Shown piece by piece: positions 1-64,000 of a DNA stretch of 64,000 nt. Under the pieces are notes generated by a model that saw only the letters and a list, made by a program, of their open reading frames with translations, did not search any database and was not told where the DNA came from. Made by a program: the position numbers and the translations under genes. The stretch lies in assembly GCF_007004725.1 (NCBI RefSeq), contig NZ_ML660166.1, positions 62,001 to 126,000 on the forward strand. Direction: 5' to 3'. Each line of letters starts with the position of its first letter. Position 1 is the first letter of the stretch. This stretch comes from Aliikangiella coralliicola (GTDB taxonomy: Bacteria > Pseudomonadota > Gammaproteobacteria > Enterobacterales > Kangiellaceae).

Positions 1-10
1 GACTCGTGAA

Positions 11-2359
11 CTAATCGCAAGCGACACAATTCAAAGCAACGCCACCTGAAATATGGCGAGCATTTTCAAAGCCCAGCCGACGGAAAGTTTCTGCAACTTT
101 GGCGCTTCTGGAACCGCTTCGGCAAACAAAAAGCAACTCCTGTTTTTCCGAGTCCCCTGAGCAGATGTTATTGCCGATGAAATTCGCAAGCCGTGACAAA
201 GGAACATTTTCCGGCGCGCGTTCCAGGTTTAAACTATCCCAATCATTAAATAGATGAAACTCGTGGGCCTCTCTCACATCCAGAACCCGAATCTGAGGGT
301 GAGATTTCAGAAAGTGTTGCAGCTCCTCAGGCATCACATGTATCCCCTCACTATCACACTGTTTTCCAACGACACCACATAATATTTCATGTCCAACCTG
401 ATCGTTTAATCGCTTATCGAGTGATTCCTTTTGTTTGACGAAATGGGACTTCTCTACTAAATGACTTTTAACTTCATGTAACAACGCATTGCCCGCTTCT
501 TCAGCATACACCGTTGTTGCAAACTCATTATTATAATCATGCGATGGGCACATCAATGTGCTTTGTCCAATAACACTACACAAAGTTTGTAAACTGTCAT
601 ACATTTTACTGGTTGAGCTGGAGACAAAATTGGTTCGCCCTAATCCGCCAATTAAAATCGTGTCGCCGACAAAAGCAAATCTAACATCTTCTGCTTTTAA
701 CTGTGAGTCAACTGATTGGCCTAACAATAAACTTTGGCTATCGCTCGTGTGTCCAGGCGTTTCTAGCTTCGCTAAAACCAAATTGTTGCTGAGTTGAATT
801 GCGGAAACTGACTGACCATCCGACAAAGTCACATTTTGTGTCGATACCATTGGCCATCCCAATTCATCATAGTCTTTTAAGTCATAACTTAACTGAGATT
901 GGAGTAACTTCTGTAACATCGGCCGGCAAGATTCATGATCGGCGTGAGAGTGGGTGTCCACTATCGCTTTCACTCGGTATCCTTGGCAGTGAACAAATTT
1001 TTCGATTCTCTCGCCCAGTTCTTCTACCGGATCAATCACAACCATCGATTCCGATTGTGAATCAGCATAAATCCAGGTACATGCAGACCCACTTTTTAAC
1101 TGAATGAGGCCTTCCTGACGCGGGCTATCAATATCAACTCCTAAGTTATTCAGCATCAAACAAGACTGGGTCAACGCTTGCGAAGCAAGTAAGATTCTCT
1201 CACAGGCATCGTCGATTTCTTGTTCAGTCACAGCGGGTCCAAATGACATTCTAATGGCTGATTCAGATTGCCATGCCGGCAACCCCATTTCATCGAGCAC
1301 ATAGCTTCGAGTCACTCCTGAACTACAGGCTGATCCTGAACTTACGCGAATTTGTGCCGCATCAAATAAGTCAAGAATCTCCTTACTCGGAAAATCTTTG
1401 ACAGAAAAATTAATTGTGGTAGGAACCGAGGTCTCAAACGGCATATTAAATACGATACCGGGAAATGCCAGCTTAAGTGTCTCGACAATTTTATTTCTAA
1501 ACCCAGCCAGAACCTCGTGGGATTTAAACAACTGACACTCAGTTTCGTTAATATGCTTTAAAATTGCGCCGAAGGCTGCAACACCGGGCAAGTTTTCAGT
1601 ACCTGAACGTAACCCGCTCTCTTGGCCACCACCGGCAATAAAAGGCGTGAGCGGGGCTCCCTCTCGGGTGTATAACATGCCGATTCCCTTTGGCGCATAA
1701 ATTTTATGTCCGCTAAAGGGCGCATAATCGATAGTCGTTTTCGCCAATTCCAACTCAAACTTTCCTAGCGCCTGTACACAATCTACCATCCAGGGAACGC
1801 TAGCATTATGGGTTCGAATAAGCGTTTCTAGTGCACCTAAGTCTTGCGCCACGCCAGTTTCATTGTTAACCGCCATGGTGCAAATCATCGCAGTTTTACT
1901 CAAATGCTTCTCGATAAAGTCATAATCGAGCTTACCGTCATTATCCACTGGAATTGAAACCAGTTCGGCGCCAATTTCCAGGATATCATTCCAGTGTTTA
2001 AGGGAATTGGGAACGGCTTTATGTTCAGTTGCCCCATAAAGCAAGTATCGATAATTTTCGTTACCCTGCTGACTGATTTTTCGTTTGATTTCAATCAACG
2101 CAGAAAAAATTGCCGTTTGAATTCCCTCTGTTGCACCGCTCAGAAAAATAATATTACCGCGACCTGCGCCAACAACCTCTTTGGCAAGGTCCCGCGTTGA
2201 ATCTAGAATATACCTGGCTCTTAGCCCTGTAACGTGGGTGCTGCTCGGGTTGCCGTACACGGTTTGCATTGCATCTTGCGCCGCTTTCACCGCATCTTCC
2301 AGCACTGGTGTCGTCGCATTGTTATCTAGATAGATCTCGTTTAAGCGATCGTGATGCAT
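11..2359 (-). CDS. Cysteine desulfurase / persulfide dioxygenase-like / rhodanese three-domain fusion
   Basis: A 782-residue protein with three sulfur-handling modules. Residues 1 to about 385 are a class V aminotransferase of the NifS/IscS type: the PLP lysine is K219 in SGHKIYAPKG and the persulfide cysteine is C345 in SSGSACSSG. Residues about 395-640 are a metallo-beta-lactamase fold with THSHADH (H470, H472, D474, H475) and the GDTILIGGLGRT and SHDYNNEF stretches typical of ETHE1-like persulfide dioxygenases. Residues about 670-782 are a rhodanese with active loop CRSGSRS (C746). The protein ends in a CVAC pair. By family knowledge, the first module would take sulfur from Cys as persulfide, the second oxidise it to sulfite and the third transfer it; their coupling is my inference. 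The ATG has AGGAG six bases upstream. The gene appears monocistronic, and the stop lies 10 bases inside the window edge. Confidence 0.9.
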   Translation of the reverse strand: MHHDRLNEIYLDNNATTPVLEDAVKAAQDAMQTVYGNPSSTHVTGLRARYILDSTRDLAKEVVGAGRGNIIFLSGATEGIQTAIFSALIEIKRKISQQGNENYRYLLYGATEHKAVPNSLKHWNDILEIGAELVSIPVDNDGKLDYDFIEKHLSKTAMICTMAVNNETGVAQDLGALETLIRTHNASVPWMVDCVQALGKFELELAKTTIDYAPFSGHKIYAPKGIGMLYTREGAPLTPFIAGGGQESGLRSGTENLPGVAAFGAILKHINETECQLFKSHEVLAGFRNKIVETLKLAFPGIVFNMPFETSVPTTINFSVKDFPSKEILDLFDAAQIRVSSGSACSSGVTRSYVLDEMGLPAWQSESAIRMSFGPAVTEQEIDDACERILLASQALTQSCLMLNNLGVDIDSPRQEGLIQLKSGSACTWIYADSQSESMVVIDPVEELGERIEKFVHCQGYRVKAIVDTHSHADHESCRPMLQKLLQSQLSYDLKDYDELGWPMVSTQNVTLSDGQSVSAIQLSNNLVLAKLETPGHTSDSQSLLLGQSVDSQLKAEDVRFAFVGDTILIGGLGRTNFVSSSTSKMYDSLQTLCSVIGQSTLMCPSHDYNNEFATTVYAEEAGNALLHEVKSHLVEKSHFVKQKESLDKRLNDQVGHEILCGVVGKQCDSEGIHVMPEELQHFLKSHPQIRVLDVREAHEFHLFNDWDSLNLERAPENVPLSRLANFIGNNICSGDSEKQELLFVCRSGSRSAKVAETFRRLGFENARHISGGVALNCVACD

Positions 2360-2586
2360 TCAATTCTCCTGGTCGTTTTATCGTCGGCCATTTAAAGATA
2401 GGCCTTTACTATTTTTTGTCAGTTTTCACAAATTCGCTGAACCAGATTTTGCTCAATCCAACATTTATTATATTCGACAATTCTAATGTATGGTCTATTC
2501 AAACTCAATCTTTAGCACATAACCGTTTTTCATAGAACACTTTGAAAAAAGCGATAGTAAATTAACCTATTTCCGCTATTGGTGCT

Positions 2587-3279
2587 CTAACGAAACATTC
2601 TCAATAGTGCCAACCAGCGCCATAATCTCAATATGTCGGCCAGGGCCGCGGCAACATAAGTCAACGCACACGCTTTAAGTATCTGCTGAATTGCAGGCAT
2701 ATAATGATCAGGAACATAGTTCCCTTTCTTCAAGATGGGAAGCGCCTTGTTAAAACTGGCATCCCACTCTTCCGGCAGAATCGCCGCGTAAATGAACACC
2801 GAAGACAGTAAAGTCGCTAAACCAATCAGTGCCGTTAATCCCACAAGATGGGGAATACGCACTAATACGCCGACCATCGGGAGCGCCATGAGCAGTGATA
2901 TGCCGAGCTTTTGAACTTTTTGAGCGGTGCCCAGGTAGCGTTTACGTAAAAAGCTGACGGGCTCATTTCGGTTAAACTGGATCGCATGGCCAACTTCGTG
3001 GGCTGCCACCGCAACGGCGGTTAATGACTTGCCGTTTAAATAGCTGGGGCTCAACCTCACCACGTTAGCTTGCGGATCATAATGATCACCACCTTCTTCA
3101 GCGGTTTCTAGCTTAACTTGCTGCAACTCAAAGCGATCCAACAGGTGTCTGGCTAGCTCTCCGCCGCTGCCAGGCATTCCATCCAGTTGTTCGCTGTGTT
3201 TTGATAACACGTGGCGAACCCACCAGTTTGGGCCCAATATAAGTGCCAACAGCAAAATTGCTACAACTGCAAATAACAT
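2587..3279 (-). CDS. Membrane neutral zinc metallopeptidase, YugP family
   Basis: A 230-residue membrane protein with an N-terminal hydrophobic segment (residues 2-20), the zinc-protease signature AAHEVGHAIQ near residue 95 and several hydrophobic segments in the C-terminal half. This order and length match the YugP-type putative neutral zinc metallopeptidases (Pfam Peptidase_Zn_membrane). The HExGH-type motif supplies two zinc histidines and the catalytic Glu, so activity is expected, but substrates of this family are poorly known. The ATG at 3279 is preceded by a GAGAG-like element. It is transcribed leftward, tandem with the sulfur-fusion gene but 227 bases away, so a shared operon is uncertain. 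Confidence 0.88.
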   Translation of the reverse strand: MLFAVVAILLLALILGPNWWVRHVLSKHSEQLDGMPGSGGELARHLLDRFELQQVKLETAEEGGDHYDPQANVVRLSPSYLNGKSLTAVAVAAHEVGHAIQFNRNEPVSFLRKRYLGTAQKVQKLGISLLMALPMVGVLVRIPHLVGLTALIGLATLLSSVFIYAAILPEEWDASFNKALPILKKGNYVPDHYMPAIQQILKACALTYVAAALADILRLWRWLALLRMFR

Positions 3280-3401
3280 TGATTAAGCTCTCATAATCTG
3301 TCACCGATTTGCCATATATTAACAATAAAATGGTGCATGCTAAAAAGTCCATTGTATAATACTAGTCTGTAACAAAAACCAGTGTCTGATATAAAGGCGA
3401 G

Positions 3402-3563
3402 TCAGTCTGCAGCAGATAGTCGTAGGTCTTTGATGCGAGTGGTTAAATTATGCGCGTGTCTGTCACTCATTCGAATTTTTTCATCGGTCGCAGACGGCAA
3501 TTCGATTCGCATAATCGTTAACGACTCTTGCCTACCGCACACGGAACAGTAATCGGGAGCCAT
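3402..3563 (-). CDS. Possible small CxxC protein (53 aa), doubtful
   Basis: A 53-codon frame from the ATG at 3563, with a longer 61-codon version from 3587. It would encode a protein starting MAPDYCSVCGRQES, followed by a basic stretch with an HAH pair. The CxxC plus HxH arrangement looks like a minimal metal-binding fold, and the composition is protein-like. Against it, there is no ribosome-binding site, and its start lies only 5 bases from the oppositely directed GTG start of the MaoC gene, so its promoter would sit inside that gene. I cannot name a family. Confidence 0.25.
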   Translation of the reverse strand: MAPDYCSVCGRQESLTIMRIELPSATDEKIRMSDRHAHNLTTRIKDLRLSAAD

Positions 3564-3567
3564 TTTA

Positions 3568-4242
3568 GTGAATGTTGTTGAGTTCATCAGAGAAAAAAAA
3601 CAGCGCTTTCAGCAAAACAACGCTGAATTTCGCGCTAAAATTGAACCTCAGTTTAAAAACCTGTCTGAGCTATTAAGCAAAACAATTGCCAATACCCTGA
3701 ATAATCCCTGGATTTCGCGGTTTAAACCATCTGACGACGAAGAGAGAAATGAGCCTACTCCGCTGGTGCTGGTTCCTGCAGCTGCAGAAATGTATCGTAA
3801 ATTAGAACAGCGACTGGGAGAGGAAACTTTCGTTGGCGAGTGGTTTAGCGTCGATCAGGAGTGTATCAACCAGTTCGCCGAAGTTACCGGCGATAGGCAA
3901 TGGATACACACCGACCCAGAAAGGGCCGCTAAAGAGTCTCCTTTTAAAACAACGATTGCCCATGGTTTCCTTACTTTGGCATTACTTCCAAAATTAACTG
4001 ATGCCGTTGACGATACCAACAACCCTTACCCTGAAGCGAAAATGTCTGTTAACTATGGACTTAATCAAGTCCGCTTTCCATACCCGGTCAAGGCGGGGTC
4101 ACGGGTTAGAGCAAGAAGCAAGCTAGTGGGACTGACGCCAATGAGAAAAAGCATTGAGTTAGTCAACGAAGTGAGTATTGAAGTAGAAAATAGTAAACGA
4201 CTAGCTTGCGTCGCGGAAACCGTATTGAGGCTTTATTTCTAG
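3568..4242 (+). CDS. MaoC-like (R)-specific enoyl-CoA hydratase family protein
   Basis: A 224-residue hot-dog-fold protein. The first 90 residues are a charged extension, and the hydratase domain follows. It contains FAEVTGDRQWIHTDPERA and then IAHGFLTLALLP, matching the hydratase-2 motif in which Asp and His activate water. Family members hydrate trans-2-enoyl-CoA in fatty-acid or polyhydroxyalkanoate metabolism; the substrate here is unknown. The start is GTG at 3568, with GGGAG eight bases upstream; no better start is visible. It ends 7 bases before the next gene on the same strand, so the two may be co-transcribed although their functions look unrelated. Confidence 0.87.
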   Translation: MNVVEFIREKKQRFQQNNAEFRAKIEPQFKNLSELLSKTIANTLNNPWISRFKPSDDEERNEPTPLVLVPAAAEMYRKLEQRLGEETFVGEWFSVDQECINQFAEVTGDRQWIHTDPERAAKESPFKTTIAHGFLTLALLPKLTDAVDDTNNPYPEAKMSVNYGLNQVRFPYPVKAGSRVRARSKLVGLTPMRKSIELVNEVSIEVENSKRLACVAETVLRLYF

Positions 4243-4249
4243 GCTTCTC

Positions 4250-4963
4250 TTGATCAGATCTTTCCTGATATTTTGTTGTTTAATACTTCCTTTGGAGTTA
4301 TTCGCCATTCAGAAAATTCCAACCAGCGCTCGTTCTAAACTTGCCATTCAAAAGCACGCGCCGATACTATCAGTGAAAATGGAAGCAATGGGGCTCACAC
4401 TAGGTAATCCCATTTTTATTCGCGTGTTTAAAAAGCCCGGTACGCTTGAACTTTGGGTGCAGGGAGACGATGGTCGTTTTAAGTTATTTCGACAATATCC
4501 AATTTGCACTTTTTCAGGCGAACTAGGCCCTAAACTACAAGAAGGCGATCGTCAAAGTCCCGAAGGATTTTATTATGTAACGCCTCAAAGAATGAACCCA
4601 AGTAGCCGATTTCACCTATCATTTAACCTCGGCTACCCTAACCAATACGATCGCGCCCATAATCGCACCGGTAGTTTTTTGATGGTTCACGGAGATTGTG
4701 TTTCTATCGGTTGCTATGCGATGACAGATAAGTACATTGAAGAAATTTATACCATCGCTGACGCAGCTTTCAAAAAGGGTTCGCCTTTTTTTAGAGTTCA
4801 TGCATTTCCATTTCCCTTGGATGAAAATACCCTCGTTCAATATAAAAACAATCCCTGGTATGATTTTTGGAAAAATTTGCAGCAAGGTTATCAATGGTTT
4901 GAAAAGAACAAACGGCCGCCTGACGTGAATGTTGAAAACAAACGCTATACTTTTAGCAATTAA
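4250..4963 (+). CDS. yafK: YafK/DpaA-type L,D-transpeptidase-fold protein
   Basis: A 237-residue exported protein of the YkuD L,D-transpeptidase fold. An N-terminal signal peptide (MIRSFLIFCCLILPLELFA) is followed by a segment resembling E. coli YafK (DpaA/LdtF), including the active-site stretch MVHGDCVSIGCYAM (the HGxxxSxGC motif, catalytic Cys second) and GPKLQEGDRQSPEGFY. In E. coli this protein cuts the link between Braun lipoprotein and peptidoglycan rather than forming cross-links, so that role is the best inference. The start is a TTG at 4250, needed to include the signal peptide; no strong ribosome-binding site is visible. The gap to the preceding MaoC gene is 7 bases. Confidence 0.9.
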   Translation: MIRSFLIFCCLILPLELFAIQKIPTSARSKLAIQKHAPILSVKMEAMGLTLGNPIFIRVFKKPGTLELWVQGDDGRFKLFRQYPICTFSGELGPKLQEGDRQSPEGFYYVTPQRMNPSSRFHLSFNLGYPNQYDRAHNRTGSFLMVHGDCVSIGCYAMTDKYIEEIYTIADAAFKKGSPFFRVHAFPFPLDENTLVQYKNNPWYDFWKNLQQGYQWFEKNKRPPDVNVENKRYTFSN

Positions 4964-5062
4964 CCAGAGATTAACATTTACGATTTGAACTTTTGAATAA
5001 TTTTTAAGTTTCGAGCTTTTGGAATTTCGAAGCACTTTAAATTGAAAGTTTTTCTGGCTTTT

Positions 5063-5082
5063 CTTATCCCGAGTTGGGGTTA
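5063..5082. repeat. Dispersed 20-bp repeat, copy 1
   Basis: CTTATCCCGAGTTGGGGTTA on the plus strand, overlapping the stop codon of the leftward gene that follows. It matches, with one mismatch, the reverse complement of 21884-21903. Confidence 0.6.
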
Positions 5083-5832
5083 ACTAAGTTTTAAGCTCGT
5101 TAACTGCTTAAAGCACATGGGTATTACCGCGATCAGGGCGTAGCCTTCATTAAACTGTGGATTAATTTTACAGTAACAGCGTATTTCTTCTTTTGGGCTG
5201 GTAAAAAAATTATGGATGTCATCATCCGAGTAATTACTTTTTCGACCAACGTAAACCACGTTAGGGTGCTGATTCGAACTTTCTCCCGAACTTTCTCCCG
5301 AGCTGTCTTTATCCATTTTTCGTTTTAACAATTTAACCAAAGTTGAAATATCTTCAGGTGTTTGGCGATCACCACTTTCTGTTTCACTGTTCGGATAAAT
5401 CACATTAACGCTTTTCGCTACGACTCTATACATCGCCGGGCTCAGCATAGTGTCGGCGTAATAAATCTTTTTCCAGGGATGTAAAAGCCAGTACTTTATT
5501 GATTCAATGATTGAAAAACTGACTGTTTGATTGCCATTGCGGTATTCGCGAAAAAAAGCCGCGGAAGCGCCGATACAAACAATTTTTCGATGCGCTGTTG
5601 TTACATCAGAAAAGGTTAACAAACAATATCCAACCAGTTTTTTTCCATCGTAAAAAAGGCGCAGCTTTCTTTCGAAACAGTTTTCATCAAAAAAATATTT
5701 CGCTAAATAATCGTCGGCACAAATACCGGTAAAACATGTGCTGACAATTGATTTAATTTGCTCGCTAATACTCTCGGTTAACCAAAGTTTAGATTGGCGG
5801 ATATCTCGGTGGTGAGTAATAGAGTGAGTCAT
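5080..5832 (-). CDS. Protein of unknown function, possibly GNAT-related
   Basis: A 250-residue cytosolic protein that I do not recognise with confidence. A central stretch (LRLFYDGKKLVGYCLLTFSD, then an alpha/beta stretch with AAFFREYRNGNQ) recalls the beta-4/beta-5 strands and acetyl-CoA loop of GNAT acyltransferases, but no clear Q/RxxGxG/A pyrophosphate loop is present. Around residue 190 it has a low-complexity SSGESSGESS repeat, from a direct duplication in the DNA near 5279-5303. I chose the ATG at 5832; a TTG at 5847 would add five residues, and neither has a ribosome-binding site. It has no obvious partner: the neighbours are yafK on the other strand and gltD 180 bases upstream. Confidence 0.7.
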   Translation of the reverse strand: MTHSITHHRDIRQSKLWLTESISEQIKSIVSTCFTGICADDYLAKYFFDENCFERKLRLFYDGKKLVGYCLLTFSDVTTAHRKIVCIGASAAFFREYRNGNQTVSFSIIESIKYWLLHPWKKIYYADTMLSPAMYRVVAKSVNVIYPNSETESGDRQTPEDISTLVKLLKRKMDKDSSGESSGESSNQHPNVVYVGRKSNYSDDDIHNFFTSPKEEIRCYCKINPQFNEGYALIAVIPMCFKQLTSLKLS

Positions 5833-5952
5833 TATTAAAAAAGTCAAAATGGTAATAAGCTTAATTTACCAACATACGCTTTTTTTGGCTAGCAGGTTTT
5901 TCTCTAAGGCCAAAAGTTGCCTATTTTCTTAAAGTCAGTTAACGGCAAAACG

Positions 5953-5983
5953 AAAAAAACCACGCCTTGAAGACGTGGTTTTT
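5953..5983 (-). terminator. Rho-independent terminator of gltBD
   Basis: On the minus strand, CCACGTC-TTCAA-GGCGTGG forms a 7-bp stem including one G-U pair, extended by A-T pairs and followed by a run of seven T. It lies about 45 bases after the gltD stop. Confidence 0.85.
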
Positions 5984-6025
5984 GTTTCTCACAACCAATA
6001 TCGATTTTATCGATAATCGTCCTCC

Positions 6026-7474
6026 TTAAACATTGAGATAGTCGAGAATTTCTCTCGCCGCCTGACGCCCTTCGGCAATCGCAGTCACTACCAGATCGGC
6101 ACCTCTAACCATATCTCCGCCGGCGAAAATACCTTCGGACTCGGTATGCTGTAAATAAGGTAAATCGGGATCGTTGGTTGATTGAGTAATGACCAATCCG
6201 TTCGACTTTTGCGTGACGCCAATGTCATCAAACCAACTCGCTGGGCTCGCCTGAAAACCAAATGCCAAAATAACAACATCTGCCTCCAACAAACTAGTTT
6301 TATCCTGATTAACAACAAAATTGCTTCTGTCATTGGAAAAATCCCGTTGCAATTCTGTCTCAGCCAGTTTAACACCACAAACCTGACCATTTTTCTCCTC
6401 AATGGATAATGGCTGTCGATTGTATAAAAACTGAACGCCTTCTTCTGTTGCGTTTTTCACCTCCTGAGGTGAACCGGGCATTGATTTTTTGTCCCTTCGA
6501 TAAACACAAGTCACAGATTCGGCATCTTGCCGAATTGCAGAACGAACACAATCCATCGCCGTGTCTCCGCCACCAAGAACAACGACTTTCTTTCCTTGCA
6601 TACTTTGAAATGGATAACCAGTCATCTGGTAATTTTGTTGGAGATTGACGTTAGCGACCAAGAAATCTAAAGCCTTGATAACGCCTTCTGTTTCGCCGCC
6701 GGGTAAGTTGCCGGTGACACTTTTATAACACCCCATAGCGAGAAATAAAGAGTCATAATCATCTTTTAATGACTGAACGCTAACCTGCTTACCAACCTCG
6801 GTATTAAGGCGAAACTCAACCCCAATATCTTCTAGAAATTCTCGTCTTTTTCTGACCACTTCTTTTTCAAGTTTAAAGCCCGGTATTCCAAAAGTTAATA
6901 GTCCACCGATTTCTGGATATTTATCAAACACAACTGGCTTGACACCATTTCGCGCTAATAATTCAGCGCATCCCAACCCCGCTGGTCCAGCACCGACAAT
7001 AGCGACTTTTTTATCAGACATTTCCAAATTAGATAGATCCGGTCGCCATTTTTTCGCTAACGCTCGATCGGAAATATTTTTTTCAATTGCGCCGATAGTG
7101 ACAGCACCGAAACCTGTATTCAGGGTACACGCTTTTTCACACAAGCGATCTTGTGGGCATACTCTGCCGCATATTTCCGGTAAGGGATTCGTTTCATGCA
7201 TCAGTTTGGCGGCTTGATCGAATTGCTCTTTGCGAACTAATTCTAACCAGTTGGGAATATAATTATGTAATGGACATTTCCATTCACAATAAGGATTACC
7301 ACAATCCAGACACCTTGAAGCTTGCTCTGATAATTCATCACTCGGCTTCTCAACATAAATTTCATCGAAATCTGCGCGTCTTTCGTTGATGGTTCTCTTT
7401 TTGTTCACACTTCTCGCGCGATTTAAAAACTCTAAAGGATCCCGTTGACTCGGTTTTACGTTTTGCTCACTCAT
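6026..7474 (-). CDS. gltD: Glutamate synthase (NADPH) small subunit
   Basis: A 482-residue protein matching the full length of bacterial GltD. The N-terminal part carries the cysteines for two 4Fe-4S clusters (CLDCGNPYCEWKCP and CGRVCPQDRLCEKAC). Two Rossmann folds follow: FAD-binding VAIVGAGPAGLGCA and NADPH-binding VVVLGGGDTAMDC. GltD passes electrons from NADPH through FAD and the clusters to the FMN of GltB, giving two glutamates from glutamine and 2-oxoglutarate. The start ATG overlaps the gltB stop by 4 bases (ATGA), so translation is coupled. A terminator follows at 5953-5983. Confidence 0.98.
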   Translation of the reverse strand: MSEQNVKPSQRDPLEFLNRARSVNKKRTINERRADFDEIYVEKPSDELSEQASRCLDCGNPYCEWKCPLHNYIPNWLELVRKEQFDQAAKLMHETNPLPEICGRVCPQDRLCEKACTLNTGFGAVTIGAIEKNISDRALAKKWRPDLSNLEMSDKKVAIVGAGPAGLGCAELLARNGVKPVVFDKYPEIGGLLTFGIPGFKLEKEVVRKRREFLEDIGVEFRLNTEVGKQVSVQSLKDDYDSLFLAMGCYKSVTGNLPGGETEGVIKALDFLVANVNLQQNYQMTGYPFQSMQGKKVVVLGGGDTAMDCVRSAIRQDAESVTCVYRRDKKSMPGSPQEVKNATEEGVQFLYNRQPLSIEEKNGQVCGVKLAETELQRDFSNDRSNFVVNQDKTSLLEADVVILAFGFQASPASWFDDIGVTQKSNGLVITQSTNDPDLPYLQHTESEGIFAGGDMVRGADLVVTAIAEGRQAAREILDYLNV

Positions 7475-10400
7475 TGGACAATCCTCAAAGGTGCAACTTC
7501 TACAGCAATATGCCCTGTTGTTTTAGGCACTACGACCATAAAATAGTGAAGATAATGTGGTAAGTTTTGACGTATTTTTTTCGCCCAGGGACTCCCGGTA
7601 TTTTCGATATGGTTGTCGATTAATTCAATCAGCTGAGTTTGATAGCTTTCGCACTCCGGCTCTACCAGTGGCATCAATTCAACATGCTCAAAGTTGGTTC
7701 TTTTGGAAAGTGTTTCACGCAAGTCAAGAACTAACGCAAGCCCACCAGTCATTCCGGCGGCAAAGTTTTCACCAACAGGCCCCAATACAACAACTGTACC
7801 TCCGGTCATATATTCACACCCGTGATCTCCTAAACCTTCAACCACAGCGTCAGCACCAGAGTTTCTCACTGCAAAGCGCTCACCGGCTTGTCCTGCTGCA
7901 AATAAAGAACCACCGCTTGCACCATATAGGCAGGTGTTTCCAATGATGGCTCCACGTGATGCTACGTATTGAATATTCTCCTGCGGAAAAATACTAATCG
8001 AACCGCCGGACATTCCTTTACCTACATAATCATTGGCGTCTCCAGTCAGTCTCAAATGCATTCCGGTAGAATTCCAAACGCCGAAACTTTGTCCTGCGAT
8101 ACCTTTAAAGTTTAAATTAATTCGTTTATAACGATTTTGTTCCAGGGCAAGTTGTCCTGCTAACGCAGCGCCGACAGAACGATCATAATTTTTAATCGGG
8201 TAGGTTAAGTTCACATCCTGTAACTGATCGAATGGCAAATTAATCTGCTCATTAAAATCATTTATAATTTTCTGATTAAGTTCGCCTTTATCAAAAGGTA
8301 CATTTCGAATGCGTTGATAGTGAGCAGCGCCATTCTCAGGACGCTTCGCAGAATCTAGAATAACTTGTAAATTAAGGTGATTTTGTTTGGTCGTTCTACC
8401 TTCTGCAATTTCAAGTAAGTCGGTTCGCCCGATTAGTTCATCTAATGAAGAGACACCAAGTTTTGCCAACCACTCGCGAGTTTCCTGCGCAATAAATTCA
8501 AAATAGTTGATCACTCTTTCAGGCAAGCCGGTGAAATGTTCACTTCTTAAAGTTTTGTTTTGTGTCGCAACACCGGTCGCACAATTATTTAGATGACAAA
8601 TTCGTAAAAATTTACATCCCAAAGCAACCATTGGACCAGTACCAAAACCGAAACTATCAGCACCGAGAATAGCGCCTTTGATCACATCCAATCCCGTTTT
8701 TAAGCCACCATCAACTTGTAAACAAATGCGATCTCGTAGCCCATTTTCAACTAACGCCTGATGCGCCTCACTTAAACCTAATTCCCAAGGCGTTCCTGCA
8801 TACTTGACCGATGTTAACGGACTAGCGCCGGTGCCGCCGTCATGGCCCGCAATCGTAATCATATCGGCATAAGCTTTAGCGACACCTGCAGCGATAGTTC
8901 CAACGCCAGGACCCGAAACCAATTTCACCGATATCAACGCTTTTGGATTAACTTGCTTTAAGTCAAAAATTAATTGCGCGATATCTTCAATCGAGTAAAT
9001 ATCGTGATGCGGTGGTGGAGAAATTAAAGTCACGCCTGGGGTTGAGTTTCGTAACCGGGCAATTTCCATGGTCACCTTGGAGCCGGGAAGTTGTCCGCCC
9101 TCGCCAGGTTTTGCACCCTGAGCAATCTTAATTTGCAGCACTTCAGCGTTTGCCAGATAACGGGCCGTTACGCCAAATCGTCCAGAAGCAATCTGTTTTA
9201 TCTTCGAGTTTTTATCTGATTGATAACGAACCGGATCTTCCCCGCCTTCTCCACTATTTGAGCGCCCGCCAATTCGATTCATGGCCATTGCTAAAGCTTC
9301 ATGTGCCTCAGGACTTAACGCCCCGACAGACATACCAGCAGAATCAAAACGACGCATGATGTTTTGCTTACTTTCGACCTTTTGCTCTGCAAGTGGATTT
9401 TGTGAAACCTTTAATTTCATCAAGTCTCGCAACGCCGCTACCGGACGATTGTTCACTTGATTGGCGTACTCTTGATACTCTGAATATTTTCCAGAATTGA
9501 CCGCCTGCTGCAGTTTTTGTACGACATCCGGGTTGTAACAATGATATTCCCCGCCATGAACATATTTTAACTGACCGCTTAATTTTGTCTTTTTACTATT
9601 CTGCCAGGCTCTACGTGCAGTCAGTAATGAGTCTCTTTGAATATCTTCAAAAGTCGCTCCATCAATTCGTGAGTACATCGATGGAAAGCATAGATCAATC
9701 ACTTTTTGATCAAGACCAACGGCTTCAAAAAGTTGTGCCCCACGATAGCTGGCGATAGTCGATATCCCCATCTTTGACATAATTTTTAACAGGCCCTTAT
9801 TAATGCCTTTAAAATAGTTTCTTCGGGCTGAAATCAGATCGAAATCCAGGCGCGACTCGGTATGTAAATTATTAATAATTTGCAACGCCAGATAGGGGTA
9901 AATTGCTGTGGCACCGACGCCGAGTAAAACGGCGAAGTGGTGAGGGTCCCGAGTGGTTGCTGTTTCAACAATGATATTGGTATCGCACCGCAACCCTTCA
10001 ACAATTAATCGGCTGTGAACAGCACCGGTAGCCAAGGCAGCATGAATAACCAGCTTTCCTGGCGCGATATCCCGATCGCTTAATCTTAAGATTACGCAAC
10101 CCTGCTTAACCAATTCAACAGCTTTATCACACAGAGATTGAATGGCATTTTCCAGACTCTCAGTTTCATCATAATTCAGAGACAACAATTGATGTTGATA
10201 ATAATTTTGATCAAGATCTTTAAGTTGTTCTAACTTGGCATAATTTAAAATCGGCTTACTAATAATTGCTCGTGAAGCCAGCCCATTGGTCTCCTGAAAC
10301 ACGTTATGTTCTCGTCCAAAACAGGTTTCGAGTGACATCACTGATTTTTCTCTTAAAGGATCAATCGGTGGGTTTGTCACCTGGGCAAACTGTTGCCGGA

Positions 10401-11919
10401 AATAATCAAATAAACTACGTGACTTTTGCGACAAAACGGCAATTGGCGTGTCATCGCCCATTGAGCCACTGGCTTCCTGGCTTTGATTGGCCATGACTTG
10501 AATAATTTGTTCTTTTTCTTCAACTGAAACATTAAAAAACTTTTCAAAACGCGGTAAGTTTTGCAAATTTTTATCGATATACTTTTGTGCTCCCTGCTTT
10601 TCTAACCAGGGATTGCTACGCAGTCTGATAGTGTTTTCACGCAACCACTCCAAATAAGGGTGGCGCGTTTTCAACATGTCATCAATTTTATTGGTTCGCC
10701 AAATCTGCCCGGTCGAAATATCTGCCGCAAGCATTTCACCTGGACCAACACGGTCTTTTTCGATCACATCTTCTTCATTGTAATCCCACACGCCAACTTC
10801 CGAAGCGACAGTTAAAACACGGTCTTTGGTAATCACATAACGCGCTGGGCGTAATCCATTTCTATCTAGTGTACAGGCGATTTGCACCCCGTTAGACATG
10901 ACGATTCCGGCAGGCCCATCCCATGGCTCGGTATGCATCGAGTTAAATTCATAAAAAGCTTTTAGATCGGGGTCCATATTGCTTCGATTAGCCCAGGCAG
11001 GCGGCACGAGCAATCTTAACGCGCGAAAAATATCCATGCCGCCGGCGAGCAATATTTCCAGCATATTATCTAAAGACGAGGAATCAGATCCGGTTTGATT
11101 AACCAGCTGTTTTAAGTTCCCCAAATCTGGAAGTAAAGGCGTATAAAGTTTTTTCTGTCTGGCGACCGCCCAACGTCTATTGGCGGAAATCGTATTAATT
11201 TCACCATTATGCGCAAGATAGCGGAAAGGTTGAGCGTACTTCCACAGTGGCGCAGTGTTGGTTGAAAAGCGCTGGTGGAATAAACATATTGCACTTTTCA
11301 TATCTGGATCAGCTAAATCAGGGAAAAACTGACCAAGATATTTTGGAATAACCAGTCCTTTGTAGACAATCATCAAGTTAGATAACGACACCACATAGTA
11401 TTCTTCGTCATCGATTCGGTCTGCCGCTCTGCGACGAGCCATAAACAGCCGCCGCTCAAGATCGTATGCGCCCCAGCCAGGTGGTGCCGAAATAAAGACT
11501 TGCTCAATTTCAGGCAATGTATTCAAGGCATTTTCGCCACACACCGAAGTATCGATCGGCACTTTACGCCAACCACAAACAGTCAATGTTTCTTTCGCCA
11601 GCTCTTCCTCAAGAATTCGCCGGCTAATTTTCGCTTTATTTTGATCTTTATTCAGGAATACCTGGCCAACGGCAAATCTTTCACCCAATGTAAAACCGAG
11701 AGATTCTCCGACTTTTCGAAAAAACTTCTCTCCTAACTGAATTGATAAACCACATCCATCACCGGTTTTTCCGTCGGCATGTACCGCTCCGCGATGGGTC
11801 ATTCTTGTTAATGCTGTTATTGCCGTATCAATTAATTGGTGACTTTGGAGACCATCAAGTTGGGCAATAAGCCCAAACCCGCAGTTGTCTTTGGCTTGGG
11901 ACGCCTTGTATAAAGTCAT
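7471..11919 (-). CDS. gltB: Glutamate synthase large subunit
   Basis: A 1482-residue protein, the usual GltB length. The N-terminal glutamine amidotransferase domain has its nucleophile at C13 in NCGFGLIAQ, after a 12-residue propeptide normally removed to free the Cys. The central domain, the FMN-binding synthase barrel (with GGTGASPL) and the 3Fe-4S site (CKFLRICHLNNCATG) follow, then the C-terminal beta-helix with many GG repeats. It produces glutamate with GltD during nitrogen assimilation. The start ATG has GGGGAG five bases upstream. A tandem 13-bp repeat lies 42-67 bases upstream of the start and may be regulatory. Confidence 0.98.
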   Translation of the reverse strand: MTLYKASQAKDNCGFGLIAQLDGLQSHQLIDTAITALTRMTHRGAVHADGKTGDGCGLSIQLGEKFFRKVGESLGFTLGERFAVGQVFLNKDQNKAKISRRILEEELAKETLTVCGWRKVPIDTSVCGENALNTLPEIEQVFISAPPGWGAYDLERRLFMARRRAADRIDDEEYYVVSLSNLMIVYKGLVIPKYLGQFFPDLADPDMKSAICLFHQRFSTNTAPLWKYAQPFRYLAHNGEINTISANRRWAVARQKKLYTPLLPDLGNLKQLVNQTGSDSSSLDNMLEILLAGGMDIFRALRLLVPPAWANRSNMDPDLKAFYEFNSMHTEPWDGPAGIVMSNGVQIACTLDRNGLRPARYVITKDRVLTVASEVGVWDYNEEDVIEKDRVGPGEMLAADISTGQIWRTNKIDDMLKTRHPYLEWLRENTIRLRSNPWLEKQGAQKYIDKNLQNLPRFEKFFNVSVEEKEQIIQVMANQSQEASGSMGDDTPIAVLSQKSRSLFDYFRQQFAQVTNPPIDPLREKSVMSLETCFGREHNVFQETNGLASRAIISKPILNYAKLEQLKDLDQNYYQHQLLSLNYDETESLENAIQSLCDKAVELVKQGCVILRLSDRDIAPGKLVIHAALATGAVHSRLIVEGLRCDTNIIVETATTRDPHHFAVLLGVGATAIYPYLALQIINNLHTESRLDFDLISARRNYFKGINKGLLKIMSKMGISTIASYRGAQLFEAVGLDQKVIDLCFPSMYSRIDGATFEDIQRDSLLTARRAWQNSKKTKLSGQLKYVHGGEYHCYNPDVVQKLQQAVNSGKYSEYQEYANQVNNRPVAALRDLMKLKVSQNPLAEQKVESKQNIMRRFDSAGMSVGALSPEAHEALAMAMNRIGGRSNSGEGGEDPVRYQSDKNSKIKQIASGRFGVTARYLANAEVLQIKIAQGAKPGEGGQLPGSKVTMEIARLRNSTPGVTLISPPPHHDIYSIEDIAQLIFDLKQVNPKALISVKLVSGPGVGTIAAGVAKAYADMITIAGHDGGTGASPLTSVKYAGTPWELGLSEAHQALVENGLRDRICLQVDGGLKTGLDVIKGAILGADSFGFGTGPMVALGCKFLRICHLNNCATGVATQNKTLRSEHFTGLPERVINYFEFIAQETREWLAKLGVSSLDELIGRTDLLEIAEGRTTKQNHLNLQVILDSAKRPENGAAHYQRIRNVPFDKGELNQKIINDFNEQINLPFDQLQDVNLTYPIKNYDRSVGAALAGQLALEQNRYKRINLNFKGIAGQSFGVWNSTGMHLRLTGDANDYVGKGMSGGSISIFPQENIQYVASRGAIIGNTCLYGASGGSLFAAGQAGERFAVRNSGADAVVEGLGDHGCEYMTGGTVVVLGPVGENFAAGMTGGLALVLDLRETLSKRTNFEHVELMPLVEPECESYQTQLIELIDNHIENTGSPWAKKIRQNLPHYLHYFMVVVPKTTGHIAVEVAPLRIVQ

Positions 11920-11960
11920 ATACTCCCCTTTCTGCTGTTGTTTTAACCGTGTGTGACAAT

Positions 11961-11986
11961 CTAAATAAGTGTGCTAGATAAGTGTG
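11961..11986. repeat. Tandem 13-bp repeat upstream of gltB
   Basis: CTAAATAAGTGTG is followed immediately by CTAGATAAGTGTG, one mismatch apart. The position 42-67 bases upstream of the gltB start is consistent with tandem binding sites for a regulator, but I cannot name it. Confidence 0.5.
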
Positions 11987-12052
11987 TCGTTAAGATTTGG
12001 TGCTTTTGTTATTGTTTTTGTTGTGATTATTGTTGTTTTTACAGGCAAATAC

Positions 12053-12066
12053 TGACACCGGTGTCA
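12053..12066. promoter_or_regulatory. Perfect 14-bp palindrome, LacI-type operator candidate
   Basis: TGACACCGGTGTCA is fully self-complementary. The shape TGACAnCGnTGTCA, with a central CG, is typical of LacI-family operators. It lies between gltB and the gene at 12255, so either could be the target. No LacI-family gene is in the window. Confidence 0.5.
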
Positions 12067-12254
12067 CGTATTCTATTCTTCTAATATTACTAAGACCATA
12101 TTTTTTTTCAAACGCCCGTTTATATTTTGTCGTTATAAGTATCTCAATTGACCTGGTTAGCAACTTAAATAGATTAAGTTGCGCTTATATATCAGGCTGT
12201 TACACTGATCCTCCAAATCCACTTAAATAACTTTTAATTCATAAGGCCAAAGCG

Positions 12255-12725
12255 ATGATTAAGGAGATTTTCGAGCATATTAAGCGAAGATTTGAGCATG
12301 ACTCCGACCAACCTGAATCGCCAGCATCAGATACTTCCTCACTTACTCAACTCACCACAGAGAAAATAAAAGCGCTTATTGCAGATTTGAACAATGCCCA
12401 ACCGATATTTACGGAAGCCGGGTTTATCATGGAACAACTCGATATAGAAATCGGTCTAATTCCAAAATTGACCCCCCACTTTCGTCAGCTTAAAGAAATT
12501 TCCAAACAAGAAGAAGACCAACTACTCAACCAGTTAAATGATCGCAGGTTAATTAAATTTATTCTGATTTCTTTGTTTAAATCGAGTCGTATGAAAAGTC
12601 TGTTGGAAAACGCAGATATGTACTTTCATGGTATTGAAATTGATATTACCGCAACACCATCGGTTCGAACCGTATTTAAACGCGAACACTCAGTAGCTGA
12701 AACTTACGATATCACTAAACATTGA
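12255..12725 (+). CDS. Conserved-looking protein of unknown function
   Basis: A 156-residue soluble protein with no signal peptide or membrane segment. After a charged N-terminus (IKEIFEHIKRRFEHD) comes a Ser/Thr/Pro-rich linker around residues 20-35, then a mostly helical domain ending with LIKFILISLFKSSRMKSLLENADMYFHGIEIDIT. I do not recognise the family. Its architecture, an amphipathic helix plus linker plus small alpha/beta domain, could suit a membrane-associated or binding role, but that is speculation. The ATG at 12255 has AAGG about eight bases upstream. It stands alone, divergent from gltB and 244 bases before the DUF885 lipoprotein gene. Confidence 0.75.
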   Translation: MIKEIFEHIKRRFEHDSDQPESPASDTSSLTQLTTEKIKALIADLNNAQPIFTEAGFIMEQLDIEIGLIPKLTPHFRQLKEISKQEEDQLLNQLNDRRLIKFILISLFKSSRMKSLLENADMYFHGIEIDITATPSVRTVFKREHSVAETYDITKH

Positions 12726-12969
12726 AAACGCTCAAACAGAGAATAAACTTTGGTAACAACTTATCGTTACTAATATCAGTATGCTTTTGTAATAATGCTC
12801 AGGAATATTCCTTTGGATGCAGTTTAAAACAGAGTGGCTAGAAGGATAAGAAAGAGTTCAAATAAACGAATTTGAAAATATAATCACGTTTGAATAAATA
12901 ACTATAAGACAATCACTTTTAAGATTGTTACTCATAAAGACAATTACCTAATAAGACAACGAGACGACT

Positions 12970-14757
12970 ATGAATTTAAAATCTTTGGGCATCGCGCTGA
13001 CCGCAAGCGTTTTGTTGGTCGCATGCCAATCAAAAAAGACCACAGAACCTTCTCTGGCGAAGCAAACCAGCCCGGTAATGAAGCTGGTCAATGAGTATAC
13101 CAAGGATAATTTACAATTTAATCCGATCAGAGCGACTTTCATTGGTATTCCCGGTTACAACGATAAATTTTCTCCGATAATAAGTGATGAAAATCGCGCG
13201 AAATATTTAGCGTTTGAAAAAAAATATCTGCAAAAAGCACTCACCGTAAACGCTGATAATCTCCAGGGTCAAGACCTGTTAACTTACAAAGTTTTTCTCA
13301 GGGATCGTCAAATGGCCATTGAGGGTAATTCTATCCCCAGCCATTTGGTTCCCATCAATCAAATGTATGGTTTTCATAACTTCTTTGCTCAACTCGGCTC
13401 AGGGCAAAGTGCGCAACCGTTTAAAAATGAACAAGATTATCGCGACTTTATTAAGCGTTCTGTAGGGTTTGCCAAATGGATGGATAGCGCGATTGAAGCC
13501 ATGCGAAGAGGGATTCAGCAAAACATAGTTCAACCACGACCTATTGTAGCGAAAGTTATTCCACAGCTAAAAACACATCTGATCAGTGACGTGAGTGAAA
13601 GTTTGTTTTATGGACCGTTAAAAAAGTTACCTGACACAATCGATGAAAGTAGTCGTTCACAATTGATAAAAGACTATGAAGATAATATTCGTCAAGTCAT
13701 CATCCCCGCTTATCAGCGCATGTATGATTTTATGCAAAGCGAATATTTACCAGCCGCACGTGAAACAGTCGGCTTATCAGAATTACCCGGCGGCGAAAGT
13801 TGGTATCAATTCATGATAAAAACTCATACAACCTTACCGCTGACTTCAGATGAAATTCACGACTATGGTAAACAGGAAGTGGCGAGAATTCTGGCCGAAA
13901 TGAAAAAGGTAAAACAAACGGTAAAGTTTGATGGTTCACTCAGCGAGTTTTTCGAATTCTTACGAACTGACGATCAATTTTACTACGACAATGAACAGGA
14001 TTTGGTTGATGCCTACACCAATGTAAAACATAAAATTGATGCAAAACTTCCAATGCTATTTGAAGTATTTCCAAAAGCAGATTATGAAGTTCGGCCAGTT
14101 CCGAAATACCGCGCTGCATCCGCGGCAGGCGCTTCCTATGAAGGGCCGGCCCCTGACGGTTCTCGCCCCGGAATTTTCTTTATCAATACTCACAATTTGA
14201 AATCACAACCTAAATTTTTAATGGAAACCCTTTCCATCCACGAAGCAGCTCCTGGCCATCACTTTCAAATAGCCATTCAACAAGAAGTCAAAGATTTGCC
14301 AAACTACAGAAAGTTTGGTGGTTACACCGTTTTCGCCGAAGGCTGGGCGCTTTATGCGGAAAGCCTGGGTAAGGAGTTGGGGCTGTTCACTGATCCCTAC
14401 ATGTGGTACGGACGATTAGTAGATGAACAACTAAGAGCAATGCGATTAGTGGTTGATACGGGACTTCATTCGAAAGGTTGGACTCGAGAACAAGCGATTG
14501 AATACATGCTGGCCAATTCTTCAATGGCTCGCTCTGATGTTGAAGCTGAAGTAGAACGCTATATCGTTATCCCCGGACAAGCGCTAGCCTATAAGATAGG
14601 TCAGCGAAAAATCAGAGAATTGCGAGAGTACGGAGAGAAAACGCTAGGAGATAAATTTGACGTTAAGAAATTTCATACTCAAGTATTAATTGACGGTAGT
14701 TTGCCAATGCCAATCCTGGAAGAAAAGATTAAGTTGTGGCTGGCAACACAGGGTTGA
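12970..14757 (+). CDS. DUF885 family lipoprotein, putative metallo-carboxypeptidase
   Basis: A 595-residue predicted lipoprotein: the signal MNLKSLGIALTASVLLVACQ has a lipobox LVAC with Cys at about residue 18. The rest matches the DUF885 family. The diagnostic stretch is LSIHEAAPGHHFQIAIQQE, a variant zinc site with HE and a nearby HH, followed by FAEGWALYAESLGKELG and DTGLHSKGWTREQAIEYM. Family members are considered metallopeptidases related to M32-like carboxypeptidases; the substrate is unknown. Lipidation suggests attachment facing the periplasm. A hairpin at 14841-14871 follows the stop. A second large peptidase lipoprotein (19698-21785) lies nearby, but is not in the same operon. Confidence 0.92.
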   Translation: MNLKSLGIALTASVLLVACQSKKTTEPSLAKQTSPVMKLVNEYTKDNLQFNPIRATFIGIPGYNDKFSPIISDENRAKYLAFEKKYLQKALTVNADNLQGQDLLTYKVFLRDRQMAIEGNSIPSHLVPINQMYGFHNFFAQLGSGQSAQPFKNEQDYRDFIKRSVGFAKWMDSAIEAMRRGIQQNIVQPRPIVAKVIPQLKTHLISDVSESLFYGPLKKLPDTIDESSRSQLIKDYEDNIRQVIIPAYQRMYDFMQSEYLPAARETVGLSELPGGESWYQFMIKTHTTLPLTSDEIHDYGKQEVARILAEMKKVKQTVKFDGSLSEFFEFLRTDDQFYYDNEQDLVDAYTNVKHKIDAKLPMLFEVFPKADYEVRPVPKYRAASAAGASYEGPAPDGSRPGIFFINTHNLKSQPKFLMETLSIHEAAPGHHFQIAIQQEVKDLPNYRKFGGYTVFAEGWALYAESLGKELGLFTDPYMWYGRLVDEQLRAMRLVVDTGLHSKGWTREQAIEYMLANSSMARSDVEAEVERYIVIPGQALAYKIGQRKIRELREYGEKTLGDKFDVKKFHTQVLIDGSLPMPILEEKIKLWLATQG

Positions 14758-15772
14758 GATAAATAAGCCCTGGCTAAGTAATTCCCGGCCACTCTGTTTA
14801 CTTAGCTGGTGGCATATACCAGCGCTATTTCAAACTCGCTATTCCCCACACTTTTACTTGTCGTGGGGAATCCAGATAAACCGCTTTTGATTTTTGCACA
14901 TTCGAATTCAGGTTATCTAAAGATTAAATGTCACTTAGCAGGCAGCTTTTAATAACAAATATCTAATAACAAATATCGATTATCCCTCTCCGTATTTCAT
15001 TTCAAATTCCAGCTCGAATTCGACTAATTACAACCAATAGTCTCTAAAAGAAACAGGTTTCATGAGCGAACAGCAAAGACATCAAAAATCACAAATTTCC
15101 GAAAGTTGCGGGTCTCTAGATTAGACGAACCAGTAAATAAACTTTATTTCTTCAATGCATTCTTTGCATAAATTTAGCATTAAAATCAAAGAGTTAAATA
15201 TTTCGTTCAATACCCTACTAAGTGATATTGAACTCGTAAGAAGACAATATCAGCAACTTCTGAAATATGGTAGCGATAGCCCTTCCCTTTTCTCCTTCGC
15301 CAAAAACAACCGCTAAAAACGCCAAACCAAATTAAAGTTCAATGGCATGATTTCTTCTAATCATCCCCTGCTAACCCAATCGCTTATTGGCAAAAATCAG
15401 CGCCGAAAAAATACCTCCACCATACATTTTATTGGATTCAATATATTTTATATTGCACACAATATTTTTTTAAGGTAAGGTTCTCTTATCGCGATAGTTT
15501 GCTTTAACAAGTGGTTCGGCAGGTTAAATCGGAATTCCCCGTTTCGGTTTTAGTTTTTACCTGACGCGCCGTGAAAACCCAATTTGACGTTATTTATCAG
15601 CGACGAAGCCAGGTTTAATTCAAGCAAACATCGCGATTATTGATAACAAAAAACACGAACAAATCTGGACCATAAAAATTAACTTATAAAAGTTAACTGA
15701 CAAAAAAATAACGCGATCGTGGTGAATTTTTTCGATTTGCGATCCGCAGCTTTATCAAAAAGAGGTACTTTT
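14758..15772. other. 1-kb gene-poor gap before the TonB-dependent receptor
   Basis: This stretch contains no frame above 60 codons and no recognisable RNA gene. I see a 9-bp hairpin (14841-14871), a tandem 14-bp repeat TAATAACAAATATC (14950-14977) and a 7-bp inverted repeat GATATTG/CAATATC (15224-15251). There is also a 53-codon frame from the ATG at 15155 to 15316 without a ribosome-binding site, which may be chance. The final 300 bases are AT-rich (for example around 15436-15474) and probably carry the promoter and leader of the receptor gene, but I see no confident -35/-10 pair or Fur box. Confidence 0.5.
14841..14871. other. Strong stem-loop after the DUF885 gene
   Basis: ATTCCCCAC and GTGGGGAAT form a perfect 9-bp stem with a 13-base loop, 84 bases after the stop. 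There is no following T-run, so it is not a standard intrinsic terminator. It could protect the 3' end of the transcript. Confidence 0.5.
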
Positions 15773-18601
15773 ATGGAGCTTAAATCACTAGTAAAACTCA
15801 TGGGAATTGCTTTAACCGGCTCAGCATTGCTTAACTCAACCCCCTTGATTGCCGCAGAAGAAATTGAAGACTCTGCTCAGGAAGAAGACGAAAATAAAGT
15901 CGTTATTACTGGTTCTAGGATCAAAAGAACCGATGTTGAAGGTGTTACACCTGTCACCATTATTACCGCAGAAGAAATCGAACGTCAGGGACACGCGAAT
16001 GTCTATGAGGCTATTCGTAACCTGACTGCGAACACAGGCGGTGTACTCGACGAACAACAAACTAATAGTTTCACTGCCGCTGCACAAGCAGTTAACCTCC
16101 GAGGATTTGGTCCCGGACGCACGCTGGTACTCCTGAACGGCAATCGTTTACCAACCAATCCAAAACCATATGGTGGTGAAGACAATTTCGTTAATCTCGC
16201 ACTTATACCGACGACAGCGGTCGACCGTGTCGAATACTTATCAAGTGGTGGTGCGGCAATTTATGGCTCCGATGCAATCGCCGGTGTAATCAACGTGGTA
16301 CTGAGAGATGACTACGAAGGCACTCAAATTTCTGCTCGATACACAGATACCAAAGACGGCGGCGGCGAAACTTATCGACTCAATCTGATGGGTGGATTTG
16401 CCGGCGACAAATATTCCTTTAACTACGGCTTTGAAGTCGATAAGCGTACCGGCCTGTTCGGTAGAGATCGCGACTGGCTGGATGAGGTGACCGATAGCCC
16501 GGCAGAAGATCCCTGGTTAGTTAATGACCGAGATATTCTAATTGCCTATCCATTTGGCAGAAATGGCTTACCTAACTGGAGTTATCAAGATCCGGGCGCG
16601 GCGGCTTGTGACACAAACCCTAATTTTGACTATTCAAATCGACCCGGTCGGGGTAATTTTTGTGGTCATGATAGCACTGGCGACAGAGCGCTAAGAGCGC
16701 CCAGAGACAGATTTAACGCTTTCGCCAACTATACCTATCAACTGAATACAGACCATGAATTTTTTGTAAACGCCCTGGCCTGGAAAAGCGATGCGGATGC
16801 TGAGCTTTACTATACCGGCTGGTGGCAGCAAGTTTCTGTGGTACAAGATATTACAGCGGCGAACCCAACCTGGCTTTATGATCTTTATTATCAACGTACA
16901 TTTGCGCCAGAAGAAGTCCCCAACGAGCAGTCTTTCGACGAATCAGCTTATGTCGTGAACTTCGGTTTCGAAGGCTCTCTAACTGACGAACTTGACTATA
17001 AACTCGCCCTGTCTCTGACTGATTATGACTACAAAGAGGCTATTGCTCGATTTAGCCAGAATGGCGGCCTGATGGCATTCTTTGGTGTAGACGGCAACGA
17101 TCCAAATCGCAACCGATTACTCGACTCTTGGGGTACCTACCTGCTCCAACCATCAGATCTCGCCGCTGACGGTTACACCTCTTTGAATGGCCTCAATATG
17201 TACAACTACTTCAACAACGGCGAACTTGATGGCATGTATGGCTTATCAACCGCTGATGGCGGAAGTTATGCCCGAAGTGTTTCTTTTGAGGTTTCTGGTG
17301 ATGTAACTGAACTTGATGCCGGCATGATATCTTTCGCGGCTGTCGTTGAGTGGAACGAACAAGGCTACAACCTTGATATCGACCCAACAACTGACAATGG
17401 CGAATACGTTGGCTGGTCGGGTGTTGGCGGCCGTGGTGATAGAGATCATTTCGCGGTTGGCGCAGAATTCCTGATCCCGTTGACAGACGAACTTGAGGCA
17501 ACAGTCGCGGCTCGCTACGATGATTACCAGGACGATTCTGAGGTTGGTGGCTCACCGACTTACCAGCTAGGCCTTTCCTGGAGACCAAGCGACGATTTCT
17601 TAGTCCGTGCAGCTTACGGGACAACCTTCCGTGCGCCTGATTTACACCGCTTATTTGCAGACAATAATCAGTTCTTTAATAACACGATTGACTATTATGC
17701 CTGTATGCTCGAGAACAATGCCACACCGGAAACTGCAAACGAGCTATTTAAAGAGTGTGCGCAAAACGGCGACTCGGTTAATACCCGTCAAAATACACAA
17801 GGTGATCTAAGCCTTGAGGAAGAGACCGGATTTTCAGCGAACTTCGGCGTAGTTTGGTCCCCCATTGAAGAGCTCGACCTGAGTTTGGACATTTATCGGA
17901 TCCGAATTGAAGATATGGTCACAACGCTGAGTGCTTCAACCTATTCTCAACTTGAAGCAGAGTGTCGACTAGGTTTCGATGCTAATGGCGATGCCGTTGA
18001 CGGAAACTCAGCTTACTGTCAGGAGCTCTATACCAGAATCCAGCGACAAGCTGGGCCCGTCGCTTCTGAGGTAGACCCGATTAATGAAGTGTTTTTAAGT
18101 TCAATTAATATGGGTTTACAAGAACAGACAGGTGCTGACGTTAACATCAACTACAAATTGGAAACTCAGGACATTGGTGAATTCAACTTTGGCGTGAAGT
18201 ATAGCTATGTTGATGAAATCAAAACCCAGGTGCTAAGAACCGATGAAGTCGATGAAGACGTTCGTGACACTAGTTATTACAACAATCCATATCGTCACAG
18301 AGCGACTATCTCAACGTCCTGGAGTTACAACGATTTAACTACAACGCTTTACTTCAACCGAGTTGGTAGTACGCGTAACTGGGCCGGAGACGACCGTACA
18401 CCAGCTTACACCACAGCTAATTTGCACGTGAATTACCGTTATGACAAACATCTCAGCGGCTCATTCACCATTGTGAATCTGACTGATAGCCGACCACCAG
18501 AAGAAGCGAAGTGGGAATCGTGGCCTTTCTATAACGATTACGCTTACACCAATGGTGGTATAGGTACAGAATACTTTATTTCCCTGAACTACGAGTTTTA
18601 G
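15773..18601 (+). CDS. TonB-dependent outer-membrane receptor
   Basis: A 942-residue receptor. The signal peptide runs through TPLIAA, followed by the plug domain (VVITGSRIKRTDVEG, GFGPGRTLVLLNGNRLP, GAAIYGSDAIAGVINVVLRDD) and a long barrel ending in the terminal aromatic FISLNYEF. It would import a scarce ligand using TonB energy; the sequence does not reveal the ligand. Several Cys pairs in the middle barrel (for example CMLENNATPETANELFKEC) suggest disulfide-bonded extracellular loops. I chose the ATG at 15773, preceded by AGAGG and giving a clean signal peptide, over a GTG 54 bases upstream. It is monocistronic, with a strong terminator at 18620-18645. Confidence 0.95.
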   Translation: MELKSLVKLMGIALTGSALLNSTPLIAAEEIEDSAQEEDENKVVITGSRIKRTDVEGVTPVTIITAEEIERQGHANVYEAIRNLTANTGGVLDEQQTNSFTAAAQAVNLRGFGPGRTLVLLNGNRLPTNPKPYGGEDNFVNLALIPTTAVDRVEYLSSGGAAIYGSDAIAGVINVVLRDDYEGTQISARYTDTKDGGGETYRLNLMGGFAGDKYSFNYGFEVDKRTGLFGRDRDWLDEVTDSPAEDPWLVNDRDILIAYPFGRNGLPNWSYQDPGAAACDTNPNFDYSNRPGRGNFCGHDSTGDRALRAPRDRFNAFANYTYQLNTDHEFFVNALAWKSDADAELYYTGWWQQVSVVQDITAANPTWLYDLYYQRTFAPEEVPNEQSFDESAYVVNFGFEGSLTDELDYKLALSLTDYDYKEAIARFSQNGGLMAFFGVDGNDPNRNRLLDSWGTYLLQPSDLAADGYTSLNGLNMYNYFNNGELDGMYGLSTADGGSYARSVSFEVSGDVTELDAGMISFAAVVEWNEQGYNLDIDPTTDNGEYVGWSGVGGRGDRDHFAVGAEFLIPLTDELEATVAARYDDYQDDSEVGGSPTYQLGLSWRPSDDFLVRAAYGTTFRAPDLHRLFADNNQFFNNTIDYYACMLENNATPETANELFKECAQNGDSVNTRQNTQGDLSLEEETGFSANFGVVWSPIEELDLSLDIYRIRIEDMVTTLSASTYSQLEAECRLGFDANGDAVDGNSAYCQELYTRIQRQAGPVASEVDPINEVFLSSINMGLQEQTGADVNINYKLETQDIGEFNFGVKYSYVDEIKTQVLRTDEVDEDVRDTSYYNNPYRHRATISTSWSYNDLTTTLYFNRVGSTRNWAGDDRTPAYTTANLHVNYRYDKHLSGSFTIVNLTDSRPPEEAKWESWPFYNDYAYTNGGIGTEYFISLNYEF

Positions 18602-18619
18602 CCTATTAATCCTCGTCTT

Positions 18620-18645
18620 GGCCTCTTTCATTAGAGGCCTTTTTT
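18620..18645 (+). terminator. Rho-independent terminator of the TonB receptor gene
   Basis: GGCCTCT and AGAGGCC form a 7-bp stem with a 6-base loop, followed by six T, 18 bases after the stop. Confidence 0.9.
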
Positions 18646-18742
18646 ATCCATACTTTTCCCGTTCCAGCTTTAACTAACCTAAGGTTAATTAAAGCCAATT
18701 TATAGGGAATGATCTTGCCAGAACACTCACCTTTTATCGAAC

Positions 18743-19180
18743 TCAGTCCAGTCTCTGCCATTCATCAACATCGGGCATCCAGTCTTTGTATTTTTCATTT
18801 CCGCCGCGACTCTTCCAGTCAGAATCAATCGTTAAACGAGAACTGATTCCGCCTCGCGGGTTACAGTTCATCACCATTCGCAACCTTTCAGGTTGATACA
18901 CTTCTATCAAATGGTCATAAAAAATATTAATCAGGCGCTCATAAGAAACCACAATATCTCTGAGCTGATACACATAGAGCTTGAGCGCTTTTAACTCGAT
19001 AATTTTAGGACCTGGGTACATGGTTAAGAAAATTGTCGCAAAATCGGGCTGCTCCTGAACACCTAAAAATGTAAACTCAGGAATTTTAATATTGATTTCA
19101 TAGGCCTGACTAGAAGGATTAGGCAGAGCGACCAGCATATCTTTATGAATTTCCTGGTAAGTCTTCAGTTTACTTGACAT
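18743..19180 (-). CDS. QueF-like T-fold protein lacking the catalytic Cys
   Basis: A 145-residue protein of the single-domain QueF (7-cyano-7-deazaguanine reductase) family. The hallmarks are QPDFATI, ELKALKLY and NPRGGI, with length close to short QueF. The catalytic positions are altered. QueF has a Cys in EFTxLC that forms the thioimide with the nitrile; here the segment reads EFTFLG, with Gly at residue 40 and one residue fewer before QPDF. The conserved His of the FHE triplet is Tyr (SYE, residues 79-81); the Asp (D46) and Glu (E81) remain. Canonical nitrile reduction is therefore unlikely. It may be a substrate-binding or differently acting T-fold protein. It diverges from the M13 peptidase gene; no preQ1 riboswitch is evident upstream. 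Confidence 0.85.
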   Translation of the reverse strand: MSSKLKTYQEIHKDMLVALPNPSSQAYEINIKIPEFTFLGVQEQPDFATIFLTMYPGPKIIELKALKLYVYQLRDIVVSYERLINIFYDHLIEVYQPERLRMVMNCNPRGGISSRLTIDSDWKSRGGNEKYKDWMPDVDEWQRLD

Positions 19181-19697
19181 TGTAATTTTTCCTCAACGAA
19201 TTCAAAAAGCTTGGTATTTAAACGGTTTTCTATCAAATAATATAGTCTGTCTATAAAAGAACATGTCTATAAAAAAGTTTGTCTACAAGAAGGTTTGATT
19301 AATACGTAATTGGTCACAAACCCCGGTAGTAGGGGTTTTCATTGTCTCGTGCTGTTATTACCAAAAAGTCCGATATACAATTCAAAATAGCAAAACGGTT
19401 AATATTCAGTAACGAATTCAGCCATTTATTCCCTTGCCATATCAGCCCAAATTATGCTTTTATAATCGGCTAATCGGCCCTCATGGGCTTGAATGGTCAT
19501 TCTGGGCCATAAACTGCGGGTCATAATCAGGATCATAAATTAAGTGCGTGTATCCGGTAGCTCTGAAATAAGCACGACCTGAAAGTAAAATAATAGGCTA
19601 AAGGCTTTTGCGCTTTAGCCAATCATCATTATTACACCAAATAATTATTACTTTACATCAAATAAATATTACTACAATAACCAGACGGGAAAATCCT
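19181..19697. promoter_or_regulatory. Divergent region QueF-like / M13 peptidase
   Basis: 517 bases between divergent genes. It holds three tandem 16-bp repeats (19248-19295) and a 7-bp hairpin AAACCCC/GGGGTTT with four T (19318-19339), readable as a weak plus-strand terminator or attenuator. I see no ORF with support and no riboswitch consensus. Confidence 0.45.
19248..19295. repeat. Three tandem 16-bp repeats
   Basis: TGTCTATAAAAGAACA, TGTCTATAAAAAAGTT and TGTCTACAAGAAGGTT follow one another without spacers, sharing TGTCTAYAARAA. They lie 68-115 bases upstream of the QueF-like start, so may be iterated regulator sites. Confidence 0.55.
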
Positions 19698-21785
19698 ATG
19701 AATAAAAAATTACTTGCCAGTGCTGTCTGTCTTGCGCTAGTGACAGCTTGTAGTCAACAAGACTCGGATAAGGCGGCGCAAACAGAAGTGAAGAAACCTG
19801 CTGCCGAAAAAAAAGTTGCTACTAAGACAACCTTAAAGTCAGGCATAGAACTCGCTAATTTGGATAAATCAGTCCGTCCACAGGATGATTTCTACCGGTA
19901 TGTTAATGGTTCTTGGTTAACGAATACAGAGATCCCCAGCGATAAATCTCGATATGGCTCGTTTACTGTGCTGCGAGACAAGTCACGTAAAGATGTGAAA
20001 GCAATCATTGAAGAAACAGCAAAACTCGAAAATGTTGAAAAAGGATCGGACGCACAGAAAGTTGGTGATCTGTATCGTAGCTACATGGATGTTAAGAAAT
20101 TAGACGAGCTCGGTGTCAGCCCTATTCTTCCTGAACTTGAAAAAATCGGCGGACTGCAAAACCATGATGACATTTCCGCCTATTTTGCAGAAACACAAAT
20201 GTTAAACAGCGACGCACCGTTTGGCTTTTTCGTCAACAACGACTCGAAAAACCCGACTAGCTATATCGTCTATCTGACTCAATCAGGATTGGGATTACCT
20301 GACAGAGAATATTACCTCAAGACTGACGAAAAATCGGTTTCGTTGCGCGATGCTTACCTTAAACACATTGAAAAAATGTTCCAATTAGCAGGCTCTAAAA
20401 CCGCCGAGCAAGACGCAAAAGCCGTGATGGCACTTGAAACTGAAATAGCTAAGTTACACTGGAACCGTGTTGACAGTCGCAATAGAGACAAGACCTACAA
20501 CAAAGTTGAAACAGCAAAACTTTCCGAGCTTTCAGGCGAGTTTAACTGGCAAGCTTACCTGACTCATGCCGGTATAAACGCTGAAAAAGAAATTATTGTC
20601 AGGCAACCCAGTTACATCGAAAACTTTTCCAAATTGTTTAAGGCGACTTCAGTCGACGACTGGAAACGCTACTTAAAATGGACACTCATTAACGCTGCAT
20701 CAGGCATTTTAAGCAGCGAGTTTGACCAAGCTAATTTTGCATTTTATGGAACGACATTAAATGGTACGCCAGAGCAGGAAGTCCGTTGGAAAAGAGCCGT
20801 AACTTCGGTTAATCAATTACTCGGTGAAGTTGTTGGTAAAATTTATGTTGAAAAGCATTTTAAACCAGAAGCAAAAGCACGCATGGTTCAGTTAGTCGAA
20901 AACTTGAGAGAAGCTTACCGAACGGCCATTATCGATCTCGATTGGATGGGTGAGGAGACTAAAAAGCAAGCATTGGATAAGCTAGCCAAATTTACCCCGA
21001 AAATTGGCTATCCTGACAAATGGCGCGATTATTCTGCGTTAGAAATTAGCGCTGATGATCTGGTTGGAAATTACAAGCGTGCTGCGCTTTTCGGTTATCA
21101 TCGCCAAATCAATAAACTTGGTAAGCCAATCGATAAAACAGAATGGTTTATGTCTCCCCAAACGGTTAACGCTTATTACAATCCAGTGATGAATGAAATC
21201 GTATTCCCAGCAGCCATTCTTCAACCACCATTTTTCAATATGGCAGCAGATGATGCTGTTAATTACGGCGGGATTGGCGGTGTGATTGGTCATGAAATGG
21301 GACATGGTTTTGATGACCAAGGATCAAAATCAGATGGTGACGGCGTCCTAAGAAATTGGTGGACAGATAAAGATCTGGAAGAATTTAAACTGCGCACCGG
21401 CAAGTTAGCCGCTCAATATAGTGCATTTGAACCGCTACCAGGTGAACATATAAATGGTGAATTAACTTTAGGCGAAAATATCGGTGATCTCGGTGGGCTA
21501 ACTATCGCACACAGAGCATATAAGCTTGCGTTGAAAGATAAAGCAGCACCAGAAATTGACGGCTTTAGCGGCGAGCAGCGATTTTTTATGGGTTGGGCGC
21601 AAGTTTGGGCGTACAAATATCGTGATGAAGCGATGAGCAATCAAATCAAAACAGGCCCCCACTCTCCTGCTAATTTTAGAGGAAACGGTCCTTTGATGAA
21701 TATGCCTGAGTTTGTTAAAGCTTACGATGTTAAAGCAACCGACGGAATGTATCGCAAGCCTGAAGATAGAGTCAAAATCTGGTAA
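19698..21785 (+). CDS. pepO: M13 family zinc metallopeptidase, lipoprotein
   Basis: A 695-residue neprilysin-like peptidase of the PepO type. A lipoprotein signal (MNKKLLASAVCLALVTACSQ, lipobox VTAC) is followed by a charged linker. The M13 N-terminal domain starts RPQDDFYRYVNGSWL, and the catalytic part has VIGHEMGHGFDDQGS (HExxH zinc site) and GENIGDLGGL (third zinc ligand Glu and Asp). Such enzymes cut oligopeptides, here probably in the periplasm. The end is VKIW rather than the CxxW usual in animal relatives. The start is the ATG at 19698, because upstream frame extensions would bury the signal peptide. A terminator follows at 21818-21846. Confidence 0.95.
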   Translation: MNKKLLASAVCLALVTACSQQDSDKAAQTEVKKPAAEKKVATKTTLKSGIELANLDKSVRPQDDFYRYVNGSWLTNTEIPSDKSRYGSFTVLRDKSRKDVKAIIEETAKLENVEKGSDAQKVGDLYRSYMDVKKLDELGVSPILPELEKIGGLQNHDDISAYFAETQMLNSDAPFGFFVNNDSKNPTSYIVYLTQSGLGLPDREYYLKTDEKSVSLRDAYLKHIEKMFQLAGSKTAEQDAKAVMALETEIAKLHWNRVDSRNRDKTYNKVETAKLSELSGEFNWQAYLTHAGINAEKEIIVRQPSYIENFSKLFKATSVDDWKRYLKWTLINAASGILSSEFDQANFAFYGTTLNGTPEQEVRWKRAVTSVNQLLGEVVGKIYVEKHFKPEAKARMVQLVENLREAYRTAIIDLDWMGEETKKQALDKLAKFTPKIGYPDKWRDYSALEISADDLVGNYKRAALFGYHRQINKLGKPIDKTEWFMSPQTVNAYYNPVMNEIVFPAAILQPPFFNMAADDAVNYGGIGGVIGHEMGHGFDDQGSKSDGDGVLRNWWTDKDLEEFKLRTGKLAAQYSAFEPLPGEHINGELTLGENIGDLGGLTIAHRAYKLALKDKAAPEIDGFSGEQRFFMGWAQVWAYKYRDEAMSNQIKTGPHSPANFRGNGPLMNMPEFVKAYDVKATDGMYRKPEDRVKIW

Positions 21786-21817
21786 TCAGATTCTATTCAA
21801 CCGAGATTTCTCGACAC

Positions 21818-21846
21818 AAAAAAAGGAAGCGTAGCTTCCTTTTTTT
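21818..21846. terminator. Bidirectional rho-independent terminator
   Basis: AAAAAAAGGAAGC and GCTTCCTTTTTTT form a 13-bp stem with a 3-base loop, flanked by A and T runs. It sits between the convergent pepO and deaD genes and can serve both strands. Confidence 0.88.
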
Positions 21847-21883
21847 AAACCCAAATAAGATTACTGATAATTTGTAGAATAAG

Positions 21884-21903
21884 TAACCCCAGCTCGGGAT
21901 AAG
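21884..21903. repeat. Dispersed 20-bp repeat, copy 2
   Basis: TAACCCCAGCTCGGGATAAG, the reverse complement of the 5063-5082 element with one mismatch. It lies 30 bases beyond the 3' end of deaD. Confidence 0.6.
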
Positions 21904-21932
21904 CAGTTTTCACTACTCTTCATTTCTCTTTA

Positions 21933-23813
21933 TCATTTGTCGCGCTTACGAGATTTTCGCTCGCCTTTTTTACGGTCTTTTCGATCACCTCTTTTATGAC
22001 TGTCCTTCGCTTCTTTGCTTTTATTTTTACCTGATAATTTATCCAGAGAAAACTCTTTTGCTCGAGTTAGATTCATTGCAATACCGCAAACACGAACTTT
22101 CTTTAAATGGGCCAAGCTTTCCTTCGGCATTCCTTCCGGGAGATCAACCGTGGTAAATTCATCGTAAATCTTAATATGGCCAATATATTTGCTTTCAACA
22201 TTGACTTCGTTAGCAATTGCTCCAACGACGTTGGCAGGTTTAATACCATTCTGAAAGCCAACCATCAGCACAAAGCGTTCCATGTCGATATCGGGAAAGT
22301 TTTCCAGACGCTCAGCCTTTTTCGAAAAATCTTTACCGGAGCGACTAAATTGTTCTTTTCCTTTTCTTTTATTTTTTCTTTCTCTTCCGTAATTATCGGC
22401 GTTATCTCTCGACCTTCTATCCTCTCTCGGTGAAGGTAAATCTTCCAACAACAATGGCGTCTTATCGTGCGCTAAACTTGCCAGAGCTGCAGCGACATGT
22501 AATCCGGTTTGATTGGTTTCATATTGATAGGCTTCTAGAATTTCAAGATAAGGCTGCAGTTCGCCAGACTCAATTTTTTCCGTAATTTTTAACTTAAATT
22601 TTTCTACCCGTTGATCATTAATGGTATCGGTAGATGGAAGCCCGATGCGCTGAACTTTTGTGCCAGTCACTCGTTCAATCAAAGAGAGCATTCGTCTTTC
22701 GCGCGGTGTCACAAATAAAATTGCAGTGCCTTCTCTCCCTGCTCTTCCAGTGCGGCCAATTCGATGCACATAAGACTCTACATCTTGTGTAATATCATAA
22801 TTAATTACATGAGAAATTCGCTGTACATCCAGGCCGCGCGCAGCGACATCAGTGGCAATTAATATATCCAGCTTCCCTCTTTTCAAGTGTTCAATGGTTT
22901 GCTCACGAGCTGATTGCTGCATATCACCATTAATCGCAGCGCTGGCATATCCACGTGCATTGAGTTTATCCGCAAGTTCAACGGTCGCAGTTTTGGTTCT
23001 TGCAAAAATAATCACTGCGTCGGTTTCTTCAACTTCTAATATTCGTGTTAGTGCATCTAATTTATGATTATTGGAAACTGACAGGTATTGCTGCTTGATG
23101 GTAACTGCTGTCGTCGTTTTTGTTTTAATTTTTATTTCTTTTGGCTGAGTCAAAAAACGATCGGCAACTCGTCTAATTTCTTTAGGCATAGTGGCAGAAA
23201 ACAATGCGATTTGCCGATTTTCAGGCGTTTGTTCCAAGATCCACTCAACGTCTTCCAAAAAGCCCATACGCAACATTTCATCTGCTTCATCTAACACCAG
23301 CGTATGCATCGCATCCCAGACTAATTTACCGCGGCGCATATGGTCCATAATGCGACCAGGAGTACCGACAATGACTTGAGCACCACGTTTTAATTGTCTC
23401 AGCTGCTGCGACATGGATTGGCCGCCATATACAGGAAGTACCTGAAACCCAGGTAAGTACCTCGAATAGGTTTTAAAGGCTTCGGCTACTTGAATTGCTA
23501 GTTCACGCGTCGGAGCAAGAACTAATGCCTGTGGTTTAGAATTACTCAAGTCGATTTTAGCTAACAACGGCAAAGCAAACGCAGCTGTTTTACCAGTTCC
23601 TGTTTGTGCCTGACCAATAAGATCAACTCCGCTTTGAAGCACTGGAATACTGGCTGATTGAATTGGCGATGGCCTTTCATAACCAATTTCGGTTAACACT
23701 TTTAAGATTTTTTCCGGTAATGATAACTCACTAAATGTAATGCCATCTGCTGCTGTATTTTTTTCTGGCTTAGGCGCGGCGTCAGACTGAGACGTGGTAT
23801 CGGATTGAGACAT
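21933..23813 (-). CDS. deaD: DEAD-box ATP-dependent RNA helicase DeaD/CsdA
   Basis: A 626-residue helicase with motif Q (TEIGYERPSPIQ), Walker A (AQTGTGKT), DEAD (LVLDEADEM), SAT, and the C-terminal helicase motifs through HRIGRTGRAG. A long C-terminal region follows. It includes the DbpA/CsdA-type RNA-binding fold (about residues 490-565, with NVVGAIANEV and YIGHIKIYDEFTTVDLPEGM) and a Lys/Arg-rich tail. DeaD unwinds rRNA and mRNA in ribosome assembly and in the cold. The start ATG has AGGAAG five bases upstream. It is monocistronic. Confidence 0.96.
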   Translation of the reverse strand: MSQSDTTSQSDAAPKPEKNTAADGITFSELSLPEKILKVLTEIGYERPSPIQSASIPVLQSGVDLIGQAQTGTGKTAAFALPLLAKIDLSNSKPQALVLAPTRELAIQVAEAFKTYSRYLPGFQVLPVYGGQSMSQQLRQLKRGAQVIVGTPGRIMDHMRRGKLVWDAMHTLVLDEADEMLRMGFLEDVEWILEQTPENRQIALFSATMPKEIRRVADRFLTQPKEIKIKTKTTTAVTIKQQYLSVSNNHKLDALTRILEVEETDAVIIFARTKTATVELADKLNARGYASAAINGDMQQSAREQTIEHLKRGKLDILIATDVAARGLDVQRISHVINYDITQDVESYVHRIGRTGRAGREGTAILFVTPRERRMLSLIERVTGTKVQRIGLPSTDTINDQRVEKFKLKITEKIESGELQPYLEILEAYQYETNQTGLHVAAALASLAHDKTPLLLEDLPSPREDRRSRDNADNYGRERKNKRKGKEQFSRSGKDFSKKAERLENFPDIDMERFVLMVGFQNGIKPANVVGAIANEVNVESKYIGHIKIYDEFTTVDLPEGMPKESLAHLKKVRVCGIAMNLTRAKEFSLDKLSGKNKSKEAKDSHKRGDRKDRKKGERKSRKRDK

Positions 23814-23879
23814 GAAGACTTCCTGAGATTAGGTCGATGACTAATTATAGTCAAACAATTTGTAAACTGTTATAAACAA

Positions 23880-23908
23880 AAAGCTCCCGCAATATTTGCG
23901 GGAGCTTT
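23880..23908 (-). terminator. Rho-independent terminator after secF
   Basis: On the minus strand, AAAGCTCCCGCAA and TTGCGGGAGCTTT pair over 13 bp with a 3-base loop and are followed by TTGTTT. It lies 26 bases after the secF stop and ends the secDF transcript. Confidence 0.9.
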
Positions 23909-23933
23909 CAAAAGATAAGAGAAGAAAGATAAA

Positions 23934-24875
23934 TTACATTAAAGCTTCTTGATCGGCGCCTTCTTTTTCAACTTCTGGCGGCATCAGATCTTCTTTACAT
24001 ATGCCGAGGGCAAGAGCAACATTACTAGCAACATAAATAGAAGAGTAGGTTCCCACTAATACCCCCATTATTAACGCAGTTGCGAAACCGTGTATGGTGG
24101 CCCCCCCAAGGAAAAATAACGCAAGGAGTACTAGCATCGTTGTAATCGAGGTCATAATTGTACGTGAGAGCGTCTGGTTTAACGAAATGTTAACAACCTT
24201 TGAAGAATCTTGCTTTCTGAGTTTTAAGAAATTCTCACGAATACGGTCAAATACAACAATCGTATCATTAAGGGAGTAACCAATAACCGCCAAAACTGCT
24301 GCTAATACTGTTAGATCGAATTCCATTTGAATAAGAGAAAACAGTCCAACAGTTATCAACACGTCATGGGCAAGTGCCGCCACCGAGCCTAACGCAAATT
24401 TCCACTCAAATCGCAATGAAACGTAAATTAAAATACCGATGAGCGCTACGATAATGGCAAGGCCACCTTGCTCAGTTAACTCCTCACCGACGCTAGCACC
24501 AACAAACTCGATTCGATGCATCTCGACGTCTGCTGAGCCTTTCTTTAACACTGCGTGAACTTCATTACCAATTTTGCTGGAATCTTTTCCTTCGACCGGT
24601 GCAAGACGAATAATAACGTCGCGAGCGGTACCAAAATTTTGCACCATTATTTTGCTAAATCCAGCAGCATTAAGATCCGATTTTATCTTGTTAATATCAG
24701 CATCTGACTGATAACCAACCTCTATCAAAGTTCCACCAGTAAAGTCCAAACCAAAATTTAAGCCTTTGGTTGAAACAGTCACAATAGAGGCAATCATCAA
24801 CAACACCGAAAATACTGCTGCTATTTTTTTAAATTTAATAAAGTCAATGTTCAGATTTGATTTAAGTATTTTCAT
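23934..24875 (-). CDS. secF: Protein translocase subunit SecF
   Basis: A 313-residue inner-membrane protein of six predicted segments. It has the SecF signatures GLDFTGGTLIEV in the first periplasmic loop and the RND-type sequence GYSLNDTIVVFDRIREN. With SecD it uses the proton gradient to help complete export through SecYEG. It starts 15 bases after the secD stop, typical of coupled expression, and ends at a strong terminator. The length matches the family. Confidence 0.97.
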   Translation of the reverse strand: MKILKSNLNIDFIKFKKIAAVFSVLLMIASIVTVSTKGLNFGLDFTGGTLIEVGYQSDADINKIKSDLNAAGFSKIMVQNFGTARDVIIRLAPVEGKDSSKIGNEVHAVLKKGSADVEMHRIEFVGASVGEELTEQGGLAIIVALIGILIYVSLRFEWKFALGSVAALAHDVLITVGLFSLIQMEFDLTVLAAVLAVIGYSLNDTIVVFDRIRENFLKLRKQDSSKVVNISLNQTLSRTIMTSITTMLVLLALFFLGGATIHGFATALIMGVLVGTYSSIYVASNVALALGICKEDLMPPEVEKEGADQEALM

Positions 24876-24890
24876 AATCTTGCCCGCGCC

Positions 24891-26780
24891 CTATATAGAA
24901 ATCTTATTTAAAGCTTTGCCACCGTACATTAAATTAACGATTGCTCGACTACCGACAATAGCGGTAAACATAGACGTTAAAATACCGATGAACAAAGTAA
25001 CCGCGAAACCTGCAACAGGACCCGTGCCAATTCCGAAAAGTACCAGCGCCGCAATTAATGTTGTCACGTTCGCATCAGCGATGGTTGAAAATGCTTTGTC
25101 GTATCCATTATAAATTGCCTGTGCAGGGTTGGTTCCCTCTTTTAATTCTTCACGGATACGTTCAAATATCAGCACATTTGCGTCAACAGCCATACCAACG
25201 GTTAAAACGATACCGGCAATACCTGGTAACGTCAGCACTGCCCCAGGAACAAGCGACATTATTGCAATAATGAATACCATGTTACTCACAAGTGCAATGT
25301 TGGCAACGATTCCGAACGCGCGGTAATAAATCAACATAAAAATAAGGACTGCAACAAACCCGACTAAAATCGAAGTTTTACCTAATTCAATATTTTGTTG
25401 ACCAAGACTTGGACCGATAGTCCTTTCTTCTACAATATAAATTGGCGCAATTAAAGAACCGGAGCGAAGAACTAACGCTAAATCATGAGCTTCGGTCGGT
25501 GTAAACTGGCCGGTAATTCTAAAGCTGCTACCTAAAGCGCTCTGGATATTTGGGGCACTCGCCACCTCTTTTTCTTCATAAGTCGAAACTAATTTTTGTT
25601 CGCCATCGACTTCTTCGTAAACCCCTTTGGTTTCAATCATAACGATGGCCATCGGCTTACCAACATTTTTAGACGTGGTCGCCAGCATTTTACTGCCGCC
25701 TTCGCTATCGAGTTTGACATTAATTTGAGGTAAACCACGCTCGTCAAATCCAACCGTTGCGTCGGTTAAATGCGTCCCGTCAACGATTACAGATTTGCGA
25801 ACCGCAATATTTTGCTTACCTCTTTCCATGATAATTTCAGAACCCGCCGGCGCTCGCTTTGGGTTATAGCCCGCAGACTCATTAACTAATCTGAATTGCA
25901 AAGTTGCTGTTTTACCAATGATCTCTTTAGCTCTGGTAGAATCTTGCAAACCAGGCAATTGAATGAGTATTCGGTCGCTACCTTGTTGCTGAATAAGCGG
26001 CTCGGCCACACCTAACTCATTAATTCTGTTACGTAAAGTGGCGATATTTTGCTTGATTGCATAGTCTTTAATTTCTTTGATTTTGGTTGGCGTTAACGCG
26101 GCAACAATTTCAAATAGATTTCCTACTTCGCGAGTTCGGGTAGTCAATTCCGCGAAATTCTGACGAAATACAGATTCCGCCTTATCTCTTAATTCTTCGC
26201 TTCTGAACTTAGCAATCAAACCTAAATCTTTTGCCCGGGTGACAGATGCGTATCGCACTTTATCTTCTCGCAGTCTTGTCTTGATATCACTGATATACTG
26301 TTCTTCTCTCGTTTTCAGTGCTGACTCCATATCTACTTCCATCAAGAAGTGAATACCGCCACGCAAATCAAGACCTAGCTTTAACGGAGCTCCACCCAAT
26401 CCTTTTAACCATTCTGGTGTCGCCGGCGCAAAGTTTGGCGCTACCACAAACCTTCCTTTATCTTTCACAAACTCCTTGATGATATCTCTAGCGCTCAACT
26501 GGTCTTCAGAACTGTTCAAACGAACCAGGACTTTTCCTTCTTCATTAGACGATGCTTTAATAGTGATACCTTTATCTGCTAGCTCCTGCTGCATTTCCTT
26601 AAAAAGGTCATCGGTTACGGCTACGCCTTTTTCGCCAGTCACCTGAACAGCGAAATCTTCACCATAAATATTCGGTAGCGCATACAGAATCATTAAAGAT
26701 AATAGGACAACCAATAACCCGTACACCCACTTTGGATAGGTGTTAATTGGTCTCATGTGAGTTTGGTTTGAAAACATCAT
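24891..26780 (-). CDS. secD: Protein translocase subunit SecD
   Basis: A 629-residue protein. One N-terminal membrane segment is followed by YALPNIYGEDFAVQVTG, the large periplasmic P1 domain, LGLDLRGGIHFLMEV and GLQDSTRAKEIIGKTATLQFRLV. Five C-terminal segments follow, with VGMAVDANVLIFERIREEL. It works with SecF and YajC. The start may be the first of two adjacent ATGs (26780); a later Met at residue 9 has no ribosome-binding site. A terminator-like hairpin sits between yajC and secD (26833-26859), so part of its expression may be attenuated or come from its own promoter. Confidence 0.97.
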   Translation of the reverse strand: MMFSNQTHMRPINTYPKWVYGLLVVLLSLMILYALPNIYGEDFAVQVTGEKGVAVTDDLFKEMQQELADKGITIKASSNEEGKVLVRLNSSEDQLSARDIIKEFVKDKGRFVVAPNFAPATPEWLKGLGGAPLKLGLDLRGGIHFLMEVDMESALKTREEQYISDIKTRLREDKVRYASVTRAKDLGLIAKFRSEELRDKAESVFRQNFAELTTRTREVGNLFEIVAALTPTKIKEIKDYAIKQNIATLRNRINELGVAEPLIQQQGSDRILIQLPGLQDSTRAKEIIGKTATLQFRLVNESAGYNPKRAPAGSEIIMERGKQNIAVRKSVIVDGTHLTDATVGFDERGLPQINVKLDSEGGSKMLATTSKNVGKPMAIVMIETKGVYEEVDGEQKLVSTYEEKEVASAPNIQSALGSSFRITGQFTPTEAHDLALVLRSGSLIAPIYIVEERTIGPSLGQQNIELGKTSILVGFVAVLIFMLIYYRAFGIVANIALVSNMVFIIAIMSLVPGAVLTLPGIAGIVLTVGMAVDANVLIFERIREELKEGTNPAQAIYNGYDKAFSTIADANVTTLIAALVLFGIGTGPVAGFAVTLFIGILTSMFTAIVGSRAIVNLMYGGKALNKISI

Positions 26781-26832
26781 GTGAAAGCTCTTGTTTTAAA
26801 TACTGCTTGTTAAAATACAGCCTGTTCTTATA

Positions 26833-26859
26833 GAAAAAGCCCGCAATAATGCGAGCTTT
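26833..26859 (-). terminator. Terminator-like hairpin between yajC and secD
   Basis: On the minus strand, AAAGCTCGCA and TGCGGGCTTT pair over 10 bp (one G-U) with a short loop, followed by TTTTC. It lies in the 84-base yajC-secD gap and could reduce read-through. Confidence 0.8.
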
Positions 26860-26864
26860 GATCA

Positions 26865-27191
26865 TTATTCATTAACTGCTTTTATCGTTCCCTTTGGCAA
26901 ACTGGCAGTGATTGAGTGCTTTTGAAACTTCATTTCGACGCCTTTATCGACATTAAGAACAATAAAGCTATCGGTAATTTTGGTCACTTTGCCGAGTATA
27001 CCTCCGCTGGTTACCACTTCATCGCCTTTCTGAATGGCTTCAAGCATATTTTTATGCTCTTTCTGGCGCTTACTCTGTGGGCGAATCAGCAAGAAATAAA
27101 ACACGACCGCAAACAAAACCATCATGATTAGTGAACTATATCCGCTTGCACCACCCGACGCTGGTGCTGCCATCGCATTACTTATAAACAT
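26865..27191 (-). CDS. yajC: Sec translocase accessory subunit YajC
   Basis: A 108-residue single-pass protein. It has a short N-terminal segment, a membrane helix (SLIMMVLFAVVFYFLLIRPQ), and the signature RPQSKRQKEHKNMLEAIQKGDEVVTSGGI with a soluble KOW-like domain. YajC associates with SecDF. The ATG has GGGGA five bases upstream. It lies 109 bases downstream of tgt in the conserved queA-tgt-yajC-secD-secF order. Confidence 0.97.
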   Translation of the reverse strand: MFISNAMAAPASGGASGYSSLIMMVLFAVVFYFLLIRPQSKRQKEHKNMLEAIQKGDEVVTSGGILGKVTKITDSFIVLNVDKGVEMKFQKHSITASLPKGTIKAVNE

Positions 27192-27300
27192 TTCGTTCCC
27201 CTACTATTCTCTATTAAAATCAAAATCTGCAATAGTCAATTGCTGTTGAATCAACTGCTAGCCCATTGAACCCACTAACAACATATAGCATCAATGGCGC

Positions 27301-28581
<1,281 letters not shown>

Positions 28582-29691
28582 TTACTTTGTTTCTTTTTCT
28601 GAATCTTCTGTATTTTGAATAAACATGGCATCGCCATAACTAAAAAAGCGGTAAGCTCTTTCAACTGCTTTATTATATGCGTCCAAAATAAATTCTCGCC
28701 CAGCAAAGGCGCTCACCAACATTAATAAGGTTGATTCAGACAAATGGAAATTGGTTACCAGGGCGTCCACCGATTTGAATTGATAACCCGGATAAATGAA
28801 AATATCAGTTTCACCACAACAGGATTCCAATTGACCTTTTTGCGATGCGGACTCCAGGCAACGCACTGAAGTTGTTCCTACGGCAATAACGCGCCCTCCG
28901 TTACGGCGAGTGCGTGAAACCAACTCAACCACAGATTCTGGCACTTCAAACCACTCTGAATGCATTTGATGTTCGAGAATATTATCAACTCTTATCGGTG
29001 AGAAAGTGCCGGCGCCCACATGTAATGTCACGAAGTCAGTCTCAACACCTTTATCATTAATTTTCTTGAGTAAAGCTTCATCAAAGTGCAGTCCTGCCGT
29101 TGGTGCAGCTACCGCGCCCTGTTTCTCAGCGTAAACAGTCTGGTACCGCTGCTTGTCCAGTGCTTCTGTTTCGCGGCGAATATAAGGCGGTAGCGGCGTG
29201 CTCCCGTAGCGTTCGACCAGCTCTAACAATGGTTCATCGGTTTGACTTTCCAGTTTGAAAAAAGCACCTTCACGGCCCACGACCACTAACCGGAAATCAT
29301 CAGCCAAGATTATCTCCGCGCCTGGTTTAGGCGCATTACTTGCTCTTAATTGCGCAATGCAAACATCTTTATTCGATAAATCATCTTGTCCTGGAATATG
29401 AGCATCTTTTTTAACACTTTCATACCGGCGCGGAATAATTCGTTCAATCAGCACTTCTACTTTACCACCGGTTTCTCTGCTCCCCTGGAGGCGCGCTGGA
29501 ATCACCTTAGTATTGTTAAATATCAGACAGTCGTTGGGTTGTAAAAAATCAACTAAATTAAAAAAGTGGTGGTCGCCAACTGTCTGGGTCTTTGGATCAA
29601 TGACCATCAGTCGGCTATCGGTGCGATTTTCGCTCGGCTGGTTCGCGATCAATGAGTCTGGAAGCTGAAATTGGAAATCTTGTTTACGCAT
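28582..29691 (-). CDS. queA: S-adenosylmethionine:tRNA ribosyltransferase-isomerase
   Basis: A 369-residue protein. The QueA hallmarks are DFQFQLPDSLIANQP at the N-terminus, DCLIFNNTKVIPARLQG, AAPTAGLHFDEALL and VGAGTFSPIRVDN. It transfers the ribosyl part of SAM onto preQ1 in tRNA to make epoxyqueuosine. It is first in the queA-tgt-yajC-secD-secF block, with a 162-base gap to tgt. The ATG matches the family start, although no clear ribosome-binding site is visible. Confidence 0.97.
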   Translation of the reverse strand: MRKQDFQFQLPDSLIANQPSENRTDSRLMVIDPKTQTVGDHHFFNLVDFLQPNDCLIFNNTKVIPARLQGSRETGGKVEVLIERIIPRRYESVKKDAHIPGQDDLSNKDVCIAQLRASNAPKPGAEIILADDFRLVVVGREGAFFKLESQTDEPLLELVERYGSTPLPPYIRRETEALDKQRYQTVYAEKQGAVAAPTAGLHFDEALLKKINDKGVETDFVTLHVGAGTFSPIRVDNILEHQMHSEWFEVPESVVELVSRTRRNGGRVIAVGTTSVRCLESASQKGQLESCCGETDIFIYPGYQFKSVDALVTNFHLSESTLLMLVSAFAGREFILDAYNKAVERAYRFFSYGDAMFIQNTEDSEKETK

Positions 29692-29945
29692 ATCGAGTTT
29701 GAATTGCAGAGTGTAATAAGTGCCAGTGAAAAATTTTGACCTTCATACTCAAATCATGAATACCTGAACTTGAAAAACCATGTTTGGAAGTTGGAAGCCA
29801 AATATATAACACTACAAATGAGCGGCGATGGATTTTAGCAGAAAATTGGCACTGAGTATTACTAATTTAGGGAAAGAATCGCATATTTTATGGTCTTACA
29901 GATTAGTGTATGATGACACTATCACTGACCAATACAACAAATCAT

Positions 29946-30479
29946 ATGAAAACACTTCAATGGTTCTTAACTCTAGCTGTCGCAACAACAACCCATCAGC
30001 TAAAAGCAAACAATAATGATATTTGTGATACCAGATTATTTAAACAACTCGTTAATGCCGAAAAAAGCGGGATTGAGCGCCCCGCACTAAAGCCTAGCAA
30101 ATCATTGAACTTCTTAATTTCTGAATATGAAATTTTATGTCCAATGCAAGTTGAACGAGATTTCAACGGCGATAATCAAATCGATTGGGTCGGTATCATT
30201 AAGCAAAATGGCCAATTCCATTTATCAGCTTACCTGTCGGGAAAAAATCAATACCGGCTAGTACAAATTAAACAATACAAAACCTTGCCTAATAATCAAT
30301 ACCTAGAAGCTTACACTGAAAAAAAACTACGTGAATCGACCGGAGTTATTGGCTTTGCGGCGGGCGTTAAATATGCCGTTGTAGAAAACAAACTTGGAAA
30401 TGAAAACTCAGTTGCTTATATCTGGAATGGCAAAACTTTAGAAAAATTGGCCGAATTTAAATTCGTTCCTAATTTTTAA
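29946..30479 (+). CDS. Small exported protein of unknown function
   Basis: A 177-residue protein with an N-terminal signal peptide (MKTLQWFLTLAVATTTHQLKA). Two Cys occur early in the mature part (ICDTRLF, ILCPMQVERDFNGDNQIDWVGII). The DFNGDNQIDWVG stretch resembles an EF-hand/VCBS-like calcium loop of the kind found in FG-GAP repeats, so a small calcium-binding or repeat-like periplasmic protein is possible. I do not recognise the family. I prefer the ATG at 29946, because an upstream ATG at 29910 would precede the signal peptide. It is alone between the queA and pilin operons, which are both on the other strand. Confidence 0.7.
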   Translation: MKTLQWFLTLAVATTTHQLKANNNDICDTRLFKQLVNAEKSGIERPALKPSKSLNFLISEYEILCPMQVERDFNGDNQIDWVGIIKQNGQFHLSAYLSGKNQYRLVQIKQYKTLPNNQYLEAYTEKKLRESTGVIGFAAGVKYAVVENKLGNENSVAYIWNGKTLEKLAEFKFVPNF

Positions 30480-30506
30480 CCATTAGTGTTATTTTTGAAA
30501 TCGATA

Positions 30507-30533
30507 AAAAAATACCTGCCATAAGGCAGGTAT
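30507..30533 (-). terminator. Rho-independent terminator of the minor pilin operon
   Basis: On the minus strand, ATACCTGCC and GGCAGGTAT form a perfect 9-bp stem with a 4-base loop, followed by seven T. It lies 68 bases beyond the pilE stop. Confidence 0.9.
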
Positions 30534-30600
30534 CTCACTTAAGCTTGTAAGCTAGCGCAGAACCTAAAAGTATCAACTAGCCTTTACCTGCTCATATGTT

Positions 30601-31014
30601 TCAGCAGTCGTTGGAACCTTCCGGCCAGCAATTTTTCCCATTCCAGGTTCTTAGTCCGGTATTGGTTAGCGTTAAAGCGCTATCTTTGCCAGCCATAGAA
30701 CCAACAGGTGTCGCCGTCAATGTATAAGTGCTTGCAGTATCCACGACAGTCAAATCATAGTATTTTGCTCCGCCGTCAACAGGAACCTGTATGGCAAAGA
30801 CATCACTCAGGCCATTAGGCAAGTCATAACTATAATTAGAAACTCTAAATCGTTCCATCGCTTGTGCAGCGTTTATCAACGCCGCCATTGCTTCCGAACG
30901 CTTAGACTTAATAATGTGTTGCTCATAAGACGGGTATGCGATGCTCGCCAACACAGCAACTATAGCTACCACAATAATTACTTCTACAAGTGTAAACCCT
31001 GAATTATTTTTCAT
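30601..31014 (-). CDS. pilE: Type IV pilin-like protein PilE
   Basis: A 137-residue class III-signal pilin. A short leader ends in G before the methylated Phe (NSGFTLVEVIIVVAIVAVL), with Glu at position 5 of the mature form. A single long hydrophobic helix is followed by a globular domain ending in a disulfide loop candidate (NCWPEGSNDC). The sequence resembles minor pilins PilE that follow pilY1 in Pseudomonas-type operons. It is last in the operon, 10 bases after pilY1, with a terminator downstream. Confidence 0.93.
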   Translation of the reverse strand: MKNNSGFTLVEVIIVVAIVAVLASIAYPSYEQHIIKSKRSEAMAALINAAQAMERFRVSNYSYDLPNGLSDVFAIQVPVDGGAKYYDLTVVDTASTYTLTATPVGSMAGKDSALTLTNTGLRTWNGKNCWPEGSNDC

Positions 31015-31024
31015 AAATTAGCCT

Positions 31025-34000
31025 CTAGTTACTCCAGCGATATCCTTGAATACCCTGATTAGTAGGGGGTAGGAAAGGATCAAGATTACACTGAGTACCA
31101 ACACAAAGTCTAGGTTTTACGCCATCACTTGTACCTTCAAGAAGTACCTGTGGCGGCGGTGCAATACCAACGGACACCAAATCCTGATACCTGTCTGACT
31201 CGGTTAGGTTACCATCGAAGTTAGTATCCACATAAGGGTTCCCATCAACAATTCTTAGACCATATATTCGACTTCCACCCGCTGCAGCCTGACAGGTTGA
31301 GCTTGCGCTACCTGGGGGTAGATAAGTAGTAAACACAACCGCATTATTGAAAGTAATAGATCTTTCTATCACCTTCTCACCAGAGCCAGAGAAACCAATA
31401 TACCACCCATTTTTAGGATTATTTTCATCGTTAATCACTTCCGCAGCGTCAGACTCACCATCGGAGTTAGAGTCGCCAATCAAATTAGTAACGTCAACGA
31501 GATCACTCATCGTTACATCCATATCAAAGGTTCCTTTAAGAACGCCTTCGTCTCTAATCATATAAAAATGATCAGTAATATTTTCGTCCAATGGATGTGC
31601 TCGATATCCAGAGCCTAAAGACACAGAAATAAAGCTGTTATCAATTAGCTTGATTAGCGCAGCGTCAACAGGATAATAAAATCTTCGATTATTCGCGACA
31701 TCAGCTGCAGTTTGAAGAGAGGCTATCCGGCCACCCTTTATCGTTTTCGACTCTTTATCCACGTCAAAACGGAAAACCTGTGCTTTAGTATCTGATGCGT
31801 ACATATGGTCAATCAGATCATCACCATCCAGATCAAAGGCAGTGATATCTGAAGGAACGGCGTTCATCGATAGCGGCCCTTCACTTTCACCCGGGTCAAC
31901 AGCACTGTCTGATGACCATAATAATCTTCCATCAAGCGCATCAGCGATATAAACAATATTTCCTGTTGTATCGGTTGCAGAGGCCGTACCCGCAAGGTCT
32001 TGACGAGTATCGTAACCACCACCAAAAATCATCACTAACTTGTCAGAATTCACGCCTGTCAGATCCATTTTTCCTATAGCTGGTTTTGACCAAGTTTGCG
32101 CTAGACGTGCGTAACTTGAAGCCGTCTGCCCAGGACCCACACTTGACTCACCAGAGATAATAAACTTCAATTCCGGCGCCGATGGATCGGAAATGTCAAG
32201 CGCATAATAGCTACGTCCACCTCTTCTCATTCCAACATAAAGATAAGCTTTTTCAGTGCCTACATCGACAAAACCGTTATTATTGGCGTCATCAATATAG
32301 ATACTAATCGCACCATCCATTCCGTAATTATGATCGCTCCCAATTCCCTTTTGAATCGCAGAAAGCTTACCGAGTAATTCTTTAGGAATAAATGCCCAGC
32401 TTTCAGTCCCTTGATTCACATCAGAATCAAAAGCATGTAGGAAACCATCGTTCGTTCCGACATAAATCATACTTTTATCGCCAGCGCCTTTATAACTCAC
32501 AATAACAGGCTGGGAGTGAAGCGGCTCACCCAAATTCTTATGCGCAGGCGTATTGCTTGGGTCATCCACATCGTAACTGGCATGATCAACGTCATAACCC
32601 AATGACCAGTGGATTATTTTCTTTCGATCATTTTCATCGATAGCACCTAACATGGCAGTGGTGATGTTAGTTGTATTAAATCGATTACCGCTAGACGTTA
32701 AGTCTGTCGAAATTAAGTTGGAGTATATTACTCGTGAATTGGTCAGCTGTTCTGCAACACCACCTTGTTCAACATTATTTCCGTCAACTACATCAGACCA
32801 GTAACTTTTTGAAGTTTTAGAAAACTCTGAAGTCAGGCTGTCGATTGCATTGTTACTATTAGCATCCACAATTTCGCCGTTGGATAACCGATATCGCTTA
32901 ACATTACCTGGCCAGACGCTTTTCGAATTCGGGCTGAACAATGAAAAATACAACTGGTCGCTGTGAGTCAATCGATTGTATTGGTTCACGGTTACACCCG
33001 TGGTTACGAAAGTCGTACTCACCGAGGCTATCGAATCGACTATCGTTTTTAGTACGCCAACCAATTGATCTTTCGATTGTGCTGAGTAGTGTCCACCACC
33101 ACCTGCGTCGGCCATTAACCGCATTAACTCGGGATCTGCGCCGGCACCAAAACCTATCATATGAGTATTAATACTTTGTTTACCAGGAAGACTCGACAAG
33201 TCGTTATTGTGCAAATATCCAGCAATATCAACGGCACAGTTCGCTTTAGGGTCACCTCGGTCACAAGATGAGCCGCCAGTCCAGGCACTAAATATCGTTT
33301 CAGTTTCTGTGTGATGGCTCGTCGGCGCACCGTCAGTCAAATAAACAATATGATTCGTTTGGCAAGATTCTCTAATTGGCGATATGTACTTCGCGTTACC
33401 AATAATCTCTTCATCCGCACAATCGCTTGCATTTGGATTGTCAGCAGTACAGCCCGCCGGAGTTATCAGGGTACCATTTTCATAGGATAAGTTATGGCTC
33501 ACTCGGTTGCTTTTATGGTCATTTCTGGTTTTACCAAATACCACTGGCTCACCTTTAAAATACAGCCCAGCTTCCGCAATGGTTGCAGCTATCGGCGTAT
33601 TACCGGTTGCGGGTAAATCCTGCACAGCTCTTTTAAGGTCTTCTCTTAAAGTCACCGTGCCCGGTGTATATTGCGATTCATAAGAAATAAATAATTTTGC
33701 CGCACGCTCCGGACTACCATCATAAGTATATGGCCTTCTTAAACCTGTAGTCCCGTCCATTACAAATGCCATATCCCCAGATGAGTTCCAATCCGAGCGG
33801 TTGACTACCTCCTGAACAATATCTTTAAGTTGCGGTGTTTGGTGAACTCCATATTGACTCCAGCTAGGCAAACCAGACCATGTTGCGGAAGCGGAAGTTA
33901 ATCCGATTGCAGCGCTGGTCATACTGGTATTTAATGCTGGAGTGCCATCATCAATTGCTTTAATGACCATACTCGCGGAGCTCGTGTCATTTTGACCCGC

Positions 34001-35131
34001 AGTCAATTCAATATAGGCGTCAGTAATTACCGCATTACGAGGGACATTAATTCCGGTAAATCCAAACGCCACTCGATTTCCAGAAGTAATATCAACATAT
34101 CCATATCCATCGCCGTATAGCTCTTCAGTATCATGAGCACCGTCGCTTACTTGTGACGAAGCTTGGCCAACATAACAACCAGACGCACCTGATGGTAATG
34201 TGGTATTATATTCAATACGTATTCGCGCAGCCGTTACCGTATCACTATTTTCGTCAGCACCACCAGATGCCGCTTCACCTTCAGCACTATAAGCAACTCT
34301 TGCTGCGTTTCCGCTTCCTTCAAACAACAGCACCAAATCATTACCACCACACCATGCAGGTTGATCAGTAACCTCTTGAACAACTTTTGCTAAGTCATCT
34401 GTTGTATAAGAATTTCCATTAGTCCAATCACCTGGAGTCCAGGTAACAGACTCAGCGGTTACTCCTGTCATTCGGCTTGAAATATTGGTAGAAGCACTGG
34501 TGAGTATGGGAGCAGAGGTTGTTTTTTGTGCCACAACTTTAATTTGTGCTGCCCCGGCTGAATCGCCGCTAGCAGTGAAAGAAACAGACGCCCTTCTAAT
34601 ACTGGCCCCTTGAGGTATATTTAAATCGGTGAATCGAACCGCAGTATATTTTGACGAAGCACCATCAAAAACTAGTTGGTTGCTATTAAGAAAAACGACC
34701 GATGTGGAATCTTCATATCCATCATTGGCACCAATTGTAATTTCCTGCTCAACGATTGGTGTTGCCGGTAAGTCAATATCTGAAACCGGAAATAAAACGG
34801 GACCACCACGCGCTCGACTATCAGAGCTATTTCCGCGAGTAAAACGCATCAAACCAGCGTTAACATTAGTCAAGTCTGTCAACAAATCATCCATTACCGC
34901 TTTAACAATCGTTATTCGTCTATCTTCAACCGCGGCATTCGAGTTACCTTGAATATCCCATTGCATACTACCGGAGGTATCCACGATAAACATAACGTTA
35001 GGTTTAATGTCCTTGGTGGAAGACGAAGGCGCGAAAAAGACTTCGGTATCATCGGCAGCAGCTTGAAAACAACAAAAGCTGTACACCAAACCAAATGTAA
35101 TATTTCGCAATAAACAACTGAATTTTTTCAT
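31025..35131 (-). CDS. pilY1: Type IV pilus tip adhesin/assembly protein PilY1 with inserted domains
   Basis: A 1368-residue exported protein, larger than typical PilY1. A signal peptide is followed by a VWA domain whose MIDAS motif is DTSGS (D51). The VWA is interrupted by two homologous segments of about 165-185 residues (roughly 125-308 and 325-485), each with a pattern of IPxGAxIxxA, a middle SSxxT and a DLxxVVQEV helix, resembling DNRLRE-type beta-sandwich domains. The VWA resumes (IVYLTDGAPTS, GFGAGADPELM), and the C-terminal PilC beta-propeller follows with Asp-rich calcium loops. PilY1 promotes pilus extension, adhesion and surface sensing. I chose the ATG at 35131, with GGAGG eight bases upstream, over a start 48 bases earlier. 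Confidence 0.94.
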   Translation of the reverse strand: MKKFSCLLRNITFGLVYSFCCFQAAADDTEVFFAPSSSTKDIKPNVMFIVDTSGSMQWDIQGNSNAAVEDRRITIVKAVMDDLLTDLTNVNAGLMRFTRGNSSDSRARGGPVLFPVSDIDLPATPIVEQEITIGANDGYEDSTSVVFLNSNQLVFDGASSKYTAVRFTDLNIPQGASIRRASVSFTASGDSAGAAQIKVVAQKTTSAPILTSASTNISSRMTGVTAESVTWTPGDWTNGNSYTTDDLAKVVQEVTDQPAWCGGNDLVLLFEGSGNAARVAYSAEGEAASGGADENSDTVTAARIRIEYNTTLPSGASGCYVGQASSQVSDGAHDTEELYGDGYGYVDITSGNRVAFGFTGINVPRNAVITDAYIELTAGQNDTSSASMVIKAIDDGTPALNTSMTSAAIGLTSASATWSGLPSWSQYGVHQTPQLKDIVQEVVNRSDWNSSGDMAFVMDGTTGLRRPYTYDGSPERAAKLFISYESQYTPGTVTLREDLKRAVQDLPATGNTPIAATIAEAGLYFKGEPVVFGKTRNDHKSNRVSHNLSYENGTLITPAGCTADNPNASDCADEEIIGNAKYISPIRESCQTNHIVYLTDGAPTSHHTETETIFSAWTGGSSCDRGDPKANCAVDIAGYLHNNDLSSLPGKQSINTHMIGFGAGADPELMRLMADAGGGGHYSAQSKDQLVGVLKTIVDSIASVSTTFVTTGVTVNQYNRLTHSDQLYFSLFSPNSKSVWPGNVKRYRLSNGEIVDANSNNAIDSLTSEFSKTSKSYWSDVVDGNNVEQGGVAEQLTNSRVIYSNLISTDLTSSGNRFNTTNITTAMLGAIDENDRKKIIHWSLGYDVDHASYDVDDPSNTPAHKNLGEPLHSQPVIVSYKGAGDKSMIYVGTNDGFLHAFDSDVNQGTESWAFIPKELLGKLSAIQKGIGSDHNYGMDGAISIYIDDANNNGFVDVGTEKAYLYVGMRRGGRSYYALDISDPSAPELKFIISGESSVGPGQTASSYARLAQTWSKPAIGKMDLTGVNSDKLVMIFGGGYDTRQDLAGTASATDTTGNIVYIADALDGRLLWSSDSAVDPGESEGPLSMNAVPSDITAFDLDGDDLIDHMYASDTKAQVFRFDVDKESKTIKGGRIASLQTAADVANNRRFYYPVDAALIKLIDNSFISVSLGSGYRAHPLDENITDHFYMIRDEGVLKGTFDMDVTMSDLVDVTNLIGDSNSDGESDAAEVINDENNPKNGWYIGFSGSGEKVIERSITFNNAVVFTTYLPPGSASSTCQAAAGGSRIYGLRIVDGNPYVDTNFDGNLTESDRYQDLVSVGIAPPPQVLLEGTSDGVKPRLCVGTQCNLDPFLPPTNQGIQGYRWSN

Positions 35132-35207
35132 TGCCTTAACCTCCGGCAAAACAAATAAGAATTTTTCATTAAAAGTCACACAGATTTTTAATCAAACATC
35201 ACAATAA

Positions 35208-35747
35208 TTAATTACAGGCCGTGATTTCTCTCGCCCACATTCTGGTCGTCTCAGATTTAACAACTTCCCCACCTTTCAGTAGTTGTCCATCGCCTTGAAG
35301 CAAATAGTTGCGGCAACCGATACTTGCACCACTCGAAGAAATCCCTAAACTAAAACCACCACATGATTTATCACAATCATCTAAAATCGTTGGTGTAATC
35401 GTCGCGACTAAACTTCCACTTCCAAAATCACCATCGATAAAAGCATTCGCAACACGTACACCATCTTTGTCATACTTTCTGTTAACAATTGCTCCAGTAG
35501 TTCTCAACTCAAATAAAACATGATTTGGATCTATACTAGTTCCCGTGTTGGCCTCGGCGACAAACGCACCAACGGCACTTTCAGCGGTACTAAATGTCAT
35601 ATTGTCTAAATGCATATTGGCAGCCATCCGCTCCTGCAAACCACTTCGCTGAGAAGCCGACAAACCAATGACCGTTAGCACTAACAACATTATCAGAGCC
35701 ACAAATAACGCGACTCCTGATTGTTTTTGATAAAAACCTTGTTTCAT
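35208..35747 (-). CDS. pilX: Minor type IV pilin assembly protein PilX
   Basis: A 179-residue protein with the PilX N-terminus: a short leader before SGVALFVALIMLLVLTVIG, then SASQRSGLQERMAANM, followed by a globular domain with several Cys. PilX primes pilus assembly with PilV, PilW and PilY1. I chose the ATG at 35747; the in-frame TTG at 35762 would add five residues. It lies between pilW (63 bases after its stop) and pilY1 (76 bases). Confidence 0.92.
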   Translation of the reverse strand: MKQGFYQKQSGVALFVALIMLLVLTVIGLSASQRSGLQERMAANMHLDNMTFSTAESAVGAFVAEANTGTSIDPNHVLFELRTTGAIVNRKYDKDGVRVANAFIDGDFGSGSLVATITPTILDDCDKSCGGFSLGISSSGASIGCRNYLLQGDGQLLKGGEVVKSETTRMWAREITACN

Positions 35748-35810
35748 AGTTACTTTTCTCAATCTATTTATTCCAACACAGATAAATGGCTTTACCTAAG
35801 AACCTGAATT

Positions 35811-36617
35811 CTAAAAGCCAGACATACATTTGATCGTTTCGTCCGAATTAGTCAGTATATTGAACGCTGAATTCGGCATTGGAATGGTTTTCTGAAACAA
35901 ACGCCGCATAGATCTATCGTTGAAATTAAACGCTTGATCCAAAACCTGGAATTGTTCTGCTTTGTTTTCTGGCAATATTTCATTATCACTTCGAAGTAAC
36001 AACGCAATTCTCACAGCTAGTACATTATTAACTAAACCAGCATTATTAACTTCCTGTCTTGTCATATATCGATCAACCAATCCATCTGGACACACACGCT
36101 CAGTTTCAACACCATATAAAACTTGAAAACTTTCCACATCCGCCACTAAGGGCTGTGCTGTTCCACCAACGCCCATACCACGACAAACCAGCTCATTGTT
36201 GTTGTTCACGGAGAATTGGTTGGTCACAATTCCGCCCAACACGACATTGCCGTTGCAATCAATATTATTGACGCCGTCATTCGCTCTCACGTAAGTCAAA
36301 GCGATAGTGTCATTATTTGCACCATCAGCAGAATTTAAGAAATCAATCGCAGGCCTGACTTCATTAGCAGTAGGGTCACTCCAACCAGCCATTTCTATTT
36401 GATCACCAAGAAACATCAGTGCAAATCGTCCATCTTCCTGAATAGTGGCTAACTCATCTTGCATGGTGTAGTTTTGATTAGAACCAAGAAATAATTGCAG
36501 TACGCCTCCCAATAACAACAAACCCAAAACACCCGCAATTAATAATTCAACGATTGAAAAACCGCCCTGCTTTTTATGAAATGCGCTACTTTTGTGAGCA
36601 ATTCGAAAATGATTCAC
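35811..36617 (-). CDS. pilW: Minor type IV pilin assembly protein PilW
   Basis: A 268-residue protein with prepilin signature KQGGFSIVELLIAGVLGLLLL and a globular domain resembling PilW (SNQNYTMQDELATIQEDGRFAL). It is part of the minor pilin tip complex. Translation starts at a GTG whose bases overlap the pilV stop by 4 (GTGA), so the two are coupled. Confidence 0.92.
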   Translation of the reverse strand: MNHFRIAHKSSAFHKKQGGFSIVELLIAGVLGLLLLGGVLQLFLGSNQNYTMQDELATIQEDGRFALMFLGDQIEMAGWSDPTANEVRPAIDFLNSADGANNDTIALTYVRANDGVNNIDCNGNVVLGGIVTNQFSVNNNNELVCRGMGVGGTAQPLVADVESFQVLYGVETERVCPDGLVDRYMTRQEVNNAGLVNNVLAVRIALLLRSDNEILPENKAEQFQVLDQAFNFNDRSMRRLFQKTIPMPNSAFNILTNSDETIKCMSGF

Positions 36618-37192
36618 GGTACTAACTCCATAATCATACAGTTGCGGTCATCTGACCCGGTAAGTGCCTGACAGTTGGCATTGACCACAGTTACATTGCC
36701 CGTATCTTGCCTACCTTCCGCGGAATCCCAATCAACGACAATTGTTAAGCGAATCCCGTTGTTGATAACTCGAACTTGACCATCGGGTAATACACTGTCT
36801 TCAGCGGCAGCAGAGCAAACTTCCCACATATCAAATATTGCAAGTTGAGCCGGAGTGCAATCATTGGCACCACGACACATTGTTTCCGGATCGGCATCAC
36901 ACGCTAGCGCTGCGTTATTGCCGTTGTGATAAAGTGCCAAAAAATTCGCATAGGTAATGTTTGGGTTGGCCATCATTACAGCTGTTTTCGAAGCTCGGAT
37001 ACGAGAGGCATAATCTTCTGCAATTGAAGTCGCCTGGGACGCGAAATAGCCTTCTTGGTTACTTGATACACTTGAAACCTGAAGCGCCGCAACCCCAAGT
37101 AGACCGATACCAAGAATTAAAGTCGTTACAAGAATTTCAATTAATGAAATACCCGACTGCTTTTTTGCAGATAGCTGGTTGTTCACTAACAT
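36614..37192 (-). CDS. pilV: Type IV pilus minor pilin PilV
   Basis: A 192-residue protein with prepilin signature KQSGISLIEILVTTLILGIGLLG and the following LQVSSVSSNQEGYFASQATS typical of PilV. Several Cys lie in the globular part. It overlaps fimU at its start by 7 bases and pilW at its end by 4, so the block is translated as a unit. It joins the tip complex that initiates the pilus. Confidence 0.93.
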   Translation of the reverse strand: MLVNNQLSAKKQSGISLIEILVTTLILGIGLLGVAALQVSSVSSNQEGYFASQATSIAEDYASRIRASKTAVMMANPNITYANFLALYHNGNNAALACDADPETMCRGANDCTPAQLAIFDMWEVCSAAAEDSVLPDGQVRVINNGIRLTIVVDWDSAEGRQDTGNVTVVNANCQALTGSDDRNCMIMELVP

Positions 37193-37629
37193 GAGGGGTT
37201 CTCCACTACAGACACACTGCCACCTGTTGACACTGTAATATCACGGCCAATTCCTCTATCATCGCATATTTGCATTGTTTCAACAGTCGATGGAAACGAA
37301 CGATAACCGTTCGCCTGATAAGTAACAGTTCTCAACGTTAAACTAATCCCATCCCCTGGTGGGTTAAAAGTATTCAGTACGGCGTTATTGGTCACATCGA
37401 ACACCTGCCAGCCACCGCTGCCATTATCTTCGACTCGCACCGTTGCTCCCAACTTAACAGCCTCAGAACGTGCAGTATTAAGCGCACCGATTAAAAGGTT
37501 AGTATTTGAGGTTAGCCTTGAGTTTTTGATCGTTGTGTTAAACGCAGGAATCGCAATCGTAGTCAAGATTCCAACAATCGCAATGGTGACAATCAATTCC
37601 AGTAAGGTAAAACCCAATGTGTTTTTCAT
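37186..37629 (-). CDS. fimU: GspH/FimT-family minor pilin (FimU-like)
   Basis: A 147-residue protein: NTLGFTLLELIVTIAIVGILTTIAIPAF is the prepilin N-terminus, and NLLIGALNTARSEAVKLGATV is the GspH/FimT signature. In Pseudomonas the equivalent gene fimU opens the operon fimU-pilV-pilW-pilX-pilY1-pilE, the same order as here. The region upstream holds a perfect CRP-type site about 144 bases before the start (37773-37788). Confidence 0.92.
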   Translation of the reverse strand: MKNTLGFTLLELIVTIAIVGILTTIAIPAFNTTIKNSRLTSNTNLLIGALNTARSEAVKLGATVRVEDNGSGGWQVFDVTNNAVLNTFNPPGDGISLTLRTVTYQANGYRSFPSTVETMQICDDRGIGRDITVSTGGSVSVVENPSC

Positions 37630-37772
37630 GTGCTCGTTTCACTTAAAATAGAGACAGACAGATCAAAAAAGATATCGTCTGGATAAACTATTATTCCAAA
37701 CAGCTAATATATCAACCTAACTCCGATAGTTGTATGTCTTTAAGGGATAAGTGGAGAGAATTCAAGGACATG

Positions 37773-37788
37773 TGTGACGGACGTCACA
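37773..37788. promoter_or_regulatory. CRP/Vfr-type site upstream of the minor pilin operon
   Basis: TGTGACGGACGTCACA matches TGTGA-N6-TCACA exactly and is a 7+7 inverted repeat. It lies between fimU and ispH (both minus), 144-159 bases before the fimU start and beyond the ispH stop, so fimU is the likely target. Confidence 0.65.
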
Positions 37789-37887
37789 TTCATTCTTAAA
37801 TGTAATAAAAACTGCTTTTGTAACACTAGCTATTGATAAAAATAACGCCATTAAGTTAACCAAAAGCCAAAATTCACAGAATAGGGT

Positions 37888-38820
37888 CTAGCGCAACTCT
37901 ATCGGCACAGGAAAATACATATTTTCAGGGTTTTCAGAGACAAACTCAGCCATTTTTCCGCCCTGTTGTTTAAGTTTTTCAATGACTTCTTCGACGAGAA
38001 TTTCGGGGGCAGATGCACCAGCCGTCACACCAACACATTGAATACCGGACAGCCACTCATCTTGAATTTCCGCTGCATTATCAATGAGATAAGCCTTACT
38101 TCCCTGATGTTCGGCAAGTTCTTTTAATCGATTAGAATTTGAACTGTTTTGGCTGCCAACAACTAAGATCAACTCCGCTTCTTCCGCTAGTTGTTTCACA
38201 GCATCTTGTCGATTTTGAGTTGCGTAGCAAATGTCGTCTTTTTTAGGTCCTTTAATTTCAGGAAACTTCTGTTTTAGTTGCGCTATCAGACCTTTAGTTT
38301 CATCAACTGACAATGTTGTTTGTGATACGTAAAAAAGCTTATCTGGGTTTGATACATCAAGTGACTCAATATCCGCAGAGTCCTCAACCAGGTACATTCC
38401 GCCTGAGGAGTTAGCATATTGCCCCATAGTGCCTTCAACCTCAGGATGTCCTTTATGCCCGATTAACACGCCATCTTCACCGTTTTTACTCTTTCTCACT
38501 ACTTCCATATGAACTTTGGTGACTAAAGGACAAGTTGCGTCGAAAACCCGAAAACCTCTTTGCTTTGCTTCGTCTTTCACCGCTTGTGAAACCCCATGCG
38601 CACTATATATCAAGGTACTCTCTGGCGGCACGTCGCTCAGATCTTCGATGAAAATAGCACCTTTTTCCTTAAGGTCATCGACGACAAATTTGTTATGAAC
38701 CACTTCATGTTTCACATAAATAGGTGCACCGAAAAGGTCCAGGGCACGATTAACAATTTCTATCGCTCGATCAACCCCGGCACAAAAACCTCGGGGATTA
38801 GCAAGAAGTATTTTCATCAT
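37888..38820 (-). CDS. ispH: 4-hydroxy-3-methylbut-2-enyl diphosphate reductase
   Basis: A 310-residue protein with the IspH/LytB N-terminus [19 protein letters not shown], in which the Cys is the first cluster ligand. It also has [43 protein letters not shown] and VGSQNSSNS. It is the last step of the MEP isoprenoid pathway, making IPP and DMAPP. Two adjacent ATGs could start it; the first is used here. It lies 92 bases downstream of fkpB in the conserved ileS-lspA-fkpB-ispH order. Confidence 0.97.
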
Positions 38821-38912
38821 TTTTTCCGTAACTAACTAGTTTATTTTTTATTAAAAACAAACATTTAAACCAACATACGCATTGTAAAGCAATTGATGTC
38901 AATTAAGACCAA

Positions 38913-39368
38913 CTACGCCGCAATCTGTTTGATTTCTAATTCAAAAATAACCGTTTCACCCGCTAATGGATGATTGAAATCAACTTTCACCGATGTTCCA
39001 AGAATTTCTCGAATAATACCGGGGAGCTGATTGCCATTAGGTTGCTCAAAGGAAACAATTGCGCCTTTCTCCAGTTTAACATCTTGCGGGAATTGGGAAA
39101 TATCCATGAAGTGAATATTATCTGGAACCGACTCGCCAAATGCATCTGCCGGGCCTAGTTCGAAAGTTAATTTGTCATCTATTTTAGCGCCGATCAGGTT
39201 TGATTCAAAAGCCTCACTAAAGCTCCCATCACCCAAAATCAGCCAGCTCGGCTTACCATGAACCTTGGTACTGTCAGCAACGCTACCGTCTTTGAGTTTA
39301 ATTGTCACATCAGCCAACACACGACAACCAGAAGTTACCTGCTCACATAATTCACTTCTTTCTAACAT
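38913..39368 (-). CDS. fkpB: FKBP-type peptidyl-prolyl isomerase FkpB (SlpA)
   Basis: A 151-residue FKBP of the SlpA/FkpB type, with KLKDGSVADSTKVHGKPSW, LGDGSFSEAFESNLIGAK and the hallmark VDFNHPLAGETVIFELEI. It contains the inserted flap domain of this group and acts as a prolyl isomerase and chaperone, usually cytosolic. It overlaps lspA by 17 bases, so the genes are coupled. No signal peptide is present. Confidence 0.95.
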   Translation of the reverse strand: MLERSELCEQVTSGCRVLADVTIKLKDGSVADSTKVHGKPSWLILGDGSFSEAFESNLIGAKIDDKLTFELGPADAFGESVPDNIHFMDISQFPQDVKLEKGAIVSFEQPNGNQLPGIIREILGTSVKVDFNHPLAGETVIFELEIKQIAA

Positions 39369-39885
39369 CTTGCTTCTCTTCTGGATTGATAAAACTATCT
39401 ATCAACATCATCGCAGCACCTAGCAAAATAACACTATCTGCAATATTAAATGCCGGCCAGTGATAATCCTGATAGTACCAATCAATAAAATCAACCACTT
39501 CCCCCAGTGTGAGCCTATCGTACAAATTACCCAGCGCACCAGCTAGAATTAACGCCAGTGCACAAGAAAGCCATTTTTGGGCTGCAGGTATGGTGTACAT
39601 CCAGTACAGAATCCCAAGACTAACGAGGATGGAAACCGCACTAAAGAAAAACACTTGCCAACCACCTGCATCTGCTAAAAAAGAAAACGCAGCGCCCGGG
39701 TTATAACGAATAACCAGGTTAAAAAACGGCATAACTTCAATGGTTTCATAAGGCTCGATATAAGCGACCGCGAGGTGTTTAGTGACCTGATCAACAATAA
39801 AAAACAATATGGTTAGCCACAGCCACTGTAGCCCAGTTTGCAGCGGCTTTAACTTCTCAGTACTAACTAAATCGGCGTTAGGCAT
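39352..39885 (-). CDS. lspA: Lipoprotein signal peptidase
   Basis: A 177-residue inner-membrane aspartyl protease with four predicted helices. Conserved parts are [36 protein letters not shown] with VVDFIDWYY, and FNIADSVI, which supply the two catalytic Asp. It removes signal peptides from diacylated prolipoproteins, several of which occur in this window. I chose the ATG at 39885 (AAGGAG 12 bases upstream); an in-frame ATG at 39915 would add ten residues inside ileS. Either way, it overlaps the ileS end and the fkpB start. Confidence 0.95.
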
Positions 39886-42748
39886 AAAATCTCTGCTCTC
39901 CTTCACCATCAACATTGACTACGCAACGACCGCAAAGCTCAGGGTGCTCTTCATTCTGCCCGACATCTTCTCTGCGGTGCCAACAACGGACACATTTGGT
40001 GTGTTCAGAAGCAATAATCTCTAGCCTCAAACCAGCCATTTCTGTTTCGATACCTTGACTTTGAAATTCATTTTTAGCAGAACTATCTTTCTCACTGACA
40101 ACCTTGGCCTGAGAAGTAATTAATACAAAACGTAATTCATCCTCAAGTTTTTTCAAGACAGCGCCAATTTCATCTGAAACGTAAAGCGTTACTTCAGCTT
40201 CTAGCGAAGAACCAATATCGTTAGTTTTACGCATACTCTCAATAGCTTTATTACATTCTGTTTTTACCTGGTCAATTAACTTCCAGTCGTCTTCTGTTAT
40301 CGCTGCATCCTCTGCGTTTTCGAACAAACCTTCGTACCAGGTTTCCCAGAAAATAGAATCTTCTTTAACTCCTGGGATTTGTTGCCAGATTTCGTGTGCG
40401 GTAAATGAAAGCACCGGCATAAACCATCGGCAAACAGCTTGCACGATATGATAAAGCGCCGTTTGACAAGATTTATGTGCCAGGGAACCACTCTTAGCGG
40501 TGTATTGGCGATCTTTAATGATATCGAGGTAAAAACTTCCCATGTCGAACGAGCAGAAATGATGCATCGCATTTGTTGCCATCAGAAAATTATAATCATC
40601 AAATGCATCTTTGATTTCATTTTGAACCTGCAATGCTCGTGCAACCGCCCAACGATCAAGCGGCAACATTTCTTCCGCTTCAACCATATCAGTTTCAGGG
40701 TTAAATCCTTTCAAATTAGCCAGGAAAAAACGCGCTGTGTTACGCATTCTACGGTATTTATCAGCCGTTCGTTTCAGGATCTCATCTGACACCGTAATTT
40801 CAGAGCGATAATCAGTTGACGAAACCCACAACCTCAATATATCGGCTCCCAATTTATTGATGACGTCCATTGGTGCAACTACGTTACCCAAAGACTTGGA
40901 CATTTTCACGCCTTTCGCATCCACGGTAAAACCATGAGTTAGTACAGTTTTGTAGGGCGCATGACCATTCATCGCTAAGCCTGTCAGCAACGAAGACTGA
41001 AACCAGCCTCGATGTTGATCTGACCCTTCAAGATAAAGATCCGCGGGCTCTTCTAGCTCATCGCGTCTTCCCATAACGCAAGCATGAGTCACGCCAGAAT
41101 CAAACCACACATCGAGTGTGTCCTCTATTTTGTGGTATTGAGATGCTTCGTCACCGATCAGTTCCTCAAGCGGCAAGTCAAACCAGGCTTGCATGCCTTC
41201 TTTCTCAACGCGTTTAGCGACATCTTCCATCAGTTCTGTTGCTCTTGGGTGCAATTCTTCTGTTTCTTTGTGAACAACCAAACACAAAGGAACACCCCAG
41301 GTTCTTTGGCGCGAGATACACCAGTCAGGTCTACCATCAACCATTCCTTCGATTCGCGCCTGTCCCCAATCCGGCACCCAATTGACCTCATTAATCGCAT
41401 TCATTGCCAAACCACGCAGACCATTTTTCTCCATAGAGATAAACCATTGCGGCGTCGCTCGAAAGATAAGTGGAGTTTTAGTTCGCCAGCAATGGGGATA
41501 GCTGTGCTTGAGTTTGTCTTTTCGAATTAAACGCCCTTTATCTGCGAGTAACTCACAAACAGGCTCATCAACCTTATAGACATGCTCGCCAGCGAAACTT
41601 GGTGTTTGTTCTGAATAAACACCATTTGGACCAACCAGATTTAAAGTACCGATGCCATATTCTTTTCCTACCACAAAATCTTCAACACCGTGATCAGGGG
41701 CAGTGTGAACCAAACCGGTACCCGCTTCGGTAGTCACATGTTCACCTAAAATTAATGGTACTTCTCGATCTGCAAATGGGTGACGCAGCTTCTGGTTTTC
41801 CAGCTGCTTGCCAGTGGCAGTGGCCACAATTCGAAAATCTTCAATTCCCCAGCGTTGCATAATATCGTCAACCATTGTAGCCGCCAGCACAACGCGCTCT
41901 TTACCGACTCCCAGACGAGGATCAGTTTCACTGGTAGCATCGAATTCAACTAAAGCATACTCAAGCTCAGCATGTGCGGAAACTGCCTGACTGGCCGGTA
42001 AGGTCCATGGGGTTGTTGTCCAGATAACAGCTGAAACAGGTCCTTCGCCTTTATCCGACTCGACCGCTGTGAACTGATTTAAAAATTCGGCTTCATCGAT
42101 TGGCGAATAGCGCACATCAATGGAAAATGATACTTTGTCCTGATATTCAACTTCAGCTTCCGCTAATGCAGAACCACCAACCACACTCCAGTAAACCGGT
42201 TTGAAGCCTTTATGCAAATGGCCATTATTAACAATTTTTGCTAACGAGCGGATAATATCGGCTTCAAAGTCAAAATTCATGGTGCGATAAGGATTATCCC
42301 AATCGCCCAGAACACCTAATCGAATAAAGTCTTTTTTCTGACCTTCGACTTGTTTCGCGGCATAATCGCGGCATTTTTGGCGAAATTCAGCGAAAGGCAC
42401 TTTAACACCGGCCTTGCCTATTTTTTTCTCTACTCGATGTTCAATGGGTAACCCATGGCAATCCCAACCGGGGATATAAGGCGCATCAAATCCACTCAGC
42501 GTCTTACTTTTGATAACAAAGTCTTTGAGTATTTTGTTAACCGCGTGGCCAATGTGGATGTCACCGTTGGCGTATGGAGGGCCATCATGTAGTGTGAATT
42601 TCGGACGGCCATCACAGGCCTTTCTAATCGCTTGATACAAACCATCTTTAGTCCACTTGGCTAATAACTTTGGCTCCTTTTGAGCCAGGTTGCCGCGCAT
42701 CGGAAAATCGGTATCCGGCAAATTTAAAGTTGGTTTGTAGTCTGTCAT
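39878..42748 (-). CDS. ileS: Isoleucyl-tRNA synthetase
   Basis: A 956-residue class I synthetase. The HIGH motif is [17 protein letters not shown] and the KMSKS motif is [10 protein letters not shown]. An editing domain lies between them ([23 protein letters not shown]), and a C-terminal zinc finger uses [12 protein letters not shown] and CGRC. It charges tRNA-Ile. No T-box leader is visible. It follows ribF by 37 bases and overlaps lspA by 8, as in other gammaproteobacteria. Confidence 0.98.
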
Positions 42749-42785
42749 ACTATTTTAATCCAATAAGTTAATTCTAATTACTAAT

Positions 42786-43733
42786 TTAGCGACTGATATC
42801 GACCTTCTGAATTAGCGCTTTTGCCTGACTAATATCCTTCGCTATCTGCGCTTTTAATTCATCAATGCCAGCAAATTTTTGTTCCGCTCGGATCGAAGCC
42901 AAAAAATCGACCGACAATTCTATCCCATAAAGCGTTGGGCTGACACCCAAAAGATGGACTTCCAAGCGGTAATTATTGCCATCAACTGTAGGTCTTGAAC
43001 CACAATTAGCAGCTCCCCAGGCTTGCTGTTCAACCCCCTCTTGCAGCCAACGGCACTTTACCAGAAACACCCCGCTTAATGGAATTCTACGGCGCTTAAT
43101 AGCGACATTGGCAGTCGGAAAATTAAGCGTGCGGCCTAATTGCTGGCCATAACCCACCTTCCCGCTCATCGAATAACGGCGACCAAGCATTTTTTCTGCA
43201 AATTCCAATTCACCGCTCGCGAGCTTTTGGCGGATTAACGTGCTGCTCACTCGCTCTCCATCAACCAGGATGCTGTGAGTTGGCTCAAGAGTATATTGAC
43301 CCGAAGCCATTCGCTCCAATAACTGAAAGTTACCTTGCCGCCGGTGTCCAAAGCGAAAGTCATCACCGACAACCAAATGTTTAATTTTTAACTTTTCGAT
43401 TAATATGTCGTTGACGAAATCTGCCGCATCCATTTCTCGTAACGCCTGGTTAAACTGTAGAACCACCAGCTTATCTATCCCTAATTGACTCAGCTGCTGA
43501 TACTTTTCCCTGAAACAGGATAGCCTCGGCGGGCATTGATCGCCCATAAAAAACTCTTTGGGGTGAGGCTCAAACACTAAAACACATGACGGCAAGCCGA
43601 GTTGCTTCGCCTTTTTAATCAATCGTTCAACTATCGCCCGGTGTCCAAGGTGGACGCCATCGAAGTTACCAATGGTGGCAACGCAAGCAGAAGGTTGACT
43701 TTGAAGGTTAATTAACCCTCGGATTAATTTCAT
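42786..43733 (-). CDS. ribF: Bifunctional riboflavin kinase / FAD synthetase
   Basis: A 315-residue protein. The N-terminal FAD synthetase domain has TIGNFDGVHLGHRAIVERL and VVGDDFRFGHRRQGN. The C-terminal riboflavin kinase domain has GRTLNFPTANVAI, SGVFLVKC and GSRPTVDGNNYRLEVHLL. It makes FMN and FAD. It sits 133 bases after murJ and 37 before ileS in a conserved order. Confidence 0.97.
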   Translation of the reverse strand: MKLIRGLINLQSQPSACVATIGNFDGVHLGHRAIVERLIKKAKQLGLPSCVLVFEPHPKEFFMGDQCPPRLSCFREKYQQLSQLGIDKLVVLQFNQALREMDAADFVNDILIEKLKIKHLVVGDDFRFGHRRQGNFQLLERMASGQYTLEPTHSILVDGERVSSTLIRQKLASGELEFAEKMLGRRYSMSGKVGYGQQLGRTLNFPTANVAIKRRRIPLSGVFLVKCRWLQEGVEQQAWGAANCGSRPTVDGNNYRLEVHLLGVSPTLYGIELSVDFLASIRAEQKFAGIDELKAQIAKDISQAKALIQKVDISR

Positions 43734-43866
43734 GTGAGTGCTAAATATTGGTGCTGCAAAAGGGCTGGATTATATACCAGACAGTCCATGGCTGATAGAG
43801 GCTATTCGAGAATTAAAATACAGTTTATCAGAGCAGCCCGGACACCTGCCTGGTGCACCGGAAAAT

Positions 43867-45408
43867 TTATGCGTGACGAAGATCTTTCATTCTTACGCCA
43901 AAGATAATAAGTGACAACGCATAAACACCAACAGCGCCGATAACCAGCACCGCCATATGCCATCCTCGCTCAAACATCGTCCAGCCCTGCCACAATTCAA
44001 TATCCCCCATAAAAGCAGTAATAAAACCGATTAAAACCAGGTTAGCGCAAGCGAGTTTGATAAACCATACTTTCCAGCGGCCGTCAGATTTAAAAACTCC
44101 AGCACGTCTCAAATTAATAAATAGTAAAGATGAATTAACCAACCCGGAAATCGCCGTCGCTAGTGCTAACCCAACATGTTCTAACGGATAAAACAGGATC
44201 AAGTTAAATACCATGTTCGTCACCATGGCGATAATGCCGGTTTTCACCGGAGTCTTTGTATCCTGCCGCGAAAAAAAGCCGGTTGCTAAAACCTTGACCA
44301 ACATAAATCCAAGTAACCCGATAATATATGCTTTCAAGCTTAATGAAGTGCTATGAGCCGACTGCAGCGAAAATTCACCGTGTTGAAACACCGACAAAAT
44401 AATGGGTTCAGACATCATAAATAAGCCGATTGTCGCCGGAATACCAATCAGGAAAACCAGTCTTAGTCCCCAGTTCATGGTTTGATTAAAATCTTCGGCG
44501 TTATTGCTAACGTGTTGTCGAGATAGCGACGGCAAAATCACCGTTGAAATGGCTATAGCAAAAATACCGAGCGGAAATTCCAGCATTCGATCAGAATAAT
44601 AAAGCCAGGTAATACTCCCCTCCTTTTCAAGGAACGAAGCGATAACGGTATCTAACAATAGATTAATTTGAGCGACGGAAACGCCAAAAAGCGCAGGTCC
44701 CATCAATGTCAGAATCTTTTGAACGCCATCCGATCGCCAGCCCCATTTAGGTTTGACCAACAATCCTTCGCGCCACAAAAACGGCAATTGAAACAAAAGC
44801 TGGGCAACACCTGCAGCGAAAATTCCCCAGGCCAAAGCCATGGCAGTGGCATCGGGTAACGCAGGAGAAACAATAATAGCCGCAGAAATCATCGAAATAT
44901 TTAACAGCACCGGAGTGAAGGCGGGAATCGCGAATCGGCCGACACTATTTAAAATTGACCCGCAAAACGCCGTCAACGAAATAAACAAAATATAGGGAAA
45001 AGTAATTTTTAATAACAGTGATGCCAAGGCAAATTCGTCTGGCTTGCCAACAAACCCAGGCCCAAACAACGACACTAATAACGGCGAACCAATCACGCCG
45101 ATAAACGCAACGGCCGACAATACCAAACCGAGTGTGCCAGCAGTTTCCGCAATGAGTTTTTTGACTTCCTGAAGTTCTCGATTCGTTTGATATTCTGATA
45201 AAACAGGAACAAATGCTTGTGAGAAAGCGCCTTCCGCAAACAATCGACGTAAAAAATTAGGGATTTTCTGTGCAACCAGAAAAACATCAGTGACCCAGGT
45301 AGCCCCCAAAAGATTAGCCATGACAATATCTCTCACTAATCCCAAAATTCGAGATAAGAAAGTCATAGAACTGACAATAATGCCTGATTTTAATAGTTGC
45401 TTTGTCAT
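43867..45408 (-). CDS. murJ: Lipid II flippase MurJ (MviN)
   Basis: A 513-residue polytopic membrane protein of the MOP superfamily, about 14 helices. The opening SGIIVSSMTFLSRILGLVRDIVMANLLG and FAEGAFSQAFVPVLSEY are MurJ signatures. It flips lipid II across the inner membrane for peptidoglycan synthesis. I chose the ATG at 45408, with TGAGGA upstream, over a frame extension to 45435. The rpsT gene often found beside murJ is absent here. Confidence 0.96.
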   Translation of the reverse strand: MTKQLLKSGIIVSSMTFLSRILGLVRDIVMANLLGATWVTDVFLVAQKIPNFLRRLFAEGAFSQAFVPVLSEYQTNRELQEVKKLIAETAGTLGLVLSAVAFIGVIGSPLLVSLFGPGFVGKPDEFALASLLLKITFPYILFISLTAFCGSILNSVGRFAIPAFTPVLLNISMISAAIIVSPALPDATAMALAWGIFAAGVAQLLFQLPFLWREGLLVKPKWGWRSDGVQKILTLMGPALFGVSVAQINLLLDTVIASFLEKEGSITWLYYSDRMLEFPLGIFAIAISTVILPSLSRQHVSNNAEDFNQTMNWGLRLVFLIGIPATIGLFMMSEPIILSVFQHGEFSLQSAHSTSLSLKAYIIGLLGFMLVKVLATGFFSRQDTKTPVKTGIIAMVTNMVFNLILFYPLEHVGLALATAISGLVNSSLLFINLRRAGVFKSDGRWKVWFIKLACANLVLIGFITAFMGDIELWQGWTMFERGWHMAVLVIGAVGVYALSLIIFGVRMKDLRHA

Positions 45409-45735
45409 TGAATCCTCATTTTTATTGATAAGCAACCGAACTCAGAAAGTCCCGAAGAAAAAACTCATTTGAAACACTAGAACTGAAGCGCGCATAGGTT
45501 AACGAGATGCATTAGTCCAGTCAAATGATAGTTCAGTTCTTTTGGTTAGTTTAAATTCTTTACGTCGGTATTCTGTGCTACTCATATCAACAATGTGAAG
45601 ATATCTAGTAACACTCTTGTTCTATGTGACTCTATAGGACAAAATGAACAACCACAAAGTTCGGCAAGCAGAAATAAAACCTGGCCCGGAATGTGGTAGC
45701 CATATGACAACTCGGCAACTAGAGAGGAATTAGTG
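45409..45735. promoter_or_regulatory. Divergent region murJ / msr fusion
   Basis: 327 bases between divergent starts. I see the ribosome-binding sites of both genes at its edges but no clear promoter hexamers, hairpin or small gene. Confidence 0.4.
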
Positions 45736-46623
45736 ATGACCCAAAAACTCAACCCACTATCGCCAGAAGAAAAACGCGTTATCATTGATAAAGGTACAGA
45801 ACGCCCATTTACCGGGAAATATAACGAGTTTTCCGAAGGTGGCATATACACCTGTAAACAGTGCGATGCACCACTCTATCGGTCTGAGGATAAATTTATT
45901 TCCCATTGTGGCTGGCCAAGCTTCGACGATGAAATCAGCGGCGCAATCAGGCGAGAAGTTGACGCAGATGGCCGCCGTACCGAAATTCTTTGTGCCAATT
46001 GCGGCGGACACCTCGGGCATGTGTTTAGTGGTGAAGGTTTAACCGAGAAAAATATCAGGCATTGCGTTAATTCAATTTCGATGAACTTTGTCAGCTCTGA
46101 TGAAATAGACGCCAACAATAAAAATTCCAATAATGATAAACCAACGAACTCTGCATATTTTGCCGGCGGCTGCTTTTGGGGAGTCGAGCATTTAATGCAG
46201 CAACAAGCAGGCGTTGTAAGCGCAGTATCTGGATATATGGGAGGGCAAACGGACAACCCAACATACGAACAGGTTTGCAGTAAAACTACCGGTCACCTCG
46301 AAGTTGTTGAAATCAACTATCACTCGGATGAAGTCGATTTTGAAACCTTAGCCAAGTTATTTTTCGAAATTCATGATCCAACCCAAACAGACGGCCAGGG
46401 ACCTGATAAAGGTTCACAATACCTGTCCGCAATTTTTTACAACAATAATGATGAAAAACAAATTTCCGAAAAATTAATCGATATTCTTCGTACAAAAGGT
46501 TACGACGTCGCCACTCAATTGCTACCCGTCGATACCTTCTGGAAAGCTGAAGATTATCATCAGGACTATTATCAAAAAAATGGGCACTCCCCTTATTGCC
46601 ATCGCTACGAAGCGAAATTTTAA
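45736..46623 (+). CDS. Methionine sulfoxide reductase B-A fusion
   Basis: A 295-residue two-domain repair enzyme. The N-terminal MsrB domain (about 1-125) has zinc-binding Cys pairs (CKQC, CANCGGHLGHVF), HCGWPSFDDEI and the catalytic RHCVNSISMNF. After an Asn-rich linker, the MsrA domain (about 138-295) has the catalytic AYFAGGCFWGVEH and ends GHSPYCHRYEAKF. Together they reduce both diastereomers of methionine sulfoxide with thioredoxin. There is no signal peptide, so it is cytosolic. I chose ATG 45736 over GTG 45733; AGAGAGG lies upstream. The order B-A is less usual than A-B fusions. Confidence 0.95.
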   Translation: MTQKLNPLSPEEKRVIIDKGTERPFTGKYNEFSEGGIYTCKQCDAPLYRSEDKFISHCGWPSFDDEISGAIRREVDADGRRTEILCANCGGHLGHVFSGEGLTEKNIRHCVNSISMNFVSSDEIDANNKNSNNDKPTNSAYFAGGCFWGVEHLMQQQAGVVSAVSGYMGGQTDNPTYEQVCSKTTGHLEVVEINYHSDEVDFETLAKLFFEIHDPTQTDGQGPDKGSQYLSAIFYNNNDEKQISEKLIDILRTKGYDVATQLLPVDTFWKAEDYHQDYYQKNGHSPYCHRYEAKF

Positions 46624-46710
46624 TCCTTAATGAGCAGTTAAAATCAAGGGTAGTTTTTATCTGCTCAGCAATAATCTAGCAATTCGGTGAATTAACAATC
46701 GATAAAATGT

Positions 46711-46745
46711 AACCCGTGGCTGAGAATGCTTTTACGGGTTCATTT
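46711..46745 (+). terminator. Possible terminator after the msr fusion
   Basis: AACCCGT and ACGGGTT pair over 7 bp with a 16-base loop, followed by CATTTTT. The long loop and broken T-run make it weak. Confidence 0.45.
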
Positions 46746-47126
46746 TTACTTAATCAAACACTATTTAACGATGAAATAGCCTCCGCAAAAATTGAAAATA
46801 CGTCCATATAATCGTCTAATTGTCGTTAATTGACACAAAAATCAGATAAAAAGAGAAAAACAAAAGGTGTGCCACCAGTTGACTTTGTCGTTGTCAACAT
46901 GCCCTCTGCTCGCAAAGCCCCATAAAACAAACACGTTAAACAAATCAACCGACTCATAATGGTGAATTTTATATATTGCACAATGATGATTATTTATTGA
47001 ATACTTGCTGATTAATTATTGATTTATTGTTGATATTGACTTGCTCAACAAATGGCTAAACCTGAGTTATTAGGCTATTTTAAGACTATGGCCGAGTAAT
47101 TTTTTACAGCGACTTAAATATTTATT

Positions 47127-47153
47127 TGTAACAAACAAAACTGCAAACGTGTC
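47127..47153 (+). promoter_or_regulatory. Candidate ECF-type promoter for bufA
   Basis: TGTAAC and CGTGTC separated by 15 bases, loosely like extracytoplasmic-function sigma promoters (AAC-containing -35, CGT-containing -10). Pattern only; spacing is not decisive. Confidence 0.2.
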
Positions 47154-47227
47154 TTCAGAAGTGTAATAGAGCTGGGCAAATAAAATGATTGCCTGAATAT
47201 TGGAAAAAACTCTATCGGGAGATAGTT

Positions 47228-47695
47228 ATGAAAAAAGTAAGTCAAAAAATTACTGGAGCGGCCATTGCAGTTGCCGCAGCAACTTTAATGGGATGTACAA
47301 CAACTCATTCTGGCAACAGCGCTTCAACAGCCACAGCTCAGGGAGGTACAACCGACCTCGTACATTGTTATTCAGTTAACCAATGTAAGGGCCATAATGA
47401 TTGTAAGACAGCCGAAAACGCATGTGCCGGGCATGCCGAGTGTAAGGGCCACGGTTTTGTCGCTATGCCTAGTAAAGCCTGCGACGATATTGGCGGAAAA
47501 ATCAAAGATAGTTATCGCGGCACTATAGCTGAAAGCGAATTAGTACATTGCTACGGCGTTAATCAATGCAAAGGTCACAATGATTGTAAAACAGCTGAAA
47601 ATGCTTGTGCGGGACACGCAGAATGTAAAGGTCATGGATTCGTTGCAATGCCTGCAAAATCTTGTGGTGATGTTGGCGGAAAAGAAGGCGCATAG
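47228..47695 (+). CDS. bufA: Bufferin-type (BufA2-like) Cys-rich precursor with two tandem cores
   Basis: A 155-residue exported precursor. The N-terminus ([20 protein letters not shown]) leads to a lipobox-like MGC with C23, suggesting a lipoprotein. After a Ser/Thr-rich spacer come two copies of a 61-residue unit. Each has six Cys in the pattern C-x5-C-x5-C-x6-C-x5-C-x12-C (47, 53, 59, 66, 72, 85 and 108, 114, 120, 127, 133, 146) within [19 protein letters not shown]. This pattern fits Cys-rich precursors modified by DUF692 enzymes, the copper-binding bufferins; the name is from family knowledge, and copper binding is inferred. The two copies differ at many silent sites but few residues. 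GGGAGA precedes the chosen ATG. A terminator hairpin and then bufB and bufC follow. Confidence 0.85.
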
Positions 47696-47716
47696 TATCG
47701 AAAACGTTAAGATATG

Positions 47717-47744
47717 AAGGCGCAATCGCGCCTTTTGTTTTTAT
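47717..47744 (+). terminator. Terminator hairpin between bufA and bufB
   Basis: AAGGCGC and GCGCCTT pair over 7 bp with an AATC loop, followed by TTGTTTTT. It lies 22 bases after the precursor stop and 84 before the bufB start, so may lower enzyme expression relative to precursor. Confidence 0.85.
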
Positions 47745-47827
47745 CTTTTTAAATAATAAATTACGATTTCTTTAGTATTTTATTACTAGTAGTTTTATTA
47801 ATTTTCAGGCGACGTAAGTGTGATAGG

Positions 47828-48727
47828 ATGGATATAAATAACGGGAGACCCTATTTAGGATTTGGGCTAGGTTTACGCACCGAGCATTACCATCATGTAT
47901 TAGAACAAAAACCTGATATAGACTGGTTTGAAATCATCTCCGAAAATTATATGGTCGCAGGCGGTAAGCCTAAGTACTTTTTGCACGCGATTCGAGAACA
48001 TTACCCAATGGTAATGCACGGTGTTTCGTTATCCATCGGTAGTAGCGATCCACTCGATATCAACTATTTAAAATCTTTACGTAGCCTAATTGCGGAAGTA
48101 CAACCCGAATGGGTTTCAGATCATCTTTGCTGGACCTCTGCCCACGGAATTAACACTCACGATTTAATGCCCTTGCCTTATACCGAAGAAGCAATTAATC
48201 ATGTAGTTGAAAGAGTTCAGCAGGCACAAGAATTTTTAGGGAGGCCAATACTTCTTGAAAATGTTTCAAGTTACGTGACCTACAAACATTCTGTTATTTC
48301 TGAATGGGAATTTTTTAATGAAATAGTCGCTCGATCGGGCTGTTTGATGTTGCTCGACATTAACAATATTTATGTTAGTTCACGCAACCATAACTTTGAT
48401 CCTCTGCGCTATATTGATTCAGTCGATAAAGAAAAAGTTTTTCAATTTCATTTAGCGGGGCATAGTGATTATGGTGACTATGTCATCGACACTCACGATC
48501 ATCCCGTTGTTGAATCTGTATGGTCATTATATCGCTATGCAATCGAACATCTCGGCGCTGTTAGCACAATGATTGAAAGAGATGACCAAATCCCACCTTT
48601 TGAAGAGTTGGAAGCAGAATTAAATTATGCTCGCGGTATTGCTAGCGAGTTCTTACCTCAAACTAATGCGCAGTTCCAATCGAGTTGCTCTAACAAAGTT
48701 TCTAGAGCAAGTTCATGTCAGAGCTAA
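47828..48727 (+). CDS. bufB: DUF692 multinuclear iron oxidase (BufB)
   Basis: A 299-residue TIM-barrel enzyme of the DUF692/MNIO family. Metal-ligand segments are visible: MHGVSLSIGS, SDHLCW, ILLENVSSY, LLDINNIYVSSRNH, FHLAGHSDYG, DTHDHPV and MIERDDQIPPFEEL. The family uses a multi-iron centre and oxygen to change Cys residues of peptide precursors into heterocycles; the precursor here is presumably the adjacent Cys-rich lipoprotein. It has no signal peptide, so modification takes place in the cytoplasm before export. It overlaps bufC by 13 bases, indicating coupled translation. The start ATG lacks a clear ribosome-binding site. Confidence 0.95.
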   Translation: MDINNGRPYLGFGLGLRTEHYHHVLEQKPDIDWFEIISENYMVAGGKPKYFLHAIREHYPMVMHGVSLSIGSSDPLDINYLKSLRSLIAEVQPEWVSDHLCWTSAHGINTHDLMPLPYTEEAINHVVERVQQAQEFLGRPILLENVSSYVTYKHSVISEWEFFNEIVARSGCLMLLDINNIYVSSRNHNFDPLRYIDSVDKEKVFQFHLAGHSDYGDYVIDTHDHPVVESVWSLYRYAIEHLGAVSTMIERDDQIPPFEELEAELNYARGIASEFLPQTNAQFQSSCSNKVSRASSCQS

Positions 48728-49494
48728 AAAAACTTCACCATAGCTTTATTGATTATTTATTTGATAAAGAATCTGACATTAGCGATTTTATTTGCGATAA
48801 AAACGGCGCTAATAAAAATGATCGACTTAACATTTATCGCTTTGCATTTAAAAAACGGTTAAGAGATGTCATCGATAATGATCACCCAGTACTCGGTCAA
48901 TATCTCGGCGACGAACTTTTCGACCTGTTGGTAGAAAAGTATATTGTTCTACACCCATCCAGACATGTTTCACTAAGGCATTATTGTGACGACCTGCCGC
49001 AATTTTTATCAAAACAGGCACCATTTTCCGAACACCCTATTCTTGCAGAAATTGCCTTGTTTGAACGCCTGTTGATGTTTGCTTTTGATGCATCAAAAAG
49101 CGAGCGCTTGACCATTGAGAGTTTACAAATAATCACGCCCGAACATTGGCCCGCTATTAAACTTCGCTTTCATCCCAGTATGCAATTATTAAATGCAGAA
49201 TGGAACTCTGTTGAAAGTTGGCAGGCCATCAAGTCAGAGCGTTCTCCAGAACCTGCAACTCAGCAGGGAGAACGTTACTGGGTAATATGGCGAAACCAGG
49301 AAAACCTGACAGAGTATCGTTCGCTTTCATTTCCTGAATGGAGCACATTGCAAAACTTTTTACGTGGTAGCTGTTTTAGCGAGGTTTGTGAACCTTTGTT
49401 AGAGTGGTACAACGAACAGCGTGCCCCCTACCAGGTTGTTGACTACTTAAGGCAGTGGTTTAACGATAAATTAATCACCAAAATAGAAGCTTAA
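48715..49494 (+). CDS. bufC: DUF2063 partner protein (BufC/HvfC-like)
   Basis: A 259-residue protein whose N-terminal part (LHHSFIDYLFDKES, then NIYRFAFKKRLRDVIDNDHPVLGQYLGDELFDLLVEKYI and HPSRHVSLRHYCDDLPQFL) matches the DUF2063 domain. In DUF692 systems this partner recruits the precursor to the enzyme. The C-terminal part is less conserved. It overlaps bufB by 13 bases and completes the three-gene operon. It converges with an SDR epimerase gene 64 bases later. Confidence 0.93.
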   Translation: MSELKKLHHSFIDYLFDKESDISDFICDKNGANKNDRLNIYRFAFKKRLRDVIDNDHPVLGQYLGDELFDLLVEKYIVLHPSRHVSLRHYCDDLPQFLSKQAPFSEHPILAEIALFERLLMFAFDASKSERLTIESLQIITPEHWPAIKLRFHPSMQLLNAEWNSVESWQAIKSERSPEPATQQGERYWVIWRNQENLTEYRSLSFPEWSTLQNFLRGSCFSEVCEPLLEWYNEQRAPYQVVDYLRQWFNDKLITKIEA

Positions 49495-49558
49495 GTGCCA
49501 CAAAATTGCGGTTGAATATAGTTGCGCCAAGCTACCGATTAAATTTCACAAAGCTAAG

Positions 49559-50491
49559 TTATTCGCTTAAAACATCACTCAACGCTTCTTGCAACGTCTT
49601 AAAACGAAACTCAAAACCTGCATTGGTTAATCTTTGCGGAACGGCCCTTTGTCCAGTCAACAAAAGCCGAGACATCTCCCCTAAAATTAGTTTTAACAAG
49701 AAGGCCGGCGCCACTAAAAAGTTGGGGCGATTTAACTCAGCAGCCAGGGTTTGAGTAAACTCTGCGTTAGTCACCGGGTTGGGTGCGGTTAAGTTAAAAG
49801 CGCCGCTCAATTCTGGCTGTTCGACCTTATCGGCCGCAAGTAAAAACAATATTGCTTTGACCATGTCATCAATATGAACCCACGGCATGTACTGCTTACC
49901 ATTGCCAATTTTTGCACCAAGCCCAAATTGAAAGGGCAATTTCAATTTGCTTAAAAACCCTCCCTGGGCCGACACCACTAGCCCGGTTCGAATTACACAA
50001 ACCCGAACACCAGACTCTGTCGCTTTTAAAGCCGCCTGTTCCCAGGCTTGACATAATTGATGAGTATATTCATCGTTAGCTTCACTTTGTTCGGTGAGTA
50101 TTTTGTCAGCGCCATCACCATACCAGCCAACAGCTGACCCGCTAATTAGCCCTTTGGGTCGCAGCTCACGATGAGTAAGCCAATCAACAAGTTTCTCGGT
50201 CAGTATTATCCTACTCTGCCATATTTTTTGTTTCTGTCTGTTCGACCAGCGTTTATCAGCGATAGGCTCGCCGGCCAGGTTGATAACATAATCAATTGCA
50301 ACCTCATCAGCGACCTCATCGTAATGTGTAATTGCGGTCAGTCGATCTTCAAAACGGGTATTTTTCCAAATACTTTTGGCTTTGTTTTGATTTCGAGTTA
50401 AAACCCAAACCTGATTATGACTTTCCAATAGCTGTTTAATTAGCGCTTGTCCGATAAGTCCAGTTCCACCGGTAACGAGATAATTTCTCAT
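49559..50491 (-). CDS. TIGR01777 family NAD-dependent epimerase (YfcH-like)
   Basis: A 310-residue extended SDR. The Rossmann motif is YLVTGGTGLIGQALIKQLL; INLAGEPIADKRWSNRQK, SGSAVGWYGD, WVHIDDMVKAIL and the C-terminal LTGQRAVPQRLTNAGFEFRF with LQEAL are hallmarks of this group. The substrate is unknown for the family. It is convergent with bufC and transcribed alone. Confidence 0.95.
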   Translation of the reverse strand: MRNYLVTGGTGLIGQALIKQLLESHNQVWVLTRNQNKAKSIWKNTRFEDRLTAITHYDEVADEVAIDYVINLAGEPIADKRWSNRQKQKIWQSRIILTEKLVDWLTHRELRPKGLISGSAVGWYGDGADKILTEQSEANDEYTHQLCQAWEQAALKATESGVRVCVIRTGLVVSAQGGFLSKLKLPFQFGLGAKIGNGKQYMPWVHIDDMVKAILFLLAADKVEQPELSGAFNLTAPNPVTNAEFTQTLAAELNRPNFLVAPAFLLKLILGEMSRLLLTGQRAVPQRLTNAGFEFRFKTLQEALSDVLSE

Positions 50492-50637
50492 TGCTCACTT
50501 TCCTGAATGTGTCCAACTTACATCGATAGAGATAGTAATTTAATGCGGTAAAGCGTCATATTTCATTAAATAACATAACACAAAAAAGCGCAGGTAATAA
50601 CATTGCTTGAGAGAAATAGCGACCATCATTGTTAAAA

Positions 50638-50661
50638 ATAAAAAAGGCGGGAGTTCCCGCC
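50638..50661 (-). terminator. Rho-independent terminator
   Basis: On the minus strand, GGCGGGA and TCCCGCC form a perfect 7-bp stem with a 2-base loop, followed by a T-run. It lies 40 bases after the stop of the small exported gene at 50703. Confidence 0.85.
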
Positions 50662-50702
50662 AAATTGACTAACAACATTCTGATATTGATTCAGCTAGAA
50701 GC

Positions 50703-51044
50703 TTAACCTGCAACTTTCTCTTGTTGCAGATTGCTTACATCGATATGAAGCACTTTATTTTTAAGATACGATACCATTTTTTTCGATTGGTTAATCATCG
50801 CGATGTCTAGCAACGGAGAACCATCACACTGAACTTGCGAGTAAATATTTCTTATGTGAACTCTTGCAGTGAGCAACTCCGAACGAAATTTTGCCAATTG
50901 ATCGTTTTTAACACTATCACATAACGATTGGGTTAACTTGTTGAAACGATAATTGTTTGACTCTGCCGTGCGTGCACTACCAGAAAACGCAGCAAGAGCC
51001 GATAATAACAGGACAAAACTGAATACTTTAAATTGATTCTTCAT
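50703..51044 (-). CDS. Small exported protein, possibly DUF3718-like
   Basis: A 113-residue protein with a signal peptide (VFSFVLLLSALAAFSGSARTA) and a mature domain containing two Cys (LTQSLCDSV and VQCDGSPLLDIAM) that may form a disulfide. The layout, a helix with Cys, a spacer and a CDG or CNG motif, resembles the DUF3718 family of small exported proteins, but I am not certain. The ATG has AGAGGGA seven bases upstream. A strong terminator follows. It diverges from the LysR gene. Confidence 0.8.
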   Translation of the reverse strand: MKNQFKVFSFVLLLSALAAFSGSARTAESNNYRFNKLTQSLCDSVKNDQLAKFRSELLTARVHIRNIYSQVQCDGSPLLDIAMINQSKKMVSYLKNKVLHIDVSNLQQEKVAG

Positions 51045-51151
51045 GGCTATTCCCTCTTTAGGCTGATAACTATTTTGTCAACAAAATTGACTGACATGCC
51101 ATTAATATATGCCTAGCCCCGAGAACTGACAAACGATAAAATTTGACTTAC

Positions 51152-51176
51152 ACTTAAGTTTTTCTTAAGCTTAAGT
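51152..51176. promoter_or_regulatory. Inverted repeats upstream of the LysR gene
   Basis: ACTTAAG at 51152-51158 and CTTAAGT at 51170-51176 form an inverted repeat, with an inner CTTAAG at 51164-51169. It ends on the base before the start codon, so it could be an autoregulatory site of the LysR protein. Confidence 0.45.
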
Positions 51177-52112
51177 ATGAATGAGACATATCCAGTTCCG
51201 CTAAACGGGCTTCGCTATTTTTTTTGGGCAGCTAAGCTTGAAAGTTTTAAGCTGGCCGCAGAAAAACTCAATGTGAGTGAAGCAGCCGTTAGCCAACAGA
51301 TAAGAAACCTCGAGTCATTACTAGGAATTCAACTCTTCAGAAGAAAGCATCAGCGAATTGAGCTCACCGACAAAGGGCATTTGTTTTTTCCTTATATTCA
51401 AACAGCGTTTTCAAACATTCACCAAGGACTCAACCTGGTCCTCGATGATCCTGATCCAAACAGGTTGACGTTAACCACAATGCCATCGTTCGCTTCGCAT
51501 TGGTTAATAAGCCACCTCTCCAGCTTCAATCAACGTCACCCAGAACTTTCTATTAATATGGATACTTCGGTTGAACAACACAACTTCGAAAATAGTCACT
51601 ATGACATAGCCATCCGTTTTGGACAGGGGCATTACCCGGGACTAAAAAGCGAACTTTTGATGCATGACCCCGTTGTAATGATTTGCCATCCAAAATTGCT
51701 TAATGGCCCTGATATTACACGTGAAGATATTATGCGTTTGCCTGTGATTAGGGGGACATTTGAAGGTGTAGAAAGCGCCCTCTTCAGCTTTATGAAGTTT
51801 TTTGACTTTAAAGATGAACAACTGAGTAAAACCCTGTTATTCAAAGACGGTAGTCTGGGTATGGAAGCCGCACGAAGCGGTCAGGGAATTTCATTTCAAC
51901 GAATGAGCCTGGTGGTCGAATTGGTTAAATCTGGAGAACTGGTTTACGCCAAAGATTATGCATTTAAAGACTACAGCTTTTACGCGGTTGCGCCAGAAAA
52001 TCATTTTAAGCTAAAAAAAGTGAAATCTTTTCTAACCTGGCTGAAAAAAGAAATGCGTGTCACCGCAAAACAAATTGCACCTCACCTCGCGAAAATTGAC
52101 AATTTACAATGA
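51177..52112 (+). CDS. LysR family transcriptional regulator (GcvA-like)
   Basis: A 311-residue regulator. The N-terminal winged helix has LNGLRYFFWAAKLESFKLAAEKL and SEAAVSQQIRNLESLLG, and the effector-binding domain follows from about residue 95. The sequence is of the GcvA-like group. No target can be named: it diverges from the small exported gene at 50703, whose promoter it may control. Confidence 0.93.
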   Translation: MNETYPVPLNGLRYFFWAAKLESFKLAAEKLNVSEAAVSQQIRNLESLLGIQLFRRKHQRIELTDKGHLFFPYIQTAFSNIHQGLNLVLDDPDPNRLTLTTMPSFASHWLISHLSSFNQRHPELSINMDTSVEQHNFENSHYDIAIRFGQGHYPGLKSELLMHDPVVMICHPKLLNGPDITREDIMRLPVIRGTFEGVESALFSFMKFFDFKDEQLSKTLLFKDGSLGMEAARSGQGISFQRMSLVVELVKSGELVYAKDYAFKDYSFYAVAPENHFKLKKVKSFLTWLKKEMRVTAKQIAPHLAKIDNLQ

Positions 52113-52262
52113 CTAACTGCAGACGTAGCTTAGCCAAAATTATCTTCGCTCGGGATTAAATCACCACTATTAAATCTCATATGTTGATAAACGCAAATAA
52201 AAGAATCTTATTTTGAGATAAAAAGCACTTATCGAAAACATTAAACTCGACGCTATGAATCA

Positions 52263-52421
52263 ATGGAAAAGCTAAAAAATAAAACCAAAAAATGCTTTAA
52301 AACTAGTAATTTGCCACTAAAGGCAGCCAAGTTTAAGATGATTTATTCCTTCTACGGAAATGCCAAAGACTATCGGTTAAACATAGACTACACTAAATTA
52401 AATAACCCTAATGTACGATGA
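52263..52421 (+). CDS. Possible 52-residue basic peptide, doubtful
   Basis: A 52-codon frame from ATG 52263, ending 11 bases inside the next gene. It is Lys/Asn-rich (MEKLKNKTKKCF at the start). There is no ribosome-binding site. The overlap with the downstream ATG could mean coupling, or the frame may be chance in AT-rich DNA. Confidence 0.18.
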   Translation: MEKLKNKTKKCFKTSNLPLKAAKFKMIYSFYGNAKDYRLNIDYTKLNNPNVR

Positions 52422-54693
52422 AGCTATTCGAACCTTGTTCAGATTGATGCGTAACCTGATAACGACAATTTTTCTTATTGCCGTCAATATTTTGACTAGC
52501 ACTTACGCAGCTTCGCCAGTATCTTTTTCCGAACAAGAACGCGCCTTTCTCTCTTCAATCAAGGAAATCAACCTCTGTGTCGGCCCAGACTCAATGCCAC
52601 TCGACGATATCGTGCGAGGTAGTCATACTGGCATTAACGCAGAATATATGAAGATTTTCGAGAATATACTTGATACGCCGATTCGCCTGGTCATCACCAA
52701 TAACTGGAATGAGTCGCTTGATTTTGTAAAACAAGGCAAATGCGACATCATCTCGCTAGCTTCCAAAACACCGCAGAGAGAATCATACCTGACCTTTACA
52801 GAAACCTACGTCAATATTCCTTTTGTAGTGGTCACAACTCAGGAAAAATTTTTCGTTTCAAAAATGTCTGATCTGGTTGATCAAGAACTCGGCGTCCGTC
52901 GAGGCTATGCGTACGTTGACCTGCTAAAAAATCGATTTCCAAAAATCAAGTTAGTAGAGTTTGAAACACTACACGACGGCCTCGATATGGTAAACCGAGG
53001 CAAGATATTTGGTTACTTAAGCGGGTTACATATTGTCGGCTATGCAATACAAACCGGCGGATATACTAATCTGAAAATCAATGGTCAATTCGACGAACTA
53101 TCGACAATTCAACTAGGCATTGGCGTCAGAAAAGAAATGGCTCCACTGCGAGATATTTTTAACAAAGCAATCGCGGCAATTGATCCTGAAGACAAAAAAC
53201 GCATCGATAGTTCCTGGCTGACCGTACGCTACGAAATTGTTGAAGACTACCAGCGTATCATTCAACTCGCTATTGCCGCGTCCATCATTCTTATTTTTCT
53301 TGCTTACAGACAATTCCATTTGCGCAAACATAACGTGCAGCTAGCAGAAAGAGAAAAAGAAATATGGAATCAGGCAAATTTTGACTTCCTCACCGGGTTG
53401 CCAAATCGAAGATTATTCCAGGATCGATTGGCACAAAAAATATCACGCATTTCTCGGAAAGGAGAACCATTCGCTCTGGTGTTAATCGATCTTGACGAGT
53501 TTAAGGAAGTTAATGACACACTTGGGCACGATCAAGGTGATCAACTATTAATTGAAGCATCGGAAAGAATAAAAAGTTGCTTACGACAGTCAGATACATT
53601 GGCGCGACTAGGCGGCGATGAGTTTGTTGTAATCTTGAATGACATCAATCGAGACGGCGGTGTTGAAACGGTTGCGCAAAAGATTCTTAATAGTTTAAAG
53701 GCCCCGTTTAGACTTAAGGAAAACGCATTTATTTCAGCGAGTGTCGGCATTACGCTATGTCCCAAAGACTCAAAAGATATGGTCGAAATTCTTAAGAATG
53801 CAGATCAGGCAATGTACGCGGCTAAGGCAAACGGGCGCAACAATTTTCATTACTTTACCCCTAGCATGCAGCAAGAAGCAATGGTGAGAATGTTGTTAAT
53901 AAAAGAACTTAGAATTGCGATTGAAGAACAGCAATTTGAACTTTTTTTTCAGCCAATAGTAGACCTGACATCAGGTGCAATTGATAAAGCCGAAGCATTG
54001 ATAAGATGGAAACATCCCACTAAAGGATATGTTTCCCCAATCGAGTTTATTCCCATTCTCGAAGAAACCAGAATGATTATTAAAGTTGGGAAGTGGGTGT
54101 TTATCGAATCGGTGAAACAAGCCAAGATCTGGCGAAAAAGATACCATCCAAACTTTCAAGTTAGCGTCAATACTTCACCGCTACAATTTCAGAGTAACAG
54201 CACCATCGATTGGCATTTGCTTACCAAAAATATGGGGCTGGCAGCACAAGCGATAGGCATCGAAATTACTGAAAGTATGTTGATGGAAGGCCATGACGAT
54301 ATATCAAGTCACCTACTTAAACTGCGAGACAATGGCTTTCAAGTTTCTCTGGATGATTTTGGCACAGGCTATTCCTCGCTATCTTATTTAAGGAAATTCG
54401 ATATTGACTACCTTAAAATTGATAAGTCTTTCGTCAAAAACCTTTCAGATGGATCAGATGATATGGTTTTGTGTGAAGCTATTATCGTTATGGCGCACAA
54501 GCTCGGACTAAAAGTGATTGCTGAAGGCGTAGAAAATAACGTACAGCAACGCCTTTTGGCACACGCTAATTGCGACTATGGCCAAGGCTATCACTTTGCC
54601 AAGCCAATTCCTGCCGATGAATTTGAATTATTACTCGAAAAACAGGCTCAAGCGCAGGCAAAATATAATGTTGCGAGTGAACATAGCGCCTGA
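52411..54693 (+). CDS. Periplasmic solute-sensor GGDEF-EAL protein
   Basis: A 760-residue signalling protein. A signal peptide/anchor (about 13-35) is followed by an SBP_bac_3-like periplasmic sensor (about 45-275, with FTETYVNIPFVV and LGVRRGYAYVDLL). A membrane helix (about 285-302), a GGDEF domain (intact RLGGDEF, G401-F405, and metal-binding LIDLDEFKEVND) and an EAL domain (EAL at 528-530, ITES, DDFGTGYSSL, AEGVEN) follow. Both sites look intact, so it could make or degrade c-di-GMP depending on ligand. I keep ATG 52411; the ATG at 52447 is also possible. It appears monocistronic. Confidence 0.94.
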   Translation: MYDEAIRTLFRLMRNLITTIFLIAVNILTSTYAASPVSFSEQERAFLSSIKEINLCVGPDSMPLDDIVRGSHTGINAEYMKIFENILDTPIRLVITNNWNESLDFVKQGKCDIISLASKTPQRESYLTFTETYVNIPFVVVTTQEKFFVSKMSDLVDQELGVRRGYAYVDLLKNRFPKIKLVEFETLHDGLDMVNRGKIFGYLSGLHIVGYAIQTGGYTNLKINGQFDELSTIQLGIGVRKEMAPLRDIFNKAIAAIDPEDKKRIDSSWLTVRYEIVEDYQRIIQLAIAASIILIFLAYRQFHLRKHNVQLAEREKEIWNQANFDFLTGLPNRRLFQDRLAQKISRISRKGEPFALVLIDLDEFKEVNDTLGHDQGDQLLIEASERIKSCLRQSDTLARLGGDEFVVILNDINRDGGVETVAQKILNSLKAPFRLKENAFISASVGITLCPKDSKDMVEILKNADQAMYAAKANGRNNFHYFTPSMQQEAMVRMLLIKELRIAIEEQQFELFFQPIVDLTSGAIDKAEALIRWKHPTKGYVSPIEFIPILEETRMIIKVGKWVFIESVKQAKIWRKRYHPNFQVSVNTSPLQFQSNSTIDWHLLTKNMGLAAQAIGIEITESMLMEGHDDISSHLLKLRDNGFQVSLDDFGTGYSSLSYLRKFDIDYLKIDKSFVKNLSDGSDDMVLCEAIIVMAHKLGLKVIAEGVENNVQQRLLAHANCDYGQGYHFAKPIPADEFELLLEKQAQAQAKYNVASEHSA

Positions 54694-54791
54694 TTAAAGT
54701 CGCTCAAATTATCGGTTAAAACCCTTCTGCCAAAATTACAATTCTGCCTGAGGCAAATTAAAAACAGGAATCGTTTAAAAGAAGCTGATAT

Positions 54792-55253
54792 CTAAACCGC
54801 TTTCGACATTTTTTTAATTAGTTGAAACTCACTTTTGGTCACGGGCTGAACCGACAACCTACCTCGTTTAACTAGAGTCATGTCCGCTAGTTTCGGCGTA
54901 TCTTTAATCACTTTAAGCGGTACAATGTTCCCAAACTTACTTTCAAAAACAACATCGACGCAAACCCAGCGAGGATTATCAGGGTCTGATTTCGGATCGA
55001 AATAGTGATTTTCCGGATCAAATTGAGCGGGATCAGGATAAGCTTCTTTGACAACTTTTGCAGTCCCTGCAACCCCAATGTTCTTGCAACTACTGTGGTA
55101 AATTAGTACTTGATCATCAAGCTTAACCTGATCTCTCAAAATATTGCGTGCCTGGTAGTTGCGAATACCATCCCAAGGCTCAGGCTTTGTAACATCCCTC
55201 AAGTCATCAATGCTAAATTCACCCGGTTCGGTTTTAAATAGCCAATAGTTCAT
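54792..55253 (-). CDS. EVE domain protein
   Basis: A 153-residue protein that is essentially one EVE domain: MNYWLFKTEPGEFSIDDL, WDGIRNYQARN, DDQVLIYHSS and NIGVAGTAKVVKEAYPDP. EVE domains are PUA-like folds that bind modified bases in DNA or RNA; the target is unknown. The ATG has AAGGAAA upstream. It is monocistronic. Confidence 0.95.
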   Translation of the reverse strand: MNYWLFKTEPGEFSIDDLRDVTKPEPWDGIRNYQARNILRDQVKLDDQVLIYHSSCKNIGVAGTAKVVKEAYPDPAQFDPENHYFDPKSDPDNPRWVCVDVVFESKFGNIVPLKVIKDTPKLADMTLVKRGRLSVQPVTKSEFQLIKKMSKAV

Positions 55254-55543
55254 ACACTTTCCTTTTCTGTTGTTTCCCCTGTTCAGTCAAAGTATCGACA
55301 AAACAAAAGAGCAGTTGACAAAGTCGTTTCTAAACTGGGCATCAGCAGATATTAACAAGTGAGACTTCTCCGCTCAGCAATCTCTGCTAACACGTCAAAA
55401 ACATTTTAAGGTAATTTCATGGATTTAGGTAAAAAACTGCTAAAACAACAGGAATATCGTGGTTGTTCATACTCAATTCAGTTTACATCAGGCTAAATAG
55501 GGACTATGACTAACAAATCTTTCTGTGAGCGCATGGTGCATCT

Positions 55544-57085
55544 ATGAAAAAACTGACTATTTTCTTTATTAGCCTGTTAATTAGCTTTTCTTCAACTCAC
55601 ATTTTTGCCGAAGAAAATACGCAGCAAATAGAGTTTCAAGAAGGCGAGCTCGCACAAATGCTAGCACCAATAGCACTCTATCCTGATAGCGTACTCACGC
55701 ATATTTTAATTGCGTCGACCTATCCTCTGGAAATCATTCAAGCTAATCGCTGGGCCAATAAAAACAAAGGAATGGACCCCGGAGATGCGCTCAAAAAAGT
55801 TGAAAATAAAGACTGGGATCCTAGTGTTAAGGCACTTATTCCCTTCCCTAGAATTCTCGAAAAATTAAGTGACGATCTGGAATGGACCCAAAAACTCGGA
55901 GACGCTTTTCTGCAAGATGAAAAACAAGTTCTGGAAGCAATACAAGCACTAAGATGGAAAGCAGATGAAGCTGGTAATCTCGATAAAATGGAGAAAATGG
56001 AAATTAGCAGAGAAGATGACAAAATTATCATCCAGCCGGTCGAAAAAGAGGTTGTCTACGTTCCTTATTACGATACCAGGGTTGTGTATGGTTCATGGTA
56101 TTGGCACCGTTACCCACCAGTCTACTGGAATTGGCATTGGCACAACCATCATCATTATGCGCATCATGGTTTATACCGTTGGCATCCACGAGTACACATC
56201 TCATTCAATTATTTTTTTAGCGCATTCCATTGGCACAATCACCACGTGGTGGTTCTAGATCATCACCATTATCATTCGCGTCGTTACTATCATAGAAGGC
56301 ATATTATTCGTCACAACAACGCGAGACGCTGGGTTCATAATCCGAGCCATCGCCGCGGTGTTGCCTATCGAACCGAGCACGTTCGACAACGCTACCACAG
56401 CAACCGACCAAGCGTCAGCCAAACCCGGGCCATTCGTCGAAACGAACAAACGATTGTATCAACCCGAAATAATGGCACCAGGAACCGCCAATCTTCAGTG
56501 AGCACATCCCGTGGTGATAGGCTAACTGCGACAAACTCATCGCGCCCAAGAGTGACACGACAAGAACAGCTCAGACGACAACTTAATACTAACCGCACCC
56601 GACAAGTTCAATCGTCTCGAAACGATACAGTTAACAGAAGAAATAGTGATAGCAGAGCGAACCGCACTAATCGCGAGACACTTTCCAATAACCGGCAGAG
56701 AGCTCATTCACAGCGCAGCAATGTGCAAAGGAGCAACGTTCAGAGAAGTAACAGCCAGCGCAGCAATGTGCAAAGGAGCAACGTTCAGAGAAGTAACAGC
56801 CAGCGCAGCAATGTACAAAGAAGTAATCGTTCAAATTCAAACCGAGATAAAAGAGCGAACAGGGTGAGTTCCCAGCGCTCACCTCAACCTGCAATTAAAC
56901 ATTCACAGCCAAGCCGCAATGTTTATCGGAGTCAACCGGTTGCACGTCAATCACAGGCACGTTCTCAATCGGCTTCAAAGTCTAACTATCGAGCCTCTAA
57001 CAACCGTTCATCGGCGCAACCTCGACGATCAGAATCGTCCCGTCGCTCAAATTCACATCGTTCATCAAATCGTCAAGGCCGTTAA
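55544..57085 (+). CDS. DUF3300 domain protein with His-rich middle and Ser/Arg-rich repeat tail
   Basis: A 513-residue exported protein. A signal peptide (ends IFAEE) precedes the DUF3300 domain (about 30-180: LAPIALYPDSVLTHILIAST, WANKNKGMDPGDALKKV, VVYVPYYDTRVVYG). A His/Trp/Tyr-rich stretch follows (about 180-260, WHWHNHHHYAHHG). The long tail of Ser, Arg, Gln and Asn includes a 15-residue repeat (QRSNVQRSNVQRSNS). His-rich sections may bind metal; the family function is unknown. The tail probably extends into the periplasm. Confidence 0.88.
   Translation: MKKLTIFFISLLISFSSTHIFAEENTQQIEFQEGELAQMLAPIALYPDSVLTHILIASTYPLEIIQANRWANKNKGMDPGDALKKVENKDWDPSVKALIPFPRILEKLSDDLEWTQKLGDAFLQDEKQVLEAIQALRWKADEAGNLDKMEKMEISREDDKIIIQPVEKEVVYVPYYDTRVVYGSWYWHRYPPVYWNWHWHNHHHYAHHGLYRWHPRVHISFNYFFSAFHWHNHHVVVLDHHHYHSRRYYHRRHIIRHNNARRWVHNPSHRRGVAYRTEHVRQRYHSNRPSVSQTRAIRRNEQTIVSTRNNGTRNRQSSVSTSRGDRLTATNSSRPRVTRQEQLRRQLNTNRTRQVQSSRNDTVNRRNSDSRANRTNRETLSNNRQRAHSQRSNVQRSNVQRSNSQRSNVQRSNVQRSNSQRSNVQRSNRSNSNRDKRANRVSSQRSPQPAIKHSQPSRNVYRSQPVARQSQARSQSASKSNYRASNNRSSAQPRRSESSRRSNSHRSSNRQGR
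56711..56829. repeat. Tandem 45-bp coding repeat in the DUF3300 tail
   Basis: Two identical 45-bp units (56711-56755, 56756-56800) and a partial third, encoding QRSNVQRSNVQRSNS. Exact identity points to recent duplication or slippage. Confidence 0.85.
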
Positions 57086-57136
57086 CCGGAGCGCATAAAC
57101 GGCCTGGATAAAAACGCCATGTGTGAACAATCTTTA

Positions 57137-57182
57137 GATTATCCTGTCGTGGAATTAGTTTGAATTCGGCGACAGGATAATC
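57137..57182. other. Perfect 13-bp inverted repeat
   Basis: GATTATCCTGTCG at 57137-57149 and CGACAGGATAATC at 57170-57182, with a 20-base loop and no T-run. It lies 52 bases after the DUF3300 stop and 73 before the cupredoxin-like start. It could be a 3'-end structure or an operator. Confidence 0.65.
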
Positions 57183-57254
57183 GAATTAGCAACTACCATT
57201 TTCACTTATCAGAGCTATACTTGGTGATAACTATTCTCTAATAAAAAACTAAAA

Positions 57255-57923
57255 TTGGTGAAACTGAGTCATTTAATCGTATTTTTCCTATCATTTTATC
57301 TAATTAGCACTGCGATCTCCGCCAGTGAGATCCAGATAGTCGACGGAAATGACTCTCCAATTGAAGGACTAGTCATCTTTTTAACACCGATCACCTCTGC
57401 AGGCTCCGACTCTAAAATTTCCCCAGCTCAAAAATCTATTATTGAGATAGCTCAGCTCAATAAAAAGTTTAAGCCATACATTAAAGTGATAAGAAAAGGC
57501 CAAACCGTTAAGTTCATTAATAAAGATGATATCTCTCACCACATTTATTCACTTTCCAATAGCAAAAAGTTTGCGTTCAAACTCAAAGCTGAACAAATGC
57601 CGGAACTGGTTAAATTCGACAAAACTGGTGCGGTTTCTATGGGATGTAACATTCACGACTGGATGAGCGGCCACCTTTTGATCGTTGACACACCCTACTA
57701 CACTTTTACTAATTCAACCGGAATAGCGCAATTTAATATTGAGAAATCGAATGAATACTGGATTAACATCTGGCACCCGCAGCTTAATAGTGACAATCAT
57801 CTGCAGCGCGCCAGGGCAGTTTTTCCACTCAACCAGAGGAAAAAGATTAAACTTGATAAACCAATGCTGGAAATTCCTGATCAGGAACAAATTGACGACT
57901 TTGACTTTCTTGACGGTTACTAG
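57255..57923 (+). CDS. Cupredoxin-like periplasmic protein
   Basis: A 222-residue exported protein with a signal peptide (LIVFFLSFYLISTAISA). The cupredoxin fold shows KVIRKGQTVKFINKDDISHHIYS and, further on, SMGCNIHDWMSGHLLIVDT. The candidate type-1 copper ligands are H95/H96, C131, H134 and M137 (C-x2-H-x2-M). Proteins like this are often annotated as methylamine utilisation related, without proof. The start is TTG 57255 or GTG 57258; neither has a clear ribosome-binding site. It is first in an apparent operon, 54 bases before the GGDEF-EAL gene. Confidence 0.88.
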   Translation: MVKLSHLIVFFLSFYLISTAISASEIQIVDGNDSPIEGLVIFLTPITSAGSDSKISPAQKSIIEIAQLNKKFKPYIKVIRKGQTVKFINKDDISHHIYSLSNSKKFAFKLKAEQMPELVKFDKTGAVSMGCNIHDWMSGHLLIVDTPYYTFTNSTGIAQFNIEKSNEYWINIWHPQLNSDNHLQRARAVFPLNQRKKIKLDKPMLEIPDQEQIDDFDFLDGY

Positions 57924-57977
57924 GGCCTGTTCAACAGCCCTTAATCTTAATCGATTGAAAATAACAAGGATCTCTCA

Positions 57978-60314
57978 GTGAAAACTTTAGTTAATAAAAT
58001 TTTTACTACCTTTGTCACCGTTCTACTTTTGGTTCAGATCGTTTCATTTGGATTCGCTTATCAGGCTAATAAAAGAGTCGAAGTTTTAAAGTTAACTAAC
58101 CAAATCACTACTGCCGACACAGTTTTTAAAAACCTTTTTGAAAGTCGCAATTACTATTTAGAAGCATTCTCTGAAACAGCAGCCAAAGACTACGGTTTGA
58201 AACAAGTCTTTAATGAAGATACTCGAAGTTTTCTGGTCGCGCTTAATAACCATAAAAAACGTATTGACGCCGATATCGCTATCGCCGTTTCCAAACAATA
58301 TCAAGTGGTCGGCCAGTTGCTTAGCATAGAAAGAAACGGTAAAAAGAAAACTTCTGTCGGAGAGGATCAGGGAAAAGAATTTCGCCATCCTGAATGGCTT
58401 GAGCTCCCTGGACAATCCTACATTTACCATCTTAACGAAGCACTTTATCAGATTAGTTTTTCGCCTCTAAAGAGCGGAGAAGTGATTGTTGGTTGGGTTG
58501 GTTTTGGGTATGCGATTGATAAATCCCTGGTTGAAGAAATCTCAATGCAAACGGGTTTACACGCAGCCATAGTGTCCAAGAAGAATACCTCTGCCAACTG
58601 GCATCTTGTAGCCTCTTCGGAACAGCAAACTGAAACTGAGAGCCTGATAAACTCGTTACTATCCAACAGTAACAATGAAGAAATGGTTATTACAAAACAC
58701 ACCATTGAAGACAATGGTTACCAAGTCATCGCGGTCATGTATGACTTTCGTTCTGATATACTCGGCACGGTTAAAAACCAATCGATGAACTTAATGCTGT
58801 TCGCCAGCATTAGCATATTGGCTTCAATGCTCGGTGCCTTCTTTATCGCTAAAACGATAACCAGGCCGGTTAACAAACTCATTGAACAAACTCGAGTTAT
58901 CTCCAAGGGAAATTATGATCAGTCTGTGGAAATCGACGACATAAAAGAGTTGGCTCAATTAGCTTCTGAATTTAAGATGATGCAACAAGCGGTTTTGGCT
59001 CGGGAAAAAGATATTTCTCATCGAGTTTTTCATGATCCTTTAACGGATTTACCCAACCGCAACCGTCTAATGTATTTTCTCGAAATACAGTTACAAGAAA
59101 AAGAACCCAGACTAGCTCTGGCGTTATTGAATGTTCGCAGAATACGGGATGTCAATGACACACTAGGACATAATGTTGGTGACCAGGTTATCAAAGAAGT
59201 TTCGAGACGTTTAACTAAACTAAACAACGAAAATGTTTTTCACCTGGGCAGTGATGAGTTTGCGCTGGTATGGCTGGATAACAATGATGATTTCATACAG
59301 GACCAGATAAAAAGAATATTCGGTGTGTTAGATAAGCCATTTACTTATCACGATATCGCACTACACTTACAAGTCCAAATTGGCGTGGCATTTAATAACC
59401 CGGACAATGAAACTGCCATTAACTTATTACAGAAAACTGATACAGCGTTGCACAATGCGCGCAAATCTAATCACCACTACCAAATTTATGATCGCCTACT
59501 CGATTTTTATACCATTGAGAGATTACACCTGGTTAACAGCCTCAAGTCAGCCTTTACCGAAAATCAGCTAGTACTCTATTACCAGCCCAAACTTGACCTC
59601 AGAGCATCGAAAATCACATCAGTTGAAGCATTAGTGAGGTGGCTGCACCCGGTCAATGGACTCATTCCACCAGATACATTTATTCCTATTGCAGAACAAA
59701 CCGGTCAAATGAATGCATTGACCAAGTGGGTTATTGAAGAAGCAGCTAATCAATATACCAAATGGCAAAAAGACGACATTAATCTTTCCATTGCTATTAA
59801 TATTTCGGCCGAAGATTTGCGCAACGACGAACTTATCACCTTCTTACTAGCATTAAAGAACGCGAAAAAACTACCGGATGAGGCAATCGCTTTGGAAGTT
59901 ACAGAAAATGCAGTTTTATCTGATCCTAAATTAGCTATCAAGTTGCTGGCGCGACTTCAAAAATCCGGATTTAGAATTTCAATCGACGATTACGGCACAG
60001 GTTATTCTTCACTAGAACAACTAAAAATACTTCCTGTTGATGAACTTAAAATCGATAAATCGTTCGTGCAAAATTTAATGATGGATAAAGATGATCAGAC
60101 GATCGTTGACTCAACGATTAGTTTAGCCCACAACATGAATTTATCTGTGGTTGCCGAAGGCGTGGAAGACCTCGAAACTCTCGCCTGGCTTCAAGCTCGC
60201 CATTGTCAATATGCTCAAGGCTACTATGTCAGCCGACCTCTACCAGCTGAAAAGCTGACAAGCTGGTTACCAAGTTTTGAAGGACTCAAAATTAAGGAAA
60301 AATGTCATGATTGA
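57978..60314 (+). CDS. Membrane GGDEF-EAL protein, degenerate cyclase and likely active phosphodiesterase
   Basis: A 778-residue protein. A first membrane helix (about 10-28) is followed by a periplasmic Cache-like sensor (about 30-265), a second helix (about 270-295), HAMP (about 295-345), GGDEF (about 350-500) and EAL (about 515-765). The cyclase site reads GSDEF (G424-F428), and the usual IDLD is changed to LNVR (N385, R387), so diguanylate cyclase activity is doubtful. The EAL residues are intact (E550, NIS, EVTEN, DDYGTGYSSL, AEGVED). It probably degrades c-di-GMP, perhaps under GTP or sensor control. The GTG start is preceded by AAGGA. It overlaps the next gene by 8 bases. Confidence 0.94.
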   Translation: MKTLVNKIFTTFVTVLLLVQIVSFGFAYQANKRVEVLKLTNQITTADTVFKNLFESRNYYLEAFSETAAKDYGLKQVFNEDTRSFLVALNNHKKRIDADIAIAVSKQYQVVGQLLSIERNGKKKTSVGEDQGKEFRHPEWLELPGQSYIYHLNEALYQISFSPLKSGEVIVGWVGFGYAIDKSLVEEISMQTGLHAAIVSKKNTSANWHLVASSEQQTETESLINSLLSNSNNEEMVITKHTIEDNGYQVIAVMYDFRSDILGTVKNQSMNLMLFASISILASMLGAFFIAKTITRPVNKLIEQTRVISKGNYDQSVEIDDIKELAQLASEFKMMQQAVLAREKDISHRVFHDPLTDLPNRNRLMYFLEIQLQEKEPRLALALLNVRRIRDVNDTLGHNVGDQVIKEVSRRLTKLNNENVFHLGSDEFALVWLDNNDDFIQDQIKRIFGVLDKPFTYHDIALHLQVQIGVAFNNPDNETAINLLQKTDTALHNARKSNHHYQIYDRLLDFYTIERLHLVNSLKSAFTENQLVLYYQPKLDLRASKITSVEALVRWLHPVNGLIPPDTFIPIAEQTGQMNALTKWVIEEAANQYTKWQKDDINLSIAINISAEDLRNDELITFLLALKNAKKLPDEAIALEVTENAVLSDPKLAIKLLARLQKSGFRISIDDYGTGYSSLEQLKILPVDELKIDKSFVQNLMMDKDDQTIVDSTISLAHNMNLSVVAEGVEDLETLAWLQARHCQYAQGYYVSRPLPAEKLTSWLPSFEGLKIKEKCHD

Positions 60315-61656
60315 TAAGAAATCAGTTTTTCTAAAAGTCGTTTCAAAATTAACAGACGACAAAAAAACGAAATCTGATCAGCCAATCATTCATAAGTGTA
60401 GAGTGATAAAAACGATTTTAATAAAATTATTAACGAGCGCAATTTTACCTTATCTATTATTTCATGGTTTTTCCCATGCCACGGAATACAAAATAAATGG
60501 AATACTAGATCTTCGTGCGGTGTCTAACGATGGAATTAACTCCTACCTGGAGGGCGGCCACGGGAAATATCGTTTTAATGAAACCGACCAACTGTCCCTC
60601 TCTCATCTAGGTGTCGATTTTAAAATCGATTGGGAAAACAACTACTCTTTTCACGCTGTTGCTAATGGTTATTCCGATCGAACCAACGACGGTATAGGTA
60701 TCAGTGAAGCCTATTTGCAATACAAAGGACTCCCCTTCGGCAGCGGCCTTCGATATCAATATCGAGTTGGTATGTTGTATCCACGAGTTTCAATGGAAAA
60801 TATTGGCAGAGCCTGGTCATCACCATATAGCTTAAGCTACTCAACACTTAACGGCTGGATTGGCGAAGAGTTCAGGTATCTGGGGTTTGAAAATCGCCTG
60901 GTTCGCCTGGGTAAGCTCAATCAAAGTGCCTATGACTTTGAGTTAGGTATCGCCTTAATGACCCACAACGATCCCGCAGGCGCCATGTTAGCCTGGCACG
61001 GCTGGGTCATGACAAGTCGACAATCGCTGTGGAATGAGTCACTGATTATTCCCGACTTTCCGGCGCGAGAAAATACATTACTCAGGAATCAAGCGGCCGA
61101 GTCAGAACCTTTTTTAGAGTTAGATGACAGAATTGGTTATCACGTTACCGGCGAAGTCAAAAAGACTGGCAAAGGAAACTTGTTCTTGGGTAAATACGAT
61201 AACCAGGCCGATCCCAAAGTCGTTAAAAATGGCCAATGGGGCTGGCGCACAGCTTTCGACCATATTGGTATCAAAATGAAAATTAGCAAACGTCTTCAAT
61301 TTATCGGCCAATTCCTGAAAGGACACACACTCATGCAATCACCTGCAGGACAGGACTTGGTAAAAAACGATTATCAAAGTGGGTTTGTGATGCTCAGTTA
61401 TAATATGGCGCCACATAGATTCACAACAAGATTAGAAGAATTTTCAATTACCGATAACGATAATATTATCGGCGATAACAATCAAGAATATGGAAAAGCC
61501 GCCACCTTCAGTTACGCCTATCGCATACAACGAGAGTGGGTGCTACATCTGGAAAATAACTGGATACAAAGCCACAGATATGCCAGACATTATCACCACC
61601 TCCCAGTTGAACTCATTGAGCGGCAATGGCAGGTTGGCGTCCGTTATTATTTCTAA
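60307..61656 (+). CDS. Outer-membrane beta-barrel protein of unknown function
   Basis: A 449-residue protein. After a basic N-terminus and hydrophobic segment (about 40-56: LLTSAILPYLLFHGFSHA), the mature part is rich in alternating hydrophobic/polar beta strands (GILDLRAVSNDG, YLQYKGLPFGSGLRYQYRVGML) and ends QWQVGVRYYF. That terminal aromatic is the usual outer-membrane barrel signal. I do not recognise the family; it may be a porin. The ATG 60307 has AAGGA eight bases upstream and overlaps the stop of the GGDEF-EAL gene by 8 bases, so it is co-translated with it. Confidence 0.82.
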   Translation: MIDKKSVFLKVVSKLTDDKKTKSDQPIIHKCRVIKTILIKLLTSAILPYLLFHGFSHATEYKINGILDLRAVSNDGINSYLEGGHGKYRFNETDQLSLSHLGVDFKIDWENNYSFHAVANGYSDRTNDGIGISEAYLQYKGLPFGSGLRYQYRVGMLYPRVSMENIGRAWSSPYSLSYSTLNGWIGEEFRYLGFENRLVRLGKLNQSAYDFELGIALMTHNDPAGAMLAWHGWVMTSRQSLWNESLIIPDFPARENTLLRNQAAESEPFLELDDRIGYHVTGEVKKTGKGNLFLGKYDNQADPKVVKNGQWGWRTAFDHIGIKMKISKRLQFIGQFLKGHTLMQSPAGQDLVKNDYQSGFVMLSYNMAPHRFTTRLEEFSITDNDNIIGDNNQEYGKAATFSYAYRIQREWVLHLENNWIQSHRYARHYHHLPVELIERQWQVGVRYYF

Positions 61657-61681
61657 CTCCCCCTATTAAATAGCCGGCCAA

Positions 61682-62080
61682 CTACTCATTACTATTCGAG
61701 TGGAGCGCGATTTTATTGCCTTCACTGTCGATAATAATCGCGCGGAAACCATGTGGACCTATTGCGTGAATGTTTTCTACGACTTCTCCACCATGATTGG
61801 TCACTTCACTGATCGCAGCTTGAATTCGTCCGTCCACATTAAAATAAATCAGCAAGTTGCCAGTTGAAGGGCTCTCTTGCGTCGGGACAAGGCATCCGCC
61901 AATTCCCTTATCGTGTTCAAAAACTCCAAATTCAAAATTATCAAACTGCTCGATCGTGATATTTTTCGCAAGAACCGCTCGATAAAATTCCGCAGCTCGT
62001 TGCAAATCTTTAACACCTAAATCAAACCACACCAACCGGTTATGTAAAGTATTCAGATCTTCATTACCAGAGTCAGACAT
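61682..62080 (-). CDS. VOC family (glyoxalase-like) protein
   Basis: A 132-residue single VOC domain protein: LVWFDLGVKDLQRAAEFYRAVL at the start, GGCLVPTQESPSTGNLLIYFNV in the middle and PHGFRAIIIDSEGNKIALHS at the end. Such proteins bind metal and small molecules, but the substrate cannot be inferred. GGGAGGA lies seven bases before the ATG. It is 32 bases downstream of the next gene (both minus), so they are probably co-transcribed. Confidence 0.94.
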   Translation of the reverse strand: MSDSGNEDLNTLHNRLVWFDLGVKDLQRAAEFYRAVLAKNITIEQFDNFEFGVFEHDKGIGGCLVPTQESPSTGNLLIYFNVDGRIQAAISEVTNHGGEVVENIHAIGPHGFRAIIIDSEGNKIALHSNSNE

Positions 62081-62112
62081 CGCATTCCTCCCAAGATTTT
62101 GTTTTTTTCGTT

Positions 62113-62556
62113 TTAGATAAATGAAACTTCCGGTAAGTATTGTGTATAAAGCGAAGACGCCTTAGCTGCATCAATTTGCTCCATTTCTATCAAAGTTTCA
62201 AGTCCTTCCAGTTTCGCATCACAGGTTTGGGCACGAAGAATTTTTGACGCAGTTTCATCTGACTTTGACATATTGGTGGTAATCGTTGCGCCCAAAGAGC
62301 ACACAGCAGCGCCAATACACATTAATTGCCAGACAGGAGAAGTTAAACCTAATGTTCCTGTTAACCATGCAGTAAAAGTTTTACCACCAAAGGCTGGGCC
62401 GGCAGTTAAAGCTGCGGCAACTGCACTGCAGATAATGGCGGTATTGACCAGGCGTCGATTTCTTGGTCTGGTTCGTGAAAGGTATTGCTCTATTTCAGAA
62501 CGCTTATCGTTAATTCTCTTAAGCAATGCACCTGTAGAGTCGGCTTGTTCCGGCAT
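62113..62556 (-). CDS. Small membrane protein of unknown function
   Basis: A 147-residue protein with a soluble N-terminal helix (residues 1-35), two predicted membrane segments (about 38-56 and 72-95) and a C-terminal helix rich in Glu and Ala (DETASKILRAQTCDAKLEGLETLIEMEQ). I do not recognise the family. AAGGAGGG precedes the ATG, a strong site. It lies upstream of the VOC gene in an apparent two-gene operon. Confidence 0.8.
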   Translation of the reverse strand: MPEQADSTGALLKRINDKRSEIEQYLSRTRPRNRRLVNTAIICSAVAAALTAGPAFGGKTFTAWLTGTLGLTSPVWQLMCIGAAVCSLGATITTNMSKSDETASKILRAQTCDAKLEGLETLIEMEQIDAAKASSLYTQYLPEVSFI

Positions 62557-62765
62557 CGTGAGATTCCCTCCTTGATAATCAATTGGCGAGTCTAAGTTCC
62601 TAAACTATTCATTCAAAAACAACACCCTATTAAAAGTTCGGGTGTCACCATAATTAGTTTAACAACTTTTTTATCCAAATCAAAAAATACTACATAAAAT
62701 ATATTGCTTAACCTTATCTAGCCTTAATCGATCATCAAAAACAATTTCAAATTGAGATAAAAATA

Positions 62766-63815
62766 TCAGTCAATTTCATACTGGATAATTTTGTTTGATA
62801 CTTTTTGATTCTCTAACATTCCTCCAACAATAAATAACTTGTCATCGACAGCCAGCAGACCGCGATGATCCATAGTCGCAGTGCTGAGCGGTGGTAAAGT
62901 TTGCCATCGATTGTTTTTGACGCTCCAGGCAAATACATCGTGACTTGGCTGGCTGGGAATTCCATTATAACCAATTCCATTGTAGTTATAGGGATTATCA
63001 CTACCAGCAGTGAATAGTATTAATTCTTTTTGGGGATACCCGCTCGCAGCCATGCGATACTTGGCTTTACCAGGGTGCGCCGGAAGTTTACGCCAATGAA
63101 TTTTAGTAAAGTTTTCAGGAGCGATTGTTCCTGAATAGGATTGCGGTGACATTTTATACTGACGTCTGCCATCGACAATTGCATCCACTTTAACGCCATC
63201 GGCGACGATCATTTGGTTTCCAATGATCCCTGCTGCATGCCCAAACACAGGATTACCAGGAAACGGCGTACCAAAAAACCATTTTTTCGTATTGGTGTCC
63301 AGAATTTGGACATCTGCAATATTTCCGACGTCGTGCCAACCGGAAACCAGGTAAATATATCGATCTTGATAAACCAGGGCAACAGTATCATCAACCGGAA
63401 TCGGCATGTGCGTCAGCAGTGAAAACTGTTGCGTCTTTGGGTCAAATTGATAAACATCTGACATTGACTTTTCTTCATGGTTTTCGGCAACGGTATAACC
63501 ACCAAACAAATAAATTTTATTTTTAACAGTAACAGCAATACTCGCAAGCCGCCCTTGCTTAAACGGTATAGGCTCTATTTTAAAGTTTTGTTTTGATGAC
63601 AGTTCAAATCCCATTCCGACATTGGAAACCGCTTGCCAATTTTTTTGCTGCCTCAATCCATTAAACGAGAACAATTGCCAATTCCCTTTTACTTTAGCTG
63701 CCGATACAGCATTGTTAGAAATAGCAAAAGGAAGTTCTCCAACTTCTTTTGATTGCACTTGAGCACAAAGGGAGCTAATAAAAATCATCATTAAAAAACG
63801 ATAAGTGTTTTTCAT
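62766..63815 (-). CDS. Exported kelch-repeat protein
   Basis: A 349-residue protein with a signal peptide (MIFISSLCAQVQS) and five visible kelch blades, each with a hydrophobic strand and GG or GW: IYLFGGYTVAE, IYLVSGWHDVGN, MIVADGVKV, LILFTAGSDNPYN and LFIVGGMLEN. The blades likely form a six-bladed propeller. Relatives include sialic acid mutarotase NanM, but I see no specific evidence for that activity. It is tandem with the DUF418 gene upstream on the minus strand. Confidence 0.9.
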   Translation of the reverse strand: MKNTYRFLMMIFISSLCAQVQSKEVGELPFAISNNAVSAAKVKGNWQLFSFNGLRQQKNWQAVSNVGMGFELSSKQNFKIEPIPFKQGRLASIAVTVKNKIYLFGGYTVAENHEEKSMSDVYQFDPKTQQFSLLTHMPIPVDDTVALVYQDRYIYLVSGWHDVGNIADVQILDTNTKKWFFGTPFPGNPVFGHAAGIIGNQMIVADGVKVDAIVDGRRQYKMSPQSYSGTIAPENFTKIHWRKLPAHPGKAKYRMAASGYPQKELILFTAGSDNPYNYNGIGYNGIPSQPSHDVFAWSVKNNRWQTLPPLSTATMDHRGLLAVDDKLFIVGGMLENQKVSNKIIQYEID

Positions 63816-63915
63816 TTTTACTCTTTTATGTAAATTTAAAATTAATTATTTGATCAATTGTTTGCTTTCAATTCAGTCAGGAATAAACAACAATTTTTTC
63901 TCGTTTAACTCCCAT

Positions 63916-64000
63916 TCAAACTCTGAGCCTTTGAAGTTTAAAATAGACCAGACTACGCCAAAGCCACTCAATAGGTCCAAAACGAAATCTCGATAACCAC
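63916..64000 (-). CDS. 3' end of a DUF418 membrane protein (partial)
   Basis: The last 27 codons before a TGA at 63916-63918 on the minus strand give WLSRFRFGPIEWLWRSLVYF followed by KLQRLRV. The FGPxEWLWRSL stretch is the hallmark of the C-terminus of DUF418 multi-pass membrane proteins. The gene continues past the window edge. Confidence 0.85.
   Translation of the reverse strand, partial: WLSRFRFGPIEWLWRSLVYFKLQRLRV

Follow-up and report, generated by a model that had tools for sequence, protein, structure and literature searches.

A lipobox-bearing, two-core BufA2 bufferin precursor in a bufABC operon of Aliikangiella coralliicola

Bufferins bind copper and carry thiooxazoles, and in the text of a 2025 survey the Buf2 group, earlier named Buf_6/12Cys, comprises 90% of precursors with six cysteines and a remainder with 12 (PMC12452194). 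The same text presents a model of a 12-Cys Buf2 with duplicated domains, predicts lipoprotein signals in approximately 16% of Buf2 proteins, and reports MerC-bufferin fusions as a kind; of the two Buf2 proteins modelled there, one is WP_077285100 of Cognaticolwellia aestuarii, the 12-Cys member to judge from context (PMC12452194). Lipidation is also a feature of the DAG-RiPPs (lipidated chryseobasin-like, oxazolin), for which triacylation of DybA was demonstrated in E. coli, and the same source mentions a subset of bufferins with signal-peptidase-II signals (PMC12636315). A related thiooxazole system of Microbulbifer is described as binding Cu(I), and its expression under copper is reported to have gone undetected (PMC12538549). 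To place a further system among these, we analyzed an operon of A. coralliicola in a 64,000-nucleotide stretch of contig NZ_ML660166.1 (positions 62,001 to 126,000), which as a whole is referred to here as the window. We judge it very probable that this is a minimal bufABC operon making a membrane-anchored, tandem two-core BufA2 bufferin whose cores are modified and bind copper. The features of the locus, in window coordinates, are as follows.

47125..47135, + strand: near-palindrome TTTGTAACAAA, approximately 100 bp upstream of bufA, a possible but weak operator
47228..47695, + strand: bufA2, from ATG to TAG, encoding a two-core bufferin precursor of 155 aa (NF050166, Cu_RiPP_BufA2)
47228..47296, + strand: signal peptide of the lipoprotein type, with an LMGC lipobox (assigned by inspection)
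47357..47497, + strand: core 1, 47 aa, Cys47, 53, 59, 66, 72 and 85, with Cys-Lys at 53, 59 and 72
47540..47680, + strand: core 2, 47 aa, Cys108, 114, 120, 127, 133 and 146, with Cys-Lys at 114, 120 and 133
47716..47735, + strand: GC-rich terminator-like hairpin of 8 pairs with a T-rich tail, in the bufA-bufB gap
47828..48727, + strand: bufB, MNIO (DUF692) maturase (NF050167, PF05114)
48715..49494, + strand: bufC, DUF2063 partner protein (PF09836)

The NCBIfam model NF050166 matched the bufA2 frame in two stretches at 145.3 bits against a cut-off of 60, and the separate matches within this one frame scored 81 and 73.7 bits, each above the cut-off, which excludes chance. The sequence comparison thereby establishes both family membership and the two-core architecture. 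A GGGAG motif precedes the ATG. By inspection, the charged start, hydrophobic stretch and LMGC are those of a Sec signal peptide, as in other BufA2 precursors, and the position of the lipobox Cys23 (47294-47296, Thr at +2) after the hydrophobic stretch predicts a lipoprotein processed by signal peptidase II. The 12 core cysteines, a number in keeping with the 6 or 12 conserved in BufA2, are invariant among 25 aligned proteins and include three Cys-Lys pairs per core. An earlier note on this DNA had counted 12 cysteines in total, which holds for the two cores together but not for the whole protein, where Cys23 brings the number to 13. Its 61-residue copies are correct as a period but not as the conserved unit, which is 47 aa because the 14-residue linker is not repeated. 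In other respects the frame, the lipobox, the two six-Cys cores and the DUF692 and DUF2063 genes all lie where the note had placed them, and its reading of a bufferin-type operon agrees with the NCBIfam matches to BufA2 and BufB above their cut-offs and with the presence of the DUF2063 partner. Searches with the precursor found no relative among PDB sequences and none of the query among phage records; a plasmid search returned 17 records, 1 of which covered at least 80% of the query.

The bufB product scored 389.4 bits against NF050167 (MNIO_BufB, cut-off 310) and 377.9 bits against PF05114, and its nearest solved structures by sequence are 3bww (E 2.7e-48), 8hci and MbnB entries. Scores against maturases of the methanobactin and chryseobasin types were well below the cut-offs (MbnB, 71 vs 325 bits; ChrH, 41.4 vs 600 bits). 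An Asp following the presumed catalytic Asp is described as a feature of MNIOs of Cys-Lys precursors (PMC13097082), and BufB contains ERDD at residues 250-253. This motif is present in 63 of 87 BufB-like matches (two of the 87 being duplicate loci); Gly or Ala replaces the second Asp in 18 of the 81 ERDx matches, so the Asp is not strict, and the remaining 6 matches are EWDx, in loci with a below-cut-off BufA match. The start of bufC overlaps the end of bufB by 13 bp. Its product scored 64.5 bits against PF09836 (cut-off 27.2) and 42 bits against the HvfC model NF050145 (cut-off 142), and is therefore filed as DUF2063 only; a PDB sequence search gave only an unconvincing match (E 0.9). The order bufABC, with a BufB MNIO and a DUF2063 partner, is that of BufA2 systems. 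No DoxX gene was seen by eye beside the window operon or among the ORFs after bufC in 22 relatives. The same 7.04-Mb genome contains a second bufferin-like operon, of Buf1 type, on contig C5 (L002 72-2699), which shares a signal peptide, an MNIO (39% identical to that of the window) and DUF2063 with the window operon, but has a short DUF2282-like precursor without a lipobox and an ECF-sigma-like gene (precursor and sigma gene named by inspection). These two MNIO matches are the only ones in the genome; a third DUF2063 match lies at C9:16039-16182.

To evaluate how common this architecture is, we compared relatives drawn in several ways. A scan of genome contigs with a two-core query returned 224 relatives. 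The 80 best of these and three loci from a 61-genome set constitute the 83 two-core loci considered besides the window; since the 80 were found with a two-core query (lipobox in 5 of 6 rows of its alignment), they do not measure how common two cores are. Each of the 83 holds one two-core frame and 82 have BufB. The layout is conserved at the sequence level, with the BufB match starting 16-328 bp downstream of bufA in all 83 gaps (the window and 82 of the 83 loci). At one locus of Alteromonadaceae bacterium M269 (L091) a two-core lipobox precursor has no BufB match within the fetched flanks; BufB is present at L034, which carries the same strain name. A lipobox occurs in 67 of the 83 two-core relatives (best 80 of 224 plus three) and is absent from 16, including 7 Shewanella and 3 Motilimonas loci, so the design can do without the anchor. 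Among the 61 genomes, 6 matches passed the BufA2 cut-off, source genome included; every one of the 6 is two-core, and 5 of them carry a lipobox. Marine genera account for many of the relatives that bear a name. Pleionea belongs to the family of the host, and the same precursor is present at L009 (G011, also of this family) and at L023, from Pleionea sp. CnH1-48.

When 369 genomes were drawn evenly from the class of the host, 97 had a match and 67 exceeded the BufA2 cut-off. The precursors read at the above-cut-off loci of this sample were 82 single-core (16 with a lipobox, 66 without), 5 MerC-type fusions and 2 two-core, the latter being those of the window and of genome G042; the internally expanded precursors of L173 and L182 were counted as single-core. 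For these comparisons the lipobox rule was loosened after missed boxes were noticed, giving 67/83 two-core and 16/82 single-core precursors as against 62/83 and 13/82 with the stricter first rule. The difference between 21 of 27 non-redundant two-core and 16 of 82 single-core precursors (Fisher p 8e-8) serves as an indication only, given the differently drawn samples and shared ancestry. The duplicates L007 (of L085), L009 (of L023) and L142 (of L123) and a DUF2282-like ORF in L115 were dropped, and L101 was excluded from codon work for its length.

The class sample also contained other variants. L182 (G403:C18:8300-12900) has a BufA2-like precursor of 10 Cys, enlarged within its core, next to a single-core lipobox precursor, and internal expansion of this type is a second route to more cysteines. 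Three BufA2-like precursors occur in a row at L173 (G414:C3:158300-163700), two with a lipobox, one of which also has a His-rich stretch and 13 Cys. MerC-type BufA2 fusions were recognized by an AACCLG motif at L169, L170, L172, L175 and L179.

In the light of these comparisons and of the literature, the suggestion in the earlier note that a tethered two-core protein would be a different, undescribed design is overstated. Among two-core relatives the combination with a lipobox is usual (67/83; best 80 of 224 plus three), and both duplication (approximately 10%) and lipoprotein signals (approximately 16%) are in print for Buf2 in the survey text (PMC12452194). That text shows no decisive difference between the 12-Cys Buf2 and the window system, the two sharing a Sec signal, two six-Cys domains and a bufA-bufB-bufC order with MNIO and DUF2063 (PMC12452194). 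In the C. aestuarii genome the sole above-cut-off BufA2 (L090) is likewise a two-core precursor with an LMGC lipobox, BufB and BufC; it is 63% identical to the window protein over the best segment and is likely the published model WP_077285100. The DAG-RiPPs resemble the window system in having an MNIO-modified precursor with a signal-peptidase-II signal, and differ in core motifs and chemistry (PMC12636315). In the literature passages searched, we found no statement that joins duplication with lipidation. The operon is real and was read correctly; its family is known, and so is its architecture, which is a minority form in the family but the usual one within its own branch.

Both cores bear the marks of selection. 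Across 47 aligned codons, core 1 and core 2 of the window have 17 identical, 25 silent and 5 replacement codons, with third positions holding 29 of the 37 nucleotide differences, and the count of silent against replacement differences suggested by the earlier note thus indicates purifying selection on both. The NG86 dN is 0.078; pS is 0.99, which is too saturated for dS. At identical residues the same codon is used in 16 of 41 cases (shuffle mean 17.4), with no excess over random synonymous choice; avoidance of identical codons between the copies was considered and rejected (z -0.6). Tandem Repeats Finder saw no DNA repeat. The silent excess and randomized codons imply that selection has acted on both cores ever since a duplication, or a last homogenization, that is old as dated by silent sites. 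The old duplication claimed in the earlier note therefore stands for silent sites but requires amendment, as the core middles are kept alike within lineages.

This likeness is evident when the two cores are compared within proteins. In 27 non-redundant proteins, window included, the two cores of a protein share the residue at 992 of 1269 positions. Reassigning core 2 at random among the proteins gives 914 (sd 8), and 0 of 5000 shuffles reach 992; because the shuffle takes no account of kinship, common descent explains some of this surplus. Most of it is found at positions 8-31, which run from shortly before Cys2 to shortly after Cys5, a post hoc block whose bounds were set after inspection of the per-column table. 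Mean identity of this middle is 0.860 within proteins vs 0.739 for core 1/core 2 across proteins, and the own core 2 is the nearest neighbour of core 1 in 11 of 27 proteins, with 3 more ties. The core ends serve as an internal contrast to the kinship effect: for the C-terminal part (32-46), core 1/core 2 identity is 0.649 within and 0.658 across proteins, and in 0 of 27 proteins is core 1 closest to its own core 2. Identity in this part is 0.762 among core 1s and 0.683 among core 2s, so that core 1 has a clear identity of its own by position and core 2 a weak one. A clean old split of core 1 from core 2 was also considered, and the whole-core tree (54 cores, 47 columns), which is poorly resolved with an unsettled bootstrap, speaks against it. 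In this tree the core 1s and core 2s do not form groups of their own (18 changes, a number reached or undercut in 281 of 500 shuffles), and the two cores of the window stand together (99/84), as do those of Pleionea (100/89); the mosaic is visible only block-wise. An AlphaFold model of the precursor from 25 sequences had a mean pLDDT of 65.1, with three of five models at or below 45.5; it is unstable between models, and the end segments are more confident than the Cys-rich middles.

Gene conversion alone, rather than selection for a common substrate sequence, could account for the likeness of the middles, and we consider this a serious though less probable explanation. Same-codon pairs in the middle number 325 of 554 in the 27 non-redundant genes (shuffle mean 296.8, z 3.0; flanks z 0.5), the corresponding values over 83 genes are z 8.4 for the middle and 2.0 for the flanks, and silent divergence between the cores is low in L046, L086 and L030 (pS 0.38-0.41). 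The window argues otherwise, as the two copies of its middle agree in all 24 residues but share the codon at just 8 of them (shuffle mean 11.3, z -1.6), so there has been no recent conversion there. On these codon patterns gene conversion probably contributes in some lineages, and selection keeps the middle in the window. That the middles are alike and the C-terminal parts are not is as expected if one enzyme handles both middles.

A reading in which only one core is modified, the other acting as a structural spacer or leader-like recognition domain, is unlikely. It draws on the positional difference of the core ends, such as position 44, where 20 of 27 core 1s have V, 21 of 27 core 2s have I (reversed in the window) and the within-protein matches number 1 vs 6.9 expected, and on the leader region that RiPP enzymes often read. 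However, the six cysteines are kept in both cores of the 25 aligned proteins, the middles match within proteins, and single-core precursors, which make up 82 of the 87 others in the class sample (the rest being the 5 MerC fusions), need no second core.

The proposed pathway, in which both cores are substrates, would proceed as follows. BufB with BufC would oxidize some cysteines of both cores in the cytoplasm, probably at the Cys-Lys sites, to thiooxazole-type heterocycles. By analogy with characterized bufferins and with lipoproteins in general, the modified precursor would be exported by Sec, lipidated at Cys23 and cleaved by signal peptidase II. The lipoprotein would then probably reach the outer membrane and bind excess copper there with its two cores. 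Asp at +2 is the retention signal of E. coli lipoproteins; its absence from the window precursor makes the outer-membrane destination probable, and it occurs in 0 of the 67 lipobox-bearing two-core relatives.

Expression of the operon may be controlled by the hairpin behind bufA, a probable attenuator that would keep precursor output above enzyme output. The 47696-47775 segment folds with z -2.6, with 2 of 200 shuffles equally stable. Hairpins of the same kind occur in 18 of 83 bufA-bufB gaps, window included (mean 0.6 in 20 shuffles), and in 9 of 26 non-redundant gaps, window included (mean 0.1 in 20 shuffles); the rule used found no hairpin in 65 of the 83. A region-wide terminator scan was at chance level (2 found, 2.9 expected), so the case for the hairpin rests on its placement and on the relatives. 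The near-palindrome TTTGTAACAAA is a possible, weak operator by its sequence: TTGTAACA lies at -102 in the window and at -107 and -111 in the family relatives L006 and L023, whereas the remaining 24 of the 27 upstream regions lack it. With one mismatch allowed, the 11-mer is found 4 times in the whole window, which is as often as chance predicts (4.0). A CueR-like site was found in 0 of 27 upstream regions, and k-mer enrichment there revealed nothing widely shared.

The same operon and modification could serve another metal or redox stress, which we regard as improbable: MerC-bufferin fusions in some members hint at mercury (PMC12452194), five having been recognized here by AACCLG, and an msrAB-like methionine sulfoxide reductase frame (45733-46623, named by inspection) lies approximately 600 bp upstream of the precursor, but copper is what characterized bufferins and the related thiooxazole peptide bind, and no mercury gene was seen by eye among the neighbouring ORFs. 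It is similarly doubtful that two-core lipidated BufA2 proteins form a distinct class, an outer-membrane copper sink with middles acting together (they may, for instance, share one copper site or cluster), concerted evolution and position-specialized ends.

The matching middles are a modest addition to a known family. The likeness of the middles and the difference of the ends yield a prediction of the segment that is read by the enzyme, and the natural lipobox-free relatives (7 Shewanella, 3 Motilimonas) provide a ready comparison. As the survey text has it, bufferins answer copper stress widely in bacteria (PMC12452194); a two-core lipoprotein would place the copper binder at the membrane, which bears on periplasmic copper buffering.
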